Shown here piece by piece: positions 1 through 64,000 of a stretch of DNA of 64,000 nt. Source of the stretch: Nakamurella endophytica (lineage in GTDB: Bacteria; Actinomycetota; Actinomycetes; Mycobacteriales; Nakamurellaceae). The translations under genes and the position numbers were made by a program. Under the pieces are notes generated by a model. That model had not been told where the DNA came from. It saw only the letters and a program-made list of their open reading frames with translations, and searched no databases. Each line of letters begins with the position of its first letter. Positions within the stretch are counted from its first letter, which is position 1. The DNA is taken from assembly GCF_014646215.1 (NCBI RefSeq), contig NZ_BMNA01000002.1:366874-430873 (forward strand). Reading direction: 5' to 3'.

Positions 1-791
1 GGACGCTGCCACCGCCCGCCCGGCGGGCACCCGGGCGGCGCGGGCCTCGGCCCGGCGCAGGTCGCGTCCGGACCGGGCGTACCACCGGGCCATGACGGCG
101 CCGGCGACCAACGCCTCGACCGCGGTGCCGCCGTAGTAGAGGAGCTCGGCGGCGGTGCGCAGCTGTTCCGGCGACCCGGCGCCGGCCGGCAGCGACCGGG
201 CCCACGCCAGCTTGGCCACCACGTCGTGCGCGGCGGCGGCGGCGACCAGCACCGCGAGCCGCACGGCCGCACCAGGCCGGCGCGGGGCGGGGTCGACACC
301 GGTCAGGTACCAGGCGAACAGGCACCCGGCCACAGCATGTGCAGGTGGACGAGCACGCCGGGCGCGGGCAGCCGCTGGGTCCATCCGTACAGCGGGGTCA
401 GGAAGTACGCCGCGGTCCCGCCCACCTGGAGCACCAGCACGACGGGACCGCAAGACAGCAGTCGGATCACCCGGCCGTGCAGCACCCCGAGCAACCGCCG
501 CCGCCCCGCGGGACCGCACGAGCGCAGCACCAGCGTGACCGGGGCCGCCAGTGCCACGCACAGCGGGACGAGACCGGACAGCACCAGATGGGCCACCACG
601 ACGCCGCGCACGTCGCCGTGCGGGACCAGGAACGCCGCGCCGGCGAGGACCGCTGCACCGGCCGCCGCCCACTGCCGGCCCCGCGGCCAGACCACGCCGC
701 GCAGCCCCAGCCGACGGACCGCGGCGGCGTACCCGGCGGCGACCGCGGCGACGGCCGTCACCCACCACGCGCCGGCCAGCTGTCCGGTCAC
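1..791 (-). pseudogene. ctaG: CtaG-like cytochrome c oxidase assembly protein, frameshifted and cut by window edge
   Basis: Multi-pass membrane protein of the caa3-type CtaG family, which helps insert copper into cytochrome c oxidase. A GTG start at 791 opens a frame that runs through several hydrophobic helices to the family motif HLHML near 335, then hits a stop at 303. In the next frame the family sequence resumes as AGCLFAWYLTGVDPAPRR and stays open to the left edge. One extra G after the ATGCTG codons (around 331-336) would restore the frame. It is therefore either a pseudogene or carries a one-base sequencing error in a GC-rich run. The upstream DUF2243 gene ends only 4 bases away, so the two form an operon. 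Confidence 0.75.
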
Positions 792-795
792 CGGG

Positions 796-1284
796 TCAGG
801 CGCCCCGGTCGTGCGTGGACGGCCGCGGCGCCACCGGGCGCGCCCGCCCGAGCAGCAGCGCGATGCCGACGACCACGCCGACCGCTCCGCTGACGTTCCA
901 GGCCACGTCGTACGCGGTCAGGTCGACGCCGTACCGGATCTGGTGCAGGCCGAGCACCTTGTGCTGCACCAGCCCGTCGTAGACCTGGAACGCGCCCCAG
1001 CCGAGCAGCCCGCCGCCCCACACCCGCTCCGGCACCGTGGCGCGGCGCCGCTGCAGGTCGGCGAAGAGGAACAGCCCGGCGACGACGGCGATCCAGCCGC
1101 CGGCGTGGAACAGCCCGTCGGAGACCAGGCCCACCTCGGGCGTCGACCGGTCGTAGAAGTGGTGCCAGTGCAACAACTGGTGGAAGACGGTCTCGTCGAG
1201 GAAGGCGGCGACACCGACGCCGACGAGCACGCCGGCGAGGACGGATCGGCCGGTCCGGGCGGCGGTCGGGTCGGTCGGCGGCAC
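796..1284 (-). CDS. DUF2243 family integral membrane protein
   Basis: Predicted 162-residue protein with four hydrophobic segments, a length typical of the DUF2243 family. The motif HQLLHWHHFYDR lies after the first helix and GLVQHKVLGLHQ in the third; these clustered histidines are characteristic of the family and could bind a metal or haem, but no function is established. The GTG start at 1284 was chosen because AGGGAG lies just upstream and the family sequence begins there; the longer upstream reading is Arg/Pro-rich and not conserved-looking. It sits directly before ctaG, an arrangement that suggests a link to the respiratory chain. Confidence 0.8.
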   Translation of the reverse strand: MPPTDPTAARTGRSVLAGVLVGVGVAAFLDETVFHQLLHWHHFYDRSTPEVGLVSDGLFHAGGWIAVVAGLFLFADLQRRRATVPERVWGGGLLGWGAFQVYDGLVQHKVLGLHQIRYGVDLTAYDVAWNVSGAVGVVVGIALLLGRARPVAPRPSTHDRGA

Positions 1285-1673
1285 GCGGGTCTCCCTGCTG
1301 GGCGGCGGACCGGAGCGACCGGCCGGGTGGACGGTCGACCGGTTCCCGGCGCCGGGGCGGGGTGAACCGCCGGCGGTCACCGGGTGTGGGCACGGACGCG
1401 CCGTCGACTGTCGGCCCCGTCTGCCCGTCTGCCCCGTCGCCCGTGTCGTCGGGAGCGGGCAGTCCGCGGGCACCCGGAGCGGGCACGACCCGTCGCCCCT
1501 GTCGACCTGGCGACCTGTCGTCGCCGGCGGGTCGGTCGCCGCTCGCCGGTCACGGTCGCACCGGTCCGACCGGGGCGGGACGGGCCAGGGGCGGCGCTCC
1601 GGCTCGAGTTGTGGCCGGCGGGGACCGGTCGGAGGATCGCCGCGGGGATCCGCACACACCGACAGGAGCAGCC
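1285..1673. other. Intergenic region without recognised gene (389 bases)
   Basis: Divergent spacer between the DUF2243/ctaG operon (minus) and the VOC gene (plus). It contains C-rich direct repeats such as CCCGTCTGCC but no open frame with protein-like sequence, no hairpin of note and no clear promoter hexamers. Confidence 0.5.
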
Positions 1674-2093
1674 ATGACCAGCCGCCTCAACCCCTACCTG
1701 GGCTTCCGGGACACCGCCCGGCAGGCCATGGAGTTCTACCGGTCGGTGTTCGGCGGGGAGCTGACCCTGAGCCGGTTCGCGGACATGCACGCCAGCGACG
1801 ACCCCGCCGAGGCGGACAAGATCATGCACGGGATGCTGGTCACCGACAGCGGCTTCGTGCTGATGGCGGCGGACACGCCAAACCGGATGGACTACAACCC
1901 CGGCGACAACTTCTCCGTGTCGCTCAGTGGGGACGACGAGGCGGAGCTCCGCGGGTACTGGGAGAAGCTGTCCGACGGGGCGACCGTGACCATGCCGCTG
2001 GAGCAGGCGCCCTGGGGCGACTGGTTCGGGATGTGCACCGACCGCTGGGGCGTCAACTGGTTGGTGAACATCTCGCCGGCCGGACAGGGCTGA
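1674..2093 (+). CDS. VOC (glyoxalase/bleomycin-resistance fold) protein, PhnB-like
   Basis: Protein of 139 residues with two beta-alpha-beta-beta-beta modules of the vicinal-oxygen-chelate fold. The N-terminus NPYLGFRDTARQAMEFYR and the C-terminal WGDWFGMCTDRWGVNW match the PhnB/YjdN branch, which is usually annotated only as VOC family. The ATG at 1674 has GACAGGAGCAG upstream as a good ribosome binding site. Substrate is unknown. It stands alone, convergent with the acetyltransferase that follows. Confidence 0.85.
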   Translation: MTSRLNPYLGFRDTARQAMEFYRSVFGGELTLSRFADMHASDDPAEADKIMHGMLVTDSGFVLMAADTPNRMDYNPGDNFSVSLSGDDEAELRGYWEKLSDGATVTMPLEQAPWGDWFGMCTDRWGVNWLVNISPAGQG

Positions 2094-2218
2094 GACCGCA
2101 GCCTCTGCGCCGGGTGCGCCTGGCCGGCGCCGCCGGTGCGGCGCGGTCGGCCGTGCAGCGCCGTCGTCCGTCCGGCGCCGTCGTCCGTCGCGCGCGGGCC
2201 GTCGGCACGGCGCCATGG

Positions 2219-2884
2219 TCAGCCGGACGGGTCCGGCACCGGCCCTCCCCGTCCGCTCCGCCGCCTCTCGAGGTCCAGTTCCAGCCAGGCGACGTCGATG
2301 TAGCGGCCGAACTTGCTGCCGACCTCGGTGAAGGTGCCGATGCCGCGGAACCCGAACCCGTGGTGCAGGGCCAGCGACGCCGGGTTGGGCAGCGCGACAC
2401 CCGCGTAGGCACGGTGCAGCGGCTGGCCGTCCAGCAGGTCGAAGAGCTCCCGGTACAGGGCCCGGCCGACGCCCCGACCCTGGCCGCCCGGGTCGACGTA
2501 GACCGACACCTCCACCGAGGTGCGGTAGCCGGCCCGCGGCCGGAAGGGGCTGCTGCTCGCATACCCCAGCAGGCCGCCGTCCGGCGCCTCGGCCACCAGC
2601 AGACGGTGCGGCCCCGCCGTGCCGTAGTGCGAGAACCACTCGGCGCGCTGCGCCTCGGACCACTCGTCGAGGTCGAAGGTGGCCTCGCTCGTGCGGACGT
2701 AGTGGTTGTAGAGCGCCGTCAGTGCCGGGATGTCGTCCGGACGGGCGGCGCGAACGGCGAGCGCCCACCCGGCGTCGCCGGCTCCGGCCGCCGGTGCGAC
2801 GCCGCCGGGCGGCGGCGCGGGCGCCCGCGCGTCCCCGACCGGCGCGCTGCCCACGACGCCGTCGACGATCCGGTGGTCAGCCAC
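2219..2884 (-). CDS. GNAT acetyltransferase, phosphinothricin-acetyltransferase-like
   Basis: About 221 residues, of which the last 160 form a GNAT domain: VRAARPDDIPALTALYNHYV at the start, the acetyl-CoA loop motif GQGRGVGRALY, and ALHHGFGFRGIGTF near the end. This layout is that of the Pat/bar-type family that acetylates phosphinothricin, methionine sulfoximine or related amines; the actual substrate is not known. The GTG start at 2884 overlaps the stop of the upstream gene, giving translational coupling. About 45 residues ahead of the GNAT domain are Ala/Pro-rich and may be a linker. Confidence 0.8.
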   Translation of the reverse strand: MADHRIVDGVVGSAPVGDARAPAPPPGGVAPAAGAGDAGWALAVRAARPDDIPALTALYNHYVRTSEATFDLDEWSEAQRAEWFSHYGTAGPHRLLVAEAPDGGLLGYASSSPFRPRAGYRTSVEVSVYVDPGGQGRGVGRALYRELFDLLDGQPLHRAYAGVALPNPASLALHHGFGFRGIGTFTEVGSKFGRYIDVAWLELDLERRRSGRGGPVPDPSG

Positions 2885-3464
2885 CGGCAGGCCTCCACCC
2901 CGGGTCCCGCCCGGAGAGACCCAGCAGGCGGTCCAGCGGCGGCGCATCGTCCGGGACCGGCACCCGTGGACCGAACGTCTTGCCGGGCCCCTGGTAGTCC
3001 GGGGTGAGCATGCCGGGCGCGAAGTCGAGCGCGGCGACGCAGGCGTCGTCCGCCGGCGTCCACGGCTGGCCGGTGGCCACCGCGAGGTCCCACCCGTGGA
3101 CCAGGTACTCCCAGAGGATCATGGACAGCGCCATGTCCCCGGGCATCCCGCTCTCGCCGAGGTACAGCGGGCGGTCCGCGGCTCCGCCGGACACCGCGTC
3201 GTGCAGCCGGCGCGCGGCGTCCTGGACGGTGGCGCCCGTCCGGTCGTCCGCCGGCTCCTGCCCGACCGGCGCCCGTCCGTCCGGGTCGGCGTAGCCGTCG
3301 GCGAAGACCGTCAGCCAGCTGAGCACGTGGTGACGCAGCGCCGCCACGTCGAGATCCGTGCACGGTGTCGGCCGCCGGTCGGCCGACGGCGGGATGCCGT
3401 CGACGACGACTGCCAGGTCGGACAGCACCGGGTCGAGCAGGGCGGTGGTGGTCGTGGGGTCCAT
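2877..3464 (-). CDS. TIGR03086 / DinB-like mycothiol-dependent enzyme family protein
   Basis: Protein of 195 residues with the pattern of the TIGR03086 and mycothiol maleylpyruvate isomerase N-domain family: an N-terminal helix, TPCTDLDVAALRHHVLSW with the family His, and LWEYLVHGWDLAVATGQ with a second His/Asp pair in the four-helix bundle. Members bind a divalent metal and are thought to use mycothiol. The ATG at 3464 has no ribosome binding site but a TACGGT hexamer ends 8 bases upstream, which fits a leaderless transcript. It overlaps the downstream acetyltransferase start. Confidence 0.8.
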   Translation of the reverse strand: MDPTTTTALLDPVLSDLAVVVDGIPPSADRRPTPCTDLDVAALRHHVLSWLTVFADGYADPDGRAPVGQEPADDRTGATVQDAARRLHDAVSGGAADRPLYLGESGMPGDMALSMILWEYLVHGWDLAVATGQPWTPADDACVAALDFAPGMLTPDYQGPGKTFGPRVPVPDDAPPLDRLLGLSGRDPGWRPAGG

Positions 3465-3472
3465 GCAAGCAG

Positions 3473-3478
3473 ACCGTA
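3473..3478 (-). promoter_or_regulatory. Candidate leaderless -10 element (TACGGT)
   Basis: TACGGT on the minus strand, 8 bases before the ATG at 3464. No Shine-Dalgarno sequence lies between, so transcription should begin at or next to the start codon. No convincing -35 is visible. Confidence 0.45.
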
Positions 3479-3532
3479 GGGCAGGCCACCGACAACGGCG
3501 GATCGAGGGCCCCGCGCCCACGGCGACCTGCG

Positions 3533-3538
3533 TAGAGT
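3533..3538 (+). promoter_or_regulatory. Candidate leaderless -10 element (TAGAGT)
   Basis: TAGAGT six bases before the GTG start at 3545. The spacing places the transcript start at the initiation codon. Confidence 0.5.
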
Positions 3539-3544
3539 CGCCGC

Positions 3545-4264
3545 GTGGACCTGCTGCGGTTGCCGCTCTTCCCGCTCGGGACGGTGCTGTTCCCGGGCGA
3601 GCCGTTGCCGCTGCACGTGTTCGAGCCGCGCTACCTGGCGCTGATCACCGCGTTGCTGGAACTGCCGGAGGACCGGCGGGTCTTCGGGGTGGTGGCCATC
3701 CGGCAGGGCCGCGAGGTCGGCGCGGACGGTGTCTCGGCCCTGCACGACGTCGGCTGCTCGGCGTTGCTCCGGGACGTCTCGCCCCGGGCGGCCGGCCGGT
3801 ACGACGTCCTCGCCGTCGGCGTGCAGCGCTTCCACCTGGTCGACACGGAGTTCGGCGACGTGCGGACGGGGGTCGTCCGGATGCTGTCGGACGACGACCG
3901 GGCGGCCCCCGCAGCGGGCCGCGATCCCGGCGAGGACCCGGCACCCGGCAGGTCGGTCGGCGAGCTGGCCGAGCTGGTGCGCCAGGCGTTCGCCCGGTAC
4001 CGGGACGCCCTGCTGCACGCCCGCGGCGTCCCGGGCGACGCCGCGGGGCTGCGGCTGCCGCCGGACCCGCTGGTGCTGTCCTACGCGGTGGCCGCGGCGA
4101 TGGTGCTCGACCTGCCGGACAAGCAGCAGCTGCTGGCCAGCCCGGACACCGCCGGGCGGTTGCGGGCCGAGCTGGTCGTGCTGCGGCGGGAGACGGCGAT
4201 GATCCGCGGCCTGGCCATGCGCCCCGCGGTCGAGTTCACCCGGCTGCCGTATACCGCGAACTGA
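3545..4264 (+). CDS. LON peptidase substrate-binding-domain (PUA-like) protein
   Basis: Protein of 239 residues of the COG2802 family: only the N-terminal substrate-binding domain of Lon is present, with no ATPase or protease domain. The start LPLFPLGTVLFPGEPLPLHV and FEPRYLALI are the diagnostic strand and helix. A region of about 15 residues around 125-140 is polar and flexible. The GTG start follows a -10 hexamer by six bases, so the mRNA is probably leaderless. Role unknown; it may bind unfolded protein. Confidence 0.85.
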   Translation: MDLLRLPLFPLGTVLFPGEPLPLHVFEPRYLALITALLELPEDRRVFGVVAIRQGREVGADGVSALHDVGCSALLRDVSPRAAGRYDVLAVGVQRFHLVDTEFGDVRTGVVRMLSDDDRAAPAAGRDPGEDPAPGRSVGELAELVRQAFARYRDALLHARGVPGDAAGLRLPPDPLVLSYAVAAAMVLDLPDKQQLLASPDTAGRLRAELVVLRRETAMIRGLAMRPAVEFTRLPYTAN

Positions 4265-4320
4265 CCGGCCGCCGACCGCCGGCCGGTCCGGTCGAGCGCC
4301 GGTCGGTGCCGTCAGCGGTC

Positions 4321-4370
4321 GGTGCCGTCCGGTGCCGTCCGGTGCCGTCCGGTGCCGTCCGGTGCCGACC
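4321..4370 (+). repeat. 10-bp tandem repeat upstream of helD
   Basis: GGTGCCGTCC occurs four times without change at 4321-4360, followed by a fifth copy with one altered base pair of letters (GGTGCCGACC). The array ends 26 bases before the candidate helD -10 element, so it covers the region just upstream of the -35 position. Confidence 0.85.
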
Positions 4371-4395
4371 GCCACCCGCCGGCGCCGCGGCCACG

Positions 4396-4401
4396 TACGC
4401 T
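4396..4401 (+). promoter_or_regulatory. Candidate helD -10 element (TACGCT)
   Basis: TACGCT, identical to the -10 hexamers seen before the DUF2127 and uvrC genes, lies 34 bases before the proposed TTG start of helD. No clear -35 sequence. Confidence 0.35.
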
Positions 4402-4435
4402 TGATGGCCGCTCCGTCCTGTCGACATCCCGGGGG

Positions 4436-6736
4436 TTGATCACGCTGTCCGACCGTGACCTGAGGGAGGAACAGCAGTTCGTCAGCACGCTGTACCGGCG
4501 CCTCGACCAGATGCGCGACCAGACCACGTCGCTGCGCGACGCGTACCTGCGGGACAGCGACGGCACCCCGGGCGGCCGGGTCCAGCGCGACATCGCCTAC
4601 GCGCACCACGCGGCCACCCTGCAGTCGCTGGTGCTCGCCGAGGACCGGCTCTGCTTCGGCCGGCTCGACACGGCGGCGGGCGAGTCGGTGCACATCGGCC
4701 GGCTGGGCATCTTCGAGGAAGGGCCGGGTGACCGGCAGCTCCTGATGGACTGGCGGGCGCCTTCGGCCCGGCCGTTCTACGTCGCCACCGCCGCCGATCC
4801 GCTGGGTCTGGTGCGCCGCCGGCACCTGCGGGTGCGCCGGCGGGTCGTCGGCGCGGTGACCGACGAGTACCTGGACGTCCGCCCCGAACTGCTGGCCCGC
4901 CTGGGCGTCGAGACCGCGGACGTGGCCAGGGCGGACTCCCCGGCCGGTGAGTCGGCGCTGCTGGCCGCCCTGAACGCGCCGCGCACCGGCCGGATGGCCG
5001 ACATCGTCGAGACCATCCAGGGCGAGCAGGACGCCATCATCCGCGCCGACCGGTCCGGCGTGCTGGTCGTCCAGGGCGGTCCCGGCACGGGCAAGACCGC
5101 CGTGGCGCTGCACCGGGTGGCGTACCTGCTGTACAACCACCGGGACCAGCTGGCCAACCGCGGCGTCCTGATCATCGGGCCGAACCGGACCTTCCTGGAG
5201 TACATCGGCCAGGTGCTGCCCTCGCTCGGCGAGAACGCCGTCGTGCTGAGCACCCTCGGCGAGCTGGTGCCCGGCGTCCGCGCCGAGGCGGTCGACGAGC
5301 CGGAGGTCGCCGCCGTCAAGGGCCGTGCCCAGATGGCGGGCGTGATCGCGAACGCGGTGCTGGACCGGCAGCGCATGCCGCGGGTGCCGGTGCCGGTGCC
5401 GTCGGCGCAGGGCCGGCTCGAGCTGTCGCCGGAGCTGCTGGCCCGGGCGCAGCGGCGGGCCTGGGGCGGGCGGGCCCCGCACAACCGCGCCCGGGCCTCG
5501 TTCCTACGGGTGGTGTTCAACGACCTCGCCCGGCAGGTCGCCGCGCGGCACCGTCGCGGGCTCGGCGCGGAGCTGCCGTGGACCGCGGAGGACGCGGCGG
5601 ACACGGTGACGGCCTTGCGGGAGGACGAGGCCGTGCACCGCGCGCTCGCCCCGCTCTGGCCGCTGCTCACCCCGGCGGCGTTGCTGCGGGATCTGCTCTC
5701 CGATCCGCGGCGACTGGCGTTCGCCGCACCCGACCTGCAGGAGCGGCAGCGGGCCGCGCTGCTGCGTCCGGCGTCCGCGCCGTTCACCGTGTCCGACGTG
5801 CCGCTGCTCGACGAGGCCGCCGAGCTGCTCGGGCCGCTCCCGGCGGACCGCGGTCCCGGACCGGCCGACGACGGCGCGGCGCGGGACTACGCCGAGACCG
5901 TGCTGGACATGCTCGCCGGCGAGGAGGCGCACGAGGACGCCGAGGCCGCCGGCGACACGGCGTCCGACGGGACCGGCGGCATCGTCGACGCGGCGACCCT
6001 GCTGGCGCTGCAGGCGGACCGGGTGGCGCTGACCTCCACGGCCGAGCGGGCGGCGACCGACCGGGAGTGGACCTACGGCCACGTCGTGGTCGACGAGGCG
6101 CAGGAGCTCTCGCCGATGGCGTGGCGTGCGGTGATGCGTCGCTGCCCGCTCCGGTCGATGACCCTGGTCGGCGACACCGCGCAGGCGTCCGACCCGGCCG
6201 CCGCGCGGTCCTGGGCCAGGGCTCTCCGGCCGCACGTCGGGGACCGGTGGCGGCTGGCGGAGCTGACGGTGAACTACCGCACCCCCGGCGAGATCTCGGA
6301 CCTGGCCGAGCGGGTGCTCCGCCGGATCGACCCCGGGCTGCGGGCCCCGACCGCGGTCCGCCGGACCGGCGTCCGGCCGTGGTTCCGCCGGGTCCCGGCG
6401 GAGAAGCTCACCGCGGTGGCCGCGCAGTCGGCGGCCGAGGAGCTCGCGCAGTCCGCGGAGGGGCGGCTGGCGGTGCTGGTGCCGCCGGGTCTCCGAGCGG
6501 CCGCTGCGGCGGCCGTGGCCGCCGGCCTGGACCGGGCGGCGCGGGAGCGGGTCGACGTGCTGACCGTGGCCGAGGCCAAGGGCCTGGAGTTCGACGTGGT
6601 CCTGCTCGTCGACCCGGATGCCATCGAGCGCGGCTCGCGGCGCGGCCGCAGCGACGTCTACGTCGCGATCACCCGGGCGACGCAGCGGCTCGGCGTGCTG
6701 CACTCCGGCCCGACCCCGGCCTGGGCGGCGGACTGA
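4436..6736 (+). CDS. helD: HelD/HelR-type UvrD-like helicase, RNA polymerase recycling factor
   Basis: About 766 residues, the usual size of actinobacterial HelD. These superfamily 1 ATPases do not mainly unwind DNA; they insert arms into RNA polymerase and remove stalled enzyme from DNA, and some members protect against rifampicin. The N-terminal coiled segment (EEQQFVSTLYRRLDQMRDQ) is the secondary-channel arm. Walker A GGPGTGKTAVALHR is near residue 213, Walker B VVVDEAQELSP near 550, and motif VNYRTPGEI near 610; the C-terminus has the UvrD-type VYVAITRATQRL. The TTG at 4436 is the only in-frame start near the beginning of conserved sequence and its ribosome binding site is weak, so the start is uncertain. 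Confidence 0.85.
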   Translation: MITLSDRDLREEQQFVSTLYRRLDQMRDQTTSLRDAYLRDSDGTPGGRVQRDIAYAHHAATLQSLVLAEDRLCFGRLDTAAGESVHIGRLGIFEEGPGDRQLLMDWRAPSARPFYVATAADPLGLVRRRHLRVRRRVVGAVTDEYLDVRPELLARLGVETADVARADSPAGESALLAALNAPRTGRMADIVETIQGEQDAIIRADRSGVLVVQGGPGTGKTAVALHRVAYLLYNHRDQLANRGVLIIGPNRTFLEYIGQVLPSLGENAVVLSTLGELVPGVRAEAVDEPEVAAVKGRAQMAGVIANAVLDRQRMPRVPVPVPSAQGRLELSPELLARAQRRAWGGRAPHNRARASFLRVVFNDLARQVAARHRRGLGAELPWTAEDAADTVTALREDEAVHRALAPLWPLLTPAALLRDLLSDPRRLAFAAPDLQERQRAALLRPASAPFTVSDVPLLDEAAELLGPLPADRGPGPADDGAARDYAETVLDMLAGEEAHEDAEAAGDTASDGTGGIVDAATLLALQADRVALTSTAERAATDREWTYGHVVVDEAQELSPMAWRAVMRRCPLRSMTLVGDTAQASDPAAARSWARALRPHVGDRWRLAELTVNYRTPGEISDLAERVLRRIDPGLRAPTAVRRTGVRPWFRRVPAEKLTAVAAQSAAEELAQSAEGRLAVLVPPGLRAAAAAAVAAGLDRAARERVDVLTVAEAKGLEFDVVLLVDPDAIERGSRRGRSDVYVAITRATQRLGVLHSGPTPAWAAD

Positions 6737-6791
6737 TCCGCGGGGCCGGCCGCCGGGCGGTCGACCCGAACCGTGCAGCTCACGGTGCAGC

Positions 6792-7619
6792 TCACCGTGC
6801 GGCTCCTGTCCCGGACAGCGACCCGGGCGTCGACGTCGTGGCGCCGCCGGCCGGATCCGAGGGTGGGCCGCCCGCCGCCGCCCGCTCGACGGTCAGCAGG
6901 CTTTCCGAGCGGTGCAGCGCCTGCTGGGCCGCCGCACCGCCACGCACCCCGAAGAGCCGCTTGGAGGCGACCAGCCACACCACGACCGCCAGGTTCAGCA
7001 GGAACAGGACCACCCGGAGCGCGGTGACCCGCTCGGTCAGCTCGTACATCTCCAGCGGCAGGAACACCGCGGTGGCCACCACCGACAGGTACTCGCCCCA
7101 GCGTCGGGCCAGCCACAGACCGGCGCCCTCGACGGCCTGCAGGGCCGCGTAGGCGACCAGGCCGACGGACACCCAGACCAGCGTCGTCGGGGTGAGCGAG
7201 AAGGCGTCGTCGATCCACCGGACGATGTGCGAGTCCTGGATGTTCCAGCCGATCTGGCGGGCGAACGGCCGCAGCAACGGGAAGTCCTCGAGGAACGACC
7301 GGTGCAGGTCCGTGCGCCGGTGCCGGAACACCAGCACCAGCACGGCCAGCAGCAGCAGCCCGACGGTCCGCAGCCAGCGTTCGACGGCGATGAGCCGCAG
7401 GATCCTGCGGTCGCGCAGCGCGCGGCCGCGCGGCACCTCCGGCGCGCGATCCGCCGGGCCCTCGCCGCGCGGCGGCCCGACGACGAACGTGGCGCACCGC
7501 AGGCACCGCCAGGCCTCCCCGGCCGGCGTCCGGACGCGGACCCGCTCGCGCAGGTCCGGTTCGGTCGGCGCGTAGGTCTCGTGCCCGCGGTGGGCGCACG
7601 TCCGCAGGTCCCAGTCCAC
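6792..7619 (-). CDS. DUF2127 membrane protein with N-terminal Cys/His motif
   Basis: Protein of 275 residues. Residues about 8-50 contain CAHRGH and WRCLRCATF, a CxH...CxxC arrangement that could bind zinc. Four hydrophobic segments follow, the pattern of DUF2127, with HIVRWIDDAFSLTP between the first two and GEYLSVVATAVFLPLE and YELTERVTALRVV in the second half. The last 40 residues are low-complexity. The GTG start at 7619 has no ribosome binding site; a TACGCT hexamer ends six bases before it. Function unknown. It is convergent with helD. Confidence 0.75.
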   Translation of the reverse strand: MDWDLRTCAHRGHETYAPTEPDLRERVRVRTPAGEAWRCLRCATFVVGPPRGEGPADRAPEVPRGRALRDRRILRLIAVERWLRTVGLLLLAVLVLVFRHRRTDLHRSFLEDFPLLRPFARQIGWNIQDSHIVRWIDDAFSLTPTTLVWVSVGLVAYAALQAVEGAGLWLARRWGEYLSVVATAVFLPLEMYELTERVTALRVVLFLLNLAVVVWLVASKRLFGVRGGAAAQQALHRSESLLTVERAAAGGPPSDPAGGATTSTPGSLSGTGAAR

Positions 7620-7625
7620 GGGCCG

Positions 7626-7631
7626 AGCGTA
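7626..7631 (-). promoter_or_regulatory. Candidate leaderless -10 element (TACGCT)
   Basis: Minus-strand TACGCT six bases before the GTG start at 7619. It lies between the DUF998 stop and this gene, so the DUF2127 gene probably has its own promoter. Confidence 0.5.
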
Positions 7632-7677
7632 GAGACCGCTGCGTGCGGTGGACGTACGCGGCCGAGCGGCCCGCGCG

Positions 7678-8616
7678 TCACCGGCGGGTGGCCACCGCCG
7701 GGGACGGACCGAGCCGGGCGCCGTCCGGGCCGGCCAGAGCCGGCCGCTGCAGCACCCACAGCGCGAGCACGGCGACCGCCGCCATCTCGGTCAGCGACAG
7801 CGCCCGCTCGACGAAGCCGACCAGGCGCCAGGCCGGCACCCGGGTGGTGGCCGACAGCACGGTCTGCACCGCCAGCACGCCGAACCAGCCGGCCGCGACC
7901 CAGGACAGCCGCACCGCCCACCGTGGCCACCGCTCCCCCGCGCGGGCGGCCGTGCGGCAGGTCAGCAGCGCCCCCAGCGGCAGGCTGAAGAACGCGATCA
8001 GGGTCCACGTCCAGTGCACCCGGCTGCCCACGGCGGTCTCCACGCCCAGGGCCTGCTTGTGGAAGACGGTGAGCCCCACCAACCCGACGCACCAGGTGGC
8101 CAGCATCGCCGCGCCGACGGTCCGCCAGCGCGCCAGTCCGGACGCCACGACGGCGGCCAGCACTGCGGCCGACCCTGCGCTGAGCACCAGGACCCCGCCG
8201 TTGAACAGCCAGCCGATCGGCGTCAGGGCGTATTCACTGATCGTCCGGGACAGCGGATCCAGCGCCCGGCCGGCGGGCAGGACGTGCAGCAGGCCGATGG
8301 CGACGGTCGAGACGGCCACGGCCGCCAGCCCGACCAGGGCCAGTCGGTGGGCCGCGGGCGCGTCGCGCTGGACGGCCACCGGGTCGGCCACCGCTCCCAA
8401 CGCCGATCCCCGGTCCAGCCCGCCCGGCTCGCCGGTGCGGGCCGCGACCGCGTCGCCGGCGGACGGATCCGGCGCCGGTGCGGTCACGGCCGACGCCGGG
8501 ACGGTCGGGTGGGCCGGGACGTCCCGGTCGGAGCCCGTGGGATCCGCCGCTGCCGCCTGGCCCGCCGGGCGCCGGCGTTCGGGTTCGAGGCGGTCCGCGG
8601 GGAGCTGCAGCGTCAC
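7678..8616 (-). CDS. DUF998 integral membrane protein
   Basis: Protein of 312 residues. The first 85 or so are Ala/Pro-rich and probably cytosolic. After that come six hydrophobic segments with the DUF998 signature [13 protein letters not shown] after helix one and [19 protein letters not shown] in the middle. The GTG start at 8616 follows a strong GGGAGGGGG ribosome binding site. A TAGCGT hexamer at 8650-8655 on the minus strand may be the -10 box. No enzyme function is known for the family. Confidence 0.8.
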
Positions 8617-8783
8617 CCGTGCCCCCTCCCGTGCGCGTCCGGTGCCGACACGCTATCCGGACCAGCCGGGTCCGGGGGCCCGAAGGGGTCCGGACCGGGG
8701 TCCGGTCGGGGGCATCTCCGGAGGTTCCCCGTCCTCCGCCGGGCGCACCGGGCCGGCGTGCCCGGGTCGCGGCCGGTGGCCTC

Positions 8784-8789
8784 TAGGCT
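8784..8789 (+). promoter_or_regulatory. Candidate leaderless -10 element for thyA (TAGGCT)
   Basis: TAGGCT ends 7 bases before the thyA ATG at 8797, with no ribosome binding site between. The predicted transcript begins at the start codon. Confidence 0.5.
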
Positions 8790-8796
8790 GCCGGGT

Positions 8797-9591
8797 ATGC
8801 GGCAGTACCTGGACCTGCTGGACCGGATCCTGTCCACCGGGCACGCGAAGTCCGACCGCACCGGGACGGGGACGCTCAGCGTCTTCGGCCACCAGATGCG
8901 CTTCGACCTCGCGGACGGCTTCCCGGTGGTCACCACCAAGAAGGTGCACCTGCGGTCGGTCGTCGTCGAGCTGCTGTGGTTCCTCCAGGGCTCCACGAAC
9001 GTCCGGTGGTTGCAGGACCGCGGCGTGACGATCTGGGACGAGTGGGCCGGCCCGGACGGCGAGCTCGGCCCGGTCTACGGGCACCAGTGGCGGTCCTGGC
9101 CGGCGCCGGACGGGCGGCACATCGACCAGATCGCGCGGGTGGTCGCGTCGCTGCGCAGCAACCCGGACTCCCGCCGGCACATCGTCTCGGCGTGGAACGT
9201 CGCCGAGGTCGACGACATGGCGCTGCCGCCCTGCCACACCCTGTTCCAGTTCTACGTCGCGGACGGCCGGCTGTCCTGCCAGCTGTACCAGCGGTCCGCG
9301 GACGTGTTCCTCGGCGTGCCGTTCAACATCGCCTCGTACGCCCTGCTCACCGCGATGACCGCGCAGGTCGTCGGGCTGGCGCCGGGCGAGTTCGTGCACA
9401 CCATCGGCGACGCGCACCTGTATGCGAACCACCTCGAACAGGCCCGGCTGCAGCTGACCCGCGAGCCGCGGCCGCTGCCGCGGCTGCGGCTCAACCCGGC
9501 GGTCACCGAGCTCGACGCATTCACCGAGGCCGACATCGAGGTCCTGGACTACGCGCCGCACCCGGGCATCAAGGCGCCGATCGCGGTATGA
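8797..9591 (+). CDS. thyA: Thymidylate synthase
   Basis: Converts dUMP to dTMP using methylene-tetrahydrofolate, releasing dihydrofolate. The 264-residue length equals the classical enzyme. The nucleophile Cys146 lies in [12 protein letters not shown]; other diagnostic motifs are [31 protein letters not shown] and the C-terminal KAPIAV. The dihydrofolate reductase gene overlaps its stop by four bases (ATGA), so the two steps of the thymidylate cycle are translated together. This ThyA enzyme makes ThyX unnecessary for dTMP synthesis, though ThyX could be elsewhere. Confidence 0.97.
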
Positions 9592-10127
9592 CGGTGACCC
9601 TGGTCGCCGCTGTGGCGGCCAACGGCGTGATCGGCGCGGACGGCGGCATGCCCTGGCACCTCCCGGAGGACCTGCGGCGCTTCCGGCGGCTGACGACGGG
9701 CCGGACCCTGGTCATGGGTCGACGCACCTGGGACTCGATCGGCCGGCCCCTCCCCGGGCGCCGCACGGTGGTGGTGACCCGGGACCGGGCGTGGGCCGCC
9801 GACGGTGCGACGGTCGCGCACTCGCTGGCCGACGCCCTGGCACTGGCCGGACCGGACGCCGTCGTGGTCGGCGGAGGCGAGATCTACGCGGCCGCGCTAC
9901 CCGTGGCCGACGTGCTGGAACTGACGCACGTCGACCGGGCGGTGGCCGGCGACACCCGGTTCCCCGAGATCCGGGTCGACGAGTGGCGGGAGACCGAGCG
10001 ACAGGACCGCGACGGGTTCAGCTTCGTCCGCTACGAACGACGCGCGGACACCGGAGCGGCCACCCCGGCCACCCTGGCCGCGGCGGACGTCCGGCCGGGC
10101 GGCACGGACACCGCGCCGGCCGGCTGA
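9588..10127 (+). CDS. folA: Dihydrofolate reductase
   Basis: Reduces dihydrofolate to tetrahydrofolate with NADPH. It is 179 residues long, with [22 protein letters not shown] at the start (folate site Asp/Glu in LPED), [16 protein letters not shown] for NADPH binding, and [13 protein letters not shown]. The last 30 residues beyond RYER are Ala/Thr-rich and dispensable-looking. The ATG overlaps the thyA stop, so expression depends on the thyA promoter. Confidence 0.95.
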
Positions 10128-10197
10128 CCGGCAGTCCTCGCGGACGTGCCGCTGTCCCCACGGACGGCGTGGCTCCCGCACGACCGGCGCGGACCGC

Positions 10198-10575
10198 TCA
10201 GGCGACCGATGCCTCCGGCTTGGCCCGCTCGTACGGCACCACGATCCGCAGCGCCGGGTCGATCGACGGGCGGCGCTGCTGCGCCCCGTCCAGCGACACC
10301 TTGGCCGAGTTGGCCTGCTTGGCCGCGACGGCGCACTGACGGTCGGCGTCCGACCGCAGGCTCTGGCTGACCGTGTCGAGCACGTCCGACAGCCGCAGGT
10401 CGAGGGCGTCGCAGATGGCGGCGAGCAACTCGCTCGAGGCCTCCTTGCGTCCCCGCTCCACCTCGGAGAGGTAGCCGAGGGAGACGTTCGCTGCCGTCGA
10501 CACGTCGCGCAGCGTCCGACTCTGACTCGTCCGGGCGTCGCGCAACGTCTCACCCAATGCATCCCGCAACAACAC
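10198..10575 (-). CDS. clgR: ClgR-type XRE regulator of Clp protease genes
   Basis: Protein of 125 residues with an N-terminal Cro/C1 helix-turn-helix: LGETLRDARTSQSRTLRDVS, then VSLGYLSEVERGRKEASSEL as the recognition part. In Actinobacteria ClgR activates clpP1P2, clpC and other stress genes and is itself degraded by Clp. The position after cinA and pgsA is the standard neighbourhood. The C-terminal half is divergent, ending RPSIDPALRIVVPYERAKPEASVA-like; a terminal Ala-rich tail would suit Clp recognition. The GTG start at 10575 has GGGAGG upstream. Confidence 0.88.
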   Translation of the reverse strand: MLLRDALGETLRDARTSQSRTLRDVSTAANVSLGYLSEVERGRKEASSELLAAICDALDLRLSDVLDTVSQSLRSDADRQCAVAAKQANSAKVSLDGAQQRRPSIDPALRIVVPYERAKPEASVA

Positions 10576-11126
10576 GTCGCACCTCCCTTCCTCTCGCCGG
10601 GCTGCTCCGCGGACGCGGGGCGCAGACCCGTCGCTACCTACAACACCGCAGGACCGACGGTAGTTCCGCCGCCGGTCGCCGGTGACCGACGGGACGGCGG
10701 GCGGACCGGCCGGCCCGGAGGGCGACGATGCCCGCGGACCCGGCACCCGGTGCCGCCACGGCTCCGGCGTCCCCGCCGGCGCCGACCGCGGCCGTCCCGC
10801 GGCGGAACCGGCGGGCCAGCGCCGACAGCGCCGACAGAGCCGACGGTGCCGACTGCCCGACGGTGCCGGCTGTCCCGACACCGCACCGGTGCCCCGAACC
10901 CGTGCCGGTCACGCTACTCCCGGCGACCGACAGCGCCGCCGGATCGCGCACCGCGCCGGTGTCCGCCGTGGGCGAACGCCGGCGCTCGACCTTGGCCAGC
11001 CCCGCCCGGGGGCGCCATCGGGACCGCGTCGGGCAAGGTTTCCATTCGTCGGCCGCAGGGCCGACCCTGCGGGGCACGGCGGTGGCACGGCGGATGGCAC
11101 GGCGGTGGGCACGGCCATCGGCTGCC
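10576..11126. other. Long gap between clgR and cinA without recognised gene
   Basis: About 550 bases between the clgR start and the cinA terminator. It is C/G-rich with short runs such as GACAGCGCCGACAG but has no frame with protein-like composition or a good start. The clgR promoter must be in its left part; no reliable -10/-35 pair was found. Confidence 0.5.
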
Positions 11127-11168
11127 CGCCGCTTCAGGACCGCCGGTGGCCGTCCGGTCCTCCGAAGC
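11127..11168 (-). terminator. Hairpin terminator after cinA
   Basis: Inverted repeat just below the cinA stop: CCGCTTC plus AGGACCG (11127-11140) pair with CGGTCCT and GAAGCGG (11153-11168), separated only by a two-base bulge, with a 12-base loop. No T-run follows, as is common in high-GC genomes. It would end the rimO-pgsA-cinA transcript. Confidence 0.6.
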
Positions 11169-11180
11169 GGTCAGCGGTCC

Positions 11181-11762
11181 TCAGTGACCGTCGGCCCGCC
11201 CCGAGGTGGCGACATAGTCCTCGAGCAGCCGCACCGCGGCCTCCAGGGCCTCCGCCTGGACCGTGGCCCGGCCCGGTGTGGCGCCGTCGTCGCCGGCGTG
11301 CAGCTCGACGACCTGGTCCACGGCGTCCCGCGAGTCGCCACCGTCGCCGTCCGGGACCGCCGATCCGGACAGCGCGACGAAGACGGTGCCGACGTCCTTG
11401 CCGTCCTGGCGGGCCGGGCCGGCGACGCCGGTCAGCCCGACGCCGAGGCGGGCGCCGCAGCGTTGCCGCGCCCCGCGCGCCATCTGCCGGGCCACCTCGG
11501 GATCCACGGCGCCCCGACGCTCGAGCAGATCGGCGTCGACGCCCACCAGCTCGTGCTTGAGCTCGGTCGCGTACGACACCAATCCGCCCCGCACCACGCT
11601 CGACGCGCCGGGCACCTCGGTCAGCAGGGCGCAGAGCAGGCCCCCGGTCAGCGACTCGGCGGTGGCGACGGTGGTCCCGTCGCGGGTCAGCCTGGCGACC
11701 AGCTCCACCAGCCGGTTCGGATCCATCCCGAGGGCCCGGGCCAGCGGTGCGTCGACGATCAC
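11181..11762 (-). CDS. cinA: CinA C-terminal-type nicotinamide-nucleotide amidohydrolase
   Basis: Protein of 193 residues consisting only of the CinA C-terminal (PncC) domain, which deamidates NMN to NaMN. Diagnostic motifs are VATAESLTGGLLCALLTEVPGASSV-like (the catalytic Ser in AESLTGG), GGLVSYATELKHELVGV, and VGLTGVAGP. The N-terminal COG1058 domain is absent, as is usual in this phylum. The GTG start overlaps the pgsA stop (GTGA). Confidence 0.9.
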   Translation of the reverse strand: MIVDAPLARALGMDPNRLVELVARLTRDGTTVATAESLTGGLLCALLTEVPGASSVVRGGLVSYATELKHELVGVDADLLERRGAVDPEVARQMARGARQRCGARLGVGLTGVAGPARQDGKDVGTVFVALSGSAVPDGDGGDSRDAVDQVVELHAGDDGATPGRATVQAEALEAAVRLLEDYVATSGRADGH

Positions 11763-12346
11763 GGGCGGGCCTTCGGCCGGTCGACCCGGCCGACGAGGGC
11801 GGCCGCGCGGACCAGGTAGTCGGCTCCGGTGAGCAGGGTGAGCCCGACGGCCACCCACATCAGCGCGGCGCGGACCCAGTCCAGCGACGGCGGCACGGGC
11901 AGGACGTACAGGCCGATGGCGACGATCTGGACGAGGGTCTTGGCCTTGCCGCCGGGGCTGGCCGAGATGACGCCGTAGCGCAGCACGGCCAGGCGCAGCA
12001 GGGTGATGCCGATCTCGCGGACGAGGATGGCCGCGGTGATCCACCACGCCAGGTCGTGCAGCATGGACAGCCCGATCAGCGCCGAGCCGGTGAGGGCCTT
12101 GTCGGCGATCGGGTCGGCGATCTTGCCGAAGTCGGTGACCTGGCCGCGCTTGCGGGCGATGTGGCCGTCGTAGCGGTCGGTGATGGCGGCCGTGGCGAAC
12201 ACCAGGCCGGCGACGCAGCGCCAGGTCGTGTCGTGGCCGCCGCCGGCGAACAGTGCCAGCAGGAACAGTGGCACCAGGATCAGCCGCAGCACGGTGAGCG
12301 CGTTGGGCAGGTTCACCAACGACACGCGGGGCGGCTGATCGGCCAT
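11759..12346 (-). CDS. pgsA: CDP-diacylglycerol-glycerol-3-phosphate 3-phosphatidyltransferase
   Basis: Membrane enzyme of 195 residues that makes phosphatidylglycerolphosphate. The CDP-alcohol phosphotransferase signature DGxxAR(x8)G(x3)D(x3)D is complete in DRYDGHIARKRG...FGKIADPIAD. Four or more membrane segments surround it. The ATG at 12346 shares its last base with the rimO stop (TGATG overlap) and its own stop overlaps the cinA start, so all three are coupled. It could be a paralogue rather than the sole pgsA of the genome. Confidence 0.9.
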   Translation of the reverse strand: MADQPPRVSLVNLPNALTVLRLILVPLFLLALFAGGGHDTTWRCVAGLVFATAAITDRYDGHIARKRGQVTDFGKIADPIADKALTGSALIGLSMLHDLAWWITAAILVREIGITLLRLAVLRYGVISASPGGKAKTLVQIVAIGLYVLPVPPSLDWVRAALMWVAVGLTLLTGADYLVRAAALVGRVDRPKARP

Positions 12347-13839
12347 CAGCACCGCGCCCCCGCCACCGCCCGGAGCGCTACCGTGCCCGCCGGCGCGGCG
12401 TCGAGCACCTGGAGGGCACGCGCCTGCAGGTCGACGCCGTCGGTGCCGGTCACCACGGCCCGGACCAGGTCGCCGCGGCGCAGCCCGTCGGCCTCGGTGA
12501 GCACCGTGCAGCCGTCCACCTCGGGTGCCTGGTGCGCGCCGCGGCCCACCACGCCGTCCGGGCCGTCCACCTCGTCCACCAGGACGGTGACCTCGGTGCC
12601 GACCCGGTCCTCGGCGCGCTGTGCGGTCAGCTCCTCGGCCAGCGCGGTGACCAGCTCCACCCGGCGGTCGATCTCGTCCTGGTCGAGCTTGTCCGGCAGC
12701 CGCTCCGCGGCGGTGCCGTCCTCGTCGGAGTAGCCGAACACGCCGACCGCGTCCAGCCGAGCCCCGCTGAGGAAGCCGGTCAGCTCGTCGAGGTCCTCGA
12801 GCGTCTCCCCGGGGAAGCCGACGATGACGTTGGTGCGGATGCCGGCCTCCGGCGCCTCGTCGCGGATCCGGCGGCACAGGTCGAGGAAGGACTCCCGGGA
12901 GCCGAACCGGCGCATCCGCCGGAGCACCGGCGCGGACGCGTGCTGGAACGACATGTCGTAGTAGTCGGCGACCCCCGGAGTGCGGGCGATGGCGCTGAGC
13001 AGGCTCGGCGTGGTCTCCGCCGGCTGCAGGTAGGACAGCCGGACGCGCCGGATGCCGGGAACCGCGGCCAGGTCGCCCAGCAGCCGCTCCAGCAGGTTCC
13101 GGCCGGGCAGGTCCTTGCCGTAGCTGGTGGAGTTCTCGCTGACCAGCACCACCTCGCGGACGCCCTGCGCGGCCAGCCAGCCGGCCTCCGCGACGATCTC
13201 GTCGGCCGGCCGGGACACGAACGCGCCGCGGAAGGACGGGATGGCGCAGAAGGTGCACCGCCGGTCGCAGCCCGAGGCGATCTTCAGCGGTGCCACCGGA
13301 CCGTCGTGCAGCAACCGCCGGGTGAGCACCGGGCCGGTGGCGGGCACCGGCCCGTGGCCCGGGACGGAGAGCGCGCCGGCGGCGGCCGGCCGGCTCACCG
13401 GGGACAGCGGCAACAACGTGCGCCGGTCGACCGGGACGTGCGAGCGCGGGGAATGCCCGTCGAGGACGTCGCCGAGCAGGCCGGCCAGGTCCGGGTAGGC
13501 GTCGAACCCGAGGACGGCGTCCGCCTCCGGCAGCGCGTCCGCCAGTTCCTGCCCGTACCGCTCGGCCATGCAGCCCACCGCGACGACCTTGGCGCCGGTG
13601 TCCGCGGCGGCCAGCAGCGAGTCGATGGAGTCCTTCTTGGCGCCGGCCACGAACGCGCAGGTGTTGACCACCACGACGTCCGGGCTCTCGTCGGCCGCCT
13701 CGTCCAGCAACCGGTAACCGCCGCCGGCCAACCGCCCGGCGATCTCGGACGAGTCGACCTCGTTGCGGGCGCAGCCCAGCGTCACCAGCGACACCGTCCG
13801 TGGCTCCCGGTCGGAGCGGGCGGACGGCAACGAGGTCAC
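12346..13839 (-). CDS. rimO: Ribosomal protein S12 methylthiotransferase
   Basis: Radical-SAM enzyme of 497 residues that methylthiolates Asp88 of ribosomal protein S12. The N-terminal MTTase domain has [24 protein letters not shown] and [11 protein letters not shown] with its three cluster cysteines; the radical-SAM motif [11 protein letters not shown] binds the second cluster; a TRAM domain ends the protein. A spacer of about 40 residues before the radical-SAM domain is longer than usual. The GTG start has no ribosome binding site, but TAGTCT ends six bases upstream, suggesting a leaderless message. Confidence 0.94.
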
Positions 13840-13845
13840 AGCGAA

Positions 13846-13851
13846 AGACTA
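13846..13851 (-). promoter_or_regulatory. Candidate leaderless -10 element for rimO (TAGTCT)
   Basis: Minus-strand TAGTCT six bases before the rimO GTG. It shares a 132-base divergent region with the argA promoter. Confidence 0.5.
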
Positions 13852-13958
13852 GTCGCGCCACAGCGGCCCGCGGGACCGAGGCGTCCGGCGGGGACCGGGA
13901 CCGCCGGGCCGGCCGCCCTGGCGGTCCGTCCGGGCAGGGGCGGTCGGTGGCCGGCGAC

Positions 13959-13964
13959 TAGGGT
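13959..13964 (+). promoter_or_regulatory. Candidate leaderless -10 element for argA (TAGGGT)
   Basis: TAGGGT ends 7 bases before the GTG start at 13972, the same spacing as at thyA. Confidence 0.5.
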
Positions 13965-13971
13965 GCCGGAC

Positions 13972-14520
13972 GTGACCCGCTCGTCGTCCCGGTCCGCCGC
14001 CCCGGCGTCGGGGGTGCGGGTGCACCGCGCCCGGGTCGGCGACGTCCGGCAGATCAAGCAGCTGGTCGACGTCTACGCCGGGCCCATCCTGCTGGAGAAG
14101 ACCCTGGCCAACCTGTTCGAGGACGTCACCGAGTTCTGGGTGGCCGTCGACGAGCAGGACGACCGGGAACGGGTGGTCGGCTGCGGAGCCCTGCACGTGC
14201 TCTGGGAGGACCTGGGCGAGATCCGCACCGTCGCCACCCACCCTTCCGCGCGCGGTCGCGGTATCGGCCGCGCGGTGTGCGAGGCGCTGATGGCGGAGGC
14301 CCGGCGGATGGGGCTGAGCCGGCTGTTCGTGCTGACCTTCGAGGTGTCGTTCTTCTCGGCGCTGGGGTTCCAGCCGATCGAGGAACTCGACCTGGACCCG
14401 GAGGGCTACGCCGAACTGCGCCGGTCCTACGACGCCGGCGTCGCCGAGTTCCTCGACCTGCCGTACGTCAAGCCGAACACCCTGGGCAACACCCGCATGC
14501 TGCTGCAGCTGCCGGACTGA
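13972..14520 (+). CDS. argA: Amino-acid N-acetyltransferase (single-domain ArgA)
   Basis: GNAT enzyme of 182 residues that acetylates glutamate (or glutamine) in the first arginine-synthesis step. It is the short actinobacterial form, without the amino-acid-kinase domain of enteric ArgA. Motifs: VGCGALHVLWEDLGEIRTV, acetyl-CoA loop RGRGIGRAVCEAL, and FVLTFEVSFFSALGF; the C-terminus PYVKPNTLGNTRMLL is typical. Placement beside rimO-pgsA-clgR matches the order of the mycobacterial gene Rv2747. Confidence 0.9.
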   Translation: MTRSSSRSAAPASGVRVHRARVGDVRQIKQLVDVYAGPILLEKTLANLFEDVTEFWVAVDEQDDRERVVGCGALHVLWEDLGEIRTVATHPSARGRGIGRAVCEALMAEARRMGLSRLFVLTFEVSFFSALGFQPIEELDLDPEGYAELRRSYDAGVAEFLDLPYVKPNTLGNTRMLLQLPD

Positions 14521-14590
14521 TCCGCCCGCGGACCGCGCCACCCGCGGCGGCGCAGCAGATCCGCCCGGGACGGGGGCCTCGGTCGGTGGC

Positions 14591-14938
14591 TCAGCCGCGG
14601 GGCGTGCGGCGGTCCGCGACCTTGGCCAGCGCCTCGGCGAGCAGGGCCTCGCCGTCGCTGTCGCTGCGCCGTTCCTTCACGTAGGCCAGGTGGGTCTTGT
14701 ACGGCTCGTTGCGCGGCGCGGCCGGCGGGTTCTCGGAGTCGAGCCCGGCCGGCAGCCCGCAACTCGGGCAGTCCCAGGTGTCCGGGAGCTCGGCGTCGAC
14801 CGCGAAGGACAGCCGGGTGCGGTGGCCGTTGGCGCAGTAGAACTCCAGCCGGTGGCGCGGCGCGGTCTCGCCGCGGTCCGCCTCACCCATCCGGCCAGCT
14901 CCCACCCGGGAGCCACGAATCGGGTTACCGGTAGCCAT
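14591..14938 (-). CDS. rbpA: RNA polymerase-binding protein RbpA
   Basis: Protein of 115 residues found only in Actinobacteria. It binds RNA polymerase and the principal sigma factor and stabilises the open complex. The N-terminal tail NPIRGSRVGAGRMGEADRGE is the basic linker that enters the active-site cleft; the zinc-binding core has FYCANGH and WDCPSCGLPAG; the C-terminal sigma-interaction helix is EALLAEALAKV. It lies 33 bases below secG and is probably cotranscribed with it. Confidence 0.95.
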   Translation of the reverse strand: MATGNPIRGSRVGAGRMGEADRGETAPRHRLEFYCANGHRTRLSFAVDAELPDTWDCPSCGLPAGLDSENPPAAPRNEPYKTHLAYVKERRSDSDGEALLAEALAKVADRRTPRG

Positions 14939-14971
14939 GTCCAGCCCTTCCGGCGACGACCGGCGGACCGG

Positions 14972-15208
14972 TCAGGCGCCGACCTTGAGGATCAGGCCGA
15001 CCCCGATGATCGAGATGACCCAGATCACTGCCACGAACAGCGTCAGCCGGTCGAGGTTCTTCTCGACCACGGACGACCCGGACAGCGACGACTGCATGCT
15101 GCCGCCGAACAGCGACGACAGACCGCCACCCTTGCCGCGGTGCAGCAGGATGAGCGCCATCAGCGCCAGGCTGGTGATCACCAGCAGGATGTCCAGGACG
15201 ATCTTCAT
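14972..15208 (-). CDS. secG: Preprotein translocase subunit SecG
   Basis: Membrane protein of 78 residues with two hydrophobic helices (IVLDILLVITSLALMALILL and LTLFVAVIWVISIIGVGLIL) joined by the family loop HRGKGGGLSSLFGG. SecG assists SecYEG-dependent export. The gene follows tpiA by 145 bases, the normal actinobacterial order. Confidence 0.95.
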   Translation of the reverse strand: MKIVLDILLVITSLALMALILLHRGKGGGLSSLFGGSMQSSLSGSSVVEKNLDRLTLFVAVIWVISIIGVGLILKVGA

Positions 15209-15353
15209 CAACGGCCTCGCGGACCGGGCCGGAACCCGGTCGTGTCGATCGGTGCCGGCGGCGGCGCAGTGGTCGCGGCGGGCGCGTCCACTGCGGGCGG
15301 CCGCCCGGCAGGGTCGGTGCAGTCTAGCGTGCCGGGGGCCGTCCGGGCCGTGC

Positions 15354-16160
<807 letters not shown>

Positions 16161-16163
16161 CGC

Positions 16164-17360
16164 TCAGTCCTCCAGCACCGACAGGCCCGGGAGCTGCTTG
16201 CCCTCCAGGTACTCCAGCGAGGCGCCGCCCCCGGTGGAGATGTGGGTGAAACCGGCCTCGTCGACGCCGAGGGTGCGCACGGCGGCGGCGGAGTCGCCAC
16301 CGCCGACGACGGAGAACGCGGAGGAGGCCGCGATGGCCTCCGCGACGGCGCGGGTGCCGTCGGCGAAGCGGGCCATCTCGAACACGCCCACCGGACCGTT
16401 CCAGAACACCGTGGCGGCCCGCCCGATCACCTCCGCGAAGGCGGCCCGGGTGTTCGGGCCGATGTCCAGGCCCTGCCACGCGTCCGGGATGGCGGCGGCG
16501 TCGACGATCTCGGTGTCCGCGTCGGGTGCGAAGTCGTCCGCCGCCACGATGTCCGTCGGCAGCACGATCTTGTCGCCGTGCCGGGCCAGCAGGTCGGCGC
16601 AGGTGCCGATCTGGTCCTGCTGCAGCAGCGACTGCCCGACGCCGTGACCCTGCGCGGCCAGAAAGGTGTAGGCCATGCCGCCGCCGATCAGCAGGGTGTC
16701 GACCTGCGGCAGCAGCGAGGTGATCACGCCCAGCTTGTCCGAGACCTTGGAGCCGCCGAGCACCACGGCGTACGGCCGGGCCGGCTCGGTGGTGAGCCGG
16801 CGCAGCACCGCGGTCTCGGCCGACACCAGGTAGCCGGCGTAGTGCGGCAGCCGCAGCGCCACGTCGTACACCGAGGCCTGCTTGCGGTGCACCACGCCGA
16901 AGCCGTCGCTGACGAACGCGGCGTCCGGGCCGACCAGCCGCACCAGGTCGTCGGCCAGCGCACCGCGCTCCGCGTCGTCCTTGCTGGTCTCGCGCGGGTC
17001 GAAACGCACGTTCTCCAGCAGTGCCACCGCACCGTCGGACAGCCCCGCGACGGTCGCCGCGGCGGACTCGCCGACCAGGTCGGCGGCCAGCGCGACGGGC
17101 GCGCCGAGCAGCTCACCGAGCCGGGCGGCGACCGGGGCGAGCGAGTACCGCTCCTCAGGCGCGCCCTTCGGCCGGCCCAGGTGCGCCGTGACGACCACCC
17201 GGGCCCCCGCGCCGGTCAGCGCGGTGAGCGTGGGCAGCGACGCGCGGATGCGGCCGTCGTCGGTGATCGTGGTGCCGTCCAGCGGGACGTTGAAGTCCGA
17301 CCGGACCAGCACGGTCCGGCCGGACACGCCGATGGCGAGCAGGTCGTCGAGGGTGTGCAC
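16164..17360 (-). CDS. pgk: Phosphoglycerate kinase
   Basis: Transfers phosphate between 1,3-bisphosphoglycerate and ADP. It is 398 residues, the normal length. N-terminal [11 protein letters not shown] and LGRPKG bind the substrate; [11 protein letters not shown] and GGGDSAAAV belong to the nucleotide domain. A 234-base gap with an 11-bp tandem repeat separates it from gap upstream, while tpiA follows immediately. Confidence 0.97.
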
Positions 17361-17479
17361 GCAGGGGTCTCCTTGCGGGTCGCACGGCGGCGCGGGGCGC
17401 AGGCCGGCGTCGGGATGTGTCCGGACGGTGCCGCCTCCGGACGGGCGGGCGGGGTGGGGTCCACTGTGGGATGCACTGG

Positions 17480-17523
17480 GGATCCGCTGGGGATCCGCTG
17501 AGGATCCGCTGAGGATCCACTGT
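17480..17523. repeat. 11-bp tandem repeat between gap and pgk
   Basis: Four units of GGATCCGCTGG/A in a row, the last with changes (GGATCCACTGT). It lies in the gap-pgk intergenic mRNA region. Each unit carries a BamHI-type GGATCC palindrome. Confidence 0.8.
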
Positions 17524-17594
17524 GGAGCGCGGCGGACCGGCCCCGGCCGCGCGGGCCGGCACCGCCCGCGGGTGCGGGCGGGCCGGCCGGCGGG

Positions 17595-18605
<1,011 letters not shown>

Positions 18606-18725
18606 TCAGCCCTTCGTCTGCGTGGTCCGGTGGTGGCCGTCCGGACCGGATGTCCCGGCCGGGTCCGGTGACCCGTCCGGATCGATCAAGAGACGCCGCA
18701 CACAGCCACCCGGGCGTCCGGCCTC

Positions 18726-18731
18726 ACTGTA
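18726..18731 (-). promoter_or_regulatory. Candidate gap -10 element (TACAGT)
   Basis: Minus-strand TACAGT about 127 bases before the gap start, within the 284-base whiA-gap spacer. It fits TANNNT but has no clear -35 partner. Confidence 0.25.
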
Positions 18732-18883
18732 TCGGCCGGCCATGGGTGCCTCGGACCCGCGGCCGGATCGCCCCGGGTCCGGTCGCGTGACCAGCGCGGA
18801 CGCCGGGTCCGGAGCCGTTCGGACCGCGGCCGGCGCGCCCGGTCGGGTGCCGTCCGGCCGCCTCCGCCGGCCCGTGCCGCCGG

Positions 18884-19864
18884 TCAGCCGTCGAGCATCT
18901 CCGGGGTGACGGCCGACTCGGTGTCCGGGATGCCGTCGTCGGCGGCGCGCTTGTCGGCCATGGTCAGCAGCCGACGGATCCGGCCGGCGATCGCGTCCTT
19001 GGTCATCGGCGGGTTGGCCAGCTGGCCCAGCTCCTCCAGCGACGCCTGGCCGTGCTCGATCCGCAGCCGGCCGGCCTCCTGCAGGTGGTCGGGGGCGTCC
19101 GCGCCGAGGATCTCCAGCGCACGCTCGACCCGGGCCTTGGCGGCGACGGCGGCGCGCGCCGACCGTCGCAGGTTGGCGTCGTCGAAGTTGGCCAGCCGGT
19201 TGGCGGTCGCCCGCACCTCGCGGCGCATGCGCCGCTCCTCCCAGGCCAGCACCGAGGTGTGCGCACCGAGCCGGGTGAGCAGCGCCGCGATCGCGTCGCC
19301 GTCGCGGACCACCACCCGGTCGGCGCCGCGGACCTCCCGGGCCCGGGACGCGATGCCCAGCCGCCGGGCCGCCCCGACCAGCGCGAAGGCGGCCTCCGGT
19401 CCCGGGCAGGTGATCTCCAGCGACGCCGACCGGCCGGGCTCGGTGAGCGAGCCGTGGGCCAGGAACGCGCCGCGCCAGGCGGCCTCGGCGTCGCCCAGCG
19501 CCCCGGCGACGATCTGCGCCGGCAGCCCGCGGACCGGGCGGCCGCGCTGGTCCAGCAGTCCGGTCTGCCGGGCGAGCTGGTCGCCGCCCACCACGACCCG
19601 GACCAGGTAGCGGGTGCTCTTGCGGATGCCGCCGGCGCCGAGCACCTGCACCTCGGCGTTGTGCCCGTAGAGCTCGCCGATCTCGCGACGCAGCCGCCGG
19701 GCCACCGCTCCGGTGTCCAGCTCGGCCTCGATGATCACCCGGCCGGCGACGATGTGCAGCCCCCCGGCGAACCGGAGCAGCGTCGAGACCTCCGCCTTGC
19801 GGGCCGAGACCTTGGCGACCGCCACCCGGCTCAGCTCGTCCTTCACGGCGGCGGTCATCGCCAT
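18884..19864 (-). CDS. whiA: WhiA sporulation-type regulator
   Basis: DNA-binding protein of 326 residues combining a degenerate LAGLIDADG endonuclease fold with a C-terminal helix-turn-helix; it controls cell division and sporulation genes in Streptomyces and is also widespread in non-sporulating Gram-positives. Motifs: VKDELSRV at the start, [18 protein letters not shown] in the middle, [10 protein letters not shown] and [20 protein letters not shown] in the HTH. The first ATG of ATGGCGATG was chosen, with GGGAGG nine bases upstream. Order rapZ-yvcK-whiA is strongly conserved. Confidence 0.95.
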
Positions 19865-19890
19865 CGGTGTGTCCTCCCGGCCTGTGTGCC

Positions 19891-20937
19891 CTATGCCTGT
19901 CCGCGCCCGCGCCCGCGGACCGCCCGGTCCGACACGGCCCGCGCCAGCACGGGCCCGATCGCGGCGGCGAGTGCGGTCGGGTCGTGGCGCGACTCGCCCG
20001 GGACGGCGATGTCGGCCAGCACGAGGCGCGCGCCCAGGCGGTCCGTGGTGGCCGCCAGGCGGCCGGGGAGGGGCACCGCGCCCGAGTCGGCCAGCACCGT
20101 GTCGATCCGGAAGGCCGGAGCGTGAGCAGAGAGTACGTCCAAGTGTTGTTCCGGTGAGAATCCTTCGGTCTCCCCCGGCTGCGCCGAGAGGTTGAGGACC
20201 ACCAGCCGGTGCGCCGCGGTCGCCACCAGGCCGGCGGCCGAGCCCGGCAGCATCAGGTGCGGCAGCACGCTGGTGAACCAGGACCCGGGACCGAGCACCA
20301 CCAGGTCGGCGGCGGCCACCGCCGCCAGCGCCTCGGGACAGGCGGCCGCGTCCCGCGGTTCGAGGTCGACGCTGCGCACCCGGCCCGGGGTGGCGGCCAC
20401 CGCCACTTGCCCGCGGATGGTGCGGACCGCGGCCGGGTCGGCGTCCAACCGCTCGACCTGCGCGACGATCGTCAGCGGCCGGCAGGACATCGGCAGCACC
20501 CGACCGCGGGCCTGCAGCAGCCGGGCGGTCGCATCGAGCGCGGCGACCGGGTCTCCCAGCACCTCGGCGAGCCCGGCCAGCACCAGGTTGCCGACCGGGT
20601 GACCCGCCAGCGCACCCTCGCCGGCGAACCGGTGCTGCAGCGTGGTCGCCCACAGCTCCGCCTCGTCCGTCTCCCCGGCCAGCGCGGCCAGCGCCATCCG
20701 CAGGTCGCCGGGCGGCACGATCGCCGGCAGCTCGCGGCGGAGCCGGCCCGACGAGCCGCCGTCGTCGGCGACCGTGACGACCGCCGTCAGGTCGGCGTCC
20801 AGCCGGCGCAGTGCCTGCAGCATGGCGAAGAGCCCGTGACCGCCGCCGAGCGCGACGATCCGCGGGCGGGTGCCGGCCCCGGCTCCGGCCCCGATCTCCG
20901 CCACGACGTCGCCGTCCCGCTCCCCCGGGCCGGTCAC
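19891..20937 (-). CDS. yvcK: YvcK/CofD-like gluconeogenesis factor
   Basis: Protein of 348 residues of the CofD-like family that binds UDP-sugars and, in other Gram-positives, coordinates carbon use with cell-wall synthesis. Motifs: [17 protein letters not shown] nucleotide loop, [21 protein letters not shown], and [16 protein letters not shown] Gly/Ala-rich stretch of about 20 residues precedes the domain. The GTG start overlaps the rapZ stop. Confidence 0.94.
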
Positions 20938-22007
20938 TCGCGCCCCAGGTCCCGGTGCACGACGCGGACGGTGGTGTGGTCCGCGGCGAGCCGGCGGCCG
21001 AGCTCCTCGGCGATCGCCACGGACCGGTGCTTGCCGCCGGTGCAGCCGACGGCGAGCGTCAGGTACCGCTTGCCCTCGCGCTGGTAGCCGCCGCCGATCA
21101 GGTGCAGCAGCCGGACGTACTGGTCCAGGAACTCGCCGGCACCCTCCTGGCCCAGGACGTACCCGGACACCGCCGGGTCGAGCCCGGTGAGCGGCCGCAG
21201 GTCCGGTTTCCAATGCGGGTTCGGCAGGAACCGCATGTCGACCACCAGGTCCGCGTCCAGCGGCAGGCCGTACTTGTAGCCGAAGCTGAGCAGCGTCACG
21301 CTGCGCGGCGGCGGCTGGTCGGCGAAGGCGCGCTCGATCTGCCGGCGCAGCTCGTGCACCGACAGGCCGCTGGTGTCGATGATCACGTCCGCCTCGTCCC
21401 GCAGCGAGGCCAGCACGGCCCGTTCCGCGGCCAGCCCGTCGGCGATGCGGCCGCCGCCCTGCAGCGGGTGCTCCCGCCGGTTGGCCTCGAACCGCCGGAT
21501 CAGCACGGCGTCGTCGGCCTCGAGGAACAGCACCCGGGGACGGTAGCCGCGGGCGTCGAGGTCGCGGATGGCCGAGGCCAGGTCCTCGGTGAACGCCCGG
21601 GACCGGACGTCCATCACCACGGCGATGCGGGTCAGCCCGCCGCTGGCCCGCGACCCCAGGTCGACCATGGTGGCGATGAGCTCGGGCGGCAGGTTGTCGA
21701 CGACGAACCAGCCGAGGTCCTCCAGGCACTTGGCCGCGGTCGAGCGGCCGGCCCCGGAGAGGCCGGAGACGACCGCGACGGCGATACCGCTCGACGCCGG
21801 TCCCGGTCCGCCGGCCCCGGCGGCCCGGGCGTCCGCGGCGCCGCCGGGTGCGTCGCCGCTGGGGGCGTCGCCGTCGGGTACGTCGACGCCGGGTGCGGGT
21901 GGCCGGGTGCGGCCGGGACGGGCCGGCGAGGGTCGCGGCCCGTCAGTGCTGCCGTCGTCCGATGTGCCCGGCCGGTCGACGGCGCTGTCGGGCTGCTCCA
22001 CGGTCAC
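20934..22007 (-). CDS. rapZ: RapZ family P-loop protein
   Basis: Protein of 357 residues. Family members are nucleotide-binding; E. coli RapZ guides RNase E to the GlmZ small RNA, but the actinobacterial partner is not known. The P-loop [12 protein letters not shown] has Arg in place of the usual Lys, which is common in this phylum; [13 protein letters not shown] follows. The C-terminal domain has [18 protein letters not shown] and [17 protein letters not shown]. The first 70 residues are Pro/Gly/Asp-rich and probably disordered. It overlaps uvrC and yvcK by four bases at each end. Confidence 0.93.
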
Positions 22008-24487
22008 CTCCGGCCCGCCGGGTCCAGCTCCGCCGGGCGGTCACCGGCCGCGTCCGCCCGCTCGGCGCTCTCCGTCCCCGGGCCGACGTCACCGGACACC
22101 GCCGCGGACAGGTCCGGCGACGGCTCAGGGTCGCCGGCGTCCCGGGCGTCGTCCGGTCGGTCGCCCCCACCCGCCGCCGCGTCGAGCGGCGCCGGGCCGG
22201 TGGCGGGTGCCGACCCGCCGGCCGGCTGCTCGCCGGTGTCGGGCGCGTGCAGCGCGTCGTAGACCGCGGCCGCGGTCCGCGGGCCGAAGCCAGGCACCGC
22301 GGCGATGTCGTCGACGCCGGCACGGCGTAGCGCCGCCACCGAGCCGAAGTGCTTGACCAGCGTGGTCCGGCGGGACCGCCCGACGCCGGCGATGCCGTCC
22401 AGCGCGGACACGGTCATCGACGACGAGCGTTTCGTCCGGTGGTAGGTGATCGCGAAGCGGTGCGCCTCGTCCCGCAGCCGCTGCAGGAGGTAGAGCGCCT
22501 CGCTGGTGCGCGCGAAGATCACCGGGTCGTCCTGGCCGGGCAGCCAGACCTCCTCGAGCCGCTTGGCCAGCCCGCAGACGGTGACGTCGGCGATCTCCAG
22601 GTCGGCCAGCACCGCCGCGGCCGCGTTGACCTGCGGCGCCCCCCCGTCCACGACCAGCAGCTGCGGCGGGTAGGCGAAGCGGCGCACCCGGCCGGTCTGC
22701 GGGTCGATGCCGGGCGGCGCGCCGTCGGCCGTGACCCCCTCGGCGGTCACCTCGCCACCCGCTGCGGTGCCCGGTGCGGTCGCCGGCGCCGTCCCCGCCA
22801 GGTCCTCGGTCGCCGGCATGGCGGCCGCACCCCGGCGGTCGCCGGCGCCGCGGGAGAACCGGCGCCGCACCACCTCGGCGATCGAGGCGACATCGTCGCC
22901 GGGCCGATCGCGGATGGCGAACCGCCGGTAGTCGCTGCGCTTGGCCAGGCCGTCCTCGAAGACCACGAGTGAGGCCACCACGTCGGTGCCCTGCACGTGC
23001 GAGATGTCGATGCACTCGATCCGCAGCGGCGCGGTGTCCATGCCGAGGGTGTCGGCGACCTCGGACAGCGCGGCCGACCGGGCGGTCAGGTCGCTCGCCC
23101 GCTTGAGCCGGTGCTGCGCCAGCGCCTCGCCGGCGTTGCGTTCCACCGTCTCGGCCAGCGCCCGCTTGTCACCGCGCTGGGCGACCCGCAGCGACACCCG
23201 CGAGCCGCGCAGGCCGGACAGCCAGTCCGCCAGCTCCAGGTGGTCGGCCGGCAGCGCCGGCACCAGGATCTCCCGCGGGATCGGCACCGCGTTCTCCGAC
23301 GGGTCGTCCAACGCGCGGCGGCCGTAGAACTGCACCAGGAAGTTGCCGACCAGCCGGGCAGTGCCCTCGGTGCCCTCGGTGCCCTCGGTGCCCTCGGTGC
23401 CCTCGGTGCCCTCGGTGCCCTCGGTGCCCTCGGTGCCCTCGGTGCCCTCGGTGCCCTCGGTGCCGTCGGTGCTACCGGTGCTCTCGGTGCCCTCGCCGCC
23501 GCCGGTCACCGCCGTGCCGTCCGGTCCCGCCGCACCCTCCGCACCCGCCGCGCGGTCGCCGGTACCGGAGCCGGTGGTGGTCCCGCCGACCCCGGACGCC
23601 GCCGTCTCGGCGTCGACGTCGACGATCCAGCCGCGCTGGCCGCGGACCCGGCCGCCGCGGACGTGGAAGACCTGGACCGAGGCGAGCAGGTCGTCGGCGA
23701 CCACCCCGACGACGTCCGCGTCGGTGCCGTCCCTGAGCACGACGGCCTGCTTCTCCACGGCGCGGCGCAGCGCCCCCAGGTCGTCGCGCAGCCGGGCCGC
23801 CCGCTCGAAGTCCAGTTCGGCGGCCGCGCCGGCCATCTCCCGCTCCAGCCGGTGGATCAAGGGGTCCGCCCGGCCGGCCATGAAGTCGCAGAAGGCGTTG
23901 ACGATGTCCCGGTGCTCGTTCGGCGTGACCCGGCCGACGCACGGGGCCGAGCACTTGCCGATGTAGCCGAGCAGGCACGGGCGGCCGATCTGTGCCGAGC
24001 GGCGGAACACCCCGGTCGAGCACGTCCGCGCCGGGAACACCCGCAGCAGCATGTCCAGCGTCTCCCGGATGGCCCAGGCGTGCGCGTAGGGACCGAAGTA
24101 CCGGACCCCCTTGCGGTGCGGGCCGCGCATGACCTGCAGCCGCGGGAACTCCTCGCCCACCGTCACCGCCAGCTCCGGGTACGACTTGTCGTCCCGGTAG
24201 CGGACGTTGAACCGCGGGTCGAACTCCTTGATCCAGTTGTACTCGAGCTGCAGCGCCTCGACCTCGGTGGTCACCACCGTCCACTCCACGGACGCGGCCG
24301 TGGTGACCATCTGCTGCGTACGCGGGTGCAGCGACGTCAGGTCGGCGAAGTAGCTGTTCAACCGCTGGCGCAGGCTCTTGGCCTTGCCGACGTAGATCAC
24401 AGTGCGCTGGGCGTCGCGGAACTTGTAGACCCCCGGCGATTCGGGAATCGTCCCGGCGGCCGGGCGGTAACTGGCTGGATCGGCCAC
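22004..24487 (-). CDS. uvrC: Excinuclease ABC subunit C with repeat insertion
   Basis: Makes both incisions in nucleotide-excision repair. It has about 827 residues against roughly 600-690 usual. GIY-YIG domain [23 protein letters not shown] is at residues 18-45, UVR motif [18 protein letters not shown] near 225, catalytic-core motifs CIDISHVQG and [14 protein letters not shown], and tandem HhH motifs ([31 protein letters not shown]). Extra length comes from a Glu-Gly-Thr repeat block (about residues 331-375) with flanks, an Ala/Thr/Gly insert of some 50 residues before the VDGG motif, and an 85-residue acidic/Pro tail. The GTG at 24487 follows a TACGCT hexamer by eight bases. Confidence 0.95.
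23361..23495. repeat. 9-bp minisatellite inside uvrC
   Basis: GTGCCCTCG on the plus strand is present in eleven perfect copies at 23361-23459, followed by four degenerate copies. On the uvrC strand it encodes (Glu-Gly-Thr) repeats. Because the unit is nine bases, gain or loss of copies keeps the reading frame. Confidence 0.95.
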
Positions 24488-24495
24488 GCTGCGCC

Positions 24496-24501
24496 AGCGT
24501 A
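24496..24501 (-). promoter_or_regulatory. Candidate leaderless -10 element for uvrC (TACGCT)
   Basis: Minus-strand TACGCT eight bases before the uvrC GTG at 24487; no ribosome binding site between. Confidence 0.5.
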
Positions 24502-24522
24502 GTCGAGGGGCCCGACAGGCCA

Positions 24523-24546
24523 CCGCGACGGCGGCTGCCGTCGCGG
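24523..24546. promoter_or_regulatory. Perfect 10-bp inverted repeat in the uvrC/treX divergent region
   Basis: CCGCGACGGC and GCCGTCGCGG flank a four-base loop GGCT. It lies 36 bases above the uvrC start and 168 bases above treX. Since it is not downstream of any gene, an operator is more likely than a terminator. A TAGGGT hexamer at 24561-24566 could be the treX -10 element. Confidence 0.4.
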
Positions 24547-24713
24547 CGATGCTGTCTGGTTAGGGTCTGCCCAGGCCGGGCACCGAGGACACCGGCCAGC
24601 GACTGGGCCGTCCCGGGGTCCCGACTCCGCCCCCGACCGGCCGCCGCCCCGCGGCGGCGACGGACCCGCCCGCTGCGCCGCACGACCCAGAACGACACAC
24701 GAGGAGCCTTGAC

Positions 24714-27124
<2,411 letters not shown>

Positions 27125-27128
<4 letters not shown>

Positions 27129-29452
27129 GGCTGCCCGTCTCCACGTACCGGCTGCAGGTCACCGCGGAGGACGACCTCGAGCACGCCGCCGGTCTGGTGC
27201 CGTACCTGTCCGCGCTCGGCGCGGACTGGGTCTACCTGTCGCCGATCCTGGCGTCCGAGCCCGGCTCCACCCACGGCTACGACGTCATCGACCACGGCAC
27301 CACGGACGAGCCGCGCGGCGGCCGCGAGGGCCTGCGGGCCGTCGCGGACGCCGCCCACGGCGCCGGGCTCGGCGTCCTGGTCGACATCGTCCCCAACCAC
27401 GTCGGTGTCGCCACGCCCAAGCACTCGCTGTGGTGGTGGGACGTGCTGCAGCACGGCCGGGAGTCGGCCCACGCCGACGCCTTCGACGTGGACTGGGCGG
27501 CGGGCGGCGGCAAGATCCTGCTGCCGGTGCTCGGCGACGGCGGCGACGCCGAGCTGGACCAGCTCGAGGTCGTCGACGGGGAGCTGGCCTACTACGACCA
27601 CCGCTACCCCGTCGCCCCGGGCACCGAGGGCGGTTCCGGCCGCGAGGTGCACGAGCGCCAGCACTACCGGCTGGTCAACTGGCGGCGCGCCGACAACGAG
27701 CTGAACTACCGTCGCTTCTTCGCGGTCAACGACCTGGCGGCCGTCCGGGTCGAGCGTCCCGACGTGTTCGCGTCCTCGCACAGCGAGGTCGCGCACTGGT
27801 TCCACGAGGGCTGGGTGGACGGGCTCCGGGTGGACCACCCGGACGGGCTGTTCGACCCGGGCCAGTACCTGGAGCGGCTCTCCGACCTGACCGGCGGGGC
27901 CTACCTGCTCGTCGAGAAGATCCTGGAACCGGGCGAGGAGCTGCCGGTCGCCTGGCCGTGCCACGGCACCACGGGCTACGACGCGCTCGCGGTCCTCGAC
28001 CGGTTGTTCGTCGACCCGGCCGGCCAGGCACCGCTGGACCGGCTGGAGACGGAGCTGCGCGGCGGCACCCCGGTCGACTGGCCGGCAATGATCGCCTCGA
28101 CCAAGCGTGGCATCGCCGACGGCATCCTGCACGCCGAGGTGCTGCGCCTCACCCGGCTGGTGACCCAGGGGCCGGATGCCCTCGAGCCGCCGGCCGAGCT
28201 GGTCGCGGACACCCTCGGGGAGCTGCTCGCCCGCTTCCCGGTGTACCGCAGCTACCTGCCGGTCGGCCGCGCGCACCTGGACCAGGCCGCCGCCGCGGTG
28301 CGGCTGCACCGGCCGGAGCTGGCACCCGTGCTGGACGTGCTGCTCCCCCGGCTGACCGACCCGGACACCGAGGTGGCCACCCGTTTCCAGCAGACCTCGG
28401 GCATGGTGATGGCCAAGGGCGTCGAGGACACCGCCTTCTACCGGTGGAGCAGGTTGACCTCGCTCAACGAGGTCGGTGCCGACCCGTCGGTGTGGGCCGT
28501 GACACCGCGCCGGTTCCACGACGCGCAGCTCGAGCGGCTCGGCGCCTGGCCGCACGCGATGACCACCATGTCGACGCACGACACCAAGCGCGGTGAGGAC
28601 GTCCGCGCCCGGATCTCCGTGCTGTCCGAGCTGCCCGACCTGTGGGCGGCCGCGGTGCGCCGCTGGGCCGTGCGGACCCCGCTGTCCGACCGGCCGCTGG
28701 CCAATCTGCTGTTCCAGGCCGTCGTCGGCGCGTGGCCGATCTCCCGGGAGCGGATGCACGCGTACGCGGAGAAGGCGTCGCGAGAGGCGGGCGTGAGCAC
28801 CGCCTGGACCGACTCGGACACCGCGTTCGAGGAGACCATGCATGCGCTGGTGGACGCCGTCTACGACGACCCGGTGCTGCACCAGGATCTGGTCGGCGTC
28901 GTCGAACGGCTGGCCGCCCCGGGCTGGTCGAACTCCTTGACCGCCAAGCTGCTGCAGCTGACCGGGCCCGGGGTGCCGGACGTGTACCAGGGCAGCGAGC
29001 GCTGGGAGACCTCGCTGGTCGACCCGGACAACCGGCGGCCGGTCGACCACCGGGCCGCCGCGGAGCTCCTGGAGCGGATCGACGGAGGCTGGCGTCCGGA
29101 GGTCGACGAGTCCGGTGCCGCCAAGCTGCTCGTGGTGTCCCGGGCGTTGCGACTGCGCCGGGACCGGCCGGAGCTGTTCACCGGCTACCGCCCGCTGACC
29201 GCCGACGGTCCCGCCGCCCAGCACCTGGTGGGCGTGGACCGGGGCGGCGTCCTCGCCGTCGGCACCCGCCTGCCCGTGGGGCTGGCGGAGCGCGGCGGCT
29301 GGGTCGGCACCACGCTGACGCTGCCGCCCGGCGCCTGGCAGGACCAGCTCGGGGAGGACCCGGCCGCACCGGCGCTCCGCGGTGTCGTCGCGGTCGGCGA
29401 CCTGCTGGCCCGTTACCCCGTCGCCCTTCTGACCAGGACCGAGGACCGATGA
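27125..29452 (+). CDS. treY: Maltooligosyl trehalose synthase
   Basis: Converts the reducing-end glucose of a maltodextrin to an alpha,alpha-1,1 linkage. It is 775 residues. [11 protein letters not shown] at the start, [72 protein letters not shown] and [15 protein letters not shown] are all family-specific. It overlaps both treX (GTG/TGA) and treZ (ATGA), so the three enzymes are co-translated. Confidence 0.96.
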
Positions 29453-31299
29453 GCACGCAGGCCGGCGCCGCCGTCCACACCCGCGACGGCTACTTCGAGG
29501 TCTGGGCGCCGCTGGCCGGCGCCGTCGACCTGGTCGTCGAGGACACCACCCACCCCATGACCGCCGCCGCCGAGGGCTGGTGGACGGTCCGGGTCCCGGA
29601 CGGGACGGCGGTGCAGACCTACGGTTTTCGCGTGCACCCCGCAGGCACGGACGCCGACGGCGACGAGGCGGGTGCGGCTGCGGGCTCCGGCGACGAGGAC
29701 CTGCCGGTGCTGCCCGACCCGCGGTCGCGTCGCCAGCCGGACGGCGTCCACGGCCGGTCCGCGGTGTTCGACCCGTCGGCCCACCGGTGGCGGGACACCG
29801 CCTGGACCGGACGTCCGCTGGCCGGCGGGCTGGTCTACGAGCTGCACATCGGCACCTTCACCCCGGAGGGCACCTTCGACGCGGCCACCGAGCGGCTGCC
29901 GCACCTGGTCGACCTGGGGGTCACCCACGTCGAGGTGCTGCCGGTCAACGGCGTCAACGGCACCCACAACTGGGGCTACGACGGCGTGCTCTGGTACACC
30001 GTGCACGAGCCGTACGGCGGCCCGGCCGGATACCAACGGTTCGTCGACGCCTGCCACGCGGCGGGGCTGGCCGTGGTGCAGGACGTCGTCTACAACCACC
30101 TCGGGCCCAGCGGCAACTACCTGCCCACCTTCGGGCCCTACCTGCACACCGAGCGGGCCAACACCTGGGGCGCCGGGATGAACCTGGACGGCGAGCACTC
30201 CGACGTCGTCCGCCGCTACATCCTGGACAACCTGGCGATGTGGTTCGAGGACTACCACGTCGACGGCCTGCGGCTGGACGCCGTGCACGCCCTGGTGGAC
30301 CACCGCGCGGTGCACCTGCTGGAGCAGATGGCGGTCGAGACAGACGTCCGGGCCGCTCATCTCGGCCGGCCGCTGACCTTGATCGCGGAGTCGGACATGA
30401 ACGACCCGCGATTGATCACCTCCCGGGAGGCCGGCGGCTACGGTCTGACCGCGCAGTGGAGCGACGACTTCCACCACTGCCTGCACGTCGCGCTGACCGG
30501 CGAGACCACCGGCTACTACGAGGACTTCGCCTCACTGTCGGCGTTCGCCAAGGTGCTCGAGCGCGGCTTCTTCCACGACGGCACGCTGTCCACGTTCCGC
30601 GGCCGGCGGCACGGGCGCCAGGTCGACGTGCCCCGCATGCCGGCTTCCCGGTTCGTGGTCTTCGCGCAGGACCACGACCAGATCGGCAACCGGGCCATCG
30701 GCGACCGGCTCACCGCGACCCTGCCCCCCGCCGCGTTGAAACTCGGTGCCCTGGTGCTGTTCGCCAGCCCGTTCACGCCGATGCTGTTCATGGGCGAGGA
30801 GTGGGGCGCCTCCACGCCCTGGCAGTTCTTCACCTCCCACCCGGAACCCGACCTGGGCAAGGCCACCGCCGAGGGCCGGATCGAGGAGTTCGCGAAGATG
30901 GGCTGGGACCCGGCGACCGTGCCGGACCCGCAGGACCCGGAGACCTTCACCCGGTCCAAGCTCGACTGGTCGGAACCCGACGGGGGCGACCACGCCGACG
31001 TGCTCAGGTTCTACCGGGCGCTCGGTGCGCTACGGCGCGCGGAGACGGAGCTGACCGATCCCCGGCTGTACCGGGTGACGGCCACCGCGGACGACGCGTC
31101 GCGGACGTTGACCGTGACGCGCGGACAGCTGGTGCTGCTGGCCAACTTCTCCGCGGAGCCGGCCGCGCTGCCGGTCCCGGCGGGCTGCGAGCTGGTGCTG
31201 GCCACCGACGACACCATCCGTGTCGACGGTGACAGCGTCTCGGTGCCCGGTCCGGGCGGGGTCCTGCTCCGGCTCCCGGAGCCCGTGCAGCCGGAGTGA
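29449..31299 (+). CDS. treZ: Malto-oligosyltrehalose trehalohydrolase
   Basis: Releases free trehalose from the TreY product. It is 616 residues: N-terminal beta-sandwich ([18 protein letters not shown]), then the barrel with [56 protein letters not shown] and [17 protein letters not shown]. About 20 Asp/Ala/Gly residues near 70-85 are an insertion. It ends the operon; a strong hairpin follows two bases later. Confidence 0.96.
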
Positions 31300-31300
31300 G

Positions 31301-31335
31301 CCCCGTGGGCGGCCGCTCGGCGGCCGCCCACGGGG
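31301..31335 (+). terminator. Hairpin terminator of the treXYZ operon
   Basis: CCCCGTGGGCGGCCGC and its exact complement surround a TCG loop, giving a 16-bp perfect stem directly after the treZ stop. No T-run. Confidence 0.8.
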
Positions 31336-31409
31336 CGGAGGCCCCGGCCGAAAGGCGGTCCCGCGGGTCGGCGGCAGGACCGCGGGTATGCCTGTGATAT
31401 GCCATCGAC

Positions 31410-31970
31410 ATGCCCGAGGATGGGTCGTACCCGCCGGCCGGACTGGACCGCGCGCCCGGCTCGACGCTGTCCGACGTCCGCACCGGGGGCGCGCCGTGGC
31501 CCGCCACCTGGGGGCGGCGGCTGGCCACCCTGGTGCTGCTCGCGGTGGTGGTGGTGGCCGGCGCCGGTCTGCTCGGTGTCCGGTCGGCGACGGTGACGTC
31601 GTCGGCCAAGGGCTACTCGATGACCCTGACCTATCCCCGTTTCGCGCGGGCGGGACTCGACGTCCCGTTCAGCATCGACGTCACCGCCCCGCAGCCGTTC
31701 GCCGGCGCCACGCTGGTGCTACGGGTGAGCCGTGCGTACCTGGCGATCTTCGAGACGCAGGGGCTCAACCCGGAGGCCGCCGACGAGACGGCGAACGGCG
31801 ACACCGTCCAGTGGCAGTTCACCACGCCGGACCAGGGCACCCGGTTCAGTGCGGACTTCGACGCCTACATCCAGCCGGCCAGCCAGATCGGGCAGGACGT
31901 CACGGTCGAGCTGCTCCTCGACAGGACCTCGATCACGTCCGTGCGCGCCCACACCACCCTCGTGCCCTGA
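31410..31970 (+). CDS. Hypothetical single-pass membrane protein, exported domain
   Basis: Protein of 186 residues, not recognised. Residues 1-36 are polar, 37-57 form one hydrophobic helix (LATLVLLAVVVVAGAGLL), and the remaining 125 residues have alternating hydrophobic and polar positions suggesting a beta-sandwich outside the membrane (GYSMTLTYPRFARAGLDVPF). The positive residues before the helix predict cytosolic N-terminus. A DUF421 gene follows by 21 bases with GGAGG in the spacer, so the two are likely an operon and may form a complex. Confidence 0.7.
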   Translation: MPEDGSYPPAGLDRAPGSTLSDVRTGGAPWPATWGRRLATLVLLAVVVVAGAGLLGVRSATVTSSAKGYSMTLTYPRFARAGLDVPFSIDVTAPQPFAGATLVLRVSRAYLAIFETQGLNPEAADETANGDTVQWQFTTPDQGTRFSADFDAYIQPASQIGQDVTVELLLDRTSITSVRAHTTLVP

Positions 31971-31991
31971 CCGAGACGGAGGCCCGCGCCC

Positions 31992-32486
31992 GTGGAGATC
32001 GTCTACCGCGCTGCGGTGATGTTCCTGTTCCTGTGGATCATCACCAGGGTCGTCGGCCGGTCGACCGTCGGAGAGCTCAGCACCTTCCAGCTGATCCTGT
32101 TCATCACCATGGGCGACATGGTCCAGCAGGCCGTCACGCAGCAGGACTACTCGTTCACCGGCGGGGTTCTCACCATCTCGGTGTTCACCTTGCTGACGAT
32201 CGCCCTGTCCTGGGCCAACACCCGGTGGCCCCGGTTGCGGGCCATCACGCACGGCGTCGCGGTGCTGATCGTCGACCACGGCGAACCGGACATGACGGTG
32301 CTGCGGCGGGAACGTATGTCGCTCGACGACCTGATGGCCGCGGCCCGGCAGCAGGGCTTCGAGCGGCTGTCCGACATCCGGCTGGCGGTCCTGGAGGCCA
32401 ACGGCCAGGTCTCCTTCTTCGCCCGGCAGGACAGCGGCGGGGAGGGCGGCAACAGCGGTGCCGAGCAGACGCCCTCGGTCGGGTGA
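31992..32486 (+). CDS. DUF421 (YetF-like) membrane protein
   Basis: Protein of 164 residues with three N-terminal membrane helices (IVYRAAVMFLFLWIITRVVG at the start) and a small cytosolic alpha/beta DUF421 domain containing MSLDDLMAAARQQGF and RLAVLEANGQVSFF. Motif GRSTVGELSTFQLILFITMGDMV is the family hallmark. Function unknown; Bacillus members are sporulation- or stress-associated. The GTG start was set by GGAGG upstream. A second DUF421 gene lies at 34322-34810. Confidence 0.85.
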   Translation: MEIVYRAAVMFLFLWIITRVVGRSTVGELSTFQLILFITMGDMVQQAVTQQDYSFTGGVLTISVFTLLTIALSWANTRWPRLRAITHGVAVLIVDHGEPDMTVLRRERMSLDDLMAAARQQGFERLSDIRLAVLEANGQVSFFARQDSGGEGGNSGAEQTPSVG

Positions 32487-32499
32487 CGGGAGGTTCGGC

Positions 32500-32530
32500 C
32501 CGGTGCCGGCAGCAACGACCGCGGCACCGG
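32500..32530. terminator. Bidirectional hairpin between DUF421 and TreT-like genes
   Basis: CCGGTGCC (32500-32507) and GGCACCGG (32523-32530) enclose a 15-base loop in the 62-base convergent spacer. It could end both transcripts. Confidence 0.5.
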
Positions 32531-32548
32531 AGAGGACCGACCGCGACC

Positions 32549-33958
32549 TCAGCCCAGGACGGCGCGAACCACGGACGCCCAACGCTCGAGTTGCAGGTCC
32601 GGCAGGAACGTGGACGCACGGTCGGCGGCCGCCCGGCCGATCGGCCCGCTGACGCCGGTATCGAGGCAGCGCCGGACGAGGTGACCGAAACCGGCCAGAT
32701 CCGTCGGGTCCTGGAGCAGCAGACCGCTGTCCCCGTCGTCGATCTGGCTCGGGATGCCGCCCACGGCGCTGGCCACCACCGGTCGGCCCTTCCACATGGC
32801 CTCGGCCACGGTGAGACCGAAGCCCTCGGCCAGGCTCTTCTGCGTCACCACCGTGGCGGCGCGCTGCAGGGCGTTGACGATGACGGCGTTCTCGTCGCGG
32901 TCGGCCACCGGTAGGCATGCCAGGTGCACCCGTGCCCGCCGCTCGTGCGGCAAGGTCCGCCACAGATCGATACACCGTTGCAGCTCGGCCGTCGCCTCCG
33001 GGTCGTCGGCCACCCCGGAGACGTTGGGCCCGGCCAGCACCAGGTGCACGTCGTCGAGGTCGGCGACGTGGTCGGCGAACCCCTGCAGGACGCCTTCCAT
33101 GTCCTTGAGCCGGTCCCACCGCGAGACCTGCACCACCAGCGGCGCATCCGGCGGCGGCGGCGGACCGAGCTGGACCAGGTCGGCCCGCCGACGGACGTCC
33201 ACCGGCGGACCGTCACCGCGGATCCGGACCGGGCCGCCCGTCGAGCCCTGGACCAGACCGCAGTGCGCGAGCACGTCGCGGACGTCCCCATCGGACAACG
33301 GTCGGTTCTTTGCGGCCAGCGGGTCCAGCGACGGTGGGATGATCGTCACCTCGTCGGCGGCGACGGCCCCGGGCGCGAACGTCTCGACCGAGAAGACGAA
33401 CCGGTCGACGTGGTCGAAGTAGGGCTCGAGGAACTGCCAGGCCTGCTCGGTGTGCTCGTCGGTGGTGGTGCTGCCGACGTGGCAGCGCCACACGACACGC
33501 ACTCCGCGTCGCCGCAGCCGTGGCGCGAGGCCGAGCGTCTGCGGGTCGTGCAGGACGGCGATGTCCCCGGCCGCCAACTCGGCGTCCAGGTCCGCGGATG
33601 CGTCCGCGAGCACCCGCTCGTACGCGTCGCGCTCCGGGCCGTGCAGGGACCCGCCGTCACCGGCCGAGCCGTGCAGCATGTTGTGCAGCCGCTTGGTGAC
33701 GGCGAAGAAGTCGGGGTTGCCGTCGAGGACGCTCCACCGGGCGTCCACGCCGGCCCCCCGCGCGTACCCGAGCATCTGCGGCAGCATCTCGGCGACGCCG
33801 CCCCCGCTGGCCGTCGAGTTCATCGACAGCACCACGCGGTCCCCGATCGCCTGCCGGACGTCCTGCGCCGTTGCGCCGAACCGGTCCGCCCGCTCGTCAC
33901 CGATGACGCCGCGCAGGCGTTCCGGGTCGATGGAGGCCACCGAGATGCGTTGCGTCAC
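32549..33958 (-). CDS. GT4 glycosyltransferase, trehalose synthase (TreT)/trehalose phosphorylase-like
   Basis: Protein of 469 residues with two Rossmann-like domains. MNSTASGGGVAEMLPQML, VLDGNPDFFAVTKRLHNMLHG, VVWRCHVGST and VVQVSRWDRLKDMEGV match the TreT/trehalose-phosphorylase branch, which joins glucose from a nucleotide sugar (or glucose 1-phosphate) with glucose to form trehalose. The GT4 E-x7-E motif is in EGFGLTVAEAMWKGRPVV. The family usually has an acidic residue after WRCH; here it is HVG. The donor cannot be told from sequence. It lies beside the treXYZ operon but is transcribed separately. Confidence 0.8.
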   Translation of the reverse strand: MTQRISVASIDPERLRGVIGDERADRFGATAQDVRQAIGDRVVLSMNSTASGGGVAEMLPQMLGYARGAGVDARWSVLDGNPDFFAVTKRLHNMLHGSAGDGGSLHGPERDAYERVLADASADLDAELAAGDIAVLHDPQTLGLAPRLRRRGVRVVWRCHVGSTTTDEHTEQAWQFLEPYFDHVDRFVFSVETFAPGAVAADEVTIIPPSLDPLAAKNRPLSDGDVRDVLAHCGLVQGSTGGPVRIRGDGPPVDVRRRADLVQLGPPPPPDAPLVVQVSRWDRLKDMEGVLQGFADHVADLDDVHLVLAGPNVSGVADDPEATAELQRCIDLWRTLPHERRARVHLACLPVADRDENAVIVNALQRAATVVTQKSLAEGFGLTVAEAMWKGRPVVASAVGGIPSQIDDGDSGLLLQDPTDLAGFGHLVRRCLDTGVSGPIGRAAADRASTFLPDLQLERWASVVRAVLG

Positions 33959-34321
33959 AGCTGTCCGTCACTCCTCCCGGATCGACGTGCCGTTGCGGGC
34001 GCGCCGTGCCGGCCCGCCCGGGCCCGGAGACGCCGGTACGACCTGGCGATCGCCGTCCGGCCGTCGGATGGGATCGGCCGTTCCCTCACCCGCCCGACAC
34101 CGGCCCCGCCAGGGGACGGTCACCAGCAAGGCCGCCACGGGCGCACGCCCGGGCGGACAGGAGCCGGTCACACCGCCACCACGATACCCGGAACCCACTC
34201 GGAGACCGTCGTTCCGGCGCGCCGCCAGGAGGGGCCGTCGACCGGCCCGTGCATCGGCAAAGCGCGCCGCGGAGCACGTGTCCTCACCGGTTTTCGCGAG
34301 TTCCCGCCTCCGGACCGCGCC
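33959..34321. other. Intergenic region without recognised gene (363 bases)
   Basis: Between the TreT-like gene start and the 3' end of the second DUF421 gene. It must hold the TreT-like promoter. A 76-codon minus-strand frame (33968-34198) has unprotein-like Arg/Gly/Pro composition and was not accepted. Confidence 0.45.
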
Positions 34322-34810
34322 TCACGACGGTACGTCCGGCGGCTGCTCCGTGTCCGTCAGGATGCTCAGTGTCCCGTCCGTCTCGAGCACGATTGCGGCG
34401 ACCTGGTCCAGCGATCCGTGGCCCTGGTTCCGTGCCGCCTGCCGGAGTTCGTCGGCCGTGACGCGTTCCCGGCGCATCGCGGCATGAAGGAAACCTGCGC
34501 GGTAGACCAGGGTCGGCTCGGACTTGACCAACCGCTCGACACGGCGGCTGCGCACGGACGCCCAGGCCACGACGTACTGCATGCAGACGAGCAATACCAA
34601 CGCCAGGACGCCCTCCGCCAGGGCGACACCCGTGGTGAGCAGGACCGTGGCCAGGGTCGACCCGAGGGCGACGGTGACGACGAAGTCGAAGGCGTTGAGC
34701 TTGGACAGCGTGCGCTTGCCCGACACGCGCAGCAGGACGACCAGCGCGAGGTAGGCCAGCACGCCGACCACGAGCACGCGGACCAGGCCGCCGACGCCGT
34801 CGTAGAACAT
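34322..34810 (-). CDS. DUF421 (YetF-like) membrane protein, second copy
   Basis: Protein of 162 residues: three membrane helices with GKRTLSKLNAFDFVVTVALGS and then the DUF421 domain (SEPTLVYRAGFLHAAMRRER, VTADELRQAARNQGHGSLDQV, VLETDGTLSIL). This is closer to the common YetF/YcaP pattern than the copy at 31992, so the two are diverged paralogues. The ATG at 34810 has AGGAGC upstream; the longer in-frame start lacks family sequence. Confidence 0.87.
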   Translation of the reverse strand: MFYDGVGGLVRVLVVGVLAYLALVVLLRVSGKRTLSKLNAFDFVVTVALGSTLATVLLTTGVALAEGVLALVLLVCMQYVVAWASVRSRRVERLVKSEPTLVYRAGFLHAAMRRERVTADELRQAARNQGHGSLDQVAAIVLETDGTLSILTDTEQPPDVPS

Positions 34811-35007
34811 CGCTGCTCCTGCCTTCCCCATCGGGTACGGCACCCGTGCCGCCACGGTCGCCACACCCGACCGTCGGTCGACGGTCGAAAGGACGGTGCC
34901 CCGCTTTGCGGTCGGCGACGCGGAGGCGATCACACCGTCGCTCGACCGTCGCAGGCTGCCGGCGAACGACGAGGCGGGTCTGGAGGGTGCGACCGGCGTC
35001 CGGCCCG

Positions 35008-35790
35008 TCAGGACGCCAGCACCACGCCGGTACCCGTTGCCTGCACCTGCAGACCGTGCTCGGTGGTCCGGATGCTGGTCAGCAGCTGGCCGAACGGCAA
35101 GGGATCCAGCGGTACCAGCAGTGTCAGCCGCTCCCCGAGCAGTATCTCGCTGGCGCGGTCGAGGGAGGTGTCGGTGTGCAGCCGACCCGGTGTGACCGCC
35201 ACGGAGTCCCCTCGCGCGGCCAGCGTCGCGTCGGCCGATACGGACACCTCCCGGCCGAGGATGCGAACGGTGCCGGTAACGGTCACCTTGCCGGACCCTG
35301 CGGACTCGACCGTGAGGCTGCGTCCGGTGAACCGGAGGTAGCGATTCAGGTCGTCGTAGGACAGGAAGGCGTCCTCGGTCGCGCGGTCCACGACGACCTG
35401 CCTGGCGTTCCGGACGAGCACGTCGTGGAAGGGCAGGTGCACCCCCTGGAGTTCGGCGTGGACGCGCTGCAGGCGGAGCGGACCGGAGGACAGCTGCGGG
35501 ATGTCGACGTCGACCTGGTCGTAGCGTCCCCGGATCACCTGGAGGAGGAAGACCGTGCCGTGGATGGTCACCGACGGCCGTTCGGGCGAGCCCGTCTCGT
35601 CCTGGACGCTGCGCGCCAGCAGACTCTGGGCGCCCAGCCGGGACAGCCAGTCAGCGACCCACAGCAGTGCCAGCGTGCCGATGACGACCGACAGTGCCAG
35701 GGCGACCGTCCGCGACCGGCCGTTCCAGCCGGCACCGGTGGGGGGGACCGATGTCCCCGGTTCCCGCCCCGCGGGTCCGGGTTGCGTCAC
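35008..35790 (-). CDS. DUF2993 / LmeA-like phospholipid-binding lipoyl-carrier fold protein
   Basis: Protein of 260 residues: a cytosolic tail, one membrane helix (VALALSVVIGTLALLWVADWL) and an exported beta-rich domain of the DUF2993 family (LQVIRGRYDQVDVDIPQLS, LHLPFHDVLVR-like repeats). The mycobacterial member LmeA binds phosphatidylinositides and helps lipomannan maturation. The start overlaps the MMPL stop (four bases), so this gene is the second of a two-gene operon with a lipid-type transporter, supporting a role in envelope lipid handling. Confidence 0.8.
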   Translation of the reverse strand: MTQPGPAGREPGTSVPPTGAGWNGRSRTVALALSVVIGTLALLWVADWLSRLGAQSLLARSVQDETGSPERPSVTIHGTVFLLQVIRGRYDQVDVDIPQLSSGPLRLQRVHAELQGVHLPFHDVLVRNARQVVVDRATEDAFLSYDDLNRYLRFTGRSLTVESAGSGKVTVTGTVRILGREVSVSADATLAARGDSVAVTPGRLHTDTSLDRASEILLGERLTLLVPLDPLPFGQLLTSIRTTEHGLQVQATGTGVVLAS

Positions 35791-38060
35791 TGTCGGGCCT
35801 CCTCCGGCCGTCGTTCGTCCGCTGCCCTCGTCCGGACATCCTGGCGGTCCCGATCCTGCTCGTCACCCCGGACTTCCTTGCGGAGGTCGTCCCGCCCGAG
35901 GCGCACGGTGCGGATCCGCCGACTGGGCCAGCCTGCCGCCGAGCCGAGGAGCGTCAGGACGGCCGGCGTGAGCACCGGACGAATGAGGAACGTGTCGATG
36001 AGCAGGCCGGCGGTCATGGTGAACGCCACCTGGCGGAACGTGCCGATGGGGATGATCGCGACCATCGCGAATGTGGAGGCAAGGATCATGCCCGCCGTGC
36101 TGACCGCCCTCGACGTGGCCGGCATGGCCCGGACGATGGCCCGACTGAGCGGATGTCGGCGCGCCTCGTCCCAGATCGATCCGACGGTGAACACGTTGTA
36201 ATCCGAGCCGAGGGCCAGCAGGAGCACCGCGGTGGCGAACGGAGCGTAGAAGGTCAGGCCGGAGTCGCCGAACCACTCCTGGAAGACCAGCACCGTCAGG
36301 CCCAGGGTGGCGGCGACACCCAGGGCGCTGCACAGCAGCAGTGCCAGCGGGGCGACGAGCGCGCGCAGGTAGATCACCAGGATGACCAGCTCGACAGCCA
36401 GAGCCGCCAGCAGCGTGATCCAGAGGTTCTCCCGGGTGATCTCTGCCAGTTCCGCTGCGATCGCCGTCTCGCCGGTCACCGACACCGTTGCACCCACGAC
36501 CCCGGACCCGTCGGCCAGCGCTTGCAGGCGCCCCTGCAGCTGCTGCAGGTCGGCAATGGCCCGGGCCCCCAACGGGTCGCTGTCGAGGACGACCACGAAC
36601 CTCGCGGCGTTGCCGTCCCGGGAGACGACGATCCCGTAGTCCTCCGGCAGCGGGTTCTGCGCCGCGCCGAGGACGGCGGCCACTCCCGGTTGCGCATCGA
36701 TGGTCGTCTGCAGGCGGGTCAACGCCGGTCGTTGGGCCGCGATGCCCCGTCCTTCGAGCAGCACCTCTGTCGGGGCGGTGATACCGCGGATGCCCGCGGC
36801 GTCCAGGACGGCCGCGCCCTTGCTGACCGCGTCGTCCGCGGGAAGTCCCGAGGTGAAGGACAGATCCAGTCGCAGCGCGCCGAGCGGGAGGGCGGCGAGG
36901 ACCAGGATGCCGACGCCGATCGAGGTGGCCACTGCGGCGCCGCGGCGGTCGGCGACGATGCGGATGAGCCGCCCGGCTTGACGGGCGGTCCCGGCCGCCG
37001 GTCGGGCACTCCAGCTCGCCGGGTCCCACGACAGGAACAACCGGTGCCCGAGGATGGCCATCAAGGACGGCACCAGGGTGAGTGACACGGCCAGTCCGAC
37101 CAGGATGGTCAGCGACATGGCCGGACCGAACGCACGGAACAGCGGGAAGTTGGCGGCCAACAGCGCGGCCGTACCAGCGGCCACGGTCATGCCGGCCACC
37201 GCGACGATGGGGCCGTCGGACGCCGCCGATCGCCGCGCGGCGCCGTGGGCCTGCCGACCCTGCTGCAGTTGGTCGCGGAAGCCGAAGAAGAACAGCACGC
37301 AGTAGTCGGTGACGACGCCGATCAGCAGCGCCGCCAGCAGCGGCTGGATCTGTTCCGGCATGGCGAAGCCCAGCGCTGCGGCCAGCAGGCCGAGCAGCCG
37401 GACGGCGACCAGGTAGCCCAGCCCGGCGACCGCCAGGACGGCTAGCGGTGCCACGACGGACCGGAAGGCGGCGGCGACCACGACCGTGATCAGCACCAGC
37501 GTGGCGGTCTCGAAGTACCCGAGATAGTCGGTGAGATAGTGGCTCTGTCGGACCTGGGCCGGGCTGACCCCGGCGACGAAGGTCTGCACCGATGCTTGGT
37601 TGTGGAAGTGCGCCGCGTACTGCTGCGCCAGACCCACCCCGTCGAGCTGCCCGGTCCCCCCGGACAGGTAGAGGTACGTGACCGCGGTCTGCGCAGTCGC
37701 CACCGGGATGGGCACAGCCGCGACGATGTGTCCCGGTCCGGACGGGACGGCTCCGTCGTCGGCGGCCTGGACATGGGCCAGTGCCCACAGCGCCACGTCC
37801 GCCCGCGTGAGCAGGCTCAGTCCGGCCGGGTCGTGGACCACCACTGACGTCTCCGACAGGACGGGCACCGCGAACTGTGCCAGCGACCGCTGCAGCGTGG
37901 CGACCGCCGGACTGTCCCGCGGCAGCAGACTGCCGATCTCCCCGCCCCCGCCCGGGCCTGTCGACGGCAGTGCGGCGGAGACCGCGAAGGTCAGGGCCAC
38001 CCAGGCGACCAGGATGAACCATCGGCCGGCCACGACGGCCCTGACGTACGTCCGCCCCAC
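35787..38060 (-). CDS. MMPL-family RND transporter
   Basis: About 757 residues, the usual size, with two repeats of one plus five membrane helices and two large exported loops. Proton-relay motifs LLIGVVTDYCVLFFFG and LLLALGSDYNVFTVGS hold the Asp-Tyr pairs of both halves. Actinobacterial MmpL proteins move lipids to the outer envelope. The GTG at 38060 starts just before the first conserved helix but has a poor ribosome binding site; the frame stays open to 38273, so up to 71 extra residues are possible. Coupled with the LmeA-like gene. Confidence 0.85.
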   Translation of the reverse strand: MGRTYVRAVVAGRWFILVAWVALTFAVSAALPSTGPGGGGEIGSLLPRDSPAVATLQRSLAQFAVPVLSETSVVVHDPAGLSLLTRADVALWALAHVQAADDGAVPSGPGHIVAAVPIPVATAQTAVTYLYLSGGTGQLDGVGLAQQYAAHFHNQASVQTFVAGVSPAQVRQSHYLTDYLGYFETATLVLITVVVAAAFRSVVAPLAVLAVAGLGYLVAVRLLGLLAAALGFAMPEQIQPLLAALLIGVVTDYCVLFFFGFRDQLQQGRQAHGAARRSAASDGPIVAVAGMTVAAGTAALLAANFPLFRAFGPAMSLTILVGLAVSLTLVPSLMAILGHRLFLSWDPASWSARPAAGTARQAGRLIRIVADRRGAAVATSIGVGILVLAALPLGALRLDLSFTSGLPADDAVSKGAAVLDAAGIRGITAPTEVLLEGRGIAAQRPALTRLQTTIDAQPGVAAVLGAAQNPLPEDYGIVVSRDGNAARFVVVLDSDPLGARAIADLQQLQGRLQALADGSGVVGATVSVTGETAIAAELAEITRENLWITLLAALAVELVILVIYLRALVAPLALLLCSALGVAATLGLTVLVFQEWFGDSGLTFYAPFATAVLLLALGSDYNVFTVGSIWDEARRHPLSRAIVRAMPATSRAVSTAGMILASTFAMVAIIPIGTFRQVAFTMTAGLLIDTFLIRPVLTPAVLTLLGSAAGWPSRRIRTVRLGRDDLRKEVRGDEQDRDRQDVRTRAADERRPEEARQ

Positions 38061-38331
38061 GACGCGCAGAGCACGCCCGGGGGCGTGACGCAGCCATCGC
38101 AGGGCGTTGCCAGCCGTGGCCCCCCTTTCCGCAAGCCTCGACGCGACGCAGCACTCGAGTCGTGCGCAGGTCGCCGGCGGATCGGCTACCCGGACTGGAC
38201 ACCATCCGGAGTCAGAGACGCTACCGGGGAGGTCCCCGCCGCCACCCGGCGGCACCCGGGCTAGCGTGGCCACCAGGTCGCGTCACACCGACCGCCGGAT
38301 CATGCCGCCGACCGGACGCCGTGGAGGACCG

Positions 38332-38832
38332 ATGGCCACGCCCACTGGAACGCCCCGCCGAACGGACCGGCCCGGGAGGGCCGTGCGCTGGTGGCTTGCG
38401 GCTGCGACCTTCGTGCTGGGCCTGGTGGTGGGCGCGGTGGTCGTCGGCCTGCTCAGCGAGGGCAGTCCGGCACCTGTGGCCACGCCCGCGACGACCAGCC
38501 CGTCCGCGGTGTCACCGTCGACGTCGGCCATGCCCGCACCGTCGTCGGGTGCTACGGCGGAGGTCAGCGTCAACGACGCCTGCCTGCGGGCGATCAACGA
38601 GGCGCAGGACGCCTACGCGCTCGTCCAGGACGTCGCCGACGCCGTCCGTTCCCTCAACGCATCCCGGCTGGACGACATCATCCGCCGGCTGCAGCCGTTG
38701 CAGCAGAACCTCCGCAACGACGTCACCGCCTGCCGGGTCACCACTCGGTTGCCGAACGGTGCCACCGTCTCGAGCGGTGTGTCCGCGGCCTCGGACGTCC
38801 CGGGTACGACCGTCACGACCAGCCAGCGATAG
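38332..38832 (+). CDS. Hypothetical membrane-anchored exported protein
   Basis: Protein of 166 residues, not recognised. A basic N-terminus leads into one helix (WLAAATFVLGLVVGAVVVGL), then a Ser/Thr/Pro linker and a helical domain (CLRAINEAQDAYALVQDVADA, LDDIIRRLQPLQQNLRNDVTAC) with two Cys residues about 40 apart that could form a disulfide. The ATG has GGAGG upstream; a longer frame to 38107 has no ribosome binding site. Divergent from the MMPL gene. Confidence 0.65.
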   Translation: MATPTGTPRRTDRPGRAVRWWLAAATFVLGLVVGAVVVGLLSEGSPAPVATPATTSPSAVSPSTSAMPAPSSGATAEVSVNDACLRAINEAQDAYALVQDVADAVRSLNASRLDDIIRRLQPLQQNLRNDVTACRVTTRLPNGATVSSGVSAASDVPGTTVTTSQR

Positions 38833-38873
38833 TCCTGACGTGCGGCCCGGAAGCGCTGACCGGCGGGGGGACG

Positions 38874-40121
38874 TCAGGATGCGCGACGGCCGGCCCCGGA
38901 CGCGCCAGGTGCGGCACCGTCGGTCCGGCTGCGGGCGTACAGGTTGCGCAGCGGCACCGAGCTGACGCCGAACGCCACCACGCTCAGTGCCACGGCGAGC
39001 GAGCCGAGCGCGAAGACCCGCGGATCGGTGATGCCCTGCTCGGCGCTGTGTGCCAGGTAGAAGATCGCGCTCACCCCGACCGGGCCGAACCAGCCGGCGA
39101 AGGTCGCGTCCCGCACGGACAGTCCCAGCGGACGGGCGAGGGCGAGCACGAAGGGAAGTCGCCGGACGAGCAGCACGGCGACGGCGAACAGCACCACCCC
39201 GGGGCCGAGCGCCACCCAGTCCCGCAGTGGCAGGACCGCTCCGAGGACGAGGAACAGCGGAAGCACGGCGTAGCGGTTCACCGCCTCGTCGATACCCTGC
39301 TCCGGTTGCCGCTCGCTGCGCTCGACGAGCGCGTTGTAGGCCAGGCCCGCGACGAAGGCGCCCAGGACGCCGTCGGTGTTGGCCAATCGGCACACGCCCA
39401 GGACCGCAATCGCCATCAAGAGCGTGAGGACCAGTTGGGGTCCGTGTTCCAGGTCCCGGCGGCGTGACACGACGCGCAATGCCCAGCCGGTGCCCAGGCC
39501 GAGCAGTGCCCCGATCGCCGAACCGGCCAGGACCTGCCAGAGCAATTCGCGCACCGCGGCCCCGAAGGTCTCCCCCGGCCCGGCCCAGGCCAGGGCCAGC
39601 ACCACCAGTGGGAGGGCGAGACCGTCGTTGGCTCCGCTCTCGACGGTGATCACCTGCCGGAGTCGCCCGGGCAGGTTGTGCTCCGCCGGTCCACCGGTCA
39701 CCACGGACGCGGCCAGCACCGGGTCGGTCGGTGACAGGCACGCGCCGACCACCGCGGCCAGTGCCAGGGGCACACCGGTCACCAGTGCGGCTGCTCCGGT
39801 CGACACGGCCGCCAGCGGCATCGCGACCACCAGCAGGAGCCCGACCGGGCGCAGCACCCCCCTCAGTGGCCGCACCGGGAACCGCAGCGCCGCTGCCGTC
39901 ACCGACCAGGCGAGCAGTACCCGGCTGCCCTCCAGCAACACCTCGGTGCGCGTCCCGTCGGACAGGTCGAGCACCCCCAGGACGTAGGGGCCGAGGACGA
40001 CTCCGAGGACCAGGACCACCAGCGGCTCGCTGAGCGGGAGCCGGCGGATCGACCCGCTGAACAGCGCCAGGACCAGACCGGCCACGCCGACGACAGCGAG
40101 CACGACGTGCAATCGCACCAT
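38874..40121 (-). CDS. CPA1-type cation:proton antiporter (first copy)
   Basis: Membrane protein of 415 residues with 11-12 helices. CPA1/NhaP motifs are present: ACLSPTDPVLAASVV and TVESGANDGLALPLV, including the Asp of the ND pair that carries the ion. It lacks the cytosolic C-terminal domain found in the next gene, ending with a short basic tail. Exchanges Na+ or K+ for protons; the direction of physiological use is unknown. Confidence 0.88.
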   Translation of the reverse strand: MVRLHVVLAVVGVAGLVLALFSGSIRRLPLSEPLVVLVLGVVLGPYVLGVLDLSDGTRTEVLLEGSRVLLAWSVTAAALRFPVRPLRGVLRPVGLLLVVAMPLAAVSTGAAALVTGVPLALAAVVGACLSPTDPVLAASVVTGGPAEHNLPGRLRQVITVESGANDGLALPLVVLALAWAGPGETFGAAVRELLWQVLAGSAIGALLGLGTGWALRVVSRRRDLEHGPQLVLTLLMAIAVLGVCRLANTDGVLGAFVAGLAYNALVERSERQPEQGIDEAVNRYAVLPLFLVLGAVLPLRDWVALGPGVVLFAVAVLLVRRLPFVLALARPLGLSVRDATFAGWFGPVGVSAIFYLAHSAEQGITDPRVFALGSLAVALSVVAFGVSSVPLRNLYARSRTDGAAPGASGAGRRAS

Positions 40122-40168
40122 GGGCTTCCCGCTTCCCGGGTTCAGTGGTTCACGCCGTTCGGCCGACG

Positions 40169-41734
40169 TCAGGTGTCGTACCGCAGGGCCCGGGCCTCGA
40201 TGTCGAACAGGACGTCGTCGGCCGCGGCGGGGCTGACGTCCCCGCGCCGGCGGGCCTGCAGCACCGCCTCCCGCTCCGCCTCGGTGGCCGACGCCAGCAG
40301 GTCCCGCAATCGGTCCCCGGCGTCGTCGCCGCCGGCATCTCCGTCGACCAGATCCTCGACCTGGCGGCGGTAGTGCAGGCGGCTCTCGTACTGGTGGATG
40401 GCAGCGGCTCTCACTTCCGGTGGGACGTCGTCTGCCTGGCGCAGCCTCTTCAGAGCTGCCTCGGTGACCGCCCGGTGCAGCCGTCGGGTGTCGGCGCCTA
40501 CGTCCGCCTCGTCAGCCACCCCGAGCCGGCGGATCAGCGGGGCAAGGGTCAGCCCCTGGAGCACCAGCGTGACCAGCACCACGATCAACGCCACCGACAC
40601 CACCTCGTCGCGGGCGGGGAACGGACCGCCACCGTCGACGGTGATCGGGAGGGCCAGCGCGGTCGCCACGGTCACCACGCCGCGCATCCCCGCCCAGGAG
40701 GCCACGGTCGACTCGCGCCACCCGTACGGCGTCGCCGATCCGCTGCGCCTGGCCCGCCGGCCGACCGCCGCCGAGGCCGCGAACATCGCAGCGGCCCGCA
40801 GTCCCACCAGCACCAGCACCACGACGCCCGCCAGTTCCAGGGCACGCCCGTCGGCCAGCACGTCGGTGGACCCGAGCACGTCCGTCAGTTCCACACCCAG
40901 GAACGAGAACACCAGACCGCTCACCGCGAAATCCACGTAGCGCCACACCGAGCGCCCGAGCACCCACCCGGCCGAGGTGACCTCGCGGGACAGGGTCGAC
41001 CGCAGGAACAGTCCGGCCACCAGGACCGCCAGCACGCCGGAAGCGCCCACCGCCTCCGCAGTGAGATAGAGCGCGAAGGGGACGGCCAGGGTGACCGTGG
41101 TCTCGGGTGCGGCATCGTGCAGCAGCCCGAGCGCGCGCCGCGTCAGCCACCCCCCGGCCAGCCCCAGGGCCGCACCGCCGGCCACCGCGACCAGCAGACC
41201 GACGCCGATCTGCCCCGCCGTCACGCTGCCGACGACGACGGCCATCACCGATATCTGATACAGCACCAGCGCCGTCGCGTCGTTGAACTGACCCTCGCCC
41301 TCCAGCAGGGTCACCAGCCGCGGCGGGAGCCGCAACCGGCTGGCGACCGCCGTCGCCGCCACCGGGTCCGGGGGCGACACCACGCCGCCGAGGACGGCAG
41401 CCACCGGCCAGGACAGGCCCAGCCAGTGACCGACGACGGTGACCGCCGCGGCGGTGAGCACCGTCAGTCCCACCGCCAGACCCAGGATCGGCCTGGCCGC
41501 GCTGCGCAGCTCCCGGACGGACGCGTTCTGGGTGGCCGCGAACAGCAGCGGCGGCAGCACCAGCGGCAGGATCAGGTCGGGTTCCAGATCCGGCGCCGGC
41601 ACGAAGGGAACGACCCCCAGCACCAGCCCGTAGATGGTCAGCAGCACCGGCTGCGGCACGCCGATCCGGTCCGAGACCGGCGTGAGCACGACGATGCCCG
41701 CGACCAGCAACCCCAGCAGGATGACGGCGTGCAC
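40169..41734 (-). CDS. CPA1-type Na+/H+ antiporter (second copy, with C-terminal domain)
   Basis: Membrane protein of 521 residues. Core motifs VVSPPDPVAATAVASRL and LEGEGQFNDATALVLY, and SWAGMRGVVTVATALALP in helix 10, identify the bacterial NhaP/NhaK group. The last 120 residues form a charged cytosolic helical domain (RRLHRAVTEAALKRLRQ, YESRLHYRRQVEDLV). GTG start at 41734. It is upstream of the first copy by 47 bases, probably one transcript. The two antiporters share low visible identity, so they are not a recent duplication. Confidence 0.9.
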   Translation of the reverse strand: MHAVILLGLLVAGIVVLTPVSDRIGVPQPVLLTIYGLVLGVVPFVPAPDLEPDLILPLVLPPLLFAATQNASVRELRSAARPILGLAVGLTVLTAAAVTVVGHWLGLSWPVAAVLGGVVSPPDPVAATAVASRLRLPPRLVTLLEGEGQFNDATALVLYQISVMAVVVGSVTAGQIGVGLLVAVAGGAALGLAGGWLTRRALGLLHDAAPETTVTLAVPFALYLTAEAVGASGVLAVLVAGLFLRSTLSREVTSAGWVLGRSVWRYVDFAVSGLVFSFLGVELTDVLGSTDVLADGRALELAGVVVLVLVGLRAAAMFAASAAVGRRARRSGSATPYGWRESTVASWAGMRGVVTVATALALPITVDGGGPFPARDEVVSVALIVVLVTLVLQGLTLAPLIRRLGVADEADVGADTRRLHRAVTEAALKRLRQADDVPPEVRAAAIHQYESRLHYRRQVEDLVDGDAGGDDAGDRLRDLLASATEAEREAVLQARRRGDVSPAAADDVLFDIEARALRYDT

Positions 41735-41853
41735 CGAACCATCCTGGCCTGTCCGTCCTCGGCGCACGTCACCGGTGTCGAGGCCAGGTCCCCGGCCGGC
41801 CGCCCTGGCGGGCCATGGAACGCATCGTCCCGCCCGAGCGGCGGACCCGCCTG

Positions 41854-41878
41854 CCGGTGGGTCGCCGGCATCCACCGG
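41854..41878 (-). terminator. Hairpin after the AI-2E-type permease gene
   Basis: CCGGTGG and CCACCGG enclose an 11-base loop, 22 bases below the stop at 41900. Confidence 0.4.
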
Positions 41879-41899
41879 ATCCGGTTGACCGAGCGGGCC

Positions 41900-43027
41900 T
41901 CAGGCGTCGTCCGTCTCCTCGGCCTCCCCGGCCGTGTCCCGACCGGACGGTCCCGAGGACCGCGAGAGCTGCTCGCGCCCGTACCGCCAGAACACGGCGA
42001 CGACAGCCGCGACGGGAACCGCCAGCAGGGCACCGACGACACCGGCTCGGTTGCCGCCGACCACGACGGCCAGCAACACGATCGCCGGATGCAGCCGCAG
42101 GCTCCTGCCCTGCAGGATCGGCTGCCACACGTTGCCCTCGAGTTGCTGCACCAGCACGATAACGCCGAGCACGATCAGCGCGTCGGTCAGACCGTTGCTC
42201 ACCAGGGCGATGAGCACCGCGACGGCGCCCGCGACGAACGCCCCGACCACCGGCACGAACGCCCCCAGGAAGGTCAGCACCGCCAGCGGCAGCACCAGCG
42301 GCACGCCGACGACGAGCAAACCGATGGCGATGCCGACCGCATCGGCCAGCCCGACCAGGGCCTGCGACCGCATGAACGCGCCCAGCGCGTCGTAGCAGCG
42401 ACGGCCGAGCTCGGCCACGTGCGGGCCGGCGCGTCCGCCCAGCTGACGGCCGAGCCAGGGCAGGAAGGCCGGTCCGTCCTTGAGCATGAAGAAGGTCAGC
42501 ACGACCGCCATGGCGATCGTCACCAGGCCGGTACCCAGGACGCCGACGCCGCTCAGGACCGTACCCAGGATCTCGCCGGTGCTGCTCTGCAGCTGGCCGA
42601 TCGCCGCGTCGACCGCCGAGCCGAGCTGGTCGGAACCGAGATTGAACGGCGGACCCCTGAGCCACTGCCGCACGGTGTCGACGCCACTGGAGACGCCCGT
42701 GGCCACTTCGGTGGCCTGGCCTGCGACCGGTAGTACGACCACGACCACCAGCCCGGCGACCAGCAGCACCGTGCCGGCCGTGACCACGGCCGCGACCAGC
42801 AGCGGTGGCCATCCGTGCCGCCGCAGGAACCGCGCCAGCGGCCAGACCAGAGTGCTGACCAGCAGGGCGAGGCACACGGGCAGCACGGCGACCCACATCC
42901 AGCCCAGCAGCCACCAGACGACCGCCAGGCCGGCGACCACCACGAGGCAGTACGCCGACACCACCGCCGAGGCGCGGAGAGCCGACAGCACACGCGTGCC
43001 GGACGAGGAGGCTCGCGGATGGGACAC
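41900..43027 (-). CDS. AI-2E (PF01594) family transporter
   Basis: Membrane protein of 375 residues with about eight helices in the TqsA/YdiK/YhhQ-like pattern: two helix pairs, an exported stretch (FNLGSDQLGSAVDAAIGQLQ), TFFMLKDGPAFLPWLGRQL, and the highly conserved FLGAFVPVVGAFVAGAVAVLIAL. Homologues export autoinducer-2 or exchange Na+/Li+ for protons; the antiporter neighbours favour the latter. The GTG at 43027 begins the protein after an unrelated Pro/Arg-rich open stretch. Divergent from marR. Confidence 0.88.
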   Translation of the reverse strand: MSHPRASSSGTRVLSALRASAVVSAYCLVVVAGLAVVWWLLGWMWVAVLPVCLALLVSTLVWPLARFLRRHGWPPLLVAAVVTAGTVLLVAGLVVVVVLPVAGQATEVATGVSSGVDTVRQWLRGPPFNLGSDQLGSAVDAAIGQLQSSTGEILGTVLSGVGVLGTGLVTIAMAVVLTFFMLKDGPAFLPWLGRQLGGRAGPHVAELGRRCYDALGAFMRSQALVGLADAVGIAIGLLVVGVPLVLPLAVLTFLGAFVPVVGAFVAGAVAVLIALVSNGLTDALIVLGVIVLVQQLEGNVWQPILQGRSLRLHPAIVLLAVVVGGNRAGVVGALLAVPVAAVVAVFWRYGREQLSRSSGPSGRDTAGEAEETDDA

Positions 43028-43167
43028 GTGCGGTCCTCTCGGCGTCGCGGGCGAAGTGGGTCGGTGCCGATGGCGGCGCCGCGCCGGCCCGACCGGGATC
43101 GTCCATGGTGGCACCCCGCCGGACCTGACCGTCCCCGGGGCCGATCCGAACCAGCCCGCCGTGTCGC

Positions 43168-43181
43168 TTGCATCGACGCAA
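43168..43181. promoter_or_regulatory. Candidate MarR operator TTGCATCGACGCAA
   Basis: Fourteen-base near-palindrome with core TTGC-N6-GCAA, one symmetric pair mismatched, in the region between the AI-2E-type permease and marR. MarR-family proteins commonly bind TTGC/GCAA half-sites with this spacing. The same core occurs at 45937-45950. Confidence 0.45.
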
Positions 43182-43328
43182 CTGCACGGTCACCATGCCC
43201 GGGTGTCGCGCTCCCGTACATCCGGACGTCCCGAGCGCCGGTCGACCGGCAGCGCGCCTTCCGCCCCGGACGACGTGGCGCACGCCCGGATCCGACCTCG
43301 CCGCCGGGTGGTGCCGCAGCCGGCAACC

Positions 43329-43865
43329 GTGCAGCGGACGGTTCGGGACACCCTGCGCGACGATCGCACCGCACCGGAGCCGGTGGCGGCGGATCAGGTG
43401 GACGCGGTGCTGGCTGCCTCCCGGGTCCTGGTCGCGGTCAGTGCCCGATCGCTGTCCGTCGCGGAGGACCGGGTCACGGTGGGTCAGTTCCGCGTGATGG
43501 TCATCGTCGAAAGTCGTGGACCGATCGGGGTCAATGCCCTGGCGGAGGCCATGGGGGTGCACCCGTCCAACGCGACCCGGGGATGTGACCGGCTCGTCGC
43601 GGCGGGGCTGCTGGACCGCCGCGAGAACCGGGAGGACCGGCGGCAGCTGGTCCTGGCGCTGACAGCGGCCGGACGTGCGCTGCTGCACGAGGTCATGTCC
43701 GTGCGGCGGGCGGCCGTCGCCGAGACCCTGCTCAGGATGCCGGCGAACGAGCGGGCACGCGTGGCCTGTGCCCTCGCGGCCTTCGCCGCCGCCGGCGGGG
43801 AACCGGATCCGGCGGATCTGTGGCGGGTGGGTTGGACCACCGCAACGGTCGACGATGCCACCTGA
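43329..43865 (+). CDS. MarR-family transcriptional regulator
   Basis: About 178 residues with a winged helix-turn-helix: VTVGQFRVMVIVESRGPIGV, NALAEAMGVHPSNATRGCDRLVA as the recognition helix, and the wing LLDRRENREDRRQLVLALTAAG. The DR-x-DRR wing motif is typical of MarR proteins, which usually repress stress or efflux genes until a ligand or oxidant binds. The start is uncertain: GTG codons at 43203, 43308 and 43329 are in frame and none has a strong ribosome binding site. It is divergent from the AI-2E-type permease, its most likely target along with itself. Confidence 0.85.
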   Translation: MQRTVRDTLRDDRTAPEPVAADQVDAVLAASRVLVAVSARSLSVAEDRVTVGQFRVMVIVESRGPIGVNALAEAMGVHPSNATRGCDRLVAAGLLDRRENREDRRQLVLALTAAGRALLHEVMSVRRAAVAETLLRMPANERARVACALAAFAAAGGEPDPADLWRVGWTTATVDDAT

Positions 43866-44133
43866 CCAGGGTGATCGCGTCGCCGGACCGTGGACCGGGG
43901 TCGCGGTCCCCGACGGCCTACTTCTACGACATCCGGTGTGGCCGGGGCCGACCGGCGGCCGGACGGATGCGGGCGTCCGGGACGAACCCTCCCCGCGGAG
44001 TCACGATCAGGACACGATCCCGCCCCGTCCCGGTCGCGCGGTTGCGGGCTCCGGACCGGACGGGTCTGCTGGAGGTCGACCGGCTGCCCAACGGGTTGCG
44101 ACGTGAGTGCCCCGTCCTGGAAGACGAACTGCC

Positions 44134-44415
44134 ATGGCTGACCATCCGCACGTGCCTCGACCCGTGGTGCCGACGTCCGTTCCGCGGACACCGCTGTGCG
44201 ACCGTCCCGGTCTCCCGCAGAGCGTGCGCGGGACGGTGCACCGGCTCTCGCGGGAACTGCCCGTCGACCGGCGCACCATCCGGTCCGTGGCTCTGCACTG
44301 CCACACCGACCTGACCAGTGGCAACGCACCACCGGCGGCACTGGACGAGCTCGTCGAGCGGCTCGCGCGGCTCCGCCTGACGGATGCGTTGCGAGGGCGC
44401 CCGAATCAGCGTTGA
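44134..44415 (+). CDS. Small hypothetical protein, possibly three-helix-bundle type
   Basis: Frame of 93 codons, not firmly recognised. The C-terminal two thirds (SVRGTVHRLSRELPVDRRTI, LDELVERLARLRLTDAL) can form amphipathic helices resembling the small three-helix dimerization proteins common in Actinobacteria. The ATG has only a weak GGAAGA upstream. The 268 bases before it, back to marR, hold nothing else that I can recognise. Confidence 0.4.
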   Translation: MADHPHVPRPVVPTSVPRTPLCDRPGLPQSVRGTVHRLSRELPVDRRTIRSVALHCHTDLTSGNAPPAALDELVERLARLRLTDALRGRPNQR

Positions 44416-44448
44416 ACCGCCGCGGATCCCGGCGGGTCGCCGCTCGGC

Positions 44449-45816
44449 TCACCTCGACGGCGGGCCGTACCAGCGGCCGGTCGTCGCCTGTTCCACGTCC
44501 CGTCCGTGCGCGTCGAGCTGGCGCAGCTCCGCCGCGTCGAAGTCCTGCGCCCGCACCGTCGCCCGGACCCGGGCGAGCTGATCGGCGACGGCCACCTGTG
44601 AGTCCGGGGTCTGGGCGGACCAGGCGACCTCACGCAGCAGCTGGAGCAGTCGCGCAAGGACGGTGGGGTCCGCCGCCCCGTAGCGCCGGACCGGGGTGAC
44701 AGCCGCGTCGAGGACCTCCTCGAACGTCGGCACCGTACGGAGCAGTCGCACCCGGCCGCTGTCGTCGCGGCCGACGTGGTCCTGGTGGGGCCGGCGCGCC
44801 GCTCGGCACAGCAGCGCCGACGTGTACCCGAGGGTGTGCACGGCGGTCGTCGGGTCGTTCACGCCCGGCGACAGCGCCCGCACCGTGACATCGGTGAGCT
44901 GGCGCAGGCCGAAGGTCCAGTCCTGGGCGTCGGTGCGCTCCACGCCGACGGTCACCAGGCGCGAGAGCGACCGCGCCAGGTCGGACACCGCCTCTCGGTC
45001 GCCCACCGTCGGGCGGCAGACCCGACCGATCGGGGTGCCGGCCACCACGAAGGCGCCGGGCGACCGGTCGATGACCACGACGGCCTCGGCCTTGACGGCC
45101 CGGTCGACCAGCGCCGCGTGGTCGACGGCCGTCACGAACCCCGATCCCGACGCCAGGATGGGAACGGCATCCTGCAGTGGTCCGGCGAGCTCGCCGGGCG
45201 CGAGCGGCCGGTCCTCGCCGTCCGGCCGGTTGTCGGGCACCAGCCGGTCGATCGCCGCGGACGCATCCGCTCCCACGTTCCTGACCATCGTCTCGAGTCG
45301 GATCTCCCGGGCCAGGTGGGCGAGGAACACGACCAGGACGACGACGCTGCCGACGGCGAGCACGAAGCCGACCGTCACCGAGATCTGCGGGACGAACAGT
45401 GGTTGGTCGTCGTCCGGGCTCCGCACGGTCCGCAGGACCGTGAGGGCGTAGGCGAACGTGGCCAGGAACACCCCCAGGGTCACGTGCACCAGACGGTCGC
45501 GAGTGAAGGTGCGCAGCAGCCTCGGCGAGTACTGGCCGCTGGCCAGCTGCAACGTGACCACGGTCAGCGAGAAGGTGAGCGAGGTGACGGTGATCAGGGA
45601 GCTGGCGATGGCGTCGAGCAGCGTCCGGGCCGCGGACGCGCCGCCGCCGAACAGGACGTCGGTGACGGCGCCGGGCAGTCGGTCGTCGATCGCGCGGTCG
45701 AGCTCGGGCAGCAACACCCCGGCCACGAGCGCCAGAACCACGGCTGCCGTCGGCACGGGCCACAGCTGGGTGCGCAACGAGTCCCGGACGGTCGTCAAGC
45801 GTCTCTGCACGGTCAT
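44449..45816 (-). CDS. DUF2254 integral membrane protein
   Basis: Protein of 455 residues with four N-terminal helices and a soluble C-terminal half. Family motifs SSLITVTSLTFSLTVVTLQL, ASGQYSPRLLRTFTRDR and LGVFLATFAYALTVLRTVR are complete, as are RALSPGVNDPTTAV and DWTFGLRQLTDV. Function unknown; it may be channel-like. The ATG at 45816 is used rather than the longer reading to 45945, which is Arg-rich and would run into the palindrome at 45937. Divergent from the ThDP enzyme gene. Confidence 0.87.
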   Translation of the reverse strand: MTVQRRLTTVRDSLRTQLWPVPTAAVVLALVAGVLLPELDRAIDDRLPGAVTDVLFGGGASAARTLLDAIASSLITVTSLTFSLTVVTLQLASGQYSPRLLRTFTRDRLVHVTLGVFLATFAYALTVLRTVRSPDDDQPLFVPQISVTVGFVLAVGSVVVLVVFLAHLAREIRLETMVRNVGADASAAIDRLVPDNRPDGEDRPLAPGELAGPLQDAVPILASGSGFVTAVDHAALVDRAVKAEAVVVIDRSPGAFVVAGTPIGRVCRPTVGDREAVSDLARSLSRLVTVGVERTDAQDWTFGLRQLTDVTVRALSPGVNDPTTAVHTLGYTSALLCRAARRPHQDHVGRDDSGRVRLLRTVPTFEEVLDAAVTPVRRYGAADPTVLARLLQLLREVAWSAQTPDSQVAVADQLARVRATVRAQDFDAAELRQLDAHGRDVEQATTGRWYGPPSR

Positions 45817-45936
45817 CGGGCCACTGTTCCGCATGCGGACCCACGGATCCATTCCGGCACGGGCCGCCGCGCCCCTCCTCCTCCGCTGCTCCCCATCGCG
45901 GATCGTCGACCTCCCGCCCACTCGTCGTGATCTTGG

Positions 45937-45950
45937 TTGCCACATGGCAA
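45937..45950. promoter_or_regulatory. Candidate operator TTGCCACATGGCAA
   Basis: Inverted repeat TTGCCA-CA-TGGCAA in the 218-base divergent region between the DUF2254 gene and the PoxB-like gene. It shares the TTGC-N6-GCAA core with the palindrome by marR. Confidence 0.5.
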
Positions 45951-46034
45951 AGAATGCGGCGCAGCAACGATGAATGACCGCGATCCCGGTGGGAACCGGA
46001 CACGCATCCGGCGGGTCCAGGAGAGGGGTATGCG

Positions 46035-47831
46035 ATGGCTGACACGGTCGGCGACGTCCTGCTGGCGCGGCTGCGCGAGTGGGGCGTCGAGCAGGTCTTC
46101 GGGTATCCGGGAGACGGCATCAACGGACTGCTCGCGGCCTGGGCGCGGGCGGACAACAAGCCGCAGTTCGTCCAGGCCCGGCACGAGGAGATGGCGGCCT
46201 TCGAGGCCGTCGGGTACGCCAAGTTCTCCGGCAGGGTCGCCGTCTGCACGGCGACGAGCGGGCCGGGTGCCATCCACCTGCTCAACGGGCTGTACGACGC
46301 CAAGCTCGACCACGTCCCGGTCGTCGCCATCGTCGGCCAGACCGAACGCACCGCCCTGGGCGGCTCGTACCAGCAGGAGGTCGACCTGCAGAGCTTGTTC
46401 AAGGACGTCTGCAGCGAGTACGTCCAGACCTGTGTGGTACCGCAACAGCTGCCCAACCTGATCGATCGGGCGATCCGCATCGCCGAGGCGGAGCGCACGC
46501 CGACCTGCATCATCTTCCCGTCGGACGTGTTCACGCTGGAGTACGAGGCCCCGGAGCACGCGTTCAAGCAGGTGCCGTCGTCGGCGACGAGCACGGCGTG
46601 GCCGGTGGTGCGGCCGCCGGAGGACGCCCTGCGGGCAGCCGCCGACCTGCTGAACGCGGGCTCCAAGGTCGCCATGCTCGTCGGCCAGGGCGCGCGGGGG
46701 TGCCTGACGGAGCTGTCCGAGGTGGCCGAGCTGCTGGGGGCGGGCGCGGCGAAGGCGTTGCTGGGCAAGGACGTGCTGCCGGACACCCTGCCCTGGGTGA
46801 CGGGGTCCATCGGCCTGCTGGGCACCAAGGCCAGCTACGACCTGATCATGGACTGCGATACCCTGCTGACGGTGGGGTCGAACTTCCCGTACACGCAGTT
46901 CATGCCCAAGCTGGACCAGGCCCGCGCCGTGCAGATCGACATCGACGGCAAGTTCATCGGCATGCGATACCCGTACGAGTTGAACCTGGTCGGCGACGCG
47001 AAGGCGACCCTGCAGGCCTTGATCCCGCTGTTGACCCGCAAGGCCGACCGCTCGTGGCGGGACACCGTCGAGGCCAACGTCGCCCGGTGGTGGGAAATCG
47101 CCGAACGGCAGGCGATGACCGGTGCCGACCCGATCAACCCCATGCGGATCTTCTGGGAGCTGTCCGAGCGGCTGCCCGACAATGCCGTCGTGGCCGCCGA
47201 TTCCGGCAGCGCCGCGAACTGGTACGCCCGCCACCTGAAGTTCCGCGGCAGCGTCCGCGGGTCGCTCTCGGGGACGCTGGCCACCATGGGACCTGCCGTG
47301 CCCTACGCGATCGGCGCCAAGTGGGCGCATCCCGCGCGGCCCAGCATCGCCCTCACCGGCGACGGCGCGATGCAGATGAACGGCCTGGCGGAGCTGATCA
47401 CCGTGCGGCACTACTGGCAGCAGTGGGCGGATCCCCGCCTGATCGTCATGGTGATGCACAACGACGACCTGAACCAGGTCACCTGGGAGATGCGGGCGAT
47501 GTCCGGATCGCCGAAGTTCAGCGAGTCTCAGACCCTCCCCGACGTGGACTACGCCGCCTTCGCCCGGGGGCTCGGCCTCAACGGGCTGAACATCGACGAC
47601 CCAGACGATCTCGGGTCCGCGTGGGACAGAGCGCTGGCCGCCGACCGGCCCACGGTGCTGGACGTCCGCTGCGATCCGGACGTCCCGCCGATCCCGCCGC
47701 ACGCCTCCTTCGAGCAGGCGACGTCCACCCTCAGCGCGCTGGTGCACGGCGACGAGAACGCCTGGGGGTTCGTCAAGCAGGGCGTGAAGCAGAAGGCGCA
47801 GGAGTTCCTGCCCGGGACCAAGAAGAGTTGA
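46035..47831 (+). CDS. PoxB-like thiamine diphosphate enzyme (pyruvate oxidase/acetolactate synthase family)
   Basis: Protein of 598 residues with the three ThDP-enzyme domains. VFGYPGDGINGLLAAW and the activating Glu in ARHEEMAAFEAVGYAK form the PYR domain; GDGAMQMNGLAELITV (near residue 441) through MHNDDLNQVTW is the metal-ThDP motif. The domain order and C-terminal tail (AWGFVKQGVKQKAQEFLPG), basic and amphipathic, resemble pyruvate:quinone oxidase PoxB, whose tail binds membrane. Such an enzyme would turn pyruvate into acetate plus CO2 and feed electrons to quinone; the substrate is inferred. ATG after GGAGAGG. Confidence 0.8.
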   Translation: MADTVGDVLLARLREWGVEQVFGYPGDGINGLLAAWARADNKPQFVQARHEEMAAFEAVGYAKFSGRVAVCTATSGPGAIHLLNGLYDAKLDHVPVVAIVGQTERTALGGSYQQEVDLQSLFKDVCSEYVQTCVVPQQLPNLIDRAIRIAEAERTPTCIIFPSDVFTLEYEAPEHAFKQVPSSATSTAWPVVRPPEDALRAAADLLNAGSKVAMLVGQGARGCLTELSEVAELLGAGAAKALLGKDVLPDTLPWVTGSIGLLGTKASYDLIMDCDTLLTVGSNFPYTQFMPKLDQARAVQIDIDGKFIGMRYPYELNLVGDAKATLQALIPLLTRKADRSWRDTVEANVARWWEIAERQAMTGADPINPMRIFWELSERLPDNAVVAADSGSAANWYARHLKFRGSVRGSLSGTLATMGPAVPYAIGAKWAHPARPSIALTGDGAMQMNGLAELITVRHYWQQWADPRLIVMVMHNDDLNQVTWEMRAMSGSPKFSESQTLPDVDYAAFARGLGLNGLNIDDPDDLGSAWDRALAADRPTVLDVRCDPDVPPIPPHASFEQATSTLSALVHGDENAWGFVKQGVKQKAQEFLPGTKKS

Positions 47832-47917
47832 CGGACGGATGGCGCGGTCGGGGTCGCGGACCGCGAGCCCGGCAGCGACATCTCGGAGTCGATCTGATCG
47901 AAGGAGGCGCCCCGGCA

Positions 47918-48454
47918 ATGGATGCGGGCACCGGAACGACGAAACTCGTGCCGCTGCTGCTCGAGCAGCACGCCCTGATCCGGGCGCTGCTGCAGTCGGT
48001 CGGCGTCGACAGCGGCTGCGGTCGGCAACAGGCGTTCGCCGATCTGTGCCGGTTGCTGGCCGTCCACGAGGCGGCCGAGGAGGAGGCGGTCCATCCGACT
48101 GCACGACACGTGGTGGGTGACACCGTGGAACAGCGGATCGCCGAGGAGAGCCACGCCGCCCAGGCCATCACCGACCTCGAGTCGATCGACGTCGGGTCGG
48201 CGGAGTTCGACCGGCGGTTCGCCGAGTTGCGGGACGCGGTGGAGCGCCATGCCGCCCAGGAGGAGGACCAGGAGTTCCCCCACCTCGCGGCCGTCGACGA
48301 CGTGACCGTCCTGACACGGCTCGAGGCGGTACTGCGCGTTGCGGCGCGGTGGGCGACCACGGAATCCGACATGGACTTCGCGCCGTTCACCGAGCAGCTG
48401 GCTCACTACCGGCAGCGCTTTCGCCAGCTCGTCGACCCGCACGGTGCTGGTTGA
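47918..48454 (+). CDS. Hemerythrin-domain protein
   Basis: Protein of 178 residues, four-helix bundle. Di-iron ligands are visible as LLEQHALIRALL, LLAVHEAAEEEAVHP (HxxxE), EESHAAQAITDLE and VERHAAQEEDQEFPHL. Family members sense or carry oxygen, nitric oxide or iron; function here is probably in oxidative or nitrosative stress. AAGGAGG lies ten bases before the ATG. It follows the ThDP enzyme by 86 bases in the same direction. Confidence 0.87.
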   Translation: MDAGTGTTKLVPLLLEQHALIRALLQSVGVDSGCGRQQAFADLCRLLAVHEAAEEEAVHPTARHVVGDTVEQRIAEESHAAQAITDLESIDVGSAEFDRRFAELRDAVERHAAQEEDQEFPHLAAVDDVTVLTRLEAVLRVAARWATTESDMDFAPFTEQLAHYRQRFRQLVDPHGAG

Positions 48455-48565
48455 CGTGCGGATCCGGCGGCGTCCTGCGGTCGGTCCGCCCTCCGGCGGC
48501 AGCTCGCTGTCCACAGAGTCGCCGACCACTGCCCCGCCCTCGTCCCGCACCGTTCGGAGGTCCTC

Positions 48566-51500
48566 GTGAGCACCACATCCCTTCCCGAGCCGGTCGTCCG
48601 GTCCGCGCGGTCCGCCGCAGCGGTCGACGTCGCAGCTCTGGAGGCCGCACTGCGGTCCCGGGTGGACGGAGAGGTCCGCTTCGACGCCGGTTCCCGTGGC
48701 GCCTACTCCACGGATGCGTCGAATTTCCGGCAGGTGCCGATCGGTGTGGTGGTGCCCCGGTCCGTCGACGCGGCCGTGGAAGCCGTGGCGGTGTGCCGGG
48801 ACCACGATGCACCGGTGCTGTCCCGCGGCGGGGGAACGAGTCTGGCCGGTGAGTGCTGCAACACGGCGGTTGTCCTCGACTTCTCGAAGTACTGCGACCG
48901 ACTGCTGTCGGTCGATGTCGAGCAGCGCACCTGCGTGGTGGAGCCGGGCATCGTGCTGGACGTGCTGAACCGGCAGCTGGCCGAGCACGGTCTGCGGTAC
49001 GGGCCCGAGCCTGCGACCCACTACAACTGCACGATCGGCGGCATGATCGGCAACAACTCGTGCGGCGCCACGGCGCAGCGCGCCGGCAAGGTCGTCGACA
49101 ACCTGGTCCGGCTGGAGGTGCTGCTCTACGACGGCACCCGGTTCTGGTGCGGGACCACGGACGACGACGAGTACGCCCGCATCGCCGCCGGGACGGACCG
49201 GCAGGCGGAGGTCTACCGGCAACTGCGGGCGCTCCGGGACACCTACCTGGCGCAGATCCGCACCCGGTACCCGCACATCCCGCGGCGGGTCTCCGGCTAC
49301 AACCTGGACTCGCTGCTGCCCGAGCACGGCTTCGACGTGGCCGGTGCTCTGGTGGGCAGCGAGTCGACGCTCGTCACCGTCCTGCGCGCCGAGCTGACCT
49401 TGATCCCGGTGCTGGCGCACCGGTCGCTGGTCGTGCTCGGGTATCCGTCCGTGGACAAGGCCGCCGACGCCGTCCCGGCGATCCTGCCGCACCGGCCCAT
49501 CGCACTGGAGGGGCTGGACGACAAGTTGATCGGGTTCGAACGCCGCAAGGGCATGAACTCGCAGGCCCTCGACCTGCTGCCGGACGGGTCGGGCTGGCTC
49601 ATGGTGCAGTTCGGTGCGGACAGCCAGGAGGAGGTGAACCGGGCCGGACACGACCTGCTGGAGGCGTTGGCCGGCACCGAGCACGAGCCGCAGCACCAGT
49701 TCTTCGACGACCCGGACCGGGAGCGGGAGTTGTGGACCGTCCGGGAGTCCGGGCTCGGTGCCACCGCGCATGTGCCCGGAGCCGCGGAGACCTGGCCCGG
49801 GTGGGAAGATTCCGCGGTGTCGCCGGATCGGCTCGGCGACTACCTGCGCGACCTGAATGCGCTCTACGTGGAGTTCGGGTACACCCAGGCCAGCGTCTAC
49901 GGGCACTTCGGGCAGGGGTGCGTGCACACCCGCATCCCGTTCGCCCTGCGGGACGAGGCCGGCGTGCACCAGTACCGGCGGTTCCTCGAGCGTGCCGCGG
50001 ATCTGGTCGTCGCCTACGGCGGGAGCTTCTCCGGCGAGCACGGCGACGGTCAGCAGCGCGGCGAGCTGCTCCCCCGCATGTTCGGCGACGAGATCATGCG
50101 CGCTTTCGGCCAGTTCAAGGCCGTGTTCGATCCCGGGGACCGGATGAACCCCGGCAAGGTGGTGGCGCCGCACCGGCTGGACGAGGACCTGCGCATCGGA
50201 CCGTCGTGGACGCCCCGCGAGCCGGCCGGTCTGCACTTCGCCTACCCCCGGGAGGGGGGATCGTTCGTCAAGGCCACCAACCGGTGCGTCGGGGTCGGCA
50301 AGTGCCGGCAGCACGCCAGCGATGGCGGCACGGTCATGTGCCCGTCGTTCCAAGTGCTGCACGAGGAGGAGCACGCGACGCGCGGGCGGGCCCGGCTGCT
50401 GTTCGAGATGCTCGACGGCCACGGCGACGGGCCGGTGACCGACGGCTGGCGGTCGCAGGAAGTGTTCGACGCCCTCGACCTGTGCCTGTCCTGCAAGGGG
50501 TGCAAGAAGGACTGCCCCGTCGGCGTCGACATGGCCACCTACAAAGCCGAGTTCCTGTCACACTTCTGGAAGGGCCGGCTGCGTCCGCGGTCGGACTACG
50601 CGATGGGCTACCTGCCGGTGCTCGCCGGGACGGTCACGCGCCTGCGACTCGGCCCGGTGGTGAACGCGCTGAGCCATGCTCCCGGCCTGCGCCGGGTGGC
50701 CACGGCCGTCGCCGGCGTGGCGGACCGGGAGATCCCGCTGTTCGCCGCCGAGTCCTTCCAGCAGTGGTTCTCAGCCCGCGCACCGCAGGGCACGGGCGAG
50801 CGCGGCACCGTGCTGCTGTGGCCGGATTCATTCACCAACAACTTCCACCCGCACGTCGGCCGCGCCGCCGTCGAGGTGCTCGAATCGGCCGGCTGGCGGG
50901 TCGTCGTGCCCGCCGAACCGGTCTGCTGCGGTCTGACCTGGATCTCCACCGGTCAGCTCGAGGTCGCCAAGAAGGTGCTCGGTCGCACGGTGCGACTGCT
51001 CGCCGACCACGTCCGTGGCGGGGGGAAGGTGGTCGGTCTGGAGCCGAGCTGCACCGCCGTGTTCCGGTCCGACATGTCGGAGCTGTTCCCGGACGACCTG
51101 GACGCCCGACGCCTGGCGGGAGCTGTCGTAACCTTCGGCGAGTTGCTGGCCGACCACTCCCCCGGCTGGGAACCGCCGCAGCTGGCCGCGGACGCGATGG
51201 TGCAGGTGCACTGCCATCAGCACGCCGTCCTGGGCAACGGACCGGACATGGAATTGATGCGGCGGATGGGGATGCGGCCGGACCACCTGGACTCCGGCTG
51301 CTGTGGACTGGCCGGGAACTTCGGATTCCAGCCCGGGCACCTGGATGTCAGCCGGGACTGTGCCGAACGGGTTCTGATGCCGGCAATCCGCGGTGCCGAC
51401 GACGAGACGCTGGTGCTGGCCGACGGTTTCAGCTGCCGCACGCAGATCCACCAGATGGACGGCAACGGACGCGAGGGTCTGCACCTGGCCGAGGTCGTCC

Positions 51501-51709
51501 GGGCAGCGCTGGCCGGCAACGATTCGCCCATCCGTCGACCCGAGAAGGCCTGGGCGCAGCGGCCAGTCGAGCCGGGACCGCTCCGCAGTGCCGCCGCGCT
51601 CGCCGGCGCCGGCGCCGGCGCAGCGGTGCTGCTCGCTGCGGCTGGTGTGGGGATCCGCGCCGCCGGGCGGGCGGTCCTGCGCCGCTCGGCCGGACGGATC
51701 CGGCGATGA
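48566..51709 (+). CDS. FAD-linked oxidase/Fe-S oxidoreductase fusion with C-terminal membrane segment
   Basis: Protein of 1047 residues joining a GlcD-type FAD domain to a GlpC-type Fe-S domain, as in D-lactate or D-2-hydroxyglutarate dehydrogenases. FAD-binding motif LSRGGGTSLAGECCN is near residue 95, NCTIGGMIGNNSCGA near 155, and FSGEHGDGQQRGELL near 490. Cluster cysteines: NRCVGVGKCR...VMCPSF near 575 and CLSCKGCKKDCP near 640; CCG-type motifs VCCGLTW near 787 and SGCCGLAGNFGF near 912. Residues 1007-1033 form a hydrophobic helix followed by an Arg-rich end, an unusual tail anchor. It overlaps the next gene by four bases. The substrate is probably a 2-hydroxy acid. Confidence 0.85.
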   Translation: MSTTSLPEPVVRSARSAAAVDVAALEAALRSRVDGEVRFDAGSRGAYSTDASNFRQVPIGVVVPRSVDAAVEAVAVCRDHDAPVLSRGGGTSLAGECCNTAVVLDFSKYCDRLLSVDVEQRTCVVEPGIVLDVLNRQLAEHGLRYGPEPATHYNCTIGGMIGNNSCGATAQRAGKVVDNLVRLEVLLYDGTRFWCGTTDDDEYARIAAGTDRQAEVYRQLRALRDTYLAQIRTRYPHIPRRVSGYNLDSLLPEHGFDVAGALVGSESTLVTVLRAELTLIPVLAHRSLVVLGYPSVDKAADAVPAILPHRPIALEGLDDKLIGFERRKGMNSQALDLLPDGSGWLMVQFGADSQEEVNRAGHDLLEALAGTEHEPQHQFFDDPDRERELWTVRESGLGATAHVPGAAETWPGWEDSAVSPDRLGDYLRDLNALYVEFGYTQASVYGHFGQGCVHTRIPFALRDEAGVHQYRRFLERAADLVVAYGGSFSGEHGDGQQRGELLPRMFGDEIMRAFGQFKAVFDPGDRMNPGKVVAPHRLDEDLRIGPSWTPREPAGLHFAYPREGGSFVKATNRCVGVGKCRQHASDGGTVMCPSFQVLHEEEHATRGRARLLFEMLDGHGDGPVTDGWRSQEVFDALDLCLSCKGCKKDCPVGVDMATYKAEFLSHFWKGRLRPRSDYAMGYLPVLAGTVTRLRLGPVVNALSHAPGLRRVATAVAGVADREIPLFAAESFQQWFSARAPQGTGERGTVLLWPDSFTNNFHPHVGRAAVEVLESAGWRVVVPAEPVCCGLTWISTGQLEVAKKVLGRTVRLLADHVRGGGKVVGLEPSCTAVFRSDMSELFPDDLDARRLAGAVVTFGELLADHSPGWEPPQLAADAMVQVHCHQHAVLGNGPDMELMRRMGMRPDHLDSGCCGLAGNFGFQPGHLDVSRDCAERVLMPAIRGADDETLVLADGFSCRTQIHQMDGNGREGLHLAEVVRAALAGNDSPIRRPEKAWAQRPVEPGPLRSAAALAGAGAGAAVLLAAAGVGIRAAGRAVLRRSAGRIRR

Positions 51710-52797
51710 CGCTCGAACCCGTCTCGGCCGTCGAGACGGCCGTCTACCGGTTCCCGACCCCCTACCCGGAGGCCGACGGAACCATCGAGTGGGACGCCAC
51801 CACCGCCGTCGTCGTGCGCGTCCGCGCCGGCGACCACACCGGAGTGGGCTACACGTACAGCACCGCCGCCGCGGCGGGCGTGGTGGCCGACCATCTCGCC
51901 GACGTGGTGTGCGGGCAGGATGCGGGCGACGTCACCGCCTGCTGGAGCGCCATGCGCCGCGCGTGCCGCAACCTCGGCACCCGGGGACTCGTCGGCCAGG
52001 CGATCAGTGCCGTGGACGTCGCCCTGTGGGATCTCAAGTCCCGGCTCCTCGGCGTCCCGCTGTCCGTGCTGCTCGGGCGCTGCCGGGACACCGTGCCGGT
52101 TTACGGTTCCGGCGGATTCACCACGCAGGACGACGCCCAGCTCGCCGCCCAGGTGGCCGGCTGGACCGACGCCGGCTGCACCGCCGTGAAGATCAAGATC
52201 GGCGAGTCGTGGGGTTCCCGGGTCGACCGCGACCTGGCGCGGGTGGACCGGCTGCGGGAGCTCGTCGGCCCGGGCGTGCAGATCATGGTCGACGCGAACG
52301 GCGGCTACACCGTCGGCCAGGCGCGCCGGGTCGGGGCCGCGCTGGACGACCGCGGCGTCGTCTGGTTCGAGGAGCCGGTGAGCAGCGACGACGTCGCCGG
52401 CCTGGCCCTGCTCCGCGCCTGCCTGCGTGCGGACGTCGCCGCCGGCGAGTACGCGGCGGACGTCGTCGACGCCGCGCGGCTGTGCCCGGCGGTGGACTGC
52501 CTGCAACTGGACGCCACCCGCTGCGGTGGCTACACCGGGTTCCTGGCCGGCGCCGCCGTGGCGGCGAGCGCCGAACTGCAGGTCTCGGCGCACTGTGCGC
52601 CCAGCCTGCACGCTCCCGTCGCCGCCGCCGTGCCCAACCTCCGGCACGTCGAGTGGTTCGCCGACCACGCCCGCCTGGAGCCGCAGCTGTTCGACGGGAC
52701 ACCCTCGGTCCACGGGGGCCAGCTGTCCGTGCCCGGCGGCCAACCGGGCAGCGGCCTCACCCTCAGCGGCCGGTGCGAGCCGCGGCGCCGCACCTGA
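51706..52797 (+). CDS. Enolase-superfamily dehydratase/racemase (mandelate racemase group)
   Basis: Protein of 363 residues. The capping domain is followed by the barrel with KxK base in AVKIKIGES, metal ligands in IMVDANGGYTVG, VWFEEPVS and AAGEYA, and the His/Asp partner in LQLDATRCGGYTGF plus SAHCAPSLHAPV. Having both the Lys and the His bases places it in the mandelate racemase subgroup, which contains sugar-acid dehydratases and racemases. It is co-translated with the flavoprotein, so its product or substrate is probably a hydroxy acid used by that enzyme; identity unknown. Confidence 0.85.
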   Translation: MTLEPVSAVETAVYRFPTPYPEADGTIEWDATTAVVVRVRAGDHTGVGYTYSTAAAAGVVADHLADVVCGQDAGDVTACWSAMRRACRNLGTRGLVGQAISAVDVALWDLKSRLLGVPLSVLLGRCRDTVPVYGSGGFTTQDDAQLAAQVAGWTDAGCTAVKIKIGESWGSRVDRDLARVDRLRELVGPGVQIMVDANGGYTVGQARRVGAALDDRGVVWFEEPVSSDDVAGLALLRACLRADVAAGEYAADVVDAARLCPAVDCLQLDATRCGGYTGFLAGAAVAASAELQVSAHCAPSLHAPVAAAVPNLRHVEWFADHARLEPQLFDGTPSVHGGQLSVPGGQPGSGLTLSGRCEPRRRT

Positions 52798-52805
52798 CGA
52801 ACCTG

Positions 52806-52880
52806 GGACGCGGCCGCGGCGACGCGACCGCGTCCCTGCCCGACGGCGCTGTGGCGGCTGCGGCCACCGCAGCGCCGTCC
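52806..52880 (+). terminator. Two consecutive hairpins after the enolase-superfamily gene
   Basis: First stem GGGACGCGG (52806-52814) with CCGCGTCCC (52829-52837); second stem GACGGCGCTG (52843-52852) with CAGCGCCGTC (52871-52880), extendable by wobble pairs. Together they form a strong end for the redox operon. Confidence 0.6.
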
Positions 52881-52977
52881 CAGGACGGTCCGCGTCGTCG
52901 TCGGACGTGTGCCGTCCCCACCGGACGGGCACTCGATGCCGGACCAGCAGTCGACCCACCAGCGGACAGGAGTCGCC

Positions 52978-54132
52978 GTGCACGCCATCCTCCACGCCCT
53001 CGCCGTCGCCGGATCGATGGCCTGGCAGATGCTGTGGGCGCTGATCCTCGGCTTCGCGCTGTCCGGCGTCCTGCAGGCCGTCGTCCGGCGGTCGACGATC
53101 GTCGACCTGCTCGGTGACCACCGGCCGCGGACGGTGGCCGTCGCCTCCGGCCTCGGCGCGGCGTCGTCGTCGTGCTCCTACGCCGCGGTCGCCCTCGCCC
53201 GCTCGCTGTTCCGCAAGGGCGCGGACTTCACCGCCGCCATGGCGTTCGAGATCGCCTCGACGAACCTGGTCCTGGAACTGGGGATCATCCTGGCGCTGCT
53301 GCTCGGCTGGCAGTTCACCGTCGCCGAGTTCGTCGGCGGCCCGATCGTGATCGTGCTGGTGGCCCTGCTGTTCCGAGTGTTCCTGCGCCGCCGGCTGGTG
53401 GACCGGGCGCGCGAGCAGGCGGACCGCGGGCTGGCCGGATCCATGGAGGGCCACGCGTCGATGGACATGGCCGTGGACGCCGACGCGCCCTTCCTGGCGC
53501 GGCTGTTCTCCCGGGCGGGGTTCACCGCGGTCTCGAACGTCTTCGTCATGGAGTGGGCGGCGATCATCCGCGACCTGGTGCTCGGACTGCTGATCGCCGG
53601 GGCCATCGGCGCCTGGGTGCCCGGCGAGTTCTGGGCCTCCTTCTTCCTGTCCGGCCACCCGGTGGCGTCCGCGATCGAGGGCCCACTGGTCGGACCCGTC
53701 GTGGCGCTGCTGAGCTTCGTCTGCTCGGTGGGCAACGTCCCGCTCGCGGCCGTGCTGTGGAACGGCGGCATCAGCTTCGGCGGGATCGTCGCGTTCCTGT
53801 TCGCCGACCTGCTCATCCTGCCGATCCTGAACATCTACCGGAAGTACTACGGCTGGCGGATGGCGTTGCTGGTCCTGGCCGTGTTCTACGTGTCGATGGT
53901 CGTCGCCGGCTACCTGGTGGAGCTCGTGTTCGGGGTGGCCGGGCTGGTGCCCGACGGCCCGGTGCCGGATGTCCTCGACCGGGGCGTGTCCTGGAACTAC
54001 ACCACCTGGCTGAACATCGCGTTCCTGCTGCTCGCCGCGGTGCTGGTGACCCGGTTCGTCCGGCAGGGCGGGCTGCCGATGCTCCGCCACATGGACGGCG
54101 ACCCAGCCCGGTCGGGCGACGCGGCCGGCTGA
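52978..54132 (+). CDS. PF03773 permease (ArsP-like)
   Basis: Membrane protein of 384 residues with eight to ten helices. The hallmark GLGAASSSCSYAAVALARSL and the matching FVCSVGNVPLAAVLWNGGI, both ending helices with Ser/Cys/Asn, are characteristic of the permease family that includes the organoarsenical exporter ArsP. Substrate here is unknown. A charged central loop (HASMDMAVDADAP) joins the halves. GTG at 52978 follows ACAGGAG; earlier in-frame starts lack one. No ars regulator is adjacent. Confidence 0.82.
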   Translation: MHAILHALAVAGSMAWQMLWALILGFALSGVLQAVVRRSTIVDLLGDHRPRTVAVASGLGAASSSCSYAAVALARSLFRKGADFTAAMAFEIASTNLVLELGIILALLLGWQFTVAEFVGGPIVIVLVALLFRVFLRRRLVDRAREQADRGLAGSMEGHASMDMAVDADAPFLARLFSRAGFTAVSNVFVMEWAAIIRDLVLGLLIAGAIGAWVPGEFWASFFLSGHPVASAIEGPLVGPVVALLSFVCSVGNVPLAAVLWNGGISFGGIVAFLFADLLILPILNIYRKYYGWRMALLVLAVFYVSMVVAGYLVELVFGVAGLVPDGPVPDVLDRGVSWNYTTWLNIAFLLLAAVLVTRFVRQGGLPMLRHMDGDPARSGDAAG

Positions 54133-54154
54133 GGCCGCGGCGACGATCCGCCGG

Positions 54155-54172
54155 GCGCCGACCGGTCGGCGC
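54155..54172 (+). terminator. Perfect palindrome after the permease gene
   Basis: GCGCCGACCGGTCGGCGC, an 18-base perfect palindrome, 22 bases below the permease stop. It would form a seven-pair hairpin in RNA and separate the permease from the export cluster. Confidence 0.5.
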
Positions 54173-54288
54173 GTGGAACCCCCACCCACAGCTTCCGGAC
54201 AGCTCGCGCCCGGCTCCCCGCCAGGAACGGTCCTTAGCGTCCCGCACGAAGCCCCCGTCGGAGGGGCGCGGAACGCAGAGGTGGGTGC

Positions 54289-55770
54289 ATGGCGCCAGGT
54301 CCGCGCAGGCGTGGCCGTCCGCTGGTGGTGGGTGCGGTGCTCGTGCTCGTCCTCGCGGTGGCGGGCGGCGCCTGGTGGTGGTTCGGCCTCCGCGGCGGCG
54401 GCACCGCCGCATCGGCGTCCGCGGCGCCGTCGACCACCACCACGCTGGTCGACGTCACGACCGGGACGATCACCCAGAGCGTCACGACCACGGGCACGCT
54501 GACGCCGGCCGACCAGGACGAGGTGTCCTTCGGCGCCTCCGGGCGGGTCACCTCCGTCGCTGTCGGAGCCGGCGACACGGTCCACAAGGGCCAGGTCCTC
54601 GGCACCATCGACACGCTGCAGCTGCGGGCCGACCTGGCGGCCGCCAAGGCCACGCTGGCCCATGCCAGGGCGACCGTGGCCTCGGACAAGACCGCCGTCA
54701 CGGACGCCGCCACCACCGACTCCACCGCGGACGACGCGGCTGCGAAGGCGCAGCTGGTGGCCGACATCGCCGCGCAGACCACGGCGGTGCAGGGCGTCGC
54801 GGACGCCCAGGCCGCCGTCCGCGGCGCCACCGTCACCTCGCCGATCGACGGGCTGGTCACTGCGGTGAACGTGGCCGTCGGTGACACGGTGTCCGGCACG
54901 GGGTCGGGCACCGGCACGGCGGCGGGCACGTCCGGGTCCTCCCGGTCGTCCGGGACGTCCGGCGGTTCGTCCAGCGGCGCCGGCTCCAACTCCCGGTCCG
55001 GTGGGACGGCAAGCGGCACCGGCGGCTCGGGCACCGGCACGTCAGCGACGTCGACCTCGGCGCCGTTCGTCGTCGTCGGCACCGCGCGTTGGGTCACGTC
55101 GGTGGGGGTCGACGACACCCAGATCGACCTGGTGAAGAAGGGCATCCAGGCCCAGCTCACCGTTCCCGGCCAGCAATCGCTGCTCTTCGGCACGGTGACC
55201 TCGGTGGGTCTGGTCTCCACCAGCACGACCGACACCGCCAGCTACCCGGTCACCGTCGCCGTCACCGGCACCCCGGCTGGCCTGCACGACGGTGCCTCGG
55301 CGACCGTGGTGCTGATCTACCGGCAGCTGACCGACGTACTGGTCGTGCCCACCGCCGCCATCCACACCGTGGACGGCCAGAAGGTGGTCGACCGTAGCGT
55401 CGACGGCCGCCAGGTGCCCACCGTCGTGCAGACCGGCGAGTCGTCCGGCACCTCGACGCAGATCGTCTCCGGGCTGACCGAGGGCGACCAGGTGGAGGTC
55501 ACCACTCTCCGGGCCGGCGGCGGCACCGGATCCGGTGCCGGCACCGGCGGCCGCACCGGCGCCGGCGGGTACGGCGGCCGGGGCTACGGCAGTGGCGGGT
55601 CCGGAGGCGGTGGCGGGAACGGCGGCTACGGCGGTGGCTCCGGTGGCTCCGGTGGCGGCCGGTACGGCGGCGGCGCGGGCGGTTTCGGTGGCGGCTCCGG
55701 TGGCGGTGCTCCGGGTGGCGGTGCTCCGGGTGGCGGTGCGGCTCCCGGCGGCGCGCCGGCGGGAGGCTGA
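54289..55770 (+). CDS. Membrane-fusion adaptor of MacA/HlyD type (first)
   Basis: Protein of 493 residues anchored by one N-terminal helix (LVVGAVLVLVLAVAGGAWWWF). Lipoyl-like half SGRVTSVAVGAGDTVHKGQVL near residue 86, a short Ala-rich coil, then the second half GATVTSPIDGLVTAVNVAVGD; beta-barrel and membrane-proximal domains follow (VLIYRQLTDVLVVPTAAIHTV). A Ser/Gly insert occupies about residues 202-258 and the last 80 residues are Gly-rich with Tyr/Arg (GGYGGRGYGSGG type). It precedes the ATPase gene by three bases and forms the first gene of the cluster. Confidence 0.88.
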   Translation: MAPGPRRRGRPLVVGAVLVLVLAVAGGAWWWFGLRGGGTAASASAAPSTTTTLVDVTTGTITQSVTTTGTLTPADQDEVSFGASGRVTSVAVGAGDTVHKGQVLGTIDTLQLRADLAAAKATLAHARATVASDKTAVTDAATTDSTADDAAAKAQLVADIAAQTTAVQGVADAQAAVRGATVTSPIDGLVTAVNVAVGDTVSGTGSGTGTAAGTSGSSRSSGTSGGSSSGAGSNSRSGGTASGTGGSGTGTSATSTSAPFVVVGTARWVTSVGVDDTQIDLVKKGIQAQLTVPGQQSLLFGTVTSVGLVSTSTTDTASYPVTVAVTGTPAGLHDGASATVVLIYRQLTDVLVVPTAAIHTVDGQKVVDRSVDGRQVPTVVQTGESSGTSTQIVSGLTEGDQVEVTTLRAGGGTGSGAGTGGRTGAGGYGGRGYGSGGSGGGGGNGGYGGGSGGSGGGRYGGGAGGFGGGSGGGAPGGGAPGGGAAPGGAPAGG

Positions 55771-55773
55771 CCG

Positions 55774-56559
55774 GTGAGCCTGTTCGACCTGTTCTCCGGC
55801 GACCGCCGGACGCCCGACGCCGCCCCCGCGCGTCCGCTGCCGGCGGATCCTGTGGGCGAGCGGATCCCGGTCATCGAGCTCGTCGACGTCGCGAAGACCT
55901 ACCGGATGGGCACCCAGGAGGTCCACGCCGTCCGCAACGTCTCGCTGCGCATCGACGCCGGCGAGTTCGTCGCGATCATCGGCCCGTCCGGGTCCGGCAA
56001 GTCGACCCTGATGAACGTCATCGGCTGCCTGGACGTGCTCTCGTCGGGCGAGTACCGGCTGGCCGGTGAGGACGTCGGCGTGATGGACGAGGTCGAGCTG
56101 GCCCACGTCCGCAACCGGCGCATCGGGTTCGTCTTCCAGCAGTTCCACCTGCTGCCGTCGCTGTCGGCCTGGCGCAACGTCGAGCTGCCCCTGGTCTACG
56201 CCGGTGTCGGGCGGGAGCAGCGCCGGCGGCGCGCCGTCGAAGCGCTCACCCGCGTCGGGCTCGGTGACCGCATCGACCACAAGCCCGGCGAGCTCTCCGG
56301 CGGCCAGCAGCAGCGCGTCGCCGTGGCCAGGGCACTGGTCGGCGACCCGGCCCTGCTGCTCGCCGACGAGCCCACCGGCAACCTGGATTCGACCGCGACC
56401 GAGGACGCCCTGCTGCTGTTCGACGAATTGCACCGGCAGGGCCGCACGATCGTGCTGATCACCCACGAGACCGAGGTGGCAGAGCGGGCGCAGCGGGTCG
56501 TCCGGGTCCGCGACGGCGTCGTCCAGCCGGACGAGCGACCGGTGGGAGCCCCGGTATGA
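55774..56559 (+). CDS. MacB-type ABC transporter ATP-binding protein
   Basis: Protein of 261 residues. Walker A GPSGSGKST near residue 70, Q-loop FVFQQFHLLPSLSAWRN, signature LSGGQQQRVAVARAL near 174, Walker B LLLADEPTGNLD, and the His switch in ITHETE. The MacB/LolD group works as a mechanotransmitter with FtsX-like permeases. About 35 residues precede the domain. The GTG start leads directly from the adaptor; the stop overlaps the permease ATG. Confidence 0.94.
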   Translation: MSLFDLFSGDRRTPDAAPARPLPADPVGERIPVIELVDVAKTYRMGTQEVHAVRNVSLRIDAGEFVAIIGPSGSGKSTLMNVIGCLDVLSSGEYRLAGEDVGVMDEVELAHVRNRRIGFVFQQFHLLPSLSAWRNVELPLVYAGVGREQRRRRAVEALTRVGLGDRIDHKPGELSGGQQQRVAVARALVGDPALLLADEPTGNLDSTATEDALLLFDELHRQGRTIVLITHETEVAERAQRVVRVRDGVVQPDERPVGAPV

Positions 56560-57785
56560 GGTGGGTGGAGACGCTGCGCACCGGGCTGGACGCCATCGTC
56601 TCGCACCGGCTCCGCTCCGGGCTGACCATGCTCGGCATCCTGATCGGCATCGCCGCGGTGATCCTGACCGTCGGACTCGGGCTCGGCTCGCAGCAGCAGG
56701 TCGGCGCGCAGATCAGCAGCCTGGGCTCGAACCTGTTGATCGTCTCCCCCGGCAGCAGCACCAGCGGGGGCGTCCGCGGCGGCTTCGGGTCCGCCTCCAC
56801 GCTCACCGCCGCCGACGCCGCCGCCCTGGCGTCCCCGGTGGCCGCACCGGACATCGGTGCGGTGGCGCCGGTCAAGTCGTCGTCGTTGTCGGTGACGGCG
56901 GGCAGCAGCAACTGGACGACCGCGGTGGTGGGCACCTCCGCCGACTGGGCCACCGTCCGGTCGCGCACCCTCGCGGCCGGCCGGTTCCTGTCCGCGGCGG
57001 ACGTCGCGGACCAGGCGGCCGTCGCGGTGCTGGGCTCCGAGACGGCGACCGAGCTGTTCGGCACCACCGACGTCGTGGGCCGGACGGTCACCGTCAACGG
57101 CGTCGACCTGGAGGTCGTCGGCGTGCTGGCGCCGGCCGGTTCGGACTCCTCCAGCAACCTCGACGACCAGGTGCTGGCGCCGCTGCCCACGGTGGCGAAC
57201 CGCATCGTCGGCGGCACCAACAAGGAGTCGGTGTCGACCATCTACCTGCAGGCGGCGTCCGCCGGCCAGCTGTCCGCGGCGTACCAGGAGGCGCAGGCGC
57301 TGCTGCTGTCGCTGCACCACGTGACCGACTCCGGCGCCGCGGACTGGACGATCGCCAGCCAGCAGTCGCTGCTGTCGACGGTGACGTCGGTGTCCCGGAC
57401 GCTCACCGTGCTGCTGACCGGGATCGCCGCGCTGTCCCTGCTGGTGGGCGGCATCGGCGTCATGAACATCATGCTGGTGTCGGTGTCCGAGCGGACCCGG
57501 GAGATCGGCCTGCGCAAGGCGCTCGGCGCGCCGCCGTCCGCGATCCGGCGGCAGTTCCTGGTCGAGGCGACGATCCTCGGACTGGCCGGCGGGCTGCTCG
57601 GCGCGGCCCTCGGCATCGGCGGGGCGCGGGTGCTGCCCCGGTTGCTGTCCACCGACATCGTGGTGTCGCCGCTGGCCGTCGGCGGCTCCATCGCCATCGC
57701 GGTGCTCATCGGCGTCGTCTTCGGTGTCTACCCCGCCACCCGGGCCGCCCGGCTGGCGCCCATCGACGCCCTCCGCAGCGAGTGA
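56556..57785 (+). CDS. MacB-type ABC permease (FtsX fold)
   Basis: Protein of 409 residues: one helix (SGLTMLGILIGIAAVILTVGL), a large exported MacB core domain from about 60 to 280, then three helices with the signature SERTREIGLRKALGAPPSAIRRQFLVEA. The last helix ends GVYPATRAARLAPIDALRSE. It partners the ATPase. In Gram-negatives MacAB moves peptides, siderophores or macrolides from the periplasm; here the exported substrate would be taken from the cell-wall zone. Confidence 0.93.
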   Translation: MRWVETLRTGLDAIVSHRLRSGLTMLGILIGIAAVILTVGLGLGSQQQVGAQISSLGSNLLIVSPGSSTSGGVRGGFGSASTLTAADAAALASPVAAPDIGAVAPVKSSSLSVTAGSSNWTTAVVGTSADWATVRSRTLAAGRFLSAADVADQAAVAVLGSETATELFGTTDVVGRTVTVNGVDLEVVGVLAPAGSDSSSNLDDQVLAPLPTVANRIVGGTNKESVSTIYLQAASAGQLSAAYQEAQALLLSLHHVTDSGAADWTIASQQSLLSTVTSVSRTLTVLLTGIAALSLLVGGIGVMNIMLVSVSERTREIGLRKALGAPPSAIRRQFLVEATILGLAGGLLGAALGIGGARVLPRLLSTDIVVSPLAVGGSIAIAVLIGVVFGVYPATRAARLAPIDALRSE

Positions 57786-57916
57786 CCACGCCGCCGGTAC
57801 GTCGCGGTGCCCGACCGGGTCCCGTCCCGCCGTCCCGCTCCGGGCGGACCACCGTTCCGACCTCCCACCGACCGGTGGGACCACCTCCCGCCCCACCGCA
57901 CGACAGGAACACCGCC

Positions 57917-59110
57917 ATGACCGCCGCCGTCCCCACCCCGGCCACCCGCGCCGTCCAGCCCGCGCCCGCCCCGCGCCGCCGCTCCGCCGGCGCGCTCGCC
58001 GCGGCGGGCGCGCTGGCGTCGCTGTCGTTGCTGCTCGCCGCCTGCGGCGGCGGGTCTGCCGGATCGGCAGCGCCGACGTCGACGCCGTCCGCCGCGCCGG
58101 TCACGGAGCAGTCCGCGCCGGCCACCGCGGCCGGCCGCGGCGGCACCGGCGTCCGGCCGGGCGTGAGTGGCCTCGTCGCCGACGTCTCCGGCAGCTCGAT
58201 GCAGGTGCAGAGCACCACCTCGCAGACCACGGTGACCTGGACGGCCTCGACCAGGATCGACCAGCAGGCGACCGGCACCCTCACCGACGTCAGGCCGGGC
58301 GTCTGCGTCACCGCGGTCGCGGCACCCGCGGCCGGAACCACCGGGTCCGCTCCGACCGGAGGAGCCGCTCCGACCGGAGGAGCCGCTCCGACCGGAGGAG
58401 CCGCTCCGACCGGAGGAGCCGCTCCGACCGGAGGGGCCGCTCCGAGCGCCGGCGCCGGCCCGACCGGTGCCACCCGTCCGGAGGTGACCGCGCTGACCGC
58501 CACCACAGTGTCGATCACGCAGCCCGTCGACGGCCGGTGCGCCGCCTTCGGCGCCGCCGGCGGTGCCGGCACCGGCGGTGGCGGCGGTGGCGGCTACGGC
58601 CATGGCGGATACCGCGGCGGTGGCTCCGGCGGCGGCGGGATGCCGGGCGGTACCGGCCCGACCGGCGGTGCCGCCCCCGGCACGGGTGGGCAGGGCACCA
58701 CGCCCACCGGGACGGCCGGTCGCCGACCGGCCGGTGGCTTCGGCGGCTTCGGTGAGCGCGTGTCCGGAACGGTCGCCTCGGTCACGGGCGACACGGTGAC
58801 CGTCACCGCCTCGTCGCGCACCGGGGGGAGCTACACCGCAACGGTGACGGTCACCGGTACCACGACGTACCGGAAGGCGGTCACCGCCAAGGCCTCGGCC
58901 ATCAGGACCGGCCTCTGCGCCACCGCGGTGGGCAAGGCCGACGACACCGGAGCCGTTGCGGCGACGTCCATCACGCTGTCGGCCGCGACGAACGGTAGCT
59001 GCAGCAACGGGTTCGGCGGTCCCGGGCGCCGGACCGGCAGCGGTGGCGGCACCGGCACCGGTGGCGGTACCGGCAGCGGTGGCGGTACCGGGACGACGAC
59101 CCGTGGCTGA
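57917..59110 (+). CDS. Exported lipoprotein with two DUF5666-like domains
   Basis: Protein of 397 residues. A signal peptide ends in the lipobox LLLAACGGG, so the mature protein is lipid-anchored. Two small beta-domains of DUF5666 type occur: VSGLVADVSGSSMQVQS near residue 80 and VSGTVASVTGDTVTVTA near 280. Between them and at the end are low-complexity stretches: five copies of Ala-Pro-Thr-Gly-Gly-Ala, then Gly-rich sequence with His/Tyr (GGGYGHGGYRGGGSGG). Its stop overlaps the start of the second adaptor by eight bases, tying it to the export cluster. It may be a cell-surface partner or substrate. Confidence 0.8.
   Translation: MTAAVPTPATRAVQPAPAPRRRSAGALAAAGALASLSLLLAACGGGSAGSAAPTSTPSAAPVTEQSAPATAAGRGGTGVRPGVSGLVADVSGSSMQVQSTTSQTTVTWTASTRIDQQATGTLTDVRPGVCVTAVAAPAAGTTGSAPTGGAAPTGGAAPTGGAAPTGGAAPTGGAAPSAGAGPTGATRPEVTALTATTVSITQPVDGRCAAFGAAGGAGTGGGGGGGYGHGGYRGGGSGGGGMPGGTGPTGGAAPGTGGQGTTPTGTAGRRPAGGFGGFGERVSGTVASVTGDTVTVTASSRTGGSYTATVTVTGTTTYRKAVTAKASAIRTGLCATAVGKADDTGAVAATSITLSAATNGSCSNGFGGPGRRTGSGGGTGTGGGTGSGGGTGTTTRG
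58349..58438. repeat. 18-bp tandem repeat in the lipoprotein gene
   Basis: Five copies of GCTCCGACCGGAGGAGCC, the last with one base changed. Each unit is partly palindromic and encodes Ala-Pro-Thr-Gly-Gly-Ala. Confidence 0.9.
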
Positions 59111-62100
59111 GGACGGCTTCGGCGTCCCGCCGGCGCCGGTCGCGACGACGTCCGCGACCGCCACCAGCAGGGTCGCGGCCGCCACCGCCCGAGCCCGGCG
59201 TCGCCGCCGGCGGCGACTCTCCTGGGCGGCCACCGTCCTGGTGGTCCTGCTCGTCGCCGGCGGTGGGTGGGTGTTCGCCACCACGCGCAGCCGCCCGGCC
59301 GGCTACCGGGTGGCCACAGCGGCCGACGGGTCGGTGACCCAGGTGGTCAGTTCGTCCGGCACCGTCTCCACGAAAACTTCGGCGATAGCGACGTTCTCGG
59401 TCGGCGGCACGGTGGCCGGGGTCGGCGTCGCGGTCGGTGACCCGGTCCGGGCCGGACAGACCCTGGCCACGCTGGACACAACCGATCTCGACGCAGCGTT
59501 GACCAGCGCCAAGGCGGCGCTGGCGCAGGCGCAGCAGACCCTGGCCACGGACCTCGCCAGCCAGACCGACGGCACCACGGCCACCTCGTCGTCGAGCGCG
59601 TCGTCCGGGTCCTCCATCGCGTCCTCCGGGTCGCGAGCCGCCGGCGGCACCGGAGCGGGCGCGGGCGACACCGGAGCGGGCGCGGGCGGCACCGAAGCGG
59701 GCGCGGGCGGCACCGACTCGGGACCGGCCGGCGGGGACGCCGGGAGTGCGAGCACCGGTGGAGCGGTCGGCGCCTCCGGTGGGTCCGCCGCCGGTGGCGG
59801 CTCGGGGGGTGTCGGCGGGCGCGGGTCGGGTGCCGCGACCGGGGACGGTGACACCGCGACGGGCGGGTCCGGCACCGGAGGGACCGACACCGGATGGTCC
59901 GGCACCGCGGGGACGGGCACCGCGGGGACGGGCACCGGAGGTTCCGGAACGAGCACCGGCCGCACCAGCGGGACCGGCGGCCGCGGGGCCGGTGCGGACC
60001 CCGGGCGCGCCGCGGGGTCGGGCTCCGGCGGATCGCCGACCGGGGTCGGCGCCCCCGCGTCGACCGGCGGCGGTACCGGGTCGGCTGGTGACGGCAGCGG
60101 ACCGGCGTCGCCCACCGCGTCCGGCTCCGGCGGTCGGACGTCCGGCGGCGGGTCCGGCTCGGCCGGTGGAGCTGCGACCGGCGGCGGCGCACGGCCCACC
60201 GGGACCGGGGCCGCACCCGGCACGCGCACCGGCTCGCCGGGCGGCACCGGCTCCGGGTCGACGGACACGGGACCGACCGATCCCACGACGGCACGCCTGC
60301 GGGCGGCCCAGCAGGCGGTGGTCGCCGCGCAGCGGGCGGTGAGCCGGCAGACCGAGCTCGTCGCCGAGTCCCTCGCGACGCAACGGACGGCCTGCCTGCC
60401 CATCTCCACCGCGACCCTCGCCACCGGCACCACCCCCACCACCGGCACGTCGACGCCGGACGGTCCCACGTCCGGAAGCCCGTCCGGCGCCGGGTCGACG
60501 ACGGCGTCGCCCGGAACCTCGGCCACCCCGACCACGGGCAGCTCCGGCGCCGGTTCCAGCGCCGGCTCGACCGTGTCCGCCACCCCGGGCCCGCCGGACA
60601 CGAACTCGAGCTCGTCCCCGGCCGCGCCCGCGCCCGCGCCGACCACCGTGACGGTCACCGCTCCCACCACGGTGACCGCCACCGCCACCGCCACGGTCAC
60701 CGCGCCCACGACGGTGACCGACACCGCCACCGTGACTGCGACGCAGACCTCGACCGCGGCGCCGTCGGCCGGTTCGTCGAGCACGGCAACCACCCAGGCG
60801 ACCGGCACCGCCGCCGGCGCGGCCTTCCGGGTCGCGCTGACCCCGGCCGTGGTGGCGGCCGTCGACCGCGTCGTCACCGGCGACAGCTCCGGCCGAGCCG
60901 CGGATGTCGCCGCGGAGCTGCTCCAGGCGGCGCGGACGCCGACCACCGGCCCTCGGGACGCGGCGACGCCGGGCAGCAGGCGCACCGGTACCCGCGCCCC
61001 GTCGTCGAGCACCTCGACGACGACCGGCACCACCGGCAGCTCGAGCGCCACCTCGACGACGAGCGGCCCCGGGGCGGCACTGTCCACGCAGCTGGCCGAC
61101 TGCCAGGCCGCCATCACCACGGTGCAGACCGACCAGGCCGGGCTGGCGAGCAACCAGAACGACCTCACCACGGCGATCAACGCCCTGTCCGCGCTGCTGC
61201 CCGCGACCGGATCCGGTGCGAGCGGGTCCGCGACCCGCACCGGATCGGCACCCGCCACCGGATCCGGCACCGGTGGGACGGGCGCCGCGGGCGGGTCCGG
61301 GACGACGTCCAGCAGCCGTCGCCCGACGGGCGGTTCGGGAGCCACCGGCGGGGCGGCCGGCTCCGGGTCGACCGCCACGACCGGCAGCGGCGGCTCGCCG
61401 CGCTCGGGCGGGTACGGCGGTTGGTCTGCCGGCAGCGGGTCCACCCGGTCGACCGGATCCACCGGGCCGACCGGTGCGGCTGGTGGCACGGGGGACGCCG
61501 GCCGTGCGGGCGGCAGCGGCGTCGACACCGGAACCGGCACCGGCACCGGCACCGGTGCGTCCACGCGCTCCGGCGGGTCGGGTGTTCCGGCCGGTGGTGC
61601 CGGCTCGGCCGGGTCGGCTGGTTCCGCCGGGTCGGCCGGGTCTGCCGGGTCGGCCGGTGGAGGGTCCGGCAGCGCCAGGACGGCGGGGGCGTCGCGGACC
61701 ACGGTGGCCACCGCCCAGGACGTCGCCGCCGACCAGTCCGAGATCGACAGCCGGAGTTGGGACGTCACCATCGCGGAGCAGAACCGGCGGGCGGCCACCC
61801 TGACCAGCCCGATCTCCGGCACCGTCGCCGCCGTCGGACTGGCCGTCGGCGACGGCGTCTCCGCCGGCTCGACCTCGGCGACCGTCACGGTGGTCGGCGG
61901 CGGGCAGTACACCGTCTCGACCACCGTCCCGCTGTCCGCCGTCGACGCGATCCGCGTCGGCCAGCGGTCCGCGGTGACGGTGAACGGTCGGACGGCGCCG
62001 CTGACCGGGACGGTGACCACGGTCGGCGTGCTGGCGAGCACCACCGGCAGCACGCCGACGTACCCGGTGACGGTGCTGGTGGACGCCGGCACCACCCGGC

Positions 62101-62462
62101 TGTACGACGGGTCCGGCGCGACGGTCGCCGTCACCACCGCGGATCTGTCCGGCGTGCTCACCGTGCCGAGTTCCGCGGTGCACACGGTGGGCTCGGCGCA
62201 CTCCGTCGACGTCCTCCGCGACGGCGCCGTGACGGCGACCCGGGTCGAGATCGGTGCCGTCGGCCCCACCGTCACCCAGGTGACGTCGGGACTGTCGGCC
62301 GGGGACCAGGTCGTCCTGGCCGACCTCGGCGCTCCCCTGCCCACTGCGACCAGCAGCAGCCGGTCGGGCGGCGGGCTGCTCGGCGGCGCCGGCCGCGCCG
62401 GAGGCGGAGCCGGGTTCGGCGGCGGGACGGGGTTCGGCGGCGGTGCCCGCGGCGGCCGCTGA
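59103..62462 (+). CDS. Giant membrane-fusion adaptor with low-complexity insertions
   Basis: About 1119 residues; typical adaptors have 350-550. A basic N-terminus and one helix (WAATVLVVLLVAGGGWVF, near 40-58) are followed by the first lipoyl half FSVGGTVAGVGVAVGDPVRA near 98 and coil to 156. About 240 Gly/Ser/Thr-rich residues follow, then a helix (ARLRAAQQAVVAAQRAVSRQ, near 397) reaching TAC near 430, about 220 Thr/Ser/Pro residues with one helical patch, a second helix starting LADCQAAITTVQ near 660, about 150 Gly/Ser residues, and the second half LTSPISGTVAAVGLAVGD near 900 with the barrel domains. GTG overlaps the lipoprotein stop. Codons across the inserts keep the GC-rich third base, so it reads as coding. 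Confidence 0.82.
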   Translation: MAEDGFGVPPAPVATTSATATSRVAAATARARRRRRRRLSWAATVLVVLLVAGGGWVFATTRSRPAGYRVATAADGSVTQVVSSSGTVSTKTSAIATFSVGGTVAGVGVAVGDPVRAGQTLATLDTTDLDAALTSAKAALAQAQQTLATDLASQTDGTTATSSSSASSGSSIASSGSRAAGGTGAGAGDTGAGAGGTEAGAGGTDSGPAGGDAGSASTGGAVGASGGSAAGGGSGGVGGRGSGAATGDGDTATGGSGTGGTDTGWSGTAGTGTAGTGTGGSGTSTGRTSGTGGRGAGADPGRAAGSGSGGSPTGVGAPASTGGGTGSAGDGSGPASPTASGSGGRTSGGGSGSAGGAATGGGARPTGTGAAPGTRTGSPGGTGSGSTDTGPTDPTTARLRAAQQAVVAAQRAVSRQTELVAESLATQRTACLPISTATLATGTTPTTGTSTPDGPTSGSPSGAGSTTASPGTSATPTTGSSGAGSSAGSTVSATPGPPDTNSSSSPAAPAPAPTTVTVTAPTTVTATATATVTAPTTVTDTATVTATQTSTAAPSAGSSSTATTQATGTAAGAAFRVALTPAVVAAVDRVVTGDSSGRAADVAAELLQAARTPTTGPRDAATPGSRRTGTRAPSSSTSTTTGTTGSSSATSTTSGPGAALSTQLADCQAAITTVQTDQAGLASNQNDLTTAINALSALLPATGSGASGSATRTGSAPATGSGTGGTGAAGGSGTTSSSRRPTGGSGATGGAAGSGSTATTGSGGSPRSGGYGGWSAGSGSTRSTGSTGPTGAAGGTGDAGRAGGSGVDTGTGTGTGTGASTRSGGSGVPAGGAGSAGSAGSAGSAGSAGSAGGGSGSARTAGASRTTVATAQDVAADQSEIDSRSWDVTIAEQNRRAATLTSPISGTVAAVGLAVGDGVSAGSTSATVTVVGGGQYTVSTTVPLSAVDAIRVGQRSAVTVNGRTAPLTGTVTTVGVLASTTGSTPTYPVTVLVDAGTTRLYDGSGATVAVTTADLSGVLTVPSSAVHTVGSAHSVDVLRDGAVTATRVEIGAVGPTVTQVTSGLSAGDQVVLADLGAPLPTATSSSRSGGGLLGGAGRAGGGAGFGGGTGFGGGARGGR
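59643..59726. repeat. 21-bp tandem repeat in the giant adaptor gene
   Basis: Four consecutive 21-base units starting GGCGGCACCGGAGCGGGCGCG-like, encoding Gly-Gly-Thr-Gly-Ala-Gly-Ala variants. The last unit is the most diverged. Confidence 0.8.
61599..61652. repeat. Degenerate 9-bp repeat in the giant adaptor gene
   Basis: Six near-copies of a nine-base unit related to GCCGGGTCG encode Ala-Gly-Ser repeats. Confidence 0.65.
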
Positions 62463-62536
62463 CACCTGGCACCGGCGACCGCCCCCTGCAGGACACCGAC
62501 CGGTCCGCCGGCGCGGCCGCCCGCCCGGACCTCCGG

Positions 62537-63262
62537 TCAGCCGACCGGCAGTCCCGGCCGCGGGCGGGCGCGGAGCCGGCGCAGCTGCGGCACGTCGATG
62601 TCGACCAGCGAGTCGGCGAAGAACAGGCCCGGGGCGGCGGCCACCGGCATCTCCGACGGGACGACCAGCACCGGCAGGCCCGCCGCGGCGGCGGACGTGG
62701 ACCCGGCCGGTGAGTCCTCGATGGCCAGGCAGCGGTCCGCCGGCAGCCCGAGCAGCTCGACCCCCCGCAGGTACGGCTCGGGGTCCGGCTTGTTGCGGAC
62801 GACCTCGTCACCGGCCACCACGGCGTCGAAGTTGGCGCTGCCCAACGTCCGCAGCGCGATGTCGACCAGCGGCCGGTGGGTGGCGGTCACCAGCGCCGTC
62901 CGCAACCCGGCCGCCCGGACGGCCGCGAGCAGCTCGCGCGCCCCGGGCTTCCAGGGCAGCCCGCGGGCGAACACCTCACGGGTGGCCTCGGTCAGCCGGC
63001 GGGCCGTCTCCGCCGGGTCCACCTGCACGCCGATCTCGGCGTGCAGCAGGTCGATCGTCGTCCACATGTCCTGCCCGACCATGGCCTCGCGGGTCTCGAC
63101 AGAGATCGTGCCGCCGTAGGCGGCCGCCACCTCGGCGAGCGAGATGGTCCACAGCCGCTCGCTGTCGGTCAGGGTGCCGTCCATGTCGAACAGCACCCCG
63201 GCCAGCTCGGTGGTCGTGTCGCCGCCGTCCGCCGGCGCGCAGGTGTCCCCCGTCGTCGTCAT
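62537..63262 (-). CDS. HAD-family phosphatase (beta-phosphoglucomutase-like)
   Basis: Protein of 241 residues. Motif I VLFDMDGTLTDSE holds the nucleophile Asp and acid Asp, motif II is VTATHRP, motif III Lys is in RNKPDPEPYLRG and motif IV is AIEDSPAGSTSA. The helical cap lies between I and II. It hydrolyses a small phosphate ester whose identity is unclear. It follows metH by 20 bases on the same strand, a common actinobacterial pairing. Confidence 0.88.
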   Translation of the reverse strand: MTTTGDTCAPADGGDTTTELAGVLFDMDGTLTDSERLWTISLAEVAAAYGGTISVETREAMVGQDMWTTIDLLHAEIGVQVDPAETARRLTEATREVFARGLPWKPGARELLAAVRAAGLRTALVTATHRPLVDIALRTLGSANFDAVVAGDEVVRNKPDPEPYLRGVELLGLPADRCLAIEDSPAGSTSAAAAGLPVLVVPSEMPVAAAPGLFFADSLVDIDVPQLRRLRARPRPGLPVG

Positions 63263-63282
63263 CGCCTCGCCGCGTCTCCCGG

Positions 63283-64000
63283 TCATCGGGCGGCGAAGTA
63301 GGTGGCTTCGGGGTGGTGCACGATCAACGCCGACGTCGACTGCTCGGGGTGCAACTGGAACTCCTCGGACAGCTCGACGCCGATGCGGGACGGCTCCAGC
63401 AGGGCGACCAGCTTGGCCTGCTCGGACAGTTCCGGGCAGGCCGGGTAGCCGAACGAGTACCGCGCCCCGCGGTAGCCCAGGTCGAAGAAGTCGGTGACGT
63501 CCGCGGAGTCCTCGGCGGCCGCGGTGCTGCCGTCGCCGAAGACCAGCTCGGACCGGATGCGCTGGTGCCAGTACTCGGCCAGCGCCTCGGTCAGCTGCAC
63601 CGACAGCCCGTGCACCTCGAGGTAGTCGCGGTAGGCATTGGCTGCAAACAGCTCGTTGGCGAAGTCGGCGATCCGCTGCCCCATGGTCACCACGGTGAAG
63701 GCGACGACGTCCACCTCGCCGGACTCCCGCGGCCGGAAGTAGTCGGCCAGGCACAGCCGCCGGTCCCGTCGCTGCCGGGGGAAGCTGAACCGGTGCACCT
63801 CGGCGGCGTCCGGCCGCGGCTCGGCGAGCACGACCAGGTCGTCGCCCTCGGACACGCACGGGTGGTAGCCGTAGACCACGGCGGCCTGCAGCACCTGCTC
63901 GGTGGACAGCCGGTCCAGCCAGTACCGCAGCCGCGGCCGGCCCTCCTTCTCGACCAGCTCCTCGTAGCTGGGGCCGCGGCCGCCCTTGGCACCGCGCAGT
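63283..64000 (-). CDS. metH: Cobalamin-dependent methionine synthase, C-terminal activation domain (partial)
   Basis: Only the last 239 codons are in the window; the gene continues to the right. The sequence is the SAM-binding reactivation domain of MetH, with LCLADYFRPRESGEVD, VHGLSVQLTEALAEYWHQR and the SAM site RYSFGYPACPELSEQAKL. This domain remethylates oxidised cobalamin. The stop at 63283 is followed by the HAD gene. Confidence 0.93.
   Translation of the reverse strand, partial: LRGAKGGRGPSYEELVEKEGRPRLRYWLDRLSTEQVLQAAVVYGYHPCVSEGDDLVVLAEPRPDAAEVHRFSFPRQRRDRRLCLADYFRPRESGEVDVVAFTVVTMGQRIADFANELFAANAYRDYLEVHGLSVQLTEALAEYWHQRIRSELVFGDGSTAAAEDSADVTDFFDLGYRGARYSFGYPACPELSEQAKLVALLEPSRIGVELSEEFQLHPEQSTSALIVHHPEATYFAAR

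Follow-up and report, generated by a model that had tools for sequence, protein, structure and literature searches.

MarR of Escherichia coli is a repressor of the MarR family that regulates its own gene, and its operator, marO, has half-sites of the TTGC/GCAA type. The spacing of the half-sites in marO is shorter than the N6 described here, where three or four half-sites are spaced 6-3-6 and the targets are different. In MarR systems with divergent promoters, the operator lies between the regulator gene and the divergent target genes.

The nearest relative of known structure of the MarR protein studied here is Rv1404 of Mycobacterium tuberculosis (PDB entry 2nyx; phmmer 1.4e-29, profile 4.9e-59). 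In the available parts of the two sources, Rv1404 is reported to act on the methyltransferase gene Rv1405c and to function in acid adaptation (PMC5526998), and the target gene directly adjoins Rv1404 (PMC5648196); in contrast, the targets predicted below are poxB, SDR and GH15 genes. No Rv1404 operator was seen in the available parts of PMC5526998, PMC6536590, PMC13002591 and PMC5648196. Six spellings of the motif were without occurrence in the literature searched, which covers subscription papers thinly. Among the matches listed, a search for the half-site wording gave nothing to the point by title, and the combination of PoxB-like, SDR, GH15, GMC and dehydratase genes was not found as a MarR regulon.

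Here, we describe two palindromes in a 64-kb stretch of the Nakamurella endophytica genome (the window). The original prediction placed a permease gene, marR, a DUF2254 gene and a redox operon in one MarR regulon on the basis of a shared TTGC-N6-GCAA core.

Methods

The search for relatives of the window MarR covered 61 genomes plus named genomes (33 loci). Upstream DNA was compared in 53 regions from other genomes, each consisting of the 300 bp upstream of a MarR match; these regions are not independent, L083, L084 and L088 being from one strain. The weak homologues L064-L073 and locus L113 stand outside the 53, and the MarR tree, rooted at its midpoint, omits L111 and L112 as too short.

A profile (R1) was built from 32 operators of other genomes. 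Of 34 distinct exact operators, L108:7285 and L179:4382 were excluded by judgement, and operators without a recognised gene (L083, L084:4799, L088:5353, L099:4908, L102:4918, L182 and L183) were retained. Consensus sigma-70 promoters and terminators were scanned for at 42900-46100 and Rfam families at 41000-49000; neither scan gave a match.

Results

Site 1, TTGCATCGACGCAA (43168-43181), and the core of site 2, TTGCCACATGGCAA (45937-45950), are the only exact TTGC-N6-GCAA palindromes in the window, with the letters and positions originally given. Shuffled windows held 0.21 on average, and one in 100 reached two. Both sites, to which no strand is assigned, lie between divergent genes, and Pfam and NCBIfam confirmed the families named in the prediction. 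Site 1 separates an AI-2E family permease ORF (41900-43114, minus strand; Pfam AI-2E_transport, 1.6e-55) from marR (43203-43865, plus strand; Pfam MarR, 2.6e-14). Site 2 separates the gene of a DUF2254 membrane protein (44449-45852, minus strand, start by a simple gene caller; Pfam DUF2254, 4.3e-117) from that of a PoxB-like ThDP enzyme, here termed poxB (46035-47831, plus strand; NCBIfam NF006129, thiamine pyrophosphate-requiring protein, 1000.7 bits, cut-off 724). The latter is the first gene of a predicted operon that continues on the plus strand with a hemerythrin HHE domain protein (47918-48454; Pfam Hemerythrin, 3.7e-10), an FAD/4Fe-4S oxidoreductase of the YdiJ/GlcD type (48566-51709; Pfam FAD-oxidase_C, 2.2e-46; best NCBIfam model YdiJ, 442.5 bits, under the cut-off of 1350) and an enolase-superfamily sugar-acid dehydratase-like protein of the MR_MLE type (51706-52797; best NCBIfam model L-talarate/galactarate dehydratase, 2.6e-62, under cut-off). 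A 102-aa ORF at 44107-44415, between marR and the DUF2254 gene, is without a Pfam or NCBIfam match. Elsewhere in the genome, G000:C1:711218-711550 matches the PoxB-like protein over residues 488-598 with 67% identity and may be a partial second copy.

The two sites differ in completeness. Site 1 consists of the inner TTGC-N6-GCAA only, without the outer GCAA (third) half-site; it is the predicted operator of marR and is common to the divergent permease gene. Site 2 in full (45937-45967) has four half-sites, TTGC-N6-GCAA-N3-aTGC-N6-GCAA, and we predict it to be the operator of the poxB operon and perhaps of the DUF2254 gene as well. It has 15 of the 16 half-site bases of the 31-bp four-half-site pattern and one mismatch to GCAA-N3-TTGC-N6-GCAA in each direction.

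The window MarR has a winged-helix domain (PF01047, 53.3 bits, cut-off 24.6; PF12802, 44.2 bits, cut-off 27). None of the 12 listed NCBIfam models for named MarR equivalogs (MprA, HpaR, MarR, OhrR, SlyA and others) was reached at cut-off, the best being MprA with 38.1 bits against 157. The MarR of locus L049, which by eye is very like Rv1404, has no exact element upstream; in the tree, from which Rv1404 itself is absent, the 37-row group with the window MarR (support 98/98) excludes it.

Upstream of related marR genes, GCAA-N3-TTGC was present in 29 of the 53 regions, TTGC-N6-GCAA in 23 and TTGC-N5-GCAA in eight; any other two-half-site spacing tried (0-12) was present in at most five. The half-sites also occur jointly, as GCAA-N3-TTGC-N6-GCAA in 16 regions and in the N3-N5 form in seven. 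The palindromic core is therefore part of a longer operator: TTGC-N6-GCAA is a portion of it, but as an operator definition it was too narrow, the full form being GCAA-N3-TTGC-N6-GCAA, with a consensus near CGCAATnATTGCGnnnnCGCAA from 34 distinct exact copies. Both paralogues of our genome and 36 of the 53 related marR genes have such a predicted operator in their own promoter region. By best form, the 36 comprise 16 full N3-N6, six full N3-N5, seven N6-only and seven N3-only elements (shuffled means 0.01, 0, 0.2 and 0.26, respectively). Among the 17 regions without an element by these classes, one (L061) has TTGC-N5-GCAA alone. No exact element was found within 320 bp at the weak homologues L064-L069. 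The N5 variant, with TTGC-N5-GCAA beside GCAA-N3-TTGC, is seen at L048, L050, L053, L054, L055 and L058, mostly with more distant MarR relatives.

The exact 21-bp operator was found in 50 of the 298 genomes of the order, and its reversed control in 38. There are 11 exact operators in the genus, six upstream of marR and one upstream of an SDR gene; four (L177, L178, L186 and L187) are without a recognised regulon gene beside them. The four-half-site N6-N3-N6 form occurs exactly in two other genomes, between divergent called genes (L180:4623-4653 and L181:4828-4858). On one side, the operator in L180 is flanked by the gene of a weak homologue of MarR (36%). Further exact three-half-site operators, with no regulon gene recognised, lie roughly 0.4-0.9 kb downstream from the marR match (L084:4799, L088:5353, L099:4908 and L102:4918) and may mark extra targets.

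The distance from the element to the gene is also conserved. An in-frame start codon lies 21-23 bp past TTGC-N6-GCAA in 20 of the 23 regions from other genomes, including all 16 with the full form, although several of the 20 loci offer a further in-frame start; the exceptions are L086, L096 and L097. This spacing was found in just two of the seven regions with TTGC-N5-GCAA but without TTGC-N6-GCAA, and the second marR of our genome (marR2, see below) also deviates. Since the spacing is conserved and an in-frame GTG stands 21 bp past the end of site 1, this GTG (43203) is proposed as the start of marR, in which later in-frame GTGs are present. With TTGCNN taken as a -35 box, NANNNT follows at a distance of 17 bases in 14 of 32 loci and of 18 bases in nine; no other spacing between 13 and 21 is seen in more than one. 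From this pattern and the start spacing, marR appears to have a leaderless mRNA whose promoter overlaps the operator.

The prediction had proposed a genome-wide scan for the bare motif, which gave a divided answer. TTGC-N6-GCAA has 13 places in the 4.94-Mb genome, where the reversed pattern has 57 and about 16 are expected from the shuffle rate of the window. Eight of the 13 are inside called genes, one of these being a weak 64-aa call of the simple gene caller. The motif is thus not enriched, yet of the five places that are intergenic, three correspond to site 1, site 2 and the upstream region of marR2. Likewise, the reversed control outnumbers the bare motif in 16 of 17 genomes of the genus.

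The product of marR2 is closely paralogous to the window MarR, with 66% identity over 160 residues; the next homologue listed in the genome has 34% identity. The palindrome in front of it (C2:272421) belongs to the single exact match of the 21-bp operator in our genome. Four further places match it with one mismatch: site 2, read either way, accounts for two of them, and the remaining two fall within called genes. No place in the genome fits the 31-bp four-half-site form better than site 2, which has one mismatch of 16; eight places have three or fewer, the other seven, among them the marR2 upstream region, all having three, and the reversed control has seven. marR2 (L190:6415-7134, equal to G000:C2:272414-273133) heads an SDR-123 aa-GH15 operon with the exact operator in front. 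A GTG lies 22 bases past this operator, out of frame, so that the start is further downstream or the 5' end is disturbed; the first in-frame start is 111 bases past the operator.

With profile R1, the marR2 upstream site was the only match listed for our genome (E 0.0015), where 150 of 426 first-look candidates were scored. In the window, sites 1 and 2 are the sole matches with E <=10 (E 0.97 to 2.1), which adds little because both are the sole exact occurrences of TTGC-N6-GCAA, an element contained in the model. Matches at E <=1 were obtained in 10 of 17 genomes of the genus; at the matches of G010, G016, G011, G007, G005 and G015, no regulon gene was recognised among the places looked at.

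In relatives, the operator adjoins the same kinds of gene. Two genomes (G001 and G002) have poxB and marR in divergent orientation with the operator between them, and SDR and GH15 genes follow marR. The operator also separates poxB from marR in G026 (N3-N5 element) and in Pseudonocardia L090 (N6 element). Four loci (L094, L100, L103 and L105) have an s150-G2DH3-GMC-poxB run across the operator from marR. L179 has two operators between GH15-SDR and poxB-MR_MLE-YdiJ and a third at marR; it shares poxB, YdiJ and MR_MLE (a 52% relative of the window protein, within the poxB gene run) with the window operon, in which the order differs and the hemerythrin gene is added. Elements lie immediately upstream of GH15 in L094, L100 and L101 and of SDR in L101, L103, L104, L105 and L174. 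In L174 (G002), genes of an FAD-binding monooxygenase-like protein and a pyridine-nucleotide-disulphide oxidoreductase (4398-7011) lie between the operator-bearing SDR-GH15 pair and a third marR.

Over 48 loci, 39 of 68 merged elements had a regulon gene no more than 300 bp downstream and 29 did not. This figure is biased, because 16 of the loci (L174-L189) had been retrieved by way of operator or marR matches. For loci fetched by the MarR protein alone (L081-L112) the figure was 27 of 42. At 14 poxB loci without such a marR alongside (L017-L028, L030 and L031), no exact three-half-site element was present; their one TTGC-N6-GCAA falls within poxB itself, in L026. L017 has a MarR with 36% identity near poxB. 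None of the 50 other loci in the comparison has the window gene order marR, ORF, DUF2254, poxB.

Discussion

The palindromes are very probably operators of the local MarR repressor for its own gene and for the poxB sugar/redox-enzyme genes, as judged from sequence comparison. A single MarR regulon spanning marR, the poxB operon and the distant marR2-SDR-GH15 operon is likewise well supported by the comparison of loci. The single regulon originally proposed is supported for marR and the poxB operon, since the element recurs at related marR genes and between marR and poxB, or the poxB run, in relatives. It does not extend to its other two members in the same way: the AI-2E permease had no match in the 50 other loci, and an element within 500 bp upstream of DUF2254 was found in none of 11 other homologues (11 of 13 other matches, L225 and L228 being left out; L226 is the second copy of our own genome). 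Both genes are counted as candidate members solely because they share sites 1 and 2, through which they may respond. In the other direction the proposed extent was too small, as a second marR with an SDR-GH15 operon lies elsewhere in the genome.

We consider it likely that these sites are operators of a distinct actinobacterial MarR subfamily that represses marR, the poxB operon and the marR2 operon. The TTGC/GCAA half-sites would be bound by a dimer of MarR or, where the site is longer, by two adjacent dimers; N3 is constant and N5/N6 vary, and either pair of half-sites may be that of one dimer. At marR genes the half-sites would overlap the promoter, which bound MarR would cover. Through site 1 MarR would repress marR itself, through site 2 the poxB-hemerythrin-YdiJ-dehydratase operon and through the site at C2:272.4 kb the marR2-SDR-small protein-GH15 operon. 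A ligand, perhaps a sugar acid, an aldehyde or a redox signal, would release MarR. By the names of its families, the target set suggests the oxidation of a sugar or sugar acid.

That the two palindromes stand close together by accident would agree with the 13 places in the genome, a number near the window shuffle rate. However, sites 1 and 2 and a third copy are at genes where relatives carry the operator, and site 2, with 15 of 16 half-site bases, is the best in the genome. The spacing counts, the shuffles, the 31-bp ranking and the start-codon distance have already largely refuted chance, which we regard as highly improbable. The conserved TTGC might instead be mainly a -35 element of the marR promoter rather than an operator, as the spacer of 17 (14/32) or 18 (9/32) to NANNNT and the fixed distance to the start codon would suggest. 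A -35 element, however, would leave unexplained the inverted GCAA half-sites, the third half-site and the presence of the same element, at different distances, in front of SDR, GH15 and poxB. We give this account very little probability. The two readings can hold together, with the operator overlapping the -35 element.

A further possibility is that another transcription factor binds the elements and that marR is merely one target. This would accommodate the 29 of 68 merged elements and the four of 11 exact genus operators that stand beside no recognised regulon gene, as well as the poor clustering of single operator classes on the MarR tree, on which shuffles were as low in 20/500 cases for FULL36, 82/500 for FULL35 and 500/500 for N6only and N3only. 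On the other hand, the element tracks this MarR type and keeps a fixed distance to marR in many genera. The single exact operators of G001 and of G012 are both at marR, and the three-half-site form is absent from all 14 poxB loci without such a marR alongside. Taken jointly, the operator labels require 25 changes on the tree against a shuffled mean of 30.8, a value reached by none of 200 shuffles, near-copies contributing. We therefore regard a different factor as unlikely, if somewhat less so than chance or a -35 element, and favour MarR itself as the protein that would bind these sites.

The analysis gives a concrete operator and regulon for a type of MarR of which no description was found elsewhere. 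It also illustrates that a bare motif count can mislead: there is no genome-wide enrichment, yet the sites are very probably real. More tentatively, and with somewhat less than even confidence, we suggest an uncharacterised actinobacterial MarR subfamily with an unreported interleaved 6-3-6 operator, on which two dimers would share or abut half-sites, coordinating a sugar-oxidation module (GH15 glucosidase, SDR, GMC dehydrogenase, sugar-acid dehydratase, PoxB-like ThDP enzyme and YdiJ-type oxidase) across several families of Actinomycetota. The predicted regulon links several enzymes that are little understood (the PoxB-like PRK08273 type, MR_MLE, SDR, GH15 and GMC proteins) into one controlled module and could reveal its substrate and ligand.
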